Positions 1 to 39,320 of a stretch of 39,320 nt of DNA are shown here, in pieces. The notes beneath the pieces were generated by a model. The model was not told the origin of the DNA. It was given only the letters and a program-made list of their open reading frames with translations, and did no database searches. Within the stretch, counting starts at the first letter, position 1. Each line of letters begins with the position of its first letter. The position numbers and the translations under genes are program-made. Location of the stretch: the NCBI GenBank assembly GCA_021820645.1, contig JAKADJ010000002.1, positions 1 to 39,320 on the forward strand. Direction: 5' to 3'. This DNA is from Bacillota bacterium. Its GTDB lineage: Bacteria; Bacillota_E; Sulfobacillia; Sulfobacillales; Sulfobacillaceae.

Positions 1-594
1 ATGCAAATGTAACACGCCCGCCTTGCCCGATAACAGGCCCCCCACGCGCGCTTCGGAGGCCAATTGCGCCAAGACCCGGTCACTAGGATGACTCCCCCGA
101 TGGTCGCTGACTGCGATTTCCCCGATGCCAATCACCTTATCAATCAACACCACATCATTGCGCGGATTGTCGGTAATGGTCCGAGTGGGGACCTCGTAAG
201 CGCCGGTATAAATCAAGGTCGAAAGCCCTTCGGCTTCGAGGCCCCGAGCTGTGGCCAGCAGTCCCGAAACACTGCGCGTGGTCCCATCGGTGCCAAGCAC
301 TCCTACCGCGGTCGTCACTCCGGCTACAGTCAAGGCTGTCAGAGAAATTTCTGGAGTCCGAAATTGCGGCCCCCCCTCACCTCCGCCGCCTGCCAAGTGC
401 ACGTGCTGATCAACGAACCCCGGAAACACGAGGTGGCCCTTGGCCGAAATTTCCGTTCCATCACACCAGGACGGAATTTCCAGATGCGAACCGATTGCTA
501 CGATATCTTCGTTGATAATCAACACGTCCTGTATTCCTAGCGGTTCGGGGGCAAACACCCGGCCTTGGCGGATAAGTAACGCGCGGCTCTTCAT
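1..594 (-). CDS. iadA: Isoaspartyl (beta-aspartyl) dipeptidase, N-terminal part, cut by window edge
   Basis: Reading from the ATG at 594 to base 1 gives 198 uninterrupted codons with no stop, so the C-terminal half lies outside the window. The protein is an amidohydrolase-fold metallopeptidase that cleaves beta-aspartyl (isoaspartyl) dipeptides arising from damaged proteins. Visible family features are the metal-binding PGFVDQHVHLAGGGGEGG segment, GVTTAVGVLGTDG, IDKVIGIGEIAVSDHRGSHPS and GGLLSGKAGVLHLH, which match IadA rather than dihydroorotase or NagA. The start overlaps the stop of the upstream gene as ATGA, so translation is probably coupled. IadA identity is strong; only the missing C-terminus limits it. 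Confidence 0.9.
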   Translation of the reverse strand, partial: MKSRALLIRQGRVFAPEPLGIQDVLIINEDIVAIGSHLEIPSWCDGTEISAKGHLVFPGFVDQHVHLAGGGGEGGPQFRTPEISLTALTVAGVTTAVGVLGTDGTTRSVSGLLATARGLEAEGLSTLIYTGAYEVPTRTITDNPRNDVVLIDKVIGIGEIAVSDHRGSHPSDRVLAQLASEARVGGLLSGKAGVLHLH

Positions 595-1169
595 TCCTTG
601 GTTCCGCTTCCTTGCTCTCCGCGGCCTAAGACCAGTTCGATTTTTTTGGCAATTTCCTCACTCTGTTGAATCACACTGCGAAGCTTTTTGAGGTTAGCCT
701 CCAATTCTTGACTGAGCTCATATTGTGCCTGGGTCAGGACTTGCGCTACGGTTTGACTGTTATTGGCATTCATCTTAGGCTGCACTTTAGCCTTTTTCTT
801 ATGTTGGCTCGACGACGATTCACCCACCGTTGAGGCACTAGATTTAGATCCCGCGCCACCATTTGGCGAGGAGGAACTGCCCGTAGAGCCCGAAGGGTTA
901 CCCCGGGGACTCGACGTGCCTCCCGCCGCCTTGCCAGCTTGGCCGCTCTGGACGGTGCTACGCGGTCCCGACTGGACTTTCGAGTTGGCCCCGTTCGCCT
1001 TCATGGCATGGAGTTCTTCGCGCACCAATTGGCGCAAATCCTCGTCCTGTGAAGAGGATCCGCTACCCGCAACGTTTGCACCACCTTGCCGCTGCATTTG
1101 TTCCATTTCTTGCTGAATAATGTTCCTCAGATTGGTCTGGGTCCCTCTATTACTTCCCTGATTAGCCAA
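591..1169 (-). CDS. Hypothetical Ser/Gly-rich protein with C-terminal coiled coil
   Basis: I do not recognise a family. The start is a TTG at 1169 preceded by GGAGG at 8 nt. The 192-residue product begins with a polar segment rich in Gln, Asn and Met. It has a long low-complexity middle (about residues 35-130) dominated by Ser, Gly, Ala and Pro with a Lys cluster (HKKKAKVQPK). It ends in a charged helical stretch (about 135-185) with heptad-like spacing and the run LKKLRSVIQQSEEIAKKIELVL. There is no signal peptide or membrane segment. It overlaps iadA by 4 nt and follows ylbL by 57 nt, so it is probably cotranscribed. The composition suggests a disordered linker protein, perhaps spore- or envelope-associated; that is a guess. 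Confidence 0.75.
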   Translation of the reverse strand: MANQGSNRGTQTNLRNIIQQEMEQMQRQGGANVAGSGSSSQDEDLRQLVREELHAMKANGANSKVQSGPRSTVQSGQAGKAAGGTSSPRGNPSGSTGSSSSPNGGAGSKSSASTVGESSSSQHKKKAKVQPKMNANNSQTVAQVLTQAQYELSQELEANLKKLRSVIQQSEEIAKKIELVLGRGEQGSGTKE

Positions 1170-1226
1170 GACAAACCCCTCCCTCGCAGTCTAGGATGTA
1201 GTATGTCCGCTAAACCCACAAATAAC

Positions 1227-2288
1227 CTAGGCATTCCCACCAGATCCACCGATTTCTATATCCTTCAAGGCCTGCGCCAGGGTACTCACCGGGTATATTT
1301 TCATGTGATAGCCTTTTGCCCGCGCCATGGCCTCGGCCCGCGCAAAATTTTGAGCTGGGCAGAGAAAGACCGTTGCACCCGCTCTGTGCACCGTAATCAC
1401 TTTTTGTTGAACGCCTCCGATCGGACCCACCGTGCCGTTGGGGTAGATTTCCCCGGTACCAGCCACAGTCCGCCCCCCGGCTAGATTGTGCCCCGTGATC
1501 TGATCATAAATTTCGAGCGCAAACATCATCCCCGCACTAGGCCCCCCAATCCCCTGGCTCTTAATGGTGACCGAACGAGGAATATGCCACTGAAGTTGTT
1601 GGCCAATGACAATTCCAATCGCCGGCGCTGGATCATTGGCTAAATGCATGGTTTTGACCGGCACCAGCACATGAACGCCATTCCGGATGACCGTAAAGGG
1701 TACGATTTGACCGAATTTGAAGTGCTGCTTGAGCAAGGCAGGCAATTCGGCGGGTGATGTCACTTTGTATGAGCCGACACCGACTATGAGGTCCCCTGGT
1801 TTCAATTTACCATAGGCATTGCCCGACTTAAGCACAGCCTGCACTTGGGCCCCTGGGACAGCGGTCACCGAAGCAGGTAACCCCGCCAGTTTTTCGCCAG
1901 CTACTTCGGCCGAGAGTTTACTGGTCGACATCATAGAGAAATTTAATTGTTCGTACTGTTGCATGTTAAGACCGCCCATGGCAGCTTGGTTGGTTAAAAC
2001 ATGCACGTTAGAATCTAGCCGTGCGCCTAAATAGAGCAGTTCATTCAATTTCCCAATCTCGACCGCGACCATCAACAGCTTACCAGTCCCTGGCGTGTGC
2101 CCATCTTTGACATTGACCATCTGCGACAAGTCGCCAGTAATTCCGGGAGCAATGGCTACATAGTTGGTAGGAACAAACCATAAGACCACTCCCACCGCGA
2201 TGAGCCCCGCCAATATCCATATGAGAGACTTACCTAGGCTACGTTTTGACTTAATCACGAGCCCCCCCTTTCCTGACTTCCCACTCAT
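1227..2288 (-). CDS. ylbL: Membrane-anchored PDZ/Lon-type serine protease, YlbL/SepM family
   Basis: The 353-residue protein has one N-terminal membrane segment (about 20-39), an extracytoplasmic region, a PDZ domain (about 130-213, with KLKPGDLIVGVG) and a C-terminal Lon-type (S16) protease domain. The catalytic dyad is visible as Ser251 in GIGGPSAGM and Lys296 in GGVQQKV. The family makes site-specific cuts in exported proteins or peptides. The gene directly abuts the stop of ylbK (TAA then ATG), matching the ylbK-ylbL order in Bacillus. The ATG at 2288 has no clear ribosome binding site, so it depends on coupling. A GTG at 2258 with an AGGAAAGGGG-type purine run just upstream is an alternative start that keeps the membrane anchor. 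Confidence 0.92.
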   Translation of the reverse strand: MSGKSGKGGLVIKSKRSLGKSLIWILAGLIAVGVVLWFVPTNYVAIAPGITGDLSQMVNVKDGHTPGTGKLLMVAVEIGKLNELLYLGARLDSNVHVLTNQAAMGGLNMQQYEQLNFSMMSTSKLSAEVAGEKLAGLPASVTAVPGAQVQAVLKSGNAYGKLKPGDLIVGVGSYKVTSPAELPALLKQHFKFGQIVPFTVIRNGVHVLVPVKTMHLANDPAPAIGIVIGQQLQWHIPRSVTIKSQGIGGPSAGMMFALEIYDQITGHNLAGGRTVAGTGEIYPNGTVGPIGGVQQKVITVHRAGATVFLCPAQNFARAEAMARAKGYHMKIYPVSTLAQALKDIEIGGSGGNA

Positions 2289-3053
2289 TTAGACCAGTAA
2301 GTCACGAATCCGACTGATCACTTGTTCCGTTGCGGTTTCGCCCGCCTGAATCATCTCCGGAATTTTGCTAAAATGCGCTTCCCGAGTTAGTTGCAGTTGT
2401 GGCTCAATCACCAGATCGGCGTGAACCGGTTGGAATCGCTTCAATTGATGAGCCATCAGGTCAAACGTTTGAAAAAGGACATCGAACATGGATCCAACTT
2501 TAGGCGCTAACTCCACTCCCACATCGACGGCGACAACCGGAAACTCACCAAACAAGCGCGCGACATCAACAGGCACACGGTTCAAAACGCCTCCATCTAC
2601 CAGAATGTGCCGATTACGAACAACGGGGCTAAATATCCCGGGAATCGACACGGTCGCTCGGATGCCTTCAGATAATCGCCCTGTTTCGATCAAAACGGGT
2701 TGGCCCGTTTCAATGTCCACCGCGACTACTTTGAGCGGAGGCGAGCAATCCTCAAATTGACACCCGTGAGTCCATTTCATCAGGAGTGACTCAAGCTTCT
2801 TGCCCGCTAAGAGACCCATTTTAGACAACGAAAAATCAATCCAATCGGTACGCCGGATAGCCAGCGCCACTTCTTGTATCATACTTCCCGTATAACCAGC
2901 ACAGTAGAGGCCGCCAACAAGCCCGCCCATACTAGACCCTGCAATCCCAGCGATCGGAATGTGGAAACGGTCCAGCGTCTTTAACACCCCTATATGGGCG
3001 AATCCTCGGGCTCCGCCCGAAGACAGCGCCAGTACCACACCTTTGTGTGCCAT
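2289..3053 (-). CDS. ylbK: Patatin-like phospholipase family protein (YlbK/RssA type)
   Basis: This is a 254-residue patatin-fold acyl hydrolase. Visible motifs are the oxyanion-hole segment LSSGGARGFAHIGVL, the nucleophile elbow GSSMGG (G-x-S-x-G) and the catalytic Asp in VDGGVLNRVPVD. Natural substrates of the bacterial YlbK/RssA group are unknown. The ATG at 3053 is chosen because GGAGG lies 9 nt upstream; an in-frame TTG at 3062 has no room for a binding site. The gene abuts ylbL and is divergent from the YlbJ-like gene. A sequence resembling a sporulation sigma-E promoter sits upstream. Confidence 0.9.
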   Translation of the reverse strand: MAHKGVVLALSSGGARGFAHIGVLKTLDRFHIPIAGIAGSSMGGLVGGLYCAGYTGSMIQEVALAIRRTDWIDFSLSKMGLLAGKKLESLLMKWTHGCQFEDCSPPLKVVAVDIETGQPVLIETGRLSEGIRATVSIPGIFSPVVRNRHILVDGGVLNRVPVDVARLFGEFPVVAVDVGVELAPKVGSMFDVLFQTFDLMAHQLKRFQPVHADLVIEPQLQLTREAHFSKIPEMIQAGETATEQVISRIRDLLV

Positions 3054-3078
3054 CTCAACCAACCTCCGGGTCCCTTTC

Positions 3079-3106
3079 AGTGTATGTCTTAAACCACGAG
3101 GTTCAT
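3079..3106 (-). promoter_or_regulatory. Candidate sigma-E-type promoter for ylbK-ylbL
   Basis: On the minus strand CATACACT (3086-3079) matches the sigma-E -10 consensus CATACAnT exactly. ATG at 3106-3104 stands where ATA is expected, 17 nt upstream. This fits the ATA-N16-18-CATACAnT pattern with one mismatch. Mother-cell control would suit a ylb sporulation cluster, but no expression data are available. Confidence 0.4.
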
Positions 3107-3177
3107 GTCCTTAATATAGCCTCTTAGCCTATCCCCCGCATATCTTGTACTAGACCTCAACCATTGGAGGCGGTGTC

Positions 3178-4011
3178 ATGCGTCGTCACGCACAGGCAAA
3201 ATTATATGGATCGTGGTCGCTGATGGCACTCGCCATCGCTTGGGGTACCCTGGCCCTGTACAGCGCCGCACCACATTTTGGTCACCTATTCCCCGCCATT
3301 CTACACGATTGGTGGACACAGGTGGTCCCTTTGGTATTTCCCTCGGTATTGGCCGCAGAACTCATCATCCACAGTATAGGCCTAAAAGGGACCCATGCTG
3401 GAGTCCTGCGAAGTTTAGCATCCTGGCCCATTGTCGGCGCCACTCGAATTCTCGACCAAGCAGCCAAAGATCTCCCCGCTGAAACCACGTACCGTGCTCT
3501 GACATGGGCCAATTTATATAATCCGTGGCTCTTTGGCCATCTTTGGATTGGAATCTGGGTGGATGGAGCACTCGTCTTATCCGCGTGGGCCACCACCCGT
3601 TCCGTCCCAAAAGTCCCTCAACCCATCCACCTCGCTCCCCTAAGATTCCGCTCGGCAAGCCTAGACGCCATGAACTGGGCCACCATCCTGTTGGCGGAGT
3701 TGACCTTGGCTCGGGTGCTGCAAGATCCCTCCGCACACTGGCTGTATCAGCTCTGGATCGAACCCACCGGGTCATCACGCGTTCCCACGTTAATCGGCTT
3801 AGGCGCCCTCGCATTTAATGGTCTGGTCTGCCTTGTCCCGCTTGCCCTCTACGCACATCATCGGGGCCTGTCCTGGCTTCGTATTGTCCGGGCCCGAATG
3901 GCCCAAGCAGTCTGGGCGATGGCACTTTGTATTCCCTTAAGCCTTCTCGTTCCGCAACTCCGCCCGATTGGCCTTCAGATCCTCCAGCACTTGTTGGAGT
4001 TCCGATTCTAG
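3178..4011 (+). CDS. YlbJ-like sporulation membrane protein (putative, short form)
   Basis: The product is a 277-residue polytopic membrane protein with about seven hydrophobic segments. The start ATG has GGAGG 7 nt upstream. The segment VVPLVFPSVLAAELI followed later by NLYNPWLFGHL resembles the Gate/nucleoside-recognition-type layout of sporulation integral membrane protein YlbJ. The location between coaD and ylbK is exactly the place of ylbJ in Bacillus, although here the gene is inverted. It is shorter than typical YlbJ (about 400 residues). Its last 75 nt overlap the 3' end of the convergent coiled-coil gene. The assignment rests on synteny plus weak motif similarity. Confidence 0.6.
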   Translation: MRRHAQAKLYGSWSLMALAIAWGTLALYSAAPHFGHLFPAILHDWWTQVVPLVFPSVLAAELIIHSIGLKGTHAGVLRSLASWPIVGATRILDQAAKDLPAETTYRALTWANLYNPWLFGHLWIGIWVDGALVLSAWATTRSVPKVPQPIHLAPLRFRSASLDAMNWATILLAELTLARVLQDPSAHWLYQLWIEPTGSSRVPTLIGLGALAFNGLVCLVPLALYAHHRGLSWLRIVRARMAQAVWAMALCIPLSLLVPQLRPIGLQILQHLLEFRF

Positions 4012-4407
4012 TCGGGCGAGGATCTCATCGGCATAGGTTCGTGCTCCCTGGTGAATTTCGCGCGCCGTTTGCCGTGCCTGCTCTGCCAATTCAAGAGCCC
4101 GTTCGCGTGCCTTATGAACTATTTCGGACGATTCAGCCTGACGCATTACAGATTCTTCGGCTTCAACTTTCATAGCCTGTGCTTGATCTTGCGCATCTTG
4201 CAAGACGCGGTCGCGCTCCGCGATAACCCATTGCGCTTGGCGAACCTCCTCAGGTAGTGCATGTCGGATTTGACTGAGGAGGGTCGCTAGTTCATTACTA
4301 TCCACCAGGATTTTTCCGGTCCAGAGGAGCCGCGGTGCTTCTACAATCAACTGGTCCACATGGTCCAAGAGCACCGCCAAATCAGAGGCCAGAGGTTGGT
4401 TTGTCAT
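3937..4407 (-). CDS. Coiled-coil protein of unknown function (DivIVA/ATPase-b-like helix)
   Basis: This is a 156-residue, almost wholly helical protein. The start is ATG 4407, with GGGAG 6 nt upstream; the in-frame TTG at 4431 would place that binding site inside the coding region. Residues about 10-60 contain hydrophobic helix (LAVLLDHVDQLIVEAPRL). The rest (about 60-150) is a charged Ala/Glu/Gln/Arg coiled coil resembling ATP synthase subunit b or DivIVA tails. There is no membrane segment. It overlaps coaD by 26 nt, so it is in the rsmD-coaD operon, and its 3' end overlaps the YlbJ-like gene on the other strand. Function is unknown. Confidence 0.8.
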   Translation of the reverse strand: MTNQPLASDLAVLLDHVDQLIVEAPRLLWTGKILVDSNELATLLSQIRHALPEEVRQAQWVIAERDRVLQDAQDQAQAMKVEAEESVMRQAESSEIVHKARERALELAEQARQTAREIHQGARTYADEILARLESELQQVLEDLKANRAELRNEKA

Positions 4408-4906
4408 AGTAATCTCCCTTAGTGTGCGCAAATTTTTTGGTTAGAGCCACCTTCACAGGTTCAGGCACTAACCCATGAACATCTGCTCCATATCGAGCCA
4501 GTTCCTTAACTAGCGTAGAGCTCAAGTAGGCGTGATGTTCACTAGTCAGCATGAAAATGGTTTCAATATCGGGAGCCATTTTTCGATTCATAAGAGCAAT
4601 TTGGAACTCATAATCAAAGTCGAGCACTGCCCGCAGACCACGAATGACCACATCGATACCGCGGCTCATCGCATAACGAACCAAGAGGTCGCGACTTTGC
4701 TCGACTACAATTCCAGGCAGATGCCTGGTGGCCTCATGAACCAGCTCCACTCGTTCCTCAGCCTCGAATAGGGGGCTTTTCGACGAGTTTACAAAAACTG
4801 TCACGGTGAGTTCCCCATAAGTTCGAACAGCCCGCTCAATGACATCCAGGTGCCCGTTATGAATCGGATCAAAAGATCCAGGATAAAGTGCCCGTATTGT
4901 GTTCAT
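4382..4906 (-). CDS. coaD: Phosphopantetheine adenylyltransferase
   Basis: CoaD transfers AMP from ATP to 4'-phosphopantetheine, giving dephospho-CoA, the penultimate step of coenzyme A synthesis. The 174-residue product has the family hallmarks YPGSFDPIHNGHLDVIERA (nucleotidyltransferase HxGH signature), VIRGLRAVLDFDYEFQIALMNR and a C-terminal SSTLVKELARYG. The ATG at 4906 gives the usual N-terminus MNTIRALYPG and has GGGGA upstream; an in-frame extension to 4939 is not supported. It overlaps rsmD as ATGA and the next gene by 26 nt. Confidence 0.96.
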   Translation of the reverse strand: MNTIRALYPGSFDPIHNGHLDVIERAVRTYGELTVTVFVNSSKSPLFEAEERVELVHEATRHLPGIVVEQSRDLLVRYAMSRGIDVVIRGLRAVLDFDYEFQIALMNRKMAPDIETIFMLTSEHHAYLSSTLVKELARYGADVHGLVPEPVKVALTKKFAHTKGDYYDKPTSGL

Positions 4907-5463
4907 ATGAGGTCCCCTTTCGCGATGGCTTGGTACCACGTGACCCGGGTATCACCCCACGCCCGATCACGCGTGGGGGTTAGTTGTGTTAACAGCGGAG
5001 GCGCATCGGACTTTTGGTGCTCCACCAGCACTAGTCCCTCGGTTTCGACTAAGCAATAAAGAGTGCGACGCACGGCCTCTGACAGGCCATGGGCCCACGG
5101 TGGATCGCAAAAAATTACAGAAAATCGCCCTCCATGAACAATGGCTTCCTCCAAAAAACGCTCCACCGTCATCTTTTTTAACACGGCACGGTCTTGAAAC
5201 TCGAGTTCTCTGATATTGTGGCCGATAGCCCGAATCGCTTCGCCGTTCACTTCAACCAAAACCGCCTCGGCCGCGCCTCTGGACAACGCCTCGAGACCCA
5301 ATGCCCCGCTGCCCGCATACAGATCCAGAATCCGCGCACCTACAACCCGCGAACCAAGCATGTTAAAGAGGGCCTCCCGGACAGGCTCACCGGTGGGGCG
5401 GGTTCTTTGACTTTTAGGTGCGATCAAGCGTCGACCTGAAGCTTGTCCTCCGACGATACGAAT
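4903..5463 (-). CDS. rsmD: 16S rRNA (guanine966-N2)-methyltransferase RsmD
   Basis: RsmD methylates G966 of 16S rRNA using S-adenosylmethionine. Visible features are RLIAPKSQRTRPTGEPVREALFN split across the N-terminus, the SAM site DLYAGSGALGLEALSRGA and the catalytic DPPW tetrapeptide. RsmD proteins normally begin M-R-V/I-x-G-G/x-x-x-G-R, which here aligns with an ATT codon at 5463 (ATT-CGT-ATC-GTC). A GGAGG lies 8 nt before it. An in-frame TTG at 5481 would add six residues but lies upstream of that binding site and has none of its own. I therefore place the start at ATT, giving 186 residues. It overlaps coaD by 4 nt. Confidence 0.93.
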   Translation of the reverse strand: MRIVGGQASGRRLIAPKSQRTRPTGEPVREALFNMLGSRVVGARILDLYAGSGALGLEALSRGAAEAVLVEVNGEAIRAIGHNIRELEFQDRAVLKKMTVERFLEEAIVHGGRFSVIFCDPPWAHGLSEAVRRTLYCLVETEGLVLVEHQKSDAPPLLTQLTPTRDRAWGDTRVTWYQAIAKGDLI

Positions 5464-5507
5464 TGGTCCAACCTCCAACAATTGGATTGATGGCTACCAT
5501 TGTGGCC

Positions 5508-5536
5508 AGTATACCATTGTGCAATCCTCTAGTGCA
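5508..5536 (-). promoter_or_regulatory. Candidate sigma-A promoter for rsmD-coaD, with a flanking direct repeat
   Basis: On the minus strand TATACT (5513-5508) is a good -10 box. TGCACT (5536-5531) lies 17 nt upstream and is a weak -35. A 10-bp direct repeat TACCATTGTG occurs on the plus strand at 5495-5504 and 5512-5521, so one copy overlaps the -10. Confidence 0.35.
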
Positions 5537-6269
5537 CCTGCATGAGTTCCGACACGGTCACGCATCGATATCCCAGCGCCCTTAGATCTTTCAGAATGAT
5601 GGGTAACGCTCGAAGCGTTGGTCCGAGATTTTTCCCCGCGTCATGAAATAGAACGATGTCGCCTGGTTGTAAGTGACGCATGACATTCGCTACAATCTCC
5701 GCAACCCCCGGGTTCTTCCAATTTTTAGAGTTTTCGGTCCACGACCATAGGATGACGTGTAATCCAGCCCGGGCAGCAGCGCGTAAGGTGATAGTGTTGT
5801 ACGCGCCATAGGGTGGTCGCATTACGGACAGTGGACTGCCCGTGATGCGACTTACCACGCGATTGGTCTGAGTAAGGTCCCAGTAGTCTTCGGAAATCGA
5901 GTGGTGCGTAAGATTGATGTGGCCGTAGGTGTGGTTCCCAACCTCCATACCGAGCCATACTTCACGCCGAATGATGGCGGGATACTTGATGGCCTGGGAA
6001 CCTAGCACAAAGAATGTTGCGGAATCGCCGAACGCTTTCAACACAGCCAAAATACGGGGGGTCCAAGGACTCGGTCCATCATCGAAGGTAAGCGCCACTA
6101 AGCGTTGGGGAGTTTTTACGTACCATGTCACCCCGGGCTCGTGGCCACCTCGGGCTGGGGGAGAAGACTGGATTGCGACAGGCACAAACAGCAACATTAA
6201 CAGTAGAGCCAGTCCAAGCCTCCAGCGCCGTCGCCAATTCCTGACGGAAATTACCCAGAACCCTGTCAC
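5529..6269 (-). CDS. Polysaccharide deacetylase (NodB homology domain), membrane-anchored
   Basis: The protein removes N-acetyl groups from chitin- or peptidoglycan-like sugars by metal-dependent hydrolysis. After one N-terminal membrane segment (about 15-35) comes a NodB domain. It shows LTFDDGPSPWTP (catalytic and metal Asp), GNHTYGH (metal His pair), RPPYGAYN and DIVLFHDAG. The GTG at 6269 overlaps the stop of the upstream gene as GTGA and has GGGGG 8 nt upstream. An ATG at 6314 would extend into the upstream gene. About 246 residues. Such enzymes often act on cortex or envelope peptidoglycan in sporeformers; the substrate here is unknown. Confidence 0.88.
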   Translation of the reverse strand: MTGFWVISVRNWRRRWRLGLALLLMLLFVPVAIQSSPPARGGHEPGVTWYVKTPQRLVALTFDDGPSPWTPRILAVLKAFGDSATFFVLGSQAIKYPAIIRREVWLGMEVGNHTYGHINLTHHSISEDYWDLTQTNRVVSRITGSPLSVMRPPYGAYNTITLRAAARAGLHVILWSWTENSKNWKNPGVAEIVANVMRHLQPGDIVLFHDAGKNLGPTLRALPIILKDLRALGYRCVTVSELMQVH

Positions 6270-6535
6270 CGCGTGGTCCCCCAAAGAATCAGGGCAACCC
6301 CGCCTCCAATCCATAAGATTTTTCCTAACGGAACTTTCGTTGCCGCCAGGCCAGCAATGCCCAGTAGCATGGTAGTGGTCAGAATAATCGGACCGACAAG
6401 CCCTAAAAAGCTATTGATCCGCACTGCCATCTCAATCCGATTAAATCGCCACATCAGAAAAGCTCCCGTGAGTTCGAGCATGGCCGACAGGAAACGAATC
6501 ACCACCATGCCGCGTAAATATAAGTCACTCGACAC
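6266..6535 (-). CDS. YqhV family (DUF2619) small membrane protein
   Basis: The 89-residue product closely follows the Bacillus YqhV pattern: an Arg-containing first helix, LELTGAFLMWRFNRIEMAVRINS, LVGPIILTTTMLLGIAGLA and a final hydrophobic helix. This gives about three membrane segments. The GTG start at 6535 has GGAGG 9 nt upstream. The function of the family is unknown. It lies 25 nt after the DUF441 gene and overlaps the deacetylase by 4 nt, indicating one operon. Confidence 0.85.
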   Translation of the reverse strand: MSSDLYLRGMVVIRFLSAMLELTGAFLMWRFNRIEMAVRINSFLGLVGPIILTTTMLLGIAGLAATKVPLGKILWIGGGVALILWGTTR

Positions 6536-6560
6536 GCCCTTTGCCCTCCTGTCCGCATCA

Positions 6561-7031
6561 TTAATGAAAGTGGCGCCCCACTACGTCAATCACTTGAAGC
6601 ATCAGGTAAGTAACCCCCGCCGCCATCAAGGGCCCCACCGGGATGCCCCCCCACACCACAATCCCGAGGATTGATCCCACAATAAGGCTAATCATCAAAT
6701 AACTATGGTCCGCCAACAGATGCAGCCCACGGCCATTCAAATGAGTGGCCACGGCCCCCCCAATTACAGCGAGAATTCCCGGCACCGTCAGCAATCCCTT
6801 GGCAATGTCTCTCATGGTGACTTTACCCAAAGCAAAAGGCACCAGCATCGCGAGCGTAAGAAACAAGAGCCCGAGTTCCACGCCGCGTCGCTCGAGTACA
6901 GGAAATAAAAAAGACAGGCGCGTGAATCGTATCACCAGCAAAATAGCCGCTGCCGCCGCCACGAGGTTCGAGCGCGCCCAAATCCCCAAAAGCAGCAACA
7001 CTAAGAGTCCAATCGTGGCGTTGTTTAGCAT
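6561..7031 (-). CDS. DUF441 / UPF0756 family membrane protein (YtwI-like)
   Basis: A 156-residue protein with four or five hydrophobic segments. The central VELGLLFLTLAMLVPFALGKV and C-terminal GIPVGPLMAAGVTYLMLQ segments match the YtwI/YeaL family. The ATG at 7031 has GGAGG just upstream. No biochemical role is established for the family. It is first in a three-gene minus-strand operon with YqhV and the deacetylase; the terminator of comAB separates it from the upstream genes. Confidence 0.85.
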   Translation of the reverse strand: MLNNATIGLLVLLLLGIWARSNLVAAAAAILLVIRFTRLSFLFPVLERRGVELGLLFLTLAMLVPFALGKVTMRDIAKGLLTVPGILAVIGGAVATHLNGRGLHLLADHSYLMISLIVGSILGIVVWGGIPVGPLMAAGVTYLMLQVIDVVGRHFH

Positions 7032-7084
7032 GTCATCCTCCGGTGTCTAGGGTCCGACGGGAATACTTATGAAGGCCCGGCCAT

Positions 7085-7113
7085 AAAAAGACCGACCCCG
7101 TACGGGGTCGGTC
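7085..7113 (-). terminator. Rho-independent terminator of comA-comB
   Basis: A perfect 12-bp-arm palindrome spans 7090-7113 (GACCGACCCCGT and its complement). On the minus strand it is followed by five U residues (7089-7085). It lies 18 nt past the comB stop. Confidence 0.9.
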
Positions 7114-7131
7114 GCACCGCGAAGCTTACCA

Positions 7132-7824
7132 TCAGCCCTTGACGAACCACTCCTGGGCGTCCAGCACCGGGACGATGCATGTGGCGTCAAGCTTTGAGGC
7201 ATATTCAATGTCTCGGCTCAACCCTGCGTCTTGAAGGACTTTTGCATGCCGAGAAGCCCATAGCCCTGCCAAGAGGTCTTCTTGATACGCATGAAATACC
7301 GTCCATGCGACGAGTGCCCCGTCCGTCCAGGTGTCGCGCGGCCAGGTATCGACGACGGCGCCGGCCGTCAAGGTGTCTTCCCACGCCGTAGTGCCTTGGG
7401 TCCCAGCACACACGACCAGAGCGCTATCGGATTGTCGTTGTTGAGCATTTCCCGCGGCCCTACGATTACGCAAACACGCCAAACCCACCCACGATGCCTT
7501 TTGGGCAACGGCTCCGATGGCTCGCGTGCCGTTAGTTGTGGTGAATATGACGGAGCGACCCCCAATCATTTGGTCAGAATACTCAAAGATGGAGTTGCCG
7601 GCGTCAAAACCCCGAGGCGCCTTATTCTCCCGCTCCCCACCCAAAATTGCGGACGGCAACGATGATCGACGAACGAAAGCCTCCTCGACAGTTGGACACG
7701 CGAACACCCGACCCGCACCCATTTCAAAAAACCCCACCATCGTCGTCGTCGCCCGCAGCGTATCAATCACTAAGACCGCTTGATCCTGGATCCGATCTCC
7801 TACATCCTCCCACCGAAAGACCAC
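7132..7824 (-). CDS. comB: 2-phosphosulfolactate phosphatase
   Basis: ComB dephosphorylates 2-phosphosulfolactate to sulfolactate. Visible family motifs are VLVIDTLRATTTMV, LGGERENKAPRGFDAGNSIFEY (written here in its two halves LGGERENKAPRG and FDAGNSIFEY), TTTNGTRAIGA and DTLTAGAVVD. The conservative start is GTG 7824, but it is 17 nt from the GGAGG at 7846-7842. An in-frame ATT at 7830 is 11 nt away and would add Ile-Asp, giving the IDVV-type N-terminus common in the family; just upstream of it is a stop. The gene overlaps or abuts comA, so the two are translationally linked. In Bacillus the pair supplies sulfolactate for spores. Confidence 0.92.
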   Translation of the reverse strand: MVFRWEDVGDRIQDQAVLVIDTLRATTTMVGFFEMGAGRVFACPTVEEAFVRRSSLPSAILGGERENKAPRGFDAGNSIFEYSDQMIGGRSVIFTTTNGTRAIGAVAQKASWVGLACLRNRRAAGNAQQRQSDSALVVCAGTQGTTAWEDTLTAGAVVDTWPRDTWTDGALVAWTVFHAYQEDLLAGLWASRHAKVLQDAGLSRDIEYASKLDATCIVPVLDAQEWFVKG

Positions 7825-7825
7825 A

Positions 7826-8698
7826 TCAATCGCTCAAATCACCTCCTTTAAGAATCAACGGTGGCGGCCACTTGATCGGAGCGGGTACACCACTACTCAC
7901 ATAGTACTGGCGCAAGGTATCTCCTCGCAATCCCACTCGCAAAGCTTCTAAGGCAAGGACGTCATTCGGCTCCACATTACCAAGATTGACATTGGGACCA
8001 AACCTCAGAATCAGCTCCTGTTGTTGGTGTTTTCGCGGCGCTTCCCACAAAACGCGATGAGGCTCTTTCAAGTGGCTTACCATTTGTTCCAACTCGTCTT
8101 CCAGGACCTCACCTTGGTCATCGTAAATCACCACGCCTTGACCACTCTCGCGACCTTCAACGATCACAATATCGGATCCCGCTTCCAAGTCTTGTTGCAC
8201 TTGATCCCATAAAAGCAGGTCTGGAATCGTGTCTCGAGGGTCCTTTTTACCCACCTCACTCACCACTAATTCAAATCCGTAAACCCTCGCCAATTTGATG
8301 GTATTGTAGCGTGTTTCTGGGTCTAAATTAATCGTGCCGTCAGAAATCTCGATCCCCGTAAATCCCAACTCGCGGGCCCGGTCTAAGAATTCGATGAGGC
8401 GCCCCTGAAGCAGTGCTAATTCCAAAAATGTCCCGCCCGGATAGATGTCTACGCCGTAGGATTTTACTAGCTCAATCTTTTGGCGCAATAGCCTGGTGTG
8501 ATAAAAGGCAGAGGTACCAAAGGTGAGTTTTAAAGAATCTACGTAATCCGAAGCGAGTTCCATTAAATCGCGGGTGTCTGTGAGACCAAGACCTTTATCA
8601 ATGACCATGGTGATGCCGCGGGTACGCGGTTTGGTGGTACGGTCCAGAATTGGGAAATCTAAAATGTCCAGCCACGCCTTGTTGTCGTCGCTCGTCAC
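7826..8698 (-). CDS. comA: Phosphosulfolactate synthase
   Basis: ComA adds sulfite to phosphoenolpyruvate, giving phosphosulfolactate. This is the first step of sulfolactate synthesis (and of coenzyme M in methanogens). Family motifs are GITMVIDKGLG, DYVDSLKLTFGTS, GVDIYPGGTFLELA, GFTGIEISDGTI and WEAPRKHQQQELI, on a TIM-barrel-like scaffold. GTG 8698 is preferred because GGAGG lies 8 nt upstream; that GGAGG is part of an in-frame ATG-GAG-GCG at 8713, whose own binding site would be too close. About 290 residues. It is the first gene of comAB and diverges from the MFS gene. Confidence 0.92.
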   Translation of the reverse strand: MTSDDNKAWLDILDFPILDRTTKPRTRGITMVIDKGLGLTDTRDLMELASDYVDSLKLTFGTSAFYHTRLLRQKIELVKSYGVDIYPGGTFLELALLQGRLIEFLDRARELGFTGIEISDGTINLDPETRYNTIKLARVYGFELVVSEVGKKDPRDTIPDLLLWDQVQQDLEAGSDIVIVEGRESGQGVVIYDDQGEVLEDELEQMVSHLKEPHRVLWEAPRKHQQQELILRFGPNVNLGNVEPNDVLALEALRVGLRGDTLRQYYVSSGVPAPIKWPPPLILKGGDLSD

Positions 8699-8769
8699 AG
8701 GTTTCGCCTCCATATCCTCAACTTCTTAGCCACAATATTCAACCCAGTTGTTGGAGGTGACGGCTAATA

Positions 8770-8792
8770 TTTTGTGCATTGGGTGCACAAAA
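8770..8792. promoter_or_regulatory. Operator-like palindrome between comA and the MFS gene
   Basis: TTTTGTGCA (8770-8778) and TGCACAAAA (8784-8792) form a perfect 9-bp inverted repeat around a 5-nt spacer. There is no U-tract, so it is not a terminator. It lies in the 143-nt divergent intergenic space and would suit a dimeric repressor controlling one or both genes. No adjacent regulator gene is obvious. Confidence 0.55.
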
Positions 8793-8841
8793 ACGGACAG
8801 GTTAATACCGTGTCACGAATTTTGGAATGGAGGCATGGTTT

Positions 8842-10164
8842 ATGGCTGAACAGGGCGCACCCTCTGATGCATCACATGACGGACAGAGACTTAAGTTAGC
8901 CGTCTTATGCACGGTGCCCTTTATCATGGTACTCGGTAATTCCATGCTCATTCCGGTTTTGCCGAAGATGATGAAGGTCATGCACCTATCCCTCTTTCAA
9001 GTCGGGTTAATCATCACCGTCTTCTCGATTCCGGCGGGCATCATCATCCCCTTTGCCGGCGCTTTATCGGACCGGATCGGCCGTAAGGTCATCATGGTAC
9101 CGGCGTTGCTAGTCTATGGGATTGGCGGGCTGGGAGCCGGGGCCTCGTCATGGTTCCTCCCCCACCCTTTCCCCTTCATCATGGGATTTCGTCTACTGCA
9201 GGGGATTGGGGCCGGTGGTACCTATCAACTAGCGATGGCCGTGGCCGGAGACATGTTCCAAGGCAAATCCCGAGCAGGTGCCTTAGGCATCTTAGAGGCC
9301 TCCAATGGATTCGGTAAAGTGGTTTCTCCCATTGCCGGGTCCGCCATCGCGCTCCTGATCTGGTTTGCCCCATTCTTCGTATATGGGCTCTTATCATTCC
9401 CCATCGCGGCCCTCGTATGGTTTGTTATCAAAGACCCCAAAAATCTCCATGCTCAAGGTGGGCTCAAGCAATATTGGGCCGGGCTCACCCAGACCCTATC
9501 CGAAAAAGCCGGATCCATTGTCGCCACCTTTTTGGGCGGTGCGGTGGTTCTTTTTATCCTGTTTGGTGTCCTTAGCTATTTAGCGGATATCCTCGAAAAG
9601 ACCTTTGGCTATGGTGAGTTTACGCGAGGACTTCTGATCGCGATTCCCGTCCTGGCATCAGCGATTACGTCATTTGTCTCGGGGACTCTCCTCCAAAAAA
9701 GGCTCGCTCAATGGTCGCGACCCATTGTCGTCGGGGGCCTCATTGTTATTGCCTTAGCGATGGCCGTCGAACCGTTTTTCGCCACGAAAACCCCATGGCT
9801 AGCTCTGGCTATCTTAGCATTTCAAGGCATCGGGACCGGGGCTGTGCTGCCTGCTATCAATACGTTAGTAACCAGCGCCACCAGTGCCAAAGAACGCGGG
9901 GTGGTCACCAGTTTGTACGGAAGTGTCCGTTTCTTTGGTGTAGCTCTCGGTCCCCCACTCTTTGCCATGGCAATGACCCACAAGTACACCGTCTTTTGGG
10001 GTGCCTCCGGACTCGCATTAGCCACCGGAATCTTGTCCTGGTTTCTTATTAACGAACAGAAGATGTTGCCCAAAAAAATGCGTGGCGGCGGGAATGGCTC
10101 TCAAGGAAAATCTCGAGCGTTTGCGAATCCTAGCAAGAGATCTTCGCGGGACAAACTATCCTGA
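8842..10164 (+). CDS. MFS transporter (12-TM, drug/metabolite exporter type)
   Basis: The 440-residue product has about 12 hydrophobic segments and the MFS motif A-like loop GALSDRIGRKV between TM2 and TM3. It also has RLLQGIGAGGTYQ (motif resembling the antiporter region) and GIGTGAVLPAINTLVT in the second half. ATG 8842 is chosen because GGAGG lies 8 nt upstream; the in-frame ATG at 8827 contains that binding site. The C-terminus is a basic tail (KKMRGGG...). It is divergent from comAB and shares its palindrome, so export of sulfolactate or a related anion is possible but unproven. By sequence alone it looks like a drug:H+ antiporter. Confidence 0.88.
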   Translation: MAEQGAPSDASHDGQRLKLAVLCTVPFIMVLGNSMLIPVLPKMMKVMHLSLFQVGLIITVFSIPAGIIIPFAGALSDRIGRKVIMVPALLVYGIGGLGAGASSWFLPHPFPFIMGFRLLQGIGAGGTYQLAMAVAGDMFQGKSRAGALGILEASNGFGKVVSPIAGSAIALLIWFAPFFVYGLLSFPIAALVWFVIKDPKNLHAQGGLKQYWAGLTQTLSEKAGSIVATFLGGAVVLFILFGVLSYLADILEKTFGYGEFTRGLLIAIPVLASAITSFVSGTLLQKRLAQWSRPIVVGGLIVIALAMAVEPFFATKTPWLALAILAFQGIGTGAVLPAINTLVTSATSAKERGVVTSLYGSVRFFGVALGPPLFAMAMTHKYTVFWGASGLALATGILSWFLINEQKMLPKKMRGGGNGSQGKSRAFANPSKRSSRDKLS

Positions 10165-10193
10165 GGTTTTTCTTATCGATCCAATCGTTTCCA

Positions 10194-10222
10194 GAGTATT
10201 GAAAATTGTCCACGGAATACTA
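10194..10222 (+). promoter_or_regulatory. Candidate sigma-G-type promoter of first spore protein gene
   Basis: AATACTA (10216-10222) differs from the forespore -10 pattern CATnhTA at one position. GAGTA (10194-10198), 17 nt upstream, matches gHATR in four of five positions. This fits forespore expression expected for an alpha/beta SASP gene. Confidence 0.4.
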
Positions 10223-10253
10223 TCCCTATTCCAACATATTGGAGGTGAACCAG

Positions 10254-10487
10254 ATGTCCTTACGAAATACGCATACTCACGACGCGTCGGGAGATACGCG
10301 CCAAGCTCTGGATCAATTTAAGTATGAAGTGGCCCGGGATATTGGCGTCAACATCCCGACCGACCACTATTGGGGCGATATTTCTGCACGCCAATGTGGA
10401 GCAGTCGGTGGCAACATGGTTAGGCAGATGATTGAAATGGCGGAAAACACCCTCGTTAACCGATCGGGATCAGGACGCAAACAATGA
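10254..10487 (+). CDS. Alpha/beta-type small acid-soluble spore protein (copy 1)
   Basis: The 77-residue protein belongs to the DNA-coating SASP family that protects spore DNA and is degraded by GPR at germination. It has ALDQFKYEVARDIGV, containing the region of the GPR cleavage site, and the second conserved block GAVGGNMVRQMIEMAE. ATG 10254 has GGAGGTG 8 nt upstream; the longer reading from 10206 is not supported. The canonical RxNGxVGG block is RQCGAVGG here, so Asn is replaced by Cys. A YWGD segment adds a Trp. Both oddities recur in copy 2, 75 nt downstream. Confidence 0.93.
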   Translation: MSLRNTHTHDASGDTRQALDQFKYEVARDIGVNIPTDHYWGDISARQCGAVGGNMVRQMIEMAENTLVNRSGSGRKQ

Positions 10488-10523
10488 TCCAAACCTTTCT
10501 AGGTTAAATCTAGTGGCCATGGT

Positions 10524-10547
10524 CATACTAACGTTACTTCAGTAACG
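10524..10547 (+). promoter_or_regulatory. CATACTA -10 element and 5' leader hairpin of second spore protein gene
   Basis: CATACTA (10524-10530) matches the forespore sigma-G -10 pattern exactly, though no convincing -35 is seen. Next comes a perfect inverted repeat, CGTTACT-TC-AGTAACG (10532-10547), ending just before the GAGGAGGTGAG ribosome binding region. It could form a hairpin at the start of the mRNA. Confidence 0.45.
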
Positions 10548-10561
10548 AGGAGGTGAGATAG

Positions 10562-10783
10562 ATGGCACGAGGAAGCAACACGGGCAACCGCGCATTGGTG
10601 CAAGGTGCTCAAAAAGCCCTCGATCAATTCAAGTACGAAATTGCCCACGAGTTAGGTCTGCAAGGCGTGGATGATGGCTACTGGGGTGATGTCCCTGCCC
10701 GTCAGTGCGGAGCTGTGGGAGGTCACATGGTACGCAAGATGATCGAGATGGCCGAACAAAACCTGGCCGGTCGTGGTCGGTAA
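10562..10783 (+). CDS. Alpha/beta-type small acid-soluble spore protein (copy 2)
   Basis: This 73-residue paralogue of the preceding gene has ALDQFKYEIAHELGL, YWGDVPARQCGAVGG and a C-terminal MVRKMIEMAEQNLAG block. The start ATG follows GGAGGTGAGATAG. Like copy 1 it carries a Trp in YWGD and a Cys replacing the canonical Asn before GxVGG. Both copies keep the two blocks that contact DNA and GPR in the family. Tandem arrangement and close similarity point to a local duplication. gpr lies about 4 kb downstream. Confidence 0.94.
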   Translation: MARGSNTGNRALVQGAQKALDQFKYEIAHELGLQGVDDGYWGDVPARQCGAVGGHMVRKMIEMAEQNLAGRGR

Positions 10784-10828
10784 ACTTCTTCTCAGGTCTC
10801 CTACATGAGAGTCGCACCGAACGTAAAA

Positions 10829-10854
10829 ATGGACGGCAATGCCGTCCATTTTTT
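10829..10854 (+). terminator. Rho-independent terminator after the spore protein genes
   Basis: ATGGACGGCA (10829-10838) pairs with TGCCGTCCAT (10840-10849) and is followed by a run of T to 10854. It ends the second SASP transcript and insulates the ABC operon. Confidence 0.9.
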
Positions 10855-10871
10855 ATTGCCCCTGGAAGTTC

Positions 10872-10900
10872 AGTATGATTTACTTATTGTAATCTACACT
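10872..10900 (+). promoter_or_regulatory. Candidate operator upstream of the oxyanion ABC operon
   Basis: AGTATGATTTAC (10872-10883) and GTAATCTACACT (10889-10900) form an imperfect inverted repeat (8 of 12 positions pair) around TTATT. It sits about 18 nt before the start codon. It could be the site of the HTH regulator encoded at the end of the operon; this is inference. Confidence 0.3.
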
Positions 10901-10917
10901 TTACTGGAGGACAGTCC

Positions 10918-11886
10918 ATGAATCGTGGGAACCGGGTCGTGTCTGTTCTCGCCGCGAGCACTTTACTGGTCATCGCTAGTGGGTGCGGCACGTCCAACTC
11001 GTCGAAACCTGCCCTCGTAACCGTCGCCTATGCTGGATCTTTGCAGTTGGTGAACCAACAGAGTCTCGGGCCCGCGTTCTATAAATCGACCGGAGTCCGC
11101 TACTCCGGACGGGGTGGGGGAGCGTTTGGATTGGCTCATGAACTGGCTTCCCACACCATCAACGCCGACGTCTTTGAAAGTATCGGTCTCGCGCCCATTG
11201 CGGTCATCCAACCCGCGGCTTCCAAAACATGGGCCGTAGCCGTGGCAAGTAGCCCATTAGTCGTTGCGTATAGTCAGACCTCACCTTTTGCCAAAACTCT
11301 TAATGCGATCCGTATCCACCAAGCCCCGTTAGTTGATCTATTTTCCTTGATGCTCAACCCCAAGTTTAAGCTGGGTCGCACGAACCCGGTGACCGATCCC
11401 CAAGGCCAAGCGTTTGCTGAAATGATCCAATTAGCTGTAAAAAGATATCATTTGCCGGCCCACGATGTGTCCCGCATACTGGGTGGGTCTCCGGCCCAAT
11501 CTAAAGAAATTTACTCCGAAGAGGGCATCCTCACAAATTTGCAGTCGGGTGGGCTCGACGCATCCAGCGCATTTTTGTCTGAAGCGTTACAACGTCACCT
11601 CCCATATATTGCGCTCCCCGCATCATTAAATTTCGGTTCCCTCCGTGATGCGCGTACATACGCTACGACAAGCCTCCGCCTCAACGGTTCAAAGGTCACC
11701 GGAGCCCCGCTATTAATTGACGTCACCTTAACCCATAATCCCCCGGGTCGGGCGGCACTACGTTTTCTGAATTTCATAACGGGAGCCACCGGCCAAAAAA
11801 TTTGGAGACAGATGGGGTATCATACCTTTACGCCATACGTTGTCGGGAATCCGCGCGCCCTGCCTCGCGGGGTAACCGTACGTTGA
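10918..11886 (+). CDS. Lipoprotein substrate-binding protein of tungstate/molybdate-type ABC importer
   Basis: The 322-residue protein has a lipoprotein signal peptide with the lipobox ending at Cys23 (VIASGC), so it is membrane-tethered outside the cell. The mature part starts VTVAYAGSLQLV, resembling the AGSL start of WtpA/ModA-like proteins, and has LGRTNPVTDPQG, matching the GRTDP-type segment of WtpA. This suggests binding of tungstate or molybdate. The start ATG has GGAGG 7 nt upstream. Its stop overlaps the permease start by one base. Which oxyanion it prefers cannot be told from sequence; sulfate-family binding is a less likely alternative. Confidence 0.82.
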   Translation: MNRGNRVVSVLAASTLLVIASGCGTSNSSKPALVTVAYAGSLQLVNQQSLGPAFYKSTGVRYSGRGGGAFGLAHELASHTINADVFESIGLAPIAVIQPAASKTWAVAVASSPLVVAYSQTSPFAKTLNAIRIHQAPLVDLFSLMLNPKFKLGRTNPVTDPQGQAFAEMIQLAVKRYHLPAHDVSRILGGSPAQSKEIYSEEGILTNLQSGGLDASSAFLSEALQRHLPYIALPASLNFGSLRDARTYATTSLRLNGSKVTGAPLLIDVTLTHNPPGRAALRFLNFITGATGQKIWRQMGYHTFTPYVVGNPRALPRGVTVR

Positions 11887-12656
11887 TGAGTCGCCAATTC
11901 GCGCGAGGGTTTGCCCTGGCTCTTATCCTGCTCTTACTGTTGCCGACGCTAATCTTGGTCGCCGAGACCCGGTTCGGTACCCTGAGTGTCTTATGGCATC
12001 AAGCCAGCAATCGAGGCGCGCTGGTCACCACGCTCGTTTCTGGTGCCGTGTCTCTCGGCCTCATCGTAGCACTGGGGACCCCAGCGGCATGGATTTTAGC
12101 CAGACTGCTGTCCGACTCCTCGCAAGGCTGGATCGGAGCGCTCCTAGCCATTCCCTTACTATTACCGCCGTTGGTATTGGGACTCGTATTGGCCTTCCTG
12201 CTAGGTCCCACAACACCGGTAGGGAGTTTTTTGGGTCATCTCGGGATTACCCCAACGCAATCGCTCTTCAGCTTGATCGTAGCGGAAGTATACGAAGGAT
12301 TCCCCTATTTTCTACTGACGGCTTGGGCCGCCTTCCGGTCGATGCCAATCGCCTACGAAGAAGAGGCACGGGTATTAGGTAAATCCCTCATTGATGTTTT
12401 CCGACATGTGACCTGGCCCATGGCCCGAAGTGGAGTAATCGTCGCCGCCGCCATGGCCTGGGCACGCATTACCGGTGCTTTTGGGGCTCCCATCGTCGTA
12501 GCCTATCATCCAACGGGGCTTCCCGTTGCCATTTGGATCGCGCTGGAATCTTACGGTCTTCCATCCGCACTCGCCTTGTCCACGATCCTGCTCGTGGTCG
12601 GTCTTCCAGTCCCCATCTGGCTGAATTGGAGGCGGCGCCATGACCGATCCCATTAG
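11886..12656 (+). CDS. ABC permease, tungstate/molybdate type (WtpB/ModB-like)
   Basis: A 256-residue inner-membrane permease with about six hydrophobic segments. It shows the EAA-loop signature EEEARVLGKSLIDVFRHVTWP that docks the ATPase, and an ITGAFGAPIVVAYHPTG region typical of molybdate/tungstate/sulfate permeases. Its start overlaps the binding-protein stop (TGATG), and its 3' end overlaps the ATPase gene by 17 nt, so the three form one transporter. Confidence 0.88.
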   Translation: MSRQFARGFALALILLLLLPTLILVAETRFGTLSVLWHQASNRGALVTTLVSGAVSLGLIVALGTPAAWILARLLSDSSQGWIGALLAIPLLLPPLVLGLVLAFLLGPTTPVGSFLGHLGITPTQSLFSLIVAEVYEGFPYFLLTAWAAFRSMPIAYEEEARVLGKSLIDVFRHVTWPMARSGVIVAAAMAWARITGAFGAPIVVAYHPTGLPVAIWIALESYGLPSALALSTILLVVGLPVPIWLNWRRRHDRSH

Positions 12657-13539
12657 GCTATCGCGGTGGAGTGAATTTTCGCCTGGAATGATTCACGGTG
12701 TGTTTGGCCCATCGGGTGCCGGCAAGACAACGTGGCTCCGCCACATCATCGGCTTAGATCAAGTCCCGGCGCAGTATCCTAAAGAGGTCGCGTTCTTATC
12801 TCAAAATCCCCATCTGATTCCCCACGACACCATCCGACAGCAAGTCCTCTGGTTTGGAGACCCTGAGTCGCTTTTGCGTTGGGCGCCAATTCTGGACTTG
12901 TCCGAGACCCTATTGGATCGCTATCCTGGTGAGCTCTCTGGAGGACAATATCAACGGGCTGCTCTGCTCCGCGTGTTGGTGACCGAGCGACCGATCCTGG
13001 TGCTTGACGAACCGTTATCCCAAATCGAGGACAGCCGCCGGTTCACCATCCTAGAGACCTTACGGACGTATATAACCACGGTACATCCCGACCGTTTAAT
13101 CATCCTCTCAAGCCACCACTGGGACGACTTATGGCTCGTTTCGGACACGCTCTCGTTACGGGAACCGGGGTTCAGGTCAGGCCCCCACCCGACGGCTACT
13201 GTGTATCGGAATCCTCCGACTCCGGGATTCGCAAGACTCTTCGGCTATGTAGCCAGTATCCCCTGCCCCCAGGGTGGATATTGGCTGGTACACCCCATGA
13301 GCCTGACTCTGGAAAGCCACCATGGGCCCGGAATCACGCTCCAGGGGACGTTTCAGGCCGCCCGGGTGGGAGCATCGGTCCGGCAATGGGTGTTTCATTG
13401 TGAGGAACCCCATATACGCCTGCGATGGCCAGGACTCCCAGCACTGATCGGCACCTCGTTACCGAACCATATCCGGCTGGTCGATCCCCCATGGGTTCCT
13501 TATCGTCTGCCCCCCACCCAAGAGGAGGAAACCCCATGA
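12640..13539 (+). CDS. ABC transporter ATP-binding protein of the oxyanion importer
   Basis: This ATPase energises the importer. Motifs in order: Walker A GPSGAGKTT (about 23-31), Q-loop LSQN, signature ELSGGQYQRAALLR, Walker B ILVLDEPLS and a switch His in ILSSHHWDD. The N-terminus before Walker A is short compared with typical ATPases of about 35 residues. A C-terminal extension of about 90 residues resembles the accessory TOBE-like region. ATG 12640 has GGAGG 7 nt upstream inside the permease gene. Its stop overlaps the regulator start as ATGA. Confidence 0.9.
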   Translation: MTDPIRLSRWSEFSPGMIHGVFGPSGAGKTTWLRHIIGLDQVPAQYPKEVAFLSQNPHLIPHDTIRQQVLWFGDPESLLRWAPILDLSETLLDRYPGELSGGQYQRAALLRVLVTERPILVLDEPLSQIEDSRRFTILETLRTYITTVHPDRLIILSSHHWDDLWLVSDTLSLREPGFRSGPHPTATVYRNPPTPGFARLFGYVASIPCPQGGYWLVHPMSLTLESHHGPGITLQGTFQAARVGASVRQWVFHCEEPHIRLRWPGLPALIGTSLPNHIRLVDPPWVPYRLPPTQEEETP

Positions 13540-14567
13540 AAAACACAGAAGTCCGGCTTACCGTAGCGCAACGTCGCCGGGCCCTCGGTTGGACGCAGTC
13601 TGACCTCGCCAGTATGGTAGGGGTGTCGCGACAAACCCTTATCGCTATTGAACATGGACATACCCGCATCCATTTAGATCTCGCCATAGCGCTGGCTGAT
13701 GCTCTCCAGGTCCCCTTAGATACCCTAGTCGGGAGGCCCCCGCACCCTCAAAACTGGCGCTGGTTTAATGACGTTGTACCCATCGGCTCGTTACCGGTCG
13801 TATGGGCTACAATCGCGGATCAAGTCGTGGTGGTGCCGTACTATCTTACTGGCGACGCGGGTCACATCGATGCCTGGTGGGATGCCGAGGCCAGGCAATT
13901 GATGCCGACCCCCGGAGCTCGGCATCCGTCGCGCGTCATCCTGATCGGAGGCTGCGACCCGTACCTCTCGTGGCTAAAATCCTCGTTCGAACATCAACAC
14001 GCCACACATGCCATAGAGATCATCCCGACTTCCAGCACCGCTGCAGTCGATAGGCTTCGTCGAGGATTTTTGCACCTTGCGGGCTCACACTGGTATAACC
14101 CCGCTCAAAAGGCCTACAATGTCTGGGACTCTGACCAGGGACCACCTCTAGCACGTTTGGGGTATCTCCAATGGGAGGAAGGGATATTCTGGCATCCGGG
14201 TCAACCGGAGCCCAAGAGTTGGGCGGTGCGGGAAGTTGGGAGCGAAGCACGCGCTGTATTTGAGCGGACCAAAGACGCATTGAAGTATCCGATTCTAGGG
14301 CCAACGTTCGACCGCTACCAGGACCTGACCCGGTATGTTCTCACCCATGAGGGCATCGGTGGCCTTGGTCTCGGAAGCTTGGCAGTATCTTTGGGCCTAA
14401 CCTTTCGCGCCCTGACCGAAGAACCCTATGAATGGGTTCTTCACCGAGACGCCCTAACCACTGACTGGCTGAGCCTCCTATTACAAACCCTCGAACGTTC
14501 GGATCTCAAGACTCGCCTTGCGCGCCCCCCTCACCAGGTGCCTTTCCATTGGGGACAAATCGACTAA
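13536..14567 (+). CDS. XRE-type HTH regulator with PBP-like ligand domain (putative oxyanion sensor)
   Basis: The 343-residue protein starts with an XRE helix-turn-helix (about 7-65: RRALGWTQSDLASMVGVSR, then TLIAIEHGHTRI). It continues into a periplasmic-binding-protein-like domain lacking a signal peptide. Family-like landmarks are IGGCDPYLSWL, RLRRGFLHLAGSHWYNPAQ, ARLGYLQWEEGIFW and GIGGLGLGSLAVSLGLTF. That architecture (PF12727-like) is found in cytoplasmic regulators and molybdopterin-related proteins. It is cotranscribed with the importer: ATGA overlap with the ATPase, GGAGG 7 nt upstream of ATG 13536. I infer that it binds the imported oxyanion or a molybdopterin-linked ligand and controls the operon. 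It converges on gpr with a 4-nt overlap. Confidence 0.8.
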   Translation: MKNTEVRLTVAQRRRALGWTQSDLASMVGVSRQTLIAIEHGHTRIHLDLAIALADALQVPLDTLVGRPPHPQNWRWFNDVVPIGSLPVVWATIADQVVVVPYYLTGDAGHIDAWWDAEARQLMPTPGARHPSRVILIGGCDPYLSWLKSSFEHQHATHAIEIIPTSSTAAVDRLRRGFLHLAGSHWYNPAQKAYNVWDSDQGPPLARLGYLQWEEGIFWHPGQPEPKSWAVREVGSEARAVFERTKDALKYPILGPTFDRYQDLTRYVLTHEGIGGLGLGSLAVSLGLTFRALTEEPYEWVLHRDALTTDWLSLLLQTLERSDLKTRLARPPHQVPFHWGQID

Positions 14568-15547
14568 GCCCACTCGCTTCGGTCGAGCCGAGGCTGCAAT
14601 GCACGGTTTAAGGACTCCGACAATACTTCGGCCATATCGTTAATCAAGACGTCGATTTCTTTCGGAGTTACCATAAGATCCCCAAGGCGCGGCCCCAACA
14701 CCTCATCAATTAAGCCCTTCTGCTCGGGAAGTTCCATTTGTTGAAGAATCTTATAGAACGTCACATCATCGGCCAATTGTTGCGTTAAGAGATGGATAGC
14801 CTCTTGGGCGATGCTAACCGACTGGACGACGGTGCACACGCCGATTGCCGTAACCGGAACCCCTAACGATTCCTCGGTGAGGCCCTGGCGCCGATTCCCA
14901 ACCCCTGAACCGGGATGAATTCCGGTGTCCGCAATCTGCACGCTTCCTACCAACCGGTCTAAATTCCGAGCGGCTAGGGCATCAATGGCAATAACCAGAT
15001 CCGGATGCACTTCCCGTACGATCCCACGAATAATATCTAAGGTCTCGATGCCAGTAGTCCCCAAAACCCCCGGGGCGACGGCAGCTACTGGACGCATGCG
15101 TTTTTTAATATCTTCAGGTACTACCTCAGCGAGGTGGCGCGTGACCAAAAGACGATCCACGACGCGAGGTCCCAGGGCATCGGGCGTAGCATTCCAGTTC
15201 CCGAGACCTACAACCAAGACGGTGGTGTCTAGGTCATGGGGTAACAGCGCCTTCATTTGATCCGCAATGACGGCGATAAGCCCTTGTTTGAGGTCTGGAT
15301 CCCGATCTTTAAACGTCGGAACATCGAGTGTAATGTAATGCCCTCGGGGCTTACCCATCAATTTTTCAGCGGACTCCTGGTAGATTTCGACCTCAGTAAT
15401 CTGGACCCCGCGGTCACTGAGGTCGCGCACTCGGACACCGGGAATTTCCTCATGGGATTCCCCGCGCACGATGTCACGGGCCTCAATCGCCATATCGGTC
15501 CGGACCTGAATGGGCCGAAAAGCCGAATTCGTAGTAGGTCTAGGCAT
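14564..15547 (-). CDS. gpr: Spore germination protease GPR
   Basis: GPR cleaves SASPs early in germination, releasing DNA and supplying amino acids. The 327-residue protein has a short N-terminal part before VRTDMAIEARD, resembling the autoprocessed propeptide boundary in Bacillus GPR. Other hallmarks are VVGLGNWNATPDALGP (Asp123), LVIAIDALAAR (Asp189), the acidic protease-site equivalents, and GVGNRRQGLTEESLGVPV. ATG 15547 has GGAGG 5 nt upstream; a reading from 15586 lacks one. Its presence near two SASP genes is functionally coherent. Confidence 0.95.
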   Translation of the reverse strand: MPRPTTNSAFRPIQVRTDMAIEARDIVRGESHEEIPGVRVRDLSDRGVQITEVEIYQESAEKLMGKPRGHYITLDVPTFKDRDPDLKQGLIAVIADQMKALLPHDLDTTVLVVGLGNWNATPDALGPRVVDRLLVTRHLAEVVPEDIKKRMRPVAAVAPGVLGTTGIETLDIIRGIVREVHPDLVIAIDALAARNLDRLVGSVQIADTGIHPGSGVGNRRQGLTEESLGVPVTAIGVCTVVQSVSIAQEAIHLLTQQLADDVTFYKILQQMELPEQKGLIDEVLGPRLGDLMVTPKEIDVLINDMAEVLSESLNRALQPRLDRSEWA

Positions 15548-15580
15548 GAATTCCTCCTGGGTTGCTGCTGTGCTGCCGGA

Positions 15581-15611
15581 TAGCATGCCCTAGACTCCAT
15601 GCCTTTTATAC
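15581..15611 (-). promoter_or_regulatory. Candidate forespore promoter of gpr
   Basis: On the minus strand CATGCTA (15587-15581) fits the sigma-G -10 pattern CATnhTA, and GTATA (15611-15607) fits gHATR. The 19-nt spacing is one or two longer than usual, so this is only a candidate. Between it and the GT87 gene (up to 15814) I see no gene. Confidence 0.35.
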
Positions 15612-15814
15612 CAAGGGCTTTCCGATCCACCCATCGCGCGAGCTCCATATTAGATGTGCCAACTCATGCGGTTCTGCGTTCAGCCCGACCTGACTAGAGG
15701 CCCATGATATCGCAACCATCTGAAGGTGCGCGAGATTCGGGATATCACCGCCTCGCGATGTGGCGGACCTACCGAGGAATCGTTAGGAGTTACGTGTGGC
15801 GTCGGGGGTGAGCG

Positions 15815-17023
15815 TTATTCACGCGGTGAGATAGGAATCTCTGAAGGAAGTCCCGTATCAACCCGCAATCGGCTTCGATTCGCAGTGAAAACGGCAGCGA
15901 ACAGGAGACTTAGGTCTCGCCCGGCTAGGATGGGGAAGACGGGTCCTCGCACAAACCGCGGCAACAATGGATTCCCGGTGGTCCCCAACCCTAACCAGCG
16001 CATGGCCAGCCAAAAGTCGAGAAGCCCTGCAAGATTCAGCACCACCAGCAATCCCCCATCGACCCCAGCCCATAGGATGGCGGTATAAACCCAGAGCATG
16101 TATTGCGGACTATAAACTTTGTTGCATAAAAACCACCACGTGAGGGCGGCGGCCACAACACCCACGGGATTCCAATGGTATTTTAGCATCAGGGCGAGGA
16201 GGGCGATCCCCCCGCCTAAAGTCAATCCGGCACTCACCATATCCACGCTATTGAGGTGTAGGACGCCCACATGAATAAGCCACTGATAGAGCCCGGGGTC
16301 GGGGGGGCGATGACTATTGTAACTAAAGAAGTTAGACCAACCCGATTCAGCAAATATCGCAAAGGGGAGGTTAAGGACGCCGACCGATATCCCCAGTCCC
16401 AAGCAGAATCCTTTCAGTTGGTCCTTTCGGTGCATCCACAACCAAGCAGAAAAATATGGAACCATAACAATCGGAAAGAACTTCACCGCGATCCCGATCC
16501 CGATCCACATTCCAGCCCACCGATAACGTCCGCGTTCAAAGGTAAGCACTGCCCATGCCCAACACATAATCCCTAAAAGATCCCAGTTGAGGACCCCATA
16601 CACCGCTAAGAGAGGTGACAAACTGAGCCAGAGCGCAGCGTTTATGCCACGTGCGCGGTACAGAGGATAGAGGGTCAGGATAAACGCAAGCATGAGGCCG
16701 AGATCTGATGCGATAAAATACCCCCAAAAGCTCGGAAAATAAGCCATCAGGGACATATATATGCCTATCCCCACTGGGTACTCGATCACGTTCTGAACGT
16801 AGGGGATCATATGTAAAAATAACCGCCGCGCGCCGTATAATGCGACTACGTCAGAGTAGCTATAGTGAAGAAAGCTATAGGCATAATAGGACACCCCAGG
16901 ATAGCCACCGGATACCAACGACTCGGGGGGCGCTGAATGGAGGATATTCAGCAACATCCATAACACACCCGGAATAGCAGTCCACCAAAACTGTTTGCCA
17001 CTCTGGCCTGTCGTGCCGCCCAC
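15815..17023 (-). CDS. GT87-like polyprenol-phosphate-dependent membrane glycosyltransferase
   Basis: A 402-residue polytopic protein with about ten hydrophobic segments. The arrangement resembles GT-C/GT87 (DUF2029) mannosyltransferase-like proteins: an early extracytoplasmic loop with NVIEYPVGIGIYM, WDLLGIMCWAWAV, and GIAVKFFPIVMVPY typical of the family. Such enzymes transfer sugars from polyprenyl-phosphate donors outside the membrane. The GTG start at 17023 has GGGAG about 9 nt upstream. The tail after the last helix is basic. The acceptor is unknown; the divergent flippase gene suggests an envelope-glycan role. Tandem GATCCC units within it simply encode IGIGI. Confidence 0.75.
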   Translation of the reverse strand: MGGTTGQSGKQFWWTAIPGVLWMLLNILHSAPPESLVSGGYPGVSYYAYSFLHYSYSDVVALYGARRLFLHMIPYVQNVIEYPVGIGIYMSLMAYFPSFWGYFIASDLGLMLAFILTLYPLYRARGINAALWLSLSPLLAVYGVLNWDLLGIMCWAWAVLTFERGRYRWAGMWIGIGIAVKFFPIVMVPYFSAWLWMHRKDQLKGFCLGLGISVGVLNLPFAIFAESGWSNFFSYNSHRPPDPGLYQWLIHVGVLHLNSVDMVSAGLTLGGGIALLALMLKYHWNPVGVVAAALTWWFLCNKVYSPQYMLWVYTAILWAGVDGGLLVVLNLAGLLDFWLAMRWLGLGTTGNPLLPRFVRGPVFPILAGRDLSLLFAAVFTANRSRLRVDTGLPSEIPISPRE

Positions 17024-17139
17024 CCCCGTCCGCTCCCATTATAGAAGATTTCATTCCCGCCACCAAAAGTGCCTGGCCTAGGATCTAGAGGCAAGAATCT
17101 CAGCCCCGAGACATATGTCTAGACACGGAGGGAATGTCC

Positions 17140-18633
17140 ATGCGCACTAAACGCAATCTCTGGTGGGGAACCTTAACCCTAACGTCTGCAGCATTGGCCT
17201 CACGAGGGCTCGGCCTCGTCTATCGTGTGCTGCTCGCCCGGTTTTTGGGTGCCGAAGGTCTCGGCTTCTTTCAAATGATTTTCCCTTTGTATATTGCTCT
17301 CGTCACGCTGTCCGTCGCCGGAATGCCGATGGCGGTATCGCAAATGGTCGCCGAGGGTAAGAGTCAAAATAAGGCGTTGATGCGACTCGCGTGGATTGTT
17401 GTACTCGCCATTAGTGTTCCCCTCATGCTCATTATCTATCTATGGGCACGCCCATTAGCGCTGACGTTGTACCACGATGCACGGTTTGTCCCCCTCCTCT
17501 GGGCCATTTCTCCAGCTCTACTCGCGGTGGCATTCTCGTCGGTCCTGCGGGGATACTTTATCGGCTTACAACAAGTCGAAGTACCCGCCGCGTCCCAGGT
17601 GGCAGAACAACTGGCTCGCGTGGTCATCATGCTCGGTATTCTATCGGCCCTAGGGCAGCAGATTCCGCATGCTCCGCTAGTGGCCGTCATCTTGATTCCG
17701 GTGGGAGAATCCGTCAGTTTGGTCATCTTGGCCACTGCCTATTGGCGCCAACAACCCCGAGAAACCACGGATGCGGGACGCCCAATCCGGGTCGGAGATA
17801 TTCTCCGGTTATCCTTGCCGGTGACCTTTACGCGACTCTTAGGGTCCCTGGTGGCCGTGATCGAAGCCACGGTCATCCCATTGCGCCTCGTTGCCTCGGG
17901 CATGTCCCACTTTCATGCAATTCAATACTTTGGCCAACTTACCGGTATGGCGCTCCCCCTGATCTTTTTCCCGACAGCGCTGACTCTTTCGCTCGCCACA
18001 AACCTGGTTCCCGTCATTGCCGAGGCCTACGCCCGCGGTGACATGGCCCGAATCCGGACCCATACCGAATCCAGCTTGAAGGCCACCACATTGGTCACGG
18101 TCCCGGTAACTGCCGTGCTCCTCACCATTGGAGTCCAGCTAGATGATTTGTTTTTCCATACCCAAATCCCTCCCCATGTCTTCGTGCCATTAGTCGCGGG
18201 TGGATTCTTTCTCTATTTTGATATCAACTTAGCCGGGATTTTACGAGGAATGGGACGTACCGTTATCCCGATGCGTAATGACTTGATCGCAAGCGGCGTG
18301 GAAGTATCCCTCATATGGATACTGGGAGCTCGACCGGGATTTGGGGCTACCGGCATTGCCTGGGCGTTTGCTGTGGGGTTTTTCCTATCGTTTGTCTTAA
18401 ACCTGGTGGCGACCGCGAATCTTACACAATACCGTGCCTCATGGGGCCAGTTGCTCGTTCGTCCTACACTGGCGTCCGTTCCTGCTGTACTCGCCATTTC
18501 CTGGTGGCAAATAATAGCCCCTCATTACGGCTGGAGCCACGTGTTGGTCCTCTTGGCGAGTGTATTTTTAGCGACGATAACGTATCTCGCTAGTTGGTAC
18601 CTTATGCGATGGTCCTGGCCCAGGGTCACCTAA
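17140..18633 (+). CDS. SpoVB-like polysaccharide/lipid flippase (MOP superfamily)
   Basis: The 497-residue protein has about 14 membrane segments of the MviN/MATE/SpoVB type. N-terminal features are ALASRGLGLVYRVLLARFLGAEGLGFFQ and later LRGYFIGLQQVEVPAASQ, close to Stage V sporulation protein B and related lipid-linked glycan flippases. ATG 17140 has GGAGG 8 nt upstream, whereas ATG 17134 is too close. In Bacillus SpoVB is needed for spore cortex peptidoglycan. The gene is divergent from the GT87 gene and converges on the TlpA gene with a 21-nt gap. Confidence 0.82.
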   Translation: MRTKRNLWWGTLTLTSAALASRGLGLVYRVLLARFLGAEGLGFFQMIFPLYIALVTLSVAGMPMAVSQMVAEGKSQNKALMRLAWIVVLAISVPLMLIIYLWARPLALTLYHDARFVPLLWAISPALLAVAFSSVLRGYFIGLQQVEVPAASQVAEQLARVVIMLGILSALGQQIPHAPLVAVILIPVGESVSLVILATAYWRQQPRETTDAGRPIRVGDILRLSLPVTFTRLLGSLVAVIEATVIPLRLVASGMSHFHAIQYFGQLTGMALPLIFFPTALTLSLATNLVPVIAEAYARGDMARIRTHTESSLKATTLVTVPVTAVLLTIGVQLDDLFFHTQIPPHVFVPLVAGGFFLYFDINLAGILRGMGRTVIPMRNDLIASGVEVSLIWILGARPGFGATGIAWAFAVGFFLSFVLNLVATANLTQYRASWGQLLVRPTLASVPAVLAISWWQIIAPHYGWSHVLVLLASVFLATITYLASWYLMRWSWPRVT

Positions 18634-18654
18634 CTCGGTCTTTGGGGACACCCC

Positions 18655-19227
18655 CTACCCCGGGTGGATGATTGCCTTTAAAAACGGATCGAGGGCGCCA
18701 CGCGTCAAAAAGGCTCCCGTATAAATCCCCACAATGTGTCCAGTCGGGCCAATAAAGACCGAGGTGGGATAGTACTGCACCCCATAAGTACCGGCTACAG
18801 ACCCACTTTGGTCCAGGAGTACCGGGTAATTCAAATGCGTAGTCGCCATATACCGGGCCACTTCGTTCTTTGTTTGCTGCTCGTCAATGCCATACACGTC
18901 GAGTGCCGGGCCATAGTGCTTTTTAACTCGAACAATTTCCGGAATCTCTTTCTTGCACCACGGACACCAGGTCGCCCAAAAATTTATCCAAACGGGATGG
19001 CCCCGCAGGCTTTTTAAGGATACCAGCTTGCCCGTCGTGCTGGCCAAAGTAAAGTTAGGCGCTATATCGCCCGGGCCCAAGCCCACGGGTGCCACTGCCC
19101 GACCTTGGGCCAGGCTTGCCTCGCCGGGGACATGGCCGTGGTGGGGAAGCGCTCGGCCAACTAAAAATCCCCCATAGAGAAAGGCCAGCGCGAGAACTCC
19201 CATCCCTGTCCATCGGCGCCAGTTCAC
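18655..19227 (-). CDS. TlpA/ResA-like thiol-disulfide oxidoreductase
   Basis: The 190-residue protein has an N-terminal membrane anchor (about 8-25) and an extracytoplasmic thioredoxin fold. The redox motif is NFWATWCPWCKKE (Cys88, Cys91), followed by a cis-Pro loop YYPTSVFIGPTG. ResA-type proteins reduce apocytochrome c haem-site cysteines, whereas sporulation paralogues (StoA) act on spore envelope proteins; sequence alone does not separate these. The GTG start at 19227 has GGAGG 7 nt upstream. It lies 56 nt past ClpB and in the same direction. Confidence 0.87.
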   Translation of the reverse strand: MNWRRWTGMGVLALAFLYGGFLVGRALPHHGHVPGEASLAQGRAVAPVGLGPGDIAPNFTLASTTGKLVSLKSLRGHPVWINFWATWCPWCKKEIPEIVRVKKHYGPALDVYGIDEQQTKNEVARYMATTHLNYPVLLDQSGSVAGTYGVQYYPTSVFIGPTGHIVGIYTGAFLTRGALDPFLKAIIHPG

Positions 19228-19283
19228 GTCAAGACCTCCATCCGACTGTCCCGAGCCACGCCAACATGCTCATCTGTTTCCCA

Positions 19284-21872
19284 TTAATCGTTCCGGTCGG
19301 AGGCCACAAAGTCTAACGCATCCTCTCTCACATCGACGGTTACATTCTGGCCGGGGACAATCTCGCCCAACAACAGTTTTAGGGCTAACGGGTCTTGGAC
19401 CATGCGTTGAATCAAGCGACGGAGTGGACGGGCTCCATACTGCGCATCATATCCCCGTTCAGCGAGCCACTTTTTAGCCGCATCGGTGAATTGAACCCGC
19501 AGATCCCGTTCTGCTAACCTCTCATTCATCTCGGACACGTGTAACGAGACAATACGAAGCAGGTCGTCCGTTGTTAGCCTAGAAAATGTAATCACTTCAT
19601 CGATGCGGTTAAGCAATTCCGGCCGAAACGCCTCTTTCAAAATCCCCGCAATGTGTTCGGATCGACGCTCTGGATCGGATTCTTCCAAGATTACCTGGCT
19701 CCCAAGGTTCGAGGTCATAATGATGACCGTATTACGAAAATCAACCGTGTGGCCCTGCCCATCAGTCAGCCGGCCATCATCGAGCACTTGGAGTAAGATG
19801 TTGAAGACCTCCGGATGCGCTTTTTCCACTTCGTCCAAAAGTACCACCGCGTAGGGACGGCGGCGCACAGTCTCGGTCAACTGGCCCCCTTCTTCATAGC
19901 CGACATAGCCGGGAGGTGCCCCAACCAATCGGGACACCGCATGGCGTTCCATATATTCGGACATGTCGATTCGGACCAGCGCGTTTTCATCATCAAACAG
20001 AAAGCCGGCCAGGGCCTTAGCCAGTTCGGTTTTCCCTACACCGGTGGGTCCTACGAACAAGAAAGACCCCATGGGACGGCGGGGATCGGATAGTCCCGCG
20101 CGAGCACGACGCACCGCATTCGAGACCGCATGGATGGCATCACGTTGACCAATAACTCGAGCACCCAATCGGTCTTCCATCTCTACCAGCTTGCTGCGTT
20201 CTCCTTCTAAAAGACGACTGACGGGGATCCCAGTCCATTTCCCGACCACGCTGGCAATGTCATGTTCGGTTACTTCTTCCTGCAACATCCGGCCCGCTTG
20301 GTCTAGTTCTTGCACCGCTTCCTGAGCTGCCTTAAGTTCTCGAGCCAAACTAAGTTGTGTCCCGTAACGCAACTCTGCCGCGCGCGCGAGATCCCCGGTA
20401 CGTTCCGCCTGGGCTTCCGCCACCTGAGTTTCTTCAATCTTTGCTTGCAACGTATGCACTTTTTCCACTAACGCCTTTTCCTGCTCCCACTTAGCGAGGA
20501 GCCCGTCGCGTTGTTCACGGACATTACTCAAGTCTTGCTCGAGTTGTTGCAAACGCGTTTTAGACGCGGCATCATCTTCCTTTGCAAGAGCTTCGCGTTC
20601 AATCTCTAGTTGGATACGGCGCCGCTCCAATTCATCCAAGGCTTCCGGTAGACTATCCATCTCTACCCGCAAGTGCGACGCCGCCTCATCAATCAGATCA
20701 ATAGCCTTATCCGGCAAAAATCGGTCGGTGATGTAGCGATGACTTAGTCGAGCCGCGGCCACCAAAGCCCCATCGCGGATGCGTACACCATGATGCACTT
20801 CATAGCGAGACTTCAAGCCCCGCAGGATAGCAATGGTATCCTCCACCGATGGCTCCCCGACGTGAACCGGTTGAAATCGGCGTTCAAGAGCAGCATCTTT
20901 TTCAATGTAACTGCGATATTCGTCAAGCGTGGTGGCACCCACTGCCCGAAGTTCACCGCGTGCCAGCGCCGGTTTTAAGAGGTTCGCCGCATCTACTGCC
21001 CCTTCTGCTTTACCGGCCCCGACCAAGGTATGGAGCTCATCGATGAAGAGAACAACGTTGCCCTCGGCTGCCTGGACTTCCTTGAGGACCGCTTTCAGCC
21101 GATCTTCAAATTCCCCGCGAAACTTGCTGCCCGCGATGAGGGATCCTAAGTCAAGGGCCAAGACCCTTTTATCCTTTAATCCTTGAGGGACATCGCCCGC
21201 CACGATTCTTTGAGCCAGTCCTTCGACGATAGCAGTCTTACCGACACCCGGCTCACCAATCAACACCGGATTGTTTTTGGTACGGCGCGATAGAACCTGG
21301 ATTACGCGCCGTATTTCCTCATCACGACCAATCACGGGATCGAGCTTAGATTTGCGTGCGAGGTCAGTCAGGTCTTTCGCATATTTCTCCAGGGCTTGAT
21401 ATTTTTCTTCAGGCGTCTGGTCGGTCACGCGGCTTGAACCGCGCACTGCCTTCAATGCGCGTAAAATACCATCTTTCTGTACGCCGTGCGCCTTAAGAAT
21501 TTTCCCGACATTCGTCTCCTGCTCCCCCAAGGCCACCAGGAGATGTTCCGTCGAGACATATTCATCATGCAAGTTTTCGGCTTCCGCTTCCGCCGCTTCG
21601 ACGACCGCCGTGAGTTGCGGGCTCAAATAGGCCCCCACTTGCGTCCCGGTGACTTTTGGGATTTTCTCTAACGCCGTCTGGACGGCCGTTTCGAGGTTAT
21701 TGACCGCCACTCCCATCTTTTGAATCAAGGGACGCACCACGCCGTCCGGTTCTTGAAGCAACGCGAGAAGCAAATGTTCTGGTTCGATCGCTTGATTTCC
21801 TAATTTTCGTGCATGATTTTGCGCCGCTTCAAGAGCTTCCTGAGATTTTACGGTTAGTTTATCGAGGCGCAT
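19284..21872 (-). CDS. clpB: ATP-dependent disaggregase ClpB
   Basis: ClpB works with DnaK/DnaJ to extract and refold proteins from aggregates. The 862-residue product has the full layout: Clp N-domain (1-140), first AAA+ module with GEPGVGKT at 206-213, coiled-coil M domain (about 400-520), second AAA+ module with GPTGVGKT, and a C-terminal [20 protein letters not shown] 21872 is chosen because GGGAG is 6 nt upstream; the further in-frame starts to 21893 are not supported. It overlaps dnaJ by 14 nt, so it is last in the hspR-dnaK-dnaJ-clpB operon. Confidence 0.97.
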
Positions 21873-22797
21873 GAACATCTCCCCCACTTTCAAGATGCAA
21901 TGCCTTCAATTCCTCATACAATCGGTCATCTTCTGCCGTAAAGGGTTCCGGGAACCTCAGCGTCACCTCTAATAACAGATCACCTTGGGTTGCACCCGAT
22001 CGGTCTGGCAAACCCATCCCTCGCAGTCGGAGAACCTTGCCTTGATTGGTGTGCGGTGGAATAGTCAGGGCAACCGATTCACCAACCAACGGACTCACCG
22101 TGACCTGTCCCCCGCATGCTGCCACTGGTACCGCCACCATCAGTTTCCCTACCAGGTCATTATGCTGGCGGTGAAATCGTGGGTGTGGAGCGACCTGAAT
22201 TTTAAGTCGGGCATGAGACCCAACCCTCAGCACCGTGCCATCTTCGACGCCGGGAGGGACTTTCACCTCAAACCCTTGGGGCTCCATGGTCTGACCCAGA
22301 CCCCCACACCGAGAACAATTCGGGTCAGCTCCGTGACAGGTGGCACAAGGCCGAATCTGGCTCACCGTAATGGGCACGGTAGCTCCACTGGCAACCTGCT
22401 CCAAAGTAACGACAAGGGTCTCCTCGGGCGTTTCAGGCTTTGGCCGCTGTTGGGTCCGTGTGGATCCACTTCCCGAAAATAAATCGTCAAAAATACTTCC
22501 AAAGTCGCCAACGTCAAATCCGTCCCATTCGTGAGACACACGTTGGTAACCGGGGCCCTGACTACGCGCTTTCCGATTGGCGAAACTGCGTCGCAATCGA
22601 TCATATTCCTGCCGTTTCTTAGGATTGGAGAGGACCTCGTGCGCCTCGTTGATGTCTTTAAAGCGTTCTTCGCTCGTTTTACCGCTGACATCGGGATGAT
22701 ATTTACGGGCCAACTTCCGATAGGCCGCCTTTATCGTGGCAGCGTCAGCGGTCTCACTAATTTCTAAGATTTTGTAATAATCTTTTGGTGCTGCCAT
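21859..22797 (-). CDS. DnaJ-family co-chaperone with a single zinc site
   Basis: The 312-residue protein has an N-terminal J domain with the HPD motif at 34-36, a Gly/Phe-rich stretch with [10 protein letters not shown] (about 90-112), a reduced zinc-finger region and C-terminal substrate-binding domains ([18 protein letters not shown] onward). Classical DnaJ has four CxxCxGxG repeats; here only two CxxC pairs remain (Cys151/154 and 161/164), enough for one zinc. It is therefore between type I DnaJ and CbpA-like proteins. ATG 22797 has GGAGG 7 nt upstream. It lies 68 nt after dnaK and overlaps clpB. Confidence 0.92.
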
Positions 22798-22820
22798 ATC
22801 GTGACCTCCCCCAAGGGCAA

Positions 22821-22848
22821 GGACCAGGAAGGTTTCCCCACCTGGTCC
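22821..22848 (-). promoter_or_regulatory. Inverted repeat between dnaK and dnaJ
   Basis: GGACCAGG (22821-22828) and CCTGGTCC (22841-22848) form a perfect 8-bp-arm hairpin with a 12-nt loop. No U-tract follows on the minus strand, so it is not a standard terminator. An RNA processing or stability element that lowers dnaJ-clpB relative to dnaK is plausible. Confidence 0.4.
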
Positions 22849-22865
22849 CGACCTGACCGCCTACC

Positions 22866-24752
22866 CTATTCGGTGGGGCGGAAATCTGCGTCAATGACAT
22901 CATCGTTGGCTTCGCCACCAGGCGGCGGTGAAGCGTCGCCACCGGATTGGGTCGACGTGTACAGTTGCTCCGCAAGCCGATGCGAAATCGTTTCCAATTC
23001 CGTGACGGCTTTCTGAATGGCCTCTTGGTCTGCGGTACCGATCGCATCTCGCACCGACTTAATTGCGGTTTCCGCCGCTTCTTTATCCGATGCGGAAACC
23101 TTATCTCCTAGATCCCGCACGGTTTTTTCCGTTGCATAGGCCAACGATTCCGCGCGGTTCTTCAATTCAGCGGCCTCTCGAACCTTTTGGTCTTCCTGAG
23201 CCTTTTCTTGAGACTCTCGTACCAATTTCTCGACTTCGTCCTTAGAGAGTTGCGTGGACGCGGTTACGGTGATCCGCTGTTCCTTGCCCGTCCCCAGGTC
23301 CTTGGCCGACACGTTCACAATACCGTTGGCGTCAATGTCAAAGGTAACTTCAATCTGCGGAACCCCCCGTGGTGCCGGAGGAATGTCTGCCAAGCTAAAC
23401 CGGGCCAACGTTCTATTGTCCTGGGCCATCGCCCGCTCTCCTTGGAGAACGTGAATCTCAACACTGGTCTGATTGTCGGAAGCCGTAGTGAATGTTTCAC
23501 TCTTGCGTGTGGGAATTGTCGTGTTGCGGTCGATAAGCTTTGTGAACACACCGCCCATTGTCTCAATACCCAAAGACAGCGGGGTCACATCCAACAAAAT
23601 GACATCCTTCACGTCGCCGGCCAGCACACCCCCTTGAATGGCTGCTCCGATGGCCACCACTTCATCCGGATTGACCCCGCGATTAGGCTCCTTGCCGGTC
23701 AGGCGTTTGACAAGTTCCTGGATGACCGGCATCCGTGTGGAACCTCCCACCAAGATCACTTCGTCGATTTGGTTCTCAGAGAGTTTAGCATCCTGGAGCG
23801 CTTGTTTGAATGGTCCCACCGTGCGTTCAGTCAGACTACTAGTCAGTTCTTCAAATTTGGCTCGCGTCACCCGTTGTTCTAAGTGCTTGGGACCAGTCTG
23901 GTCCGCCGTAATAAATGGGAGGCTGATTTGCGTTTCTGTAACCGACGACAACTCAATCTTAGCTTTTTCTGACGCTTCAATCAGACGTTGCAACGCCTGG
24001 CGGTCCTGGCGCAGGTCGATACCGTTTTCCTTTTGAAATTCCGCCGCCACGTAGTCGACCAACTTCATGTCATAATCATCACCACCCAGGTGGGTATCTC
24101 CCGAGGTTGACTTGACCTCAAATACGCCGTCACCGACTTCGAGCACAGATACATCGAACGTTCCACCACCGAGGTCCCACACTAAGATGGTTTCGTTTTT
24201 TTGTTTGTCGAGTCCATAAGCCAAGGCCGCAGCGGTAGGCTCGTTGATGATCCGAAGGACCTCTAGTCCAGCAATTTTCCCCGCATCTTTGGTAGCCTGT
24301 CGTTGGGCATCGTTAAAATAGGCAGGAACCGTGATTACTGCTTGAGTCACCGATTCCCCAAGATATTTTTCGGCATCAACTTTCAACTTCCCTAAAACCA
24401 TAGCCGAAATTTCCTCGGGAGTCATACTCTTCCCGGAATTCGGGAGGTCAACCAAAACCTGCTGGTTCGAACCCCCTTGCACCTTATAGGGCACACGAGT
24501 GCGCTCGGATTCCACTTCATCGAATCGACGACCGATGAACCTCTTTATGGAAAACACCGTGTTTTCTGGGTTCATGACTGCTTGGCGCCGAGCTAACTGT
24601 CCGACCAACCGCTCTCCCGCTTTACTGAACCCCACGACGGACGGAGTTAATCGACTCCCTTCCGTATTCAGGATGACGGTAGGCTGCCCACCCTCCATCA
24701 CCGCAATTACCGAGTTAGTTGTACCTAAGTCAATTCCGACGACCTTGCCCAT
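22866..24752 (-). CDS. dnaK: Hsp70 chaperone DnaK
   Basis: DnaK binds exposed hydrophobic segments and folds proteins in ATP-driven cycles. The 628-residue protein has the ATPase domain beginning [19 protein letters not shown], phosphate loop [16 protein letters not shown] and [14 protein letters not shown]. It also has the linker [16 protein letters not shown], then the peptide-binding and helical lid domains, ending in an acidic tail [12 protein letters not shown] 24752 has GGGAG 7 nt upstream. Its start lies 23 nt inside hspR. No grpE is present in this operon. Confidence 0.98.
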
Positions 24753-25044
24753 AACTGTTCTCCCTCGCTTTACTTCGACTACTGTTTATGTAGTGGACCT
24801 CGACGGTACCCAAAATTGCCCGGATACCCGCCACATTGATCCCTTGTTGGGTGAGTTCCACGATCTTGACCAATCGGTGAAAATCATTTTCTGAGTACAG
24901 CCGATTATTGGTGTCTGTTCGTGCTGGACACACCAGGCACTCCCGCTCCCAAATCCTTAGCACCTGGGTCGACACGCCAACCAATCGCGCCATGACGCTA
25001 ATTGTGTAAACCGGCTCATCAGGTCCATGAATCGGCACTGCCAT
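24730..25044 (-). CDS. HspR-like MerR-family heat-shock repressor
   Basis: A 104-residue MerR-type winged-helix protein. It has [22 protein letters not shown] followed by the wing (about 13-48), then a short helix with [21 protein letters not shown]. HspR proteins repress dnaK operons with DnaK as corepressor, and gene order (first in the dnaK operon) supports that job. The usual E-G-L-V-R-P-A-R-T is E-C-L-V-C-P-A-R-T here, giving a Cys36-x-x-Cys39 pair. ATG 25044 is preferred over GTG 25047, since GAGG lies 5 nt before it. No HAIR operator of the actinobacterial type was found upstream. Confidence 0.85.
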
Positions 25045-25074
25045 CACATCCTCAAAAACCGTACTCCGTGTATC

Positions 25075-25103
25075 ATCATAGTATGTCTTCGGCCAAGGAT
25101 CAA
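25075..25103 (-). promoter_or_regulatory. Sigma-A-type promoter of hspR-dnaK operon
   Basis: On the minus strand TTGATC (25103-25098) and TATGAT (25080-25075) are separated by exactly 17 nt, 31 nt before the hspR start. No CTTGAGT-N7-ACTCAAG operator is seen nearby, so if the repressor is autoregulatory its site differs. Confidence 0.6.
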
Positions 25104-25246
25104 GAAAGTTATACGAAGTTTTGTAACAAAATTATTCCGCCAACACGCCCAAGGGGACGTCTTTTTGGGCAAGCTCTCGAATACCCATGAGACAAGAACC
25201 AGGCATCAAATCCGACCCATTCGTCAGAACTCCAAGGGGGATTCCG

Positions 25247-25828
25247 ATGAACCGACTATTGCAATCACATTATACCCGTCCCTCGGCCAACCTGTGGAGA
25301 GAGTTCGCCGCTGCCCCTTTGACGGCGGGGCGCATAGCTAAGCGTCATCCATCGGCGTCCGCTCTTCATACTTTCTACTGGTGGAATCTGATCTGGTCTG
25401 CTCTTGTAGTCTCTCTCGATCAAGTATTTAGTATTCCCTACCCGGAGCGGGCCTTCCTTCATGCGTTTTTTGCAATTTTCTTGGTCTTGGCCGCCGGCGC
25501 CTTAATTCTTTACCCTGGTATGTTGGTCGTGGATATGCTGGCGTCGCGACTCAATATCCGGGGCCACGCGTTGTCTCGTCGTGCCGTTTTGATGACCATC
25601 AGTCCCTGGTTCATTGCGATTGCCGTGGCCATGACAATGTCTCCGTGGTTCATGATTCCAGCCCTAGCCATTCTGGCTGCTCTCTATGCCCTCCAAGACG
25701 GCCTGGCTAGAACTCAAAATGTGTCCCAACGCGACGCCATGATATTAGTGTTGGGGCTATGCAGTGTAGTCCTTGTCACCCTGGTCATTGCATTTTTGGC
25801 GTTTCATTGGGACATCTACGCGGTTTAG
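25247..25828 (+). CDS. Polytopic membrane protein of unknown function (Yip1-like layout)
   Basis: The 193-residue product has a polar N-terminus (about 1-40) and then about five hydrophobic segments, with a SPWFIAIAVAMTMSPWF helix pair and the loop ALYALQDGLARTQNVSQRDA. This resembles Yip1-domain bacterial membrane proteins in layout, but the match is weak. The start ATG 25247 is preferred to 25187 because a GGGGG run precedes it. It diverges from hspR and its 3' end overlaps murQ by 4 nt. Function unknown. Confidence 0.7.
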   Translation: MNRLLQSHYTRPSANLWREFAAAPLTAGRIAKRHPSASALHTFYWWNLIWSALVVSLDQVFSIPYPERAFLHAFFAIFLVLAAGALILYPGMLVVDMLASRLNIRGHALSRRAVLMTISPWFIAIAVAMTMSPWFMIPALAILAALYALQDGLARTQNVSQRDAMILVLGLCSVVLVTLVIAFLAFHWDIYAV

Positions 25829-26697
25829 GATAAAGTTCTCGGTTCCTTGTCGCCAAACAAAGTGGCTAGTGAACCCTGGTATTGGCGCACCGTTCGGTCC
25901 AACGCTGTGCCTGTTTGCCCAGTCACATGGGCCACCAAAGCCCGCCGAATCCCATAGTCATGACGCTCCAAAAGGGATTTAGCCAATGAGGGAGGACAGT
26001 CCAGAATCGAAGATACAATGAATACCGCCCGTTGTCTTAACTTGTGGTTCGATGGCTTCATATCAATCATCAAGTTCTTAAGAACGTGCCCAGCTCGAAT
26101 CATGATGGAGGTCGAAAGAATATTAAGCGCCATTTTTTGCGCAGTGCCCGCCAACATCCGGGTCGAACCTTGCAAGGACTCTTCTCCCACCGGCAACCGA
26201 ATGGCAATATCCAGCAGGGGCATCCATGGCGTCTCTTGCACACAGACCATGCCAATCCTTAGGCACCCCCGTTCGGCAGCGGCCTCCAGTGCCCCCCACA
26301 CAAAGGGCGTACGACCCGAAGCAGCGACCCCAATCACCACGTCCTGTTCGGAAAGTTGCTCGCGATCGACCATCGTTCTCCCGCCCTCTCGATCATCCTC
26401 GGCTCCTTCGACGGCTTCCCAAAAAGCATCCCGTCCTCCAGCCATGATCGCGGACCACAAATGCCCTTCGATTCCAAAAGTCGGGGGCAGTTCCGATGCA
26501 TCCAATTGCGCCAGTCGACCCGAGGTTCCCGCTCCCACGACGCGCACCCTGCCACCCCGTTCTAACCGTTGGTAGATAGCATCGACAGCATGAGCGATAT
26601 CTACTTGCGCCATCCCCACGGCAGCCTGAGGACGCACGTCTTGTTGATTTAAGTACGCGACCAAAGTCAAAGTATCCATATCTTCCAAATACGGCAT
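25825..26697 (-). CDS. murQ: N-acetylmuramic acid 6-phosphate etherase
   Basis: MurQ cleaves the lactyl ether of MurNAc-6-phosphate to give GlcNAc-6-phosphate, feeding cell-wall recycling. The SIS-fold protein (290 residues) shows VRVVGAGTSGRLAQLDASELPPTFG, GVAASGRTPFVWGAL and GAEDDREGG. Glu69 and Glu100 stand where the catalytic Glu pair of the E. coli enzyme sits. The C-terminus keeps MKPSNHKLRQRA, a family hallmark. The start ATG has GGAG about 8 nt upstream. It is last in nagK-nagA-murQ. Confidence 0.94.
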   Translation of the reverse strand: MPYLEDMDTLTLVAYLNQQDVRPQAAVGMAQVDIAHAVDAIYQRLERGGRVRVVGAGTSGRLAQLDASELPPTFGIEGHLWSAIMAGGRDAFWEAVEGAEDDREGGRTMVDREQLSEQDVVIGVAASGRTPFVWGALEAAAERGCLRIGMVCVQETPWMPLLDIAIRLPVGEESLQGSTRMLAGTAQKMALNILSTSIMIRAGHVLKNLMIDMKPSNHKLRQRAVFIVSSILDCPPSLAKSLLERHDYGIRRALVAHVTGQTGTALDRTVRQYQGSLATLFGDKEPRTLS

Positions 26698-26765
26698 ATG
26701 GGACTCTCCTTACCTCACCAGAAATTTTTGGTTCAAAGGGGTGACCCGCACTCTCTAGGCATCCG

Positions 26766-27899
26766 TTAGGGTGCCAACGCGCTATAGACCGGCTCCCCAT
26801 TTCGATAGGTCTTCATCACCTGAAAGGCGGCATCCATTACGACGATATCTGCCCGGGCTCCTACCACAAGTCGCCCGCAATTGCTTAAGCCCAGTCTTGT
26901 GGCGGGATTGGTCGACAGACCTCTCACGATAGAACCGAGCGGAACCCCCCACTGCATTAGATTTCTTAATGCGTGATCCATGGTCAGAACGCTCCCTGCT
27001 AACGTGCCGTCGGCCAGTCGTGCCGCTCCGTCAGACACCGTGACTGGATAACCCCCTAACGCGAAGGTTCCCGGTCCCATATCGGCCGCGGCCATCGCGT
27101 CCGTAATCAGAACCACACGCTCTCCCATCGTCTCCATCACATAGCGAATCACCTCAGGTCGAACATGAATGCCATCGGCAATCAGTTCGCACCAAAGCCG
27201 CTTGTCGAGGAGCCCGAGCCCTACAAGTCCCGGCTCACGATGTCGAAGTGGGCTCATGGCATTGAAAAAATGCGTCAAGCCAGTGGCCCCAGACGCGACC
27301 CCAGCCCGTCCTTCTTCGTAGGTCGCCAACGAATGCCCAAGATTCACCCGAACTCCGTGTGTCGTCAGCCAAACAATGGCTGGTTGGGAATGAGGCAAAT
27401 TTGGTGCCCAGGTGATTAATCGAATCCACCCATCATGGTTATCGCCAATTAGAGTCTGTACCGCCTCAAGGTTGGCTTCGGCAACCTCCTCTAGTGGTTG
27501 CGCGCCCTTGGCGAGCCGATCGATGAATGGTCCCTCCAAATGCATGCCAAGGAGGCGAGCACCTGACTTGGCCGGTGGGGCAGAGGTAGCAGCTTCTTCG
27601 ACCACTCGCCTAATGTGTGGGAAAGCCGCGGTTAAAGTGGTCGCCAAATACGACGTCACCCCGTGCGCTGCAAGTCTGGCTCCAATCCGTTGAAACCGCT
27701 CCGGGTCGCGATCCATCACATCGTCCCCGGCGATTCCATGGACATGTTCGTCGATGAATCCTGGAAGAATATTGTGATAATACTCTTGTTGTGGGGTCTC
27801 CTCGATGGACACGATTTGTCCTACACTATTCCACTCAACCTGGCCTGGCCTTAAGGCATCGACGCTGTCTAAGAAGATATTTCCCCTAAGTACGGTCAC
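26766..27899 (-). CDS. nagA: N-acetylglucosamine-6-phosphate deacetylase
   Basis: NagA removes acetate from GlcNAc-6-phosphate, giving glucosamine-6-phosphate. The amidohydrolase-fold protein (377 residues) has PGFIDEHVHGIAGDDVMD (metal HxH), LGMHLEGPFI, GHSLATYEEG with the following THFFNAMSPL, and LITDAMAAADMGPG. GTG 27899 has AGGAG 8 nt upstream and is preferred to the GTG at 27908, which overlaps that site. The gene overlaps nagK by 14 nt. No nagB is present nearby. Confidence 0.94.
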   Translation of the reverse strand: MTVLRGNIFLDSVDALRPGQVEWNSVGQIVSIEETPQQEYYHNILPGFIDEHVHGIAGDDVMDRDPERFQRIGARLAAHGVTSYLATTLTAAFPHIRRVVEEAATSAPPAKSGARLLGMHLEGPFIDRLAKGAQPLEEVAEANLEAVQTLIGDNHDGWIRLITWAPNLPHSQPAIVWLTTHGVRVNLGHSLATYEEGRAGVASGATGLTHFFNAMSPLRHREPGLVGLGLLDKRLWCELIADGIHVRPEVIRYVMETMGERVVLITDAMAAADMGPGTFALGGYPVTVSDGAARLADGTLAGSVLTMDHALRNLMQWGVPLGSIVRGLSTNPATRLGLSNCGRLVVGARADIVVMDAAFQVMKTYRNGEPVYSALAP

Positions 27900-28806
27900 C
27901 GCGGTCACTCCTTCGACAGGTTTCTATCCAGTACTGTGCCAGCCACGTGGCCCCGACCACTGGACGTTCCGTCACTATCTGGATTGCCGTGCGATAACCC
28001 CAGGGCATCCAACTCCGTTCAACCCAGGGCTTCCATCGATGGGCCAGGCCTCCCGTAATACCAATCGGCCATTGATCGTTCCATTGCATCTCGAGGCTCA
28101 ACGCCTTCAAATGATTGACGATTCCCCGCGCCTCGACTTCAACGAGCCGTCTCGCCACAAAATCTCGGTCGGCGGCATCCAAAACCGCGGCGGCCAATTT
28201 GGCCACATACTGCATTTCGAATGGCTTATCGTACCATTGGCTTAAAAGGTCAGACGGCGTCGTGATCCTAAAAAAATCTTGGACCAGGTCCACCAAAACA
28301 GTCGGAGATCCAGTGCCCTCCATGGCTTCCAAGGCCGCCCGAACACCCAGTTGTCCTAACCGAATACCGGAGCCCACGTCGCCAATCTGCCAACCGTATC
28401 CACCAATCCGACGTTTTGCGTGACCATCGTCAGCAAAAAAAACCGATCCGGTTCCCACCACGCCGATGATACCGGGCTGTCCGTGGGTCAATGCGGCCCA
28501 TGCCAGTTGATAGTCACCCACCAGCCAATAGGGTTCTCCCAACAAGTGGTCTAGACGTCGGATCCACTCAGCGCGCACCAAAGGCCGATCCACGCCGGCC
28601 AATCCAATCACGGCACCACGAATGCCCCCGTCGCTGATTTGGCCTCGCAAGCGAGTCCAAACATTAGATACCGCTTCGAATGCCCGGTCCATCCCCACCA
28701 CAATCGCGTTACCCGGACCGGCCTCGGCTTCTCCGGCAATCCGCCCTTCGGCATCTCGTAAAGCCCCTCGGGTCCCGGTGCCTCCCCCATCAATTCCTAT
28801 ATACAT
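27886..28806 (-). CDS. N-acetylhexosamine kinase (NagK/MurK, BadF/BadG family)
   Basis: The 306-residue ASKHA-fold sugar kinase begins MYIGIDGGGTGTRGALRD (phosphate 1 loop) and has GAVIGLAGVDRP, the GIIGVVGTGSVFF phosphate 2 loop, YGWQIGDVGSGIRLG and a C-terminal GGLAHRW. Family members phosphorylate GlcNAc and/or MurNAc salvaged from murein. With MurQ and NagA downstream, a kinase accepting both (MurK type) would make the cassette complete from free sugars to glucosamine-6-phosphate. ATG 28806 has GAGGG upstream. Confidence 0.87.
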   Translation of the reverse strand: MYIGIDGGGTGTRGALRDAEGRIAGEAEAGPGNAIVVGMDRAFEAVSNVWTRLRGQISDGGIRGAVIGLAGVDRPLVRAEWIRRLDHLLGEPYWLVGDYQLAWAALTHGQPGIIGVVGTGSVFFADDGHAKRRIGGYGWQIGDVGSGIRLGQLGVRAALEAMEGTGSPTVLVDLVQDFFRITTPSDLLSQWYDKPFEMQYVAKLAAAVLDAADRDFVARRLVEVEARGIVNHLKALSLEMQWNDQWPIGITGGLAHRWKPWVERSWMPWGYRTAIQIVTERPVVGATWLAQYWIETCRRSDRGDRT

Positions 28807-28869
28807 GTGGTCCCTCGTCTCTCTTCATCGTCTACTCTATTCGCGTTTGGGGTCCAATTTTCCTGCTGC

Positions 28870-28878
28870 ATCATAACA
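28870..28878 (-). promoter_or_regulatory. Candidate extended -10 promoter of nagK-nagA-murQ
   Basis: On the minus strand TGTTATGAT (28878-28870) is an extended -10 element (TGnTATGAT). No good -35 is visible, which is typical of extended -10 promoters. It lies about 65 nt before nagK. Confidence 0.35.
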
Positions 28879-28933
28879 GTCTCGGGATAGGGATGGCCGT
28901 CCTAACTCACGGATCGAACGCCGAGCATAGGTC

Positions 28934-28959
28934 GACGGCCTACCGGGGAGCAGGCCGTC
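28934..28959 (-). other. Hairpin between aroA and nagK
   Basis: GACGGCCT (28934-28941) and AGGCCGTC (28952-28959) form a perfect 8-bp stem with a 10-nt loop. It lies about 70 nt past the aroA stop. Without a U-tract it is at best a weak or factor-dependent terminator for aroF-tyrA-aroA. Confidence 0.45.
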
Positions 28960-29031
28960 GCGGGGAGAGGAAAAACCGGATACCACTGAGTTACGCAGTA
29001 TCTGGATCTATTGTGCCCCTCGAGCCTCCTG

Positions 29032-30309
29032 CTATTCACCCGCAAAGCGCCAGTAGTCCCGAAAAAATTCCGGATAACTAATCTCAATCGCCTCAGCCCC
29101 TTCGATAACGATCGGACCATCGGCCACAGCGCCCGCTACCGCCAACATCATTGCAATTCGGTGATCTCCCATAGCCTTGACCGAACCCCTATGTACGCGT
29201 TGTCCACCACGCACCGCGAAACCATCCGGGCGTTCTTCGATTTCTATTCCCAGGCTTCGTAAATTATCGGTGGTAGCGCGGATCCTGTCGGTCTCCTTAA
29301 CGCGTAATTCGCCCGCACCAGATACCACCGTGGTCCCCTCCGCATGAGCGCCTAATAATGCCACTAGAGGTAACTCATCGATGAGCCCCGGAACCACGTC
29401 AGCCCCAACGGCAACGCCTTTTAAGGGCGCCCATCCAATCCGGATCTCTCCAATCGGTTCGGGAACTTCCTGGCTCATCGTAAATTCTACGCGAGCTCCC
29501 ATGTTCCGCAACAGACGGTAAAATCCAATCCGCTCCGCATTTAAACTGACGTCCTCGATCACCAGTTGAGAGCCTTCTAATAACACCGCCAAAGCCGCCC
29601 AATACGCTGCACTCGAAGGATCTCCCGGAACGGTGACCGTCAACGCGCTCACGGGACCCGGCGTCACCTTGATCGTGTCAGATTGGATCTCTACGGATGC
29701 TCCCATCGCGCGCAACAATCGTTCGGTATGGTCTCTCGTCGGTAGTACCTCATGGATCGTTAGGGGATCGTCCGCACTTAACCCAGCCAAAATGAGAGCA
29801 GACTTAACTTGCGCCGAGGCCACGGACAGAAAAGATGCTCCGCCCCGATGTGGTCCTCCTTGAATCACGAGCGGGGCCTTGCCAGATTGGCGCCCGCGGA
29901 TGTCCACCCCTAAGGCTCTCAAAGGGTCCATAACCCGCGCCATGGGTCTTTCTCGTAACGATTCGTCCCCCGACAGCACCGTGAGAAATCTGGTTCCCGC
30001 TAAGAGCCCGGTACTGAGCCGCATCGTGGTTCCCGAATTGAGACAATCGATAACAGCCCGTGGCTCTTGCAAATCGTAGTACCCCGGACTTTCTAAAACC
30101 CAGCGTCGCGCGGTTTTTTCTATCAGTTTGACCCCTAAATTTTGGACCACGGCCAGGCTTGCACCGGTGTCTAAGGAGTCTAGCGGGTCTAGGACCTCAC
30201 TCACACCGCGAGCGAGTGCACTAAAGAGTACTCCTCGATGCGTAATCGATTTATCACTCGGAGGCCTAATGCGCCCCGTTAAACGCGTGTTCCATGGACG
30301 TAGTTGCAT
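29032..30309 (-). CDS. aroA: 3-phosphoshikimate 1-carboxyvinyltransferase (EPSP synthase)
   Basis: AroA joins phosphoenolpyruvate to shikimate-3-phosphate, the sixth step of the shikimate pathway. The 425-residue protein shows RPPSDKSITHRG (Lys20), the PEP loop CLNSGTTMRLS, VPGDPSSAAYWAAL, LRVKETDRI and GDHRIAMML. The S-G-T-T form of the PEP loop is that of Firmicute-type enzymes. It is last in aroF-tyrA-aroA, 15 nt past tyrA. Other shikimate genes (aroB, aroQ, aroE, aroK, aroC) are not in the window. Confidence 0.96.
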   Translation of the reverse strand: MQLRPWNTRLTGRIRPPSDKSITHRGVLFSALARGVSEVLDPLDSLDTGASLAVVQNLGVKLIEKTARRWVLESPGYYDLQEPRAVIDCLNSGTTMRLSTGLLAGTRFLTVLSGDESLRERPMARVMDPLRALGVDIRGRQSGKAPLVIQGGPHRGGASFLSVASAQVKSALILAGLSADDPLTIHEVLPTRDHTERLLRAMGASVEIQSDTIKVTPGPVSALTVTVPGDPSSAAYWAALAVLLEGSQLVIEDVSLNAERIGFYRLLRNMGARVEFTMSQEVPEPIGEIRIGWAPLKGVAVGADVVPGLIDELPLVALLGAHAEGTTVVSGAGELRVKETDRIRATTDNLRSLGIEIEERPDGFAVRGGQRVHRGSVKAMGDHRIAMMLAVAGAVADGPIVIEGAEAIEISYPEFFRDYWRFAGE

Positions 30310-30324
30310 GTGGCCACCCCTTTC

Positions 30325-31146
30325 CTATTGCCTCAAGATCGCTTGCCGAACCTGGGCGATGATGTCTTTCCCTGGCAAGCTCTCCCCTTTCTCGAGGGCG
30401 TCTAAGAACTCCTCCAACAAACGGGAATATTGATTGAGTGCTTGTTGTATCGGTCTGCGATTGGCCACTAAAATCTCTTGCCACAATTCCGGATCGCTAG
30501 CGCCCACTCGTGTGGTATCACGAAACCCGCTGCCAGCCAACTGTAATGACGGTGCAGACGGGTCGCCTACACTGTATAACAAAGCTGCTGCAATCAGATA
30601 AGGGAGATGGCTTACCTGTGCAACCATGGTGTCGTGGGTATCCGCGGTTACCACTACGGGCCGCGTTCCCAGAACCTGCATCCAGCGTTGCATCACATCT
30701 TCGTCCGTCGGGACATGCGCATCGATCACCGCACAGGCATATCCCCCAAAGAGTTCGGCTTGGCTCGATGCATAGCCCCGCGACTCCTTACCCGCCATCG
30801 GATGCAACGACAAGAAAGACCAAGGGGCTTTAAGAGCATACAGAGACGCCATGAGTGGGCCTTTCACAGATCCCACCTCGACCATGATTCCCGGGCGCCG
30901 CCGAGGCCGAGCGCTCAAGGCGGTAATCCAACCCGGCACCGTCGCCAGGGGCGTCGCAACCACCACCTCATCCACCAGGTCGAGCCAGTGTGTCCAATCC
31001 CGAACGTCTTCCACAACACCGTCTTCGATAGCCAAACCTAAGCTCCGCACATCGGTGTCGTACCCGAATACCGTGTATCCTTGTTTACGCCAAGCCTTAG
31101 CGATGGAACCTCCAATGAGGCCCAGGCCAATGACTCCCACTTTCAT
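30325..31146 (-). CDS. tyrA: Prephenate dehydrogenase
   Basis: TyrA oxidatively decarboxylates prephenate to 4-hydroxyphenylpyruvate, committing flux to tyrosine. The 273-residue protein has an N-terminal NAD-binding [13 protein letters not shown] motif, [14 protein letters not shown] and the helical C-terminal domain with [15 protein letters not shown]. There is no ACT domain, so direct Tyr feedback may be weak, which makes the Tyr T-box more significant. Its start overlaps the aroF stop as ATGA. Confidence 0.95.
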
Positions 31147-32153
31147 ATGGTTCGGCCGACGGCTTGTGCCACCACGCTCAACGACGCCACTAACTCGGCC
31201 AAGTGTGGTAAATTCAGACTCTGCGGTCCATCGGACAACGCTTCCTGAGGATTGGGGTGTGCCTCAATAATCAGTCCATCAGCGCCAGCTGCGATCCCAG
31301 CGCGAGCCATTGGGGCCACCCAGTTCCATTGACCCGTAGAATGAGACGGATCGATCACGATAGGGAGATGACACACTTGCTTAACCACCGGAATCGCACT
31401 CAGGTCTAACGTGTTTCGTGTCTTTTGCTCGTAAGTCCGGATGCCTCGCTCACAGAGAATGATGTTGGGATTCCCATGCGCGGCAACATATTCGGCCGCC
31501 ATCAACCATTCGTCGATAGTGGCCGCGATTCCCCGCTTGAGTAATACGGGCTTGCCGGTTTGGCCCACAGCCTTTAGCAATTCAAAGTTCTGCATGTTAC
31601 GAGCCCCTATTTGCACGATATCGGCCCATTCTGCGACGTTTCTTAAGCTCTCATGATCCACCGCCTCGGTCACGATCATTAGGCCATACCGCTCACGGGC
31701 TTCAGCTAAAATTTTTAGCCCATCGAGACCCATGCCCTGAAAACTGTATGGTGAAGTCCGCGGCTTATAAGCTCCACCCCGCAGTACCGGAATTCCCATC
31801 CGATGAACCGCCGCTGCCGCCTCCATAACTTGCTCTCGGCTCTCAACCGCACATGGTCCTGCGATAATCACCGCTTTATCGGTCCCAAACTCCACCGGAC
31901 CCACCCGGACCACCGTATTTTCCGGTTGAAAGTCACGGCTCACCAATTTGTATGGCCGTCGTACCGGCACGACTTGTTCTACGGCTTGCATCGACCCCAA
32001 TCTCACGACCTCCTCGGTACGTTCACCAATCACCCCAATAATGGTGCGTTCCACTCCTTGGGACAGGTGAACTTGAAATCCTTCGGCCTTTAAGCGCGTG
32101 GTAACCGCATCGATATCATCGGTACTCGCGTTTTTTGACATTACAATGATCAC
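31143..32153 (-). CDS. aroF: 3-deoxy-7-phosphoheptulonate (DAHP) synthase, type I-beta with FL domain
   Basis: DAHP synthase condenses phosphoenolpyruvate and erythrose-4-phosphate, the first step of the shikimate pathway. The 336-residue protein begins with a ferredoxin-like regulatory domain (about 1-75; [13 protein letters not shown]), then the TIM barrel with [41 protein letters not shown] and [13 protein letters not shown]. In Thermotoga this domain gives Tyr/Phe inhibition. The GTG start at 32153 gives the usual N-terminus. The Tyr-type T-box leader lies immediately upstream, so expression is likely induced when Tyr-tRNA is uncharged. Confidence 0.95.
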
Positions 32154-32200
32154 GACAATCCCGCCTTTTTTTAGTGCTTGCCTGTCTTATTAAAACGCGT

Positions 32201-32238
32201 AAAGGCCCTCATCCCTAAAGCTTAGGGACGAAGGCCTT
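32201..32238 (-). terminator. Attenuator terminator of the aroF T-box
   Basis: AAGGCCTTCGTCCCTAA (32238-32222) pairs with TTTAGGGATGAGGGCCTTT (32219-32201). The following sequence is ACGCGTTTTAAT, so the U-tract is short and interrupted. The 5' arm overlaps the end of the T-box bulge region, as in other leaders. Confidence 0.75.
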
Positions 32239-32476
32239 CTCTCCGCGGTACCACCCTAGTGATCAAGCATTGGCTTGACCCCTCAGTCGACAGCTATCAC
32301 CGTCGCTCCACAATAACGGATGGAATCCGGATTCTCTACTGCCCACTATGGGGTTCGATGCACGTTCTCGGGGGTATAATTCCAGTGTTAGGGTGTCGAC
32401 TTCCACCAATCGTCGATTCTCTGTAACTCCTAGGGCTCTGGTTTCTTCCCGATCATCACTTTGGGTCGATGATATT
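32201..32476 (-). promoter_or_regulatory. T-box leader of aroF-tyrA-aroA, tyrosine specifier
   Basis: The 367 bases between trpA and aroF hold no gene but a complete T-box leader read on the minus strand. It has a stem I distal hairpin with AGAGAA and an apical loop GATTGGTGGAA (about 32425-32397), then the specifier region CTGGAATTATACCC. The conserved T-box AGGGTGGTACCGCGGAG is at 32257-32241, and the terminator follows. The specifier is TAT (32378-32376), one base after GGAA, by ungapped alignment with the trpE leader. Uncharged tRNA-Tyr would promote antitermination. Tyr agrees with the downstream genes. Confidence 0.93.
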
Positions 32477-32482
32477 TCCCGC

Positions 32483-32511
32483 ATGATACCGCGCGTGTGA
32501 CGGCGTGTCAA
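32483..32511 (-). promoter_or_regulatory. Sigma-A promoter of aroF-tyrA-aroA
   Basis: On the minus strand TTGACA (32511-32506) and TATCAT (32488-32483) stand 17 nt apart. The -35 begins 10 nt past the trpA stop, with no terminator between, so trp transcripts may run into this leader. Confidence 0.85.
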
Positions 32512-32520
32512 GACCTTCGT

Positions 32521-33315
32521 CTATTTAGTTTCTAAGGCGTTTCGAAATGAACCGACAAATGCTTGCGCAGCCTCTATCGGATTATCTGGGTGATCTCTTA
32601 TCACTTTGACGAGAGCGCTGCCCACGATTACTCCATCAGCCACTTTCCCGGTTTCCCGGGCTTGTTCCGGGGTGGAAATTCCAAAACCTACCGCAATGGG
32701 AATCTTCACCTGTTCTCGAATTCTAGCCACCAAACCGCCAACGCCCTGGTCCAGATGCGTGCGGGCACCAGTGACTCCCGTGACCGATACCGTATAGACA
32801 AAGCCTTCGGCGCTCCGGATGTTATGAAGGTGGGCATCGGTTGAAGTCGGAGCCACGAACGGAATCATCGCAACGCGATGACGCTTCGAAACTTTCGCTG
32901 CTTCTCGCATTTCAACCCATGGCCAATCAGGCACAATCAAGCCCTGTATCCCGGATCGATGACTGTCCTCAATAAAACGCTCAATGCCACGTCGATAGAT
33001 CGGATTTACATAGGTCAAGAAGACCAAGGGCACAGATACCCTCAGCGCCGCCACCCGATCCAATATTTGTTGCACCTTCACTCCGGCTGCTAGGGCCTCG
33101 GTCGCCGCCTGTTGCAAGATGGGCCCGTCGGCCAGGGGGTCCGAAAATGGCACCCCTATTTCAATCAGGTCCGCGCCTCCGGCCTCCAGCGCCTGCACCA
33201 ATGGTTCCAGGTGATCGAGGCTGGGATACCCGGCCGTAATATAGGGAATCAATGCCGCTCGATGCTCATGCCGCGCCCGCTCAAAAGCGTTCCGTATCGC
33301 CGTGTTAGCCGTCAT
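32521..33315 (-). CDS. trpA: Tryptophan synthase alpha subunit
   Basis: TrpA cleaves indole-3-glycerol phosphate to indole and glyceraldehyde-3-phosphate within the alpha2beta2 complex. The 264-residue protein has [31 protein letters not shown] (catalytic Glu and Asp), GLIVPDWPW and [13 protein letters not shown]. Start choice is ATG 33315, 12 nt from GGAGG; GTG 33318 is an equally possible start. It overlaps trpB by 11 nt and ends the trp operon. Confidence 0.96.
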
Positions 33316-34516
33316 CACGCGCGATCCCCTCCTCATAAGTCGCGACCGCATCCACATCTTTGTCGCCGCGTCCCGACAAATTAATCAGAACTTTAGCCCC
33401 TTGGCGAGACAGTGCGTCACGCTCTTGGATCACCCACGCGACTGCGTGGGCACTTTCTAGTGCCGGGATAATCCCTTCCCACTCTGCTAACCGATGAAAC
33501 GCCGCAAGGGCCTGTCGATCCGTAATCGACTCATAACGCGCTCTGCCCACATCATGGAGGTAGGCATGTTCAGGTCCAACTCCCGGGTAGTCAAGTCCGG
33601 CAGAAATGGAGTGAGCGGGTTGGATTTGTCCATCTTCATCCTGTAATAGATAACTGAGACTCCCATGTAAGATCCCAGGCTCGGCCATTGTAATCGTCGC
33701 CGCATGCCGCCCCGTTTCCACACCATCTCCAGCAGCCTCTATCCCCACGAGGGATACGGGATCATTCCGAAATGCGTAGAAGATCCCCATCGAGTTAGAA
33801 CCGCCACCCACGGGTGCCACGATATGACTCGGCAACCCCCCCGTTAAATGACGAAACTGACGTCGCGCTTCGCGGCCGATAATCGATTGAAAATCTCGAA
33901 CCATCATCGGGTACGGATGCGGACCAACGACCGAGCCAATGACATAAAACGTGTCGCGCACGTTGGTCACCCAGTCACGAATTGCTTCATTAGTCGCATC
34001 TTTAAGCGTACGAGTTCCCGAATGCACCGCATGGACCTCGGCGCCTAATAATTTCATTCGGTATACGTTCAGGGCTTGGCGCTTGACATCTTCTTCGCCC
34101 ATATAGATTTCCGCGTGCAAGCCAAACAACGCCGCTGCCGTGGCCGTTGCCACGCCATGTTGCCCCGCCCCGGTCTCTGCAATGATACGGTGCTTGCCCA
34201 TGCGTTTGGCTAACAGCACTTGTCCCATCGTATTGTTGATCTTGTGGGCCCCCGTATGATTCAGATCTTCGCGCTTAAGATAGACCGGGAATCCTAACTG
34301 TTCCGACATACGAAAGGCCTGCCTGAGTGCCGTAGGGCGCCCCACGTACTCTTTCAATAGGCCCATCCATTCGTGATGAAACGCGCGATCCACTTTGGCT
34401 TCCCGATAAGCCCGGGTAAGCTCATCGAGCGCCGGCATCAATGTTTCCGGCACATACTGTCCTCCGAATCGTCCAAAACGGCCGTGTATATCTGGTACCG
34501 ATTTCATCATAGCCAT
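33305..34516 (-). CDS. trpB: Tryptophan synthase beta subunit
   Basis: TrpB is the PLP enzyme that joins indole and serine to make tryptophan. The 403-residue protein has [15 protein letters not shown], the PLP lysine in [29 protein letters not shown] and the phosphate-binding [13 protein letters not shown] loop. ATG 34516 has GGAGG 7 nt upstream. It overlaps trpF by 10 nt and trpA by 11 nt, consistent with tight coupling. Confidence 0.97.
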
Positions 34517-35067
34517 TGCTTCGCCTCCCTGACAAACTGGCCGATTAACGCCCGATTCTTACTGCCTCCACTCTCCACACCTGAGGAAACATCTACCCCA
34601 TCCGGATGAAGTTCTCGCACCACGAATCCCACGTTGTGTGGATTAAGACCGCCCGCTAACCATACCGGGCGATGCCAGTCTGGCCTCTGCCAGTCGCGGG
34701 CCTGTCCACTACCCGGCTCTATCCCATCGAGCAAGACGATATCGGCCCGCGGATCGAGGTCGGTCGCAATCGCCAGTCGATTGGCAGCATGAGTAGTCTC
34801 AATCCAATCGAACGCACGGCTCCCATGATGCTGGACTGCCACGACTTCCAATTCTGAGAAAATTTCGTCCAATTCGGTGGGCTCCGGCGCCCACACCACG
34901 GCAACGTATTTTCCTGGCACTGCCCTCACAATCGTTTGCGCTTGTTTGATGCTAAGTTGCCGACGGCTCGGGGCCAAAACCAACCCCACGAAGTCAGCCC
35001 CTTGCGAAAAGCTCCACTCCGCCATGCCAGGGTCCTGAATTCCACAAATTTTAACTATGGGAGGCAT
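34507..35067 (-). CDS. trpF: Phosphoribosylanthranilate isomerase
   Basis: TrpF performs the Amadori rearrangement of phosphoribosylanthranilate. The 186-residue protein has VKICGIQDP (catalytic Cys), [34 protein letters not shown] and [15 protein letters not shown] (catalytic Asp and phosphate binding). It is slightly shorter than the usual 200 residues. ATG 35067 has GGGAG 7 nt upstream, inside trpC, with a 17-nt overlap. Confidence 0.94.
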
Positions 35068-35827
35068 GACTTAACTCCCGTAACGATAAACCTCCCCGCA
35101 TCAAAGACTCTCCGACCAGCAGGGCATCATACCCGACGGCAGCAAGATTGATGGCATCTTCTATGGTTCGAATCCCACTTTCGGCGACCTTGACGACCGA
35201 CGCCGGCAATAACTTGGCCGCCTCCTGAGATAATTCCAACCGCGTCTCAAAGGTGTCCAAGTCCCGATTGTTGACCCCCACAATATGGGCCCCGACCTCC
35301 AACGCCGCCTCCACTTCGGCCATGGCATGGACTTCCACCAGGGCCTCAAGCCCCAGTGCCGATGCCGTCTGCCAAAGGTCACGAAGCCGGTTGCGGTCCT
35401 CAATAATCCGTACAATTAAAAGCACCGCGTCAGCCCCCGCAGCACGGCTTTGATACAGTTGGACCGGATCTCGAACGAAATCCTTGCGCAGCACCGGCAC
35501 TCTTACGGATTCCCGAACCGCCATGAGGTGCTCCAGTTCTCCGGCGAAGAAATGGGGCTCAGTGAGGACCGAAATGGCCGCCGCGCCGGTCGCCTCATAC
35601 GACTGAGCCTGCCGGATTGGATCGTATGACTCCGTAAGCCATCCTTTGGAAGGAGAACGATGCTTACACTCGGCAATGACCCTGATGCTGGACTCCCGGT
35701 GCTGCAACGCAGCCGACAAAGACCTCACCGGCGGCATCATTTGTGCGCGGTTGATTAAGTAGGTCTCCACAGATTGCAGGCGTTTGACCCGTTCATCCAC
35801 TGCCGTAACAATGTCTTCCAAGAACAT
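35051..35827 (-). CDS. trpC: Indole-3-glycerol phosphate synthase
   Basis: TrpC closes the indole ring from carboxyphenylamino-deoxyribulose phosphate. The 258-residue TIM barrel has RVIAECKHRSPSKG (catalytic Glu and Lys), AAAISVLTEPHFFAG, PVLRKDFVRDPVQLYQ, VGVNNRDLDTFETRLE and VAESGIRTIEDA. The start ATG 35827 is preceded by AGGAG at about 12 nt, a longer spacing than its neighbours. It lies 25 nt past trpD and overlaps trpF. Confidence 0.96.
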   Translation of the reverse strand: MFLEDIVTAVDERVKRLQSVETYLINRAQMMPPVRSLSAALQHRESSIRVIAECKHRSPSKGWLTESYDPIRQAQSYEATGAAAISVLTEPHFFAGELEHLMAVRESVRVPVLRKDFVRDPVQLYQSRAAGADAVLLIVRIIEDRNRLRDLWQTASALGLEALVEVHAMAEVEAALEVGAHIVGVNNRDLDTFETRLELSQEAAKLLPASVVKVAESGIRTIEDAINLAAVGYDALLVGESLMRGGLSLRELSHASHS

Positions 35828-35852
35828 GGAATCGGACCACTCCTTTCTATTT

Positions 35853-36884
35853 TTAAGCTTCTTCGACCTTGGGGCCTTCGGTGATTAACCGATGCAATAC
35901 CGCTTCTGCACGGCCGGATGCAATAGCCTCACGCGCCAGCGCCACTCCTTCGGATAGTTTGGAGGCTGCCCGTGCTGCAAAGAGAGCCACTCCGGCGTTG
36001 GCTAAAACCATATCGAGATAAGGACTGGGCACCCCTTTTAGAACCTCACGACAAATTTCAGCATTGGTAGCGGGATCGCCGCCGACAATGGCCTCTTTAG
36101 GATAACGTGGCAGTCTCAGATCGTCGGGATCTAGTATTCCATAGCTGACCATCCCTCTGTCGACGGCACCATACTGGGTTGGACCGGACAAAGACACTTC
36201 ATCCAGGCCACCATCCCCATGTACTACCAGGGCATGGTCCGTTCCGAGCCGGGCCAACACCTCCGTCATCGGTTTCACCCAGTCAGGACTAAACACCCCT
36301 AACAGTTGGCGTTCAGGATTGACGGGGTTCGTTAACGGTCCCAACACATTAAACACCGTACGCACCCCCAGTTCGCGCCGAGTCTCGGCGGCATGGCGCA
36401 TCGAGGTATGGACTTGTTGCGCGAATAAGAATCCAAATCCCACTTCATCGATCGAACGTGCGACGGTTGCCGGATCCTGGGTAATGGGTACACCGAGCGC
36501 CTCCAAAAGATCCGCACTCCCACTTTTAGAGGTCGCAGACCGATTCCCATGTTTCGCCACTGCGACCCCGGCTCCCGCAACCACCAACGCCGACACCGTA
36601 GAGACATTGAAGGAATAGGACCGATCCCCCCCGGTACCACAAGTGTCTAACACCGGGCGCCGTGTCACGGGAACCTTGATCGCATGATCCCGCATGGCTC
36701 GGGCAAAACCGGTTAACTCATCAATCGTTTCGCCTCGCACCCGCATTGCCATCAAAATCCCGGCGAGCTTGACCGCACTGACAGTTCCACTCATGATGGC
36801 GTCCATCAAGCGATAGGCCTCGTATTCCGAAAGACGATGTCCTTCGCTGAGTTTTTGCAAGTCCACTCCAATTTGGTCAATCAT
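35853..36884 (-). CDS. trpD: Anthranilate phosphoribosyltransferase
   Basis: TrpD joins anthranilate and phosphoribosyl pyrophosphate. The 343-residue protein has DTCGTGGDRSYSFNVST (PRPP loop), VAKHGNRSATSKSGSADLLEALG, RRELGVRTVFNVLGPLTNP and HGDGGLDEVSLSG. ATG 36884 follows a GAGG at about 9 nt. It is a separate protein from TrpG (not fused as in enterics), 36 nt downstream of it. Confidence 0.96.
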   Translation of the reverse strand: MIDQIGVDLQKLSEGHRLSEYEAYRLMDAIMSGTVSAVKLAGILMAMRVRGETIDELTGFARAMRDHAIKVPVTRRPVLDTCGTGGDRSYSFNVSTVSALVVAGAGVAVAKHGNRSATSKSGSADLLEALGVPITQDPATVARSIDEVGFGFLFAQQVHTSMRHAAETRRELGVRTVFNVLGPLTNPVNPERQLLGVFSPDWVKPMTEVLARLGTDHALVVHGDGGLDEVSLSGPTQYGAVDRGMVSYGILDPDDLRLPRYPKEAIVGGDPATNAEICREVLKGVPSPYLDMVLANAGVALFAARAASKLSEGVALAREAIASGRAEAVLHRLITEGPKVEEA

Positions 36885-36920
36885 CGGCGGCGTCCTCTCC
36901 CTCTGTCACAGTGTTGTACG

Positions 36921-37511
36921 CTATTTTTGGCCCGCAGCAAATCGAAGGCTCGGCAGGGTCACAAAATTCCGAAGGATTTGCATGCCATCTGGAGTCAAAA
37001 TCGATTCGGGATGGAACTGAATCCCAAAAACCGGAAAACGACGATGCGACACCGCCATGATGGTTCCATCATCGCTCTTTGCAGTAATTGCCAGAGGTCC
37101 TTTGGGATCTACCTCAATAGCAAGCGAGTGATACCGGCCCGCTAAAAAATCTTGGGGGATGCCGGCTAAGATTCCGCTCCCATCGTGATGGATACGATCC
37201 TCTTTGCCATGCATCAAACGGACCGCGGGCACTACTTGGCCACCGTAGGCGACTCCGATGGCTTGGTGGCCGAGGCACACTCCTAAAAGAGGAATTTCTG
37301 ACCCGAGACGTTGAATTAGGTCCACGACCATCCCCGCGTCCTCAGGTCGTCCCGGTCCCGGAGAAATGACAATTTGCTGGGGACCGAGGGACCGGATCTG
37401 GTCCACCATGACTTCATCGTTTCGCACCACCACCACGTCCTGGTCCAACATTCCAAGATATTGCACCAAGTTAAACGTAAACGAGTCGTAGTTATCGATG
37501 ACCAAAATCAC
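36921..37511 (-). CDS. trpG: Anthranilate synthase glutaminase component
   Basis: TrpG supplies ammonia from glutamine to TrpE. The 196-residue class I amidotransferase has VISPGPGRPEDAG, the nucleophile in LGVCLGHQAIG and the His-Glu pair in GIQFHPESIL. GTG 37511 is chosen: it gives the canonical N-terminus MILVIDNYDSF, has GGAGG 7 nt upstream and overlaps the trpE stop as GTGA. The ATG at 37517 is only 1 nt from that binding site. In Bacillus this subunit is shared with folate synthesis (PabA); whether that is so here is unknown. Confidence 0.96.
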   Translation of the reverse strand: MILVIDNYDSFTFNLVQYLGMLDQDVVVVRNDEVMVDQIRSLGPQQIVISPGPGRPEDAGMVVDLIQRLGSEIPLLGVCLGHQAIGVAYGGQVVPAVRLMHGKEDRIHHDGSGILAGIPQDFLAGRYHSLAIEVDPKGPLAITAKSDDGTIMAVSHRRFPVFGIQFHPESILTPDGMQILRNFVTLPSLRFAAGQK

Positions 37512-38956
37512 AGCCATTCCTCCCCGCCAGGCTCCAAAACCGACAAGGCCGCACTCGCCTTGTTCAAGGATTCTTGAAACTCCCGATCCACGTTCGAATC
37601 GGCAACGATACCGCCTCCCGCTTGGACAATGACGTGCCCATCTGCGATATCCAAGGTCCGAATGGTGATACAGGTATCCAGATCTCCCGAGTGCGCAAAA
37701 TACCCCACCACGCCCCCATAAGTACCCCGAGCGCTGGGTTCCAATTCCTCAATCAGTTCCATAGCCCGAATCTTGGGCGCGCCGGTTAAGGTCCCGGCTG
37801 GAAACGATGCAGCCAGCGCATCTAGTGCATCACGGTCCGGGATCAAATGCCCTTGAACTTCCGAGACAATGTGCATTACATGGGAGTATCGCTCTTGTTG
37901 CATAAACTCGGTGACCTCGATGGTGCCATACTCGGAGACCCGCCCTAAATCGTTACGCGCCAAATCCACTAACATCACGTGTTCGGCTCGTTCTTTGGGA
38001 TCCTCAATCAGTTCTTCCCAGAGTGATTGGTCTTCCTGGGGGGATTTGCCTCGCGGTCTAGTTCCCGCAATCGGCCGATTACTCACCACACCATTCTTTA
38101 CCCGGACCAATGCTTCAGGGGACGCTCCCACCAACGTTCGACGCGGTGTTTCGAGATAGAACAGATACGGTGAGGGATTAATATGACGCAACTTGCGATA
38201 CAGGTTAAAGGGATCCCCGACGATGTCCGTCGAAAGACTTTGGGACAGTACCACCTGAAAAATGTCCCCTGCCACGATATGCTCCTTAGCACGCAAGATC
38301 ATTTGGTCATAGTGATCCCGATCGAGGTTAGGCACGACGGGTCCCACCCGTTGCACCCGAGGTTCTGCCAACATCAGCGGCTGACGCAATCCCTCGACCA
38401 GCATTTGAAGACGCGTCTTAGCTTGATCGACTTGCTCTCGGGCACTTTCTACAATCACCGTTACTTGGTGACGGGCATGGTCGAACGCCACCACAGCCTT
38501 GGGCCACACCCACTCCCAATCCGGCCCGCGTTTGGCATGGCGTCGGGGAAGCTTTTCCAGTCGCCGAACCCATTCATAACCAAAATAGCCGATGGCCCCC
38601 CCAGAAAAAGGTAGCTCTATAGACGCGGGGACTTCAATACGTTGCCTTAAAGCCTGTTGCCGCAAAAGAATCAAGGGGTCATCCGCGAGTTGGGTTCCCT
38701 CCGGCCCGACCAACACGGCTTGCCCATCCGCTTCGAGCAATCTCGCCCATTCTCCGATGCCGATGAAAGAAAAACGCGCAATCTTTTCGTCACCTTCAAC
38801 ACTTTCCAACAAGGTATGGGCCCCGAAGGGTCTCAATCGCAAAAATGCTGAAATCGGCGTAATTTGATCAACTATATAACGCTGCACGACAGCGACATAA
38901 GAACCAGTGCCACCATCCCAAACGTCCATACCTCCGCTTGCCTCAAAAAATCCCAT
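37508..38956 (-). CDS. trpE: Anthranilate synthase component I
   Basis: TrpE makes anthranilate from chorismate, the first committed step to tryptophan. The 482-residue protein has the feedback-site motif LLESVEGDEKIARFSFIG near the N-terminus, so Trp inhibition is likely. It also has the chorismate-binding core (LVGASPEALVRV, RPIAGTRPRG, ERAEHVMLVDLARNDLGRV, FPAGTLTGAPKIRAM, IVQAGGGIVADS). ATG 38956 has GGAGG 6 nt upstream; reading from 38971 puts the binding site inside the gene. It is first of trpEGDCFBA, behind a Trp-type T-box. Confidence 0.97.
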   Translation of the reverse strand: MGFFEASGGMDVWDGGTGSYVAVVQRYIVDQITPISAFLRLRPFGAHTLLESVEGDEKIARFSFIGIGEWARLLEADGQAVLVGPEGTQLADDPLILLRQQALRQRIEVPASIELPFSGGAIGYFGYEWVRRLEKLPRRHAKRGPDWEWVWPKAVVAFDHARHQVTVIVESAREQVDQAKTRLQMLVEGLRQPLMLAEPRVQRVGPVVPNLDRDHYDQMILRAKEHIVAGDIFQVVLSQSLSTDIVGDPFNLYRKLRHINPSPYLFYLETPRRTLVGASPEALVRVKNGVVSNRPIAGTRPRGKSPQEDQSLWEELIEDPKERAEHVMLVDLARNDLGRVSEYGTIEVTEFMQQERYSHVMHIVSEVQGHLIPDRDALDALAASFPAGTLTGAPKIRAMELIEELEPSARGTYGGVVGYFAHSGDLDTCITIRTLDIADGHVIVQAGGGIVADSNVDREFQESLNKASAALSVLEPGGEEWL

Positions 38957-38970
38957 GATTTCCCTCCGCA

Positions 38971-39008
38971 AAAATAAAAATACCTTCCTCCCACCTAGGG
39001 ACGAAGGT
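38971..39008 (-). terminator. Attenuator terminator of the trp T-box
   Basis: ACCTTCGTCCC (39008-38998) pairs with the GGGAGGAAGGT arm ending at 38982, followed on the minus strand by ATTTTTATTTTT. The 5' arm begins just after the T-box sequence, so the antiterminator and terminator are mutually exclusive. Confidence 0.9.
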
Positions 39009-39245
39009 TACTCCGCGGTACCACCCTGATTAGACTCTTACGAGTCTCTCTCATACAATACAGGACGAATCCGATATTGTCTTCCAGAATAACGGTGGAA
39101 GAATCCGGCCAAGCCTACAATTATTTCGGTTGGCAGCTCATGGGTCCATTCCCAATGGTCGGTCTCGCCGATCTTTCACCGTTATCGGCTCGCTGGGGAG
39201 ACTTTGCAGTGGTACTCTTCCCACTCATCGCAGATCCATTCAATT
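38971..39245 (-). promoter_or_regulatory. T-box leader of trp operon, tryptophan specifier
   Basis: The 364 bases upstream of trpE hold no gene but a T-box leader on the minus strand. It has a stem I distal hairpin (AGCGAG, CCGAT, loop AACGGTGAAAG, ATCGG), the specifier region TTGGGAATGGACCC, the conserved T-box AGGGTGGTACCGCGGAG (39027-39011) and a terminator. The specifier is TGG (39148-39146), encoding Trp, matching the operon. Uncharged tRNA-Trp would favour readthrough into trpEGDCFBA. This replaces the TRAP or leader-peptide control used by other bacteria. Confidence 0.94.
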
Positions 39246-39251
39246 GAAAAC

Positions 39252-39280
39252 AGTATAGTGATTAGTCGCGACGCTGTCAA
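39252..39280 (-). promoter_or_regulatory. Sigma-A promoter of the trp operon
   Basis: On the minus strand TTGACA (39280-39275) and TATACT (39257-39252) are separated by 17 nt. This is a perfect -35 and a five-of-six -10, one of the strongest promoters in the window. Confidence 0.92.
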
Positions 39281-39320
39281 CGCGCATATTGCGATAATTT
39301 GGGTAGCATTTTTGAACAGT

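Follow-up and report, generated by a model that had tools for sequence, protein, structure and literature searches.

In E. coli the DAHP synthases are amino-acid-specific (aroF for Tyr, aroG for Phe), a division of entry-enzyme control by amino acid that resembles our system, where one relative (G018) has two aroF copies, one read by Tyr and one by Phe; the difference is that a repressor protein acts in E. coli, whereas a tRNA-sensing RNA would act here. T-box regulation of the kind considered here is already known, a standard form of bacterial control that recurs in related genomes. Passages of PMC12452182 describe trp operons preceded by one T-box or by T-boxes in tandem, and Trp T-boxes before trp operons of Bacillota share the element, the UGG specifier and the genes with our locus, which differs in having a single T-box there, with another that reads Tyr following directly behind trpA. 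In the Bacillus cereus group, a Tyr T-box precedes genes for making tyrosine (PMC2494555); it is comparable in controlling genes from the shikimate pathway to Tyr, but the one described here stands on aroF-tyrA-aroA, adjoins a Trp-read trp operon and falls below the cut-off in Rfam.

Here, we analyzed a window of 39,320 nucleotides (the whole stretch of DNA), which very probably carries two transcriptional T-box riboswitches in series, predicted from sequence, a Trp-read one for trpEGDCFBA followed by a Tyr-read one for aroF-tyrA-aroA, each with its own promoter. Among titles and some passages of the literature we found no title on such a Trp/Tyr leader pair, from which we claim no absence from print. 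The locus is a further case, seen across the family, of adjacent aromatic units under amino-acid-specific control.

Gene content and paired leaders

Gene identities in both operons were taken from the list of open reading frames and from Pfam matches, and they agree with the contents given in an earlier note on this DNA:

37508..38971, minus strand: trpE (PF00425 and PF04715)
36921..37517, minus strand: trpG (PF00117)
35853..36884, minus strand: trpD (PF00591 and PF02885)
35051..35827, minus strand: trpC (PF00218)
34507..35067, minus strand: trpF (PF00697)
33305..34516, minus strand: trpB (PF00291)
32521..33318, minus strand: trpA (PF00290); the listed reading frame begins at 33357
31143..32153, minus strand: aroF, DAHP synthase with a ferredoxin-like regulatory domain (PF00793 and PF18152)
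30325..31146, minus strand: tyrA, prephenate dehydrogenase (PF02153 and PF20463)
29032..30309, minus strand: aroA, EPSP synthase (PF00275)

The true start of trpE is probably the ATG at 38956, with GGAGG just 5' of it. The earlier note had also placed T-box leaders on the minus strand directly upstream of trpE and aroF, which matches to RF00230 confirmed (E 8.3e-27 and 2.8e-19, respectively), and the two leader strings it quoted, TTGGGAATGGACCC and CTGGAATTATACCC, are both present in the sequence. Both leaders contain the T-box core GGTGGTACCGCG with a UGGN bulge, and folding predicts in both an antiterminator with which a predicted terminator competes. In each case the specifier codon in the Stem I internal loop suits the downstream genes (UGG and UAC), and the genome encodes a tRNA with matching anticodon and discriminator, via a wobble with G73 for Trp.

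The trpE leader

Features of the trpE leader are as follows:

38994..39237, minus strand: trpE T-box leader (Rfam RF00230, 122.3 bits)
39252..39280, minus strand: promoter-like site, TTGACA-17-TATACT (11 of 12 consensus bases)
39146..39148, minus strand: Trp specifier UGG, one base before the helix GUGGG/CCCAU
39020..39023, minus strand: T-box bulge UGGU, from the sequence, with a wobble to G73 of tRNA-Trp
38983..39007, minus strand: terminator hairpin followed by a U run, from sequence and fold

The covariance model score lies above the cut-off of 93, and three promoter-like sites were found in 38900-39320 against 0.5 expected. The simple terminator scan of the region reported no terminator for this leader. 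The pattern GAATGG-N-helix, with UGG as specifier, occurs in 31/31 trp leaders, bearing out the earlier assignment of this leader to Trp, and the AGUA of the Stem I specifier loop (S-turn) is likewise present in all 31 and in the trpE leader of the window. The tRNA-Trp(cca) of the genome ends in GCCA, i.e., G73, with which the U of the UGGU bulge can only wobble; we considered this pairing as a sign of error and rejected that reading, since TBDB reports the same UGGU/G73 wobble for 46% of Trp T-boxes.

The aroF leader

The aroF leader carries a corresponding set of features:

32221..32465, minus strand: aroF T-box leader (RF00230 at 85.6 bits, and conserved fold)
32483..32511, minus strand: promoter-like site, TTGACA-17-TATCAT (11 of 12 consensus bases)
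32374..32376, minus strand: predicted Tyr specifier UAC (34/35 leaders and helix register); UAU, the codon read first, is 32376-32378
32250..32253, minus strand: T-box bulge UGGU, pairing with A73 of tRNA-Tyr
32201..32238, minus strand: terminator hairpin (fold of -30.7 kcal/mol for the stretch), its U run broken

The match spans the full model (1-219) and remains below the cut-off, yet we class the leader as a T-box, since the threshold is one of curation and the leader's structural features are in place. Scores below the cut-off were obtained for the aroF leaders of all six genomes examined, and standard annotation therefore probably shows the Trp half only. When 35 aroF leaders were compared, 34 of the 54 predicted pairs changed on both sides and the T-box core was near invariant. 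The UGGU bulge is present in 35/35 and matches the tRNA-Tyr(gta) of the genome, which ends in ACCA, i.e., A73. A promoter-like site of at least 10/12 lies upstream of all 35 aroF leaders tested, compared with 40 of 7000 shuffles. The terminator of the window's aroF leader is absent from the output of the simple terminator scan. Within eight bases of the helix, AGUA was found in none of the 35 testable aroF leaders; it is also missing in 8 of 12 other T-boxes of the same genome, and for that reason we do not treat it as defining.

Specifier register and alternative readings

The earlier note had held that an ungapped alignment of the two leaders fixes the specifier in both, with TAT of aroF opposite TGG of trp. 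The quoted strings agree at ACCC, but the aroF lower helix (UCGGG/CCCGA) starts two bases later than that alignment implies, and a structure-based alignment sets TGG opposite TAC. Of 39 aroF leaders, 35 matched a strict helix pattern and served to compare codons: one base ahead of the lower helix of Stem I, 34 carry UAC and the remaining one, a paralogue, carries UUC (Phe), whereas the same leaders read in the UAU frame give CGU in 32, UAU in two (the window and its sister) and CAU in one. In the UAC register the lower helix pairs throughout (100%) and shows C-G/U-A exchanges; slid by two bases, it pairs at 71% and shows none. Because of this near-constant codon and the fully paired helix, the predicted aroF specifier is UAC (32376-32374), so that the frame claimed earlier does not hold while the amino acid, Tyr, does. 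That UAU is the specifier, separated from the lower helix by three bases, is accordingly an unlikely reading, even though the single-sequence Rfam alignment, the kind of frame check that the earlier note had proposed, puts UAU in the specifier columns and the valS T-box of the same genome seems by eye to show three-base spacing. The Rfam placement has low posterior (digits 5-7) and is followed shortly after the specifier columns by a two-base insertion, 'cc'; we consider it overridden by the comparison of relatives, which shifts the predicted frame by two bases. In TBDB, UAC accounts for 0.99 and UAU for 0.01 of Tyr specifiers. Where a C run precedes the helix, aligning two leaders without gaps can thus displace a specifier by two bases, and so can a covariance alignment of a single sequence; comparison with relatives settles the register.

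Two further readings are less probable still. Decay of the aroF leader into a T-box without function could be argued from its 85.6 bits against 93, the missing AGUA and the broken U run, but is very improbable given the two-sided changes in its pairs, the near-invariant core and the promoter-like site kept in every leader, and a low score common to 6/6 genomes points to a common trait and not to decay at this locus. For the trp leader, AUG overlaps UGG within GAAUGG, and a Met reading would suit the UGGU bulge, as tRNA-Met has A73 and tRNA-Trp G73; such a reading is nevertheless extremely improbable, since UGG one base before the helix occupies the usual specifier place, the downstream genes are trp genes, and 21 of 31 trp leaders carry UGGC, which fits G73 and not A73.

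Predicted coupling of the two operons

From the two elements, their specifiers, promoter-like sites and competing hairpins, all visible in the sequence, we infer a response to uncharged tRNA. The first switch, under its own promoter, would read tRNA-Trp by UGG, and uncharged tRNA-Trp would let polymerase pass the terminator into trpEGDCFBA. The second switch, served by a separate promoter directly behind trpA, would read tRNA-Tyr by UAC and gate aroF-tyrA-aroA. The gap between trpA and the aroF promoter is about ten bases, in which no terminator was found and none fits; trp transcripts therefore probably run into the Tyr switch, where they would end or pass. The two separately sensed halves proposed earlier thus stand as two T-box units in a contiguous cluster, but probably not as symmetric ones, the coupling being apparently one-way.

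We also put forward, as a possible but rather doubtful extension, that the trp operon has no terminator other than the Tyr switch, forming a serial two-input gate, and that the aroF leaders represent a form of T-box for Tyr and Phe whose compact specifier loop lacks AGUA, which goes undetected at the Rfam cut-off and in which the Tyr and Phe versions, UAC and UUC, are one base apart. If the gate existed, aroF, with which all aromatic synthesis begins, would be transcribed from its own promoter and, when Trp is short, also by readthrough from trp, but in both cases only if Tyr were short.

Relatives and other T-boxes of the genome

The same Trp/Tyr layout, within 600 bases, occurs in 33 of the 39 rows compared, the window included. 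Further out, aroF is not always under T-box control: the T-box core was lacking in 11 of 20 additional, more distant aroF stretches. Recent copying of one leader into the other was considered and rejected as improbable, as the aroF leaders are without both the AGUA and the GAA that are kept around the specifier in trp leaders.

At 11 other T-boxes of the genome, a codon for the amino acid of the downstream gene was seen by eye at or near the specifier position, those genes being named by reading translations rather than by family searches; a script applied to 13 specifiers of the genome resolved trpE, aroF, pheS, metG and an aminotransferase, and the others were read by eye. The mtnA T-box seemed odd in having a UCC specifier, which is accounted for by serS, found behind mtnA.

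Two T-box leaders in the aromatic amino acid cluster

The gene order trpE-G-D-C-F-B-A, then aroF-tyrA-aroA, runs on the minus strand throughout, with a T-box leader and a sigma-70-like site before each of the two units:

39280-39252, minus strand, sigma-70-like site before the trp leader (TTGACA-17-TATACT, 11/12 consensus bases)
39237-38994, minus strand, T-box before trpE (122.3 bits; sole match when the window was scanned against Rfam with gathering thresholds)
32511-32483, minus strand, sigma-70-like site before the aroF leader (TTGACA-17-TATCAT, 11/12 consensus bases)
32465-32221, minus strand, T-box before aroF (85.6 bits against a cut-off of 93, E 2.8e-19; Rfam scan of 32100-32560 by E-value)

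Folding gave antiterminator and terminator hairpins with bases in common in each leader, the aroF terminator having a strong stem and a broken U run; simple consensus scans listed neither terminator.

The Trp specifier TGG proposed in the earlier note was borne out: UGG (39148-39146) lies one base 5' of the helix GUGGG/CCCAU, and GAATGG, one base and the helix strand recur in 31/31 trp leaders, the window's own included. Of these leaders, 21 have the T-box bulge UGGC and 10 have UGGU. tRNA-Trp carries discriminator G73 in the window's own genome and, own genome counted, in 29/30 loci found by ARAGORN, the single odd end (GGCC) being probably a 72-base partial match. The window's UGGU forms a U/G wobble with G73, as reported for 46% of Trp T-boxes in the TBDB paper (PMC7778990).

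The aroF specifier is UAC

For aroF, the same note had aligned the two leaders without gaps (TTGGGAATGGACCC against CTGGAATTATACCC), placing TAT at the specifier, a frame that gives way to UAC on both helix register and comparison. Five C precede G in the aroF leader and the opposite strand is UCGGG, so the helix uses the last three C plus GA; under the TBDB rule, which takes bases 2 to 4 counted from the bulge 3' end (PMC7778990), the specifier is UAC (32376-32374) and the next base C. This frame reads UAC in 34 of 35 aroF leaders and UUC in one, followed by C (30), A (3) or G (2). A single-sequence Rfam alignment of the aroF leader does place UAU in the specifier columns, but that frame yields UAU only in the window and its sister genome G001, with CGU in 32 leaders and CAU in one. 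Likewise, in our alignment of aroF leaders (A1) 100% of cells in the lower-helix columns are paired, with C-G to U-A changes in 11/34 distinct rows, whereas sliding the helix by -2 into the UAU register leaves 71.3% paired and zero double changes. Spacing in one sequence is no proof, because in the window's own genome the gap between specifier and helix is, by eye, two bases for leuS and three for valS. Tyr specifiers listed in TBDB are UAC (0.99) and UAU (0.01).

The sample comprised 39 aroF leaders, drawn from the window and 40 relatives' stretches; no T-box core was found before aroF in stretches L201 and L203. The strict helix pattern fits 35, among them one near-identical pair and one paralogue; the four that it does not fit (L200, L202, L204 and L205) come from less closely related genomes and were set aside. 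With a looser script, a single base separates UAC from the helix in both L202 and L205, and ACC is chosen in L200, where UAC sits one base earlier; the script returned nothing for L204, in which CTACCTCCGC occurs. Among 20 additional stretches, a T-box core was found upstream of aroF in nine and not found there in 11. The core lies about 480 to 1410 bases from aroF in L218, L219, L221 and L222 and may belong to a different gene, and the leader of L207, L209, L211 and L213 reads UAUACCCCCGG, where the script's helix yields ACC and UAC is one base earlier. T-box control of aroF thins further out among relatives.

Specifier swaps and DAHP synthase copies

As expected from the corrected frame, swaps in the relatives G018 and G035 remain among aromatic amino acids. 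In G018, the leader (L199) of a second DAHP synthase gene (L199/L287, G018:C152:16449-17636) reads UUC-A-CCCG, one base different in the UAC columns, giving a Phe-reading T-box before a gene that lacks the ferredoxin-like domain. In G035 (L187, G035:C1:1544156-1544760), two serial T-boxes precede aroF, UUC (Phe, 37.1 bits) then UAC (Tyr, 76.8 bits), with a promoter-like TTGACA site before each and a hairpin and U run following the first. The ferredoxin-like regulatory domain PF18152 is absent from four scanned AroF (L188, L190, L191, L193; genera g4, g5, g7) that retain the Tyr T-box, and in these feedback inhibition may have been superseded by RNA control. The ORF after the second DAHP synthase gene of G018 resembles, by eye, an acetyltransferase.

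A conserved trpA-aroF junction

The trpA stop lies less than 600 bases from the aroF leader in 33/39 rows, window included: 29 distances fall within 43 to 93, and the rest comprise 149, 456, 517 and a value of 2 that probably reflects a wrongly placed start. In L185 the distance is 3390, and no trpA was found within the stretch in L186, L199, L200, L202 and L205. A promoter-like site of at least 10/12 bases occurs in the 75 bases before the leader in 35/35 aroF leaders tested out of the 39, against 40/7000 shuffled stretches. As about ten bases separate the trpA stop from the aroF promoter start, there is no room for a terminator, and trp transcripts should therefore run into the Tyr leader. 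From the established T-box mechanism (reviewed in PMC7583486), we infer that uncharged tRNA-Trp would open the trp unit and uncharged tRNA-Tyr would open aroF-tyrA-aroA. The Tyr leader would double as trp operon terminator and aroF gate, and Trp hunger could supply aroF only with Tyr short too.

Known and distinctive features

Trp T-boxes ahead of trp operons (PMC12452182) and Tyr T-boxes ahead of tyrosine biosynthesis (PMC2494555) have been described. The aroF leader scores under the Rfam cut-off in 6/6 genomes looked at (85.6, 88.5, 82.0, 78.7, 76.8 and 75.6). AGUA within 8 bases of the lower helix was found in 0/35 testable aroF leaders; since it is present further up in L194 and somewhere in the stretch in L204 and L205 (two of the four left out by the strict pattern), loss of the Stem I AGUA looks derived. 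Stem II AGUA is invariant in A1. Because Stem I AGUA is also missing from 8/12 own-genome T-boxes other than that of aroF, we rate its absence as within-class variation. One review (PMC7583486) gives a purine directly 3' of the specifier; that position holds C in 30/35 aroF leaders and a pyrimidine (C or T) in 9/21 trp leaders.

Other T-boxes of the genome

In the own-genome assembly, 83.6% complete, 13 T-boxes were found. Each of the 11 besides trp and aroF has, in or close to the specifier position, a codon that matches the amino acid of the gene it precedes (genes named by eye):

pheS, codon UUC, bulge UGGU
metG, codon AUG
mtnA-serS (L004/L288, C11:8983-9180, minus strand), codon UCC (Ser)
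ileS (L005, C46:71169-71396, minus strand), codon AUC; bulge UGGA, which would call for U73
class V aminotransferase, codon UCC (Ser)
valS (L008, C37:16357-16574), codon GUC
ilvN/ilvC, codon CUC
leuS, codon CUC
aspS, codon GAU
proC, codon CCA
thrS, codon ACC

For every tRNA recovered, the discriminator is compatible with the variable base of UGGN: UGGA/U73 for Thr; UGGC/G73 for Asp and one Ser leader, the other showing a UGGU wobble; UGGU/A73 for Met, Val, Leu, Pro and Tyr; and the UGGU wobble for Trp. Neither tRNA-Ile (GAU) nor tRNA-Phe was among the own-genome tRNAs recovered. About three bases separate GUC from the lower helix in the valS leader, a gap beyond the usual spacing. The Ser T-box ahead of mtnA, then serS, links methionine salvage to seryl-tRNA synthetase. 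Directly upstream of the ilvN/ilvC T-box lies a weak guanidine-I riboswitch match (L009 1868-1763, minus strand, contig C81; 36.3 bits against a cut-off of 63); a ppGpp riboswitch, also of the ykkC superfamily, would be the better fit.
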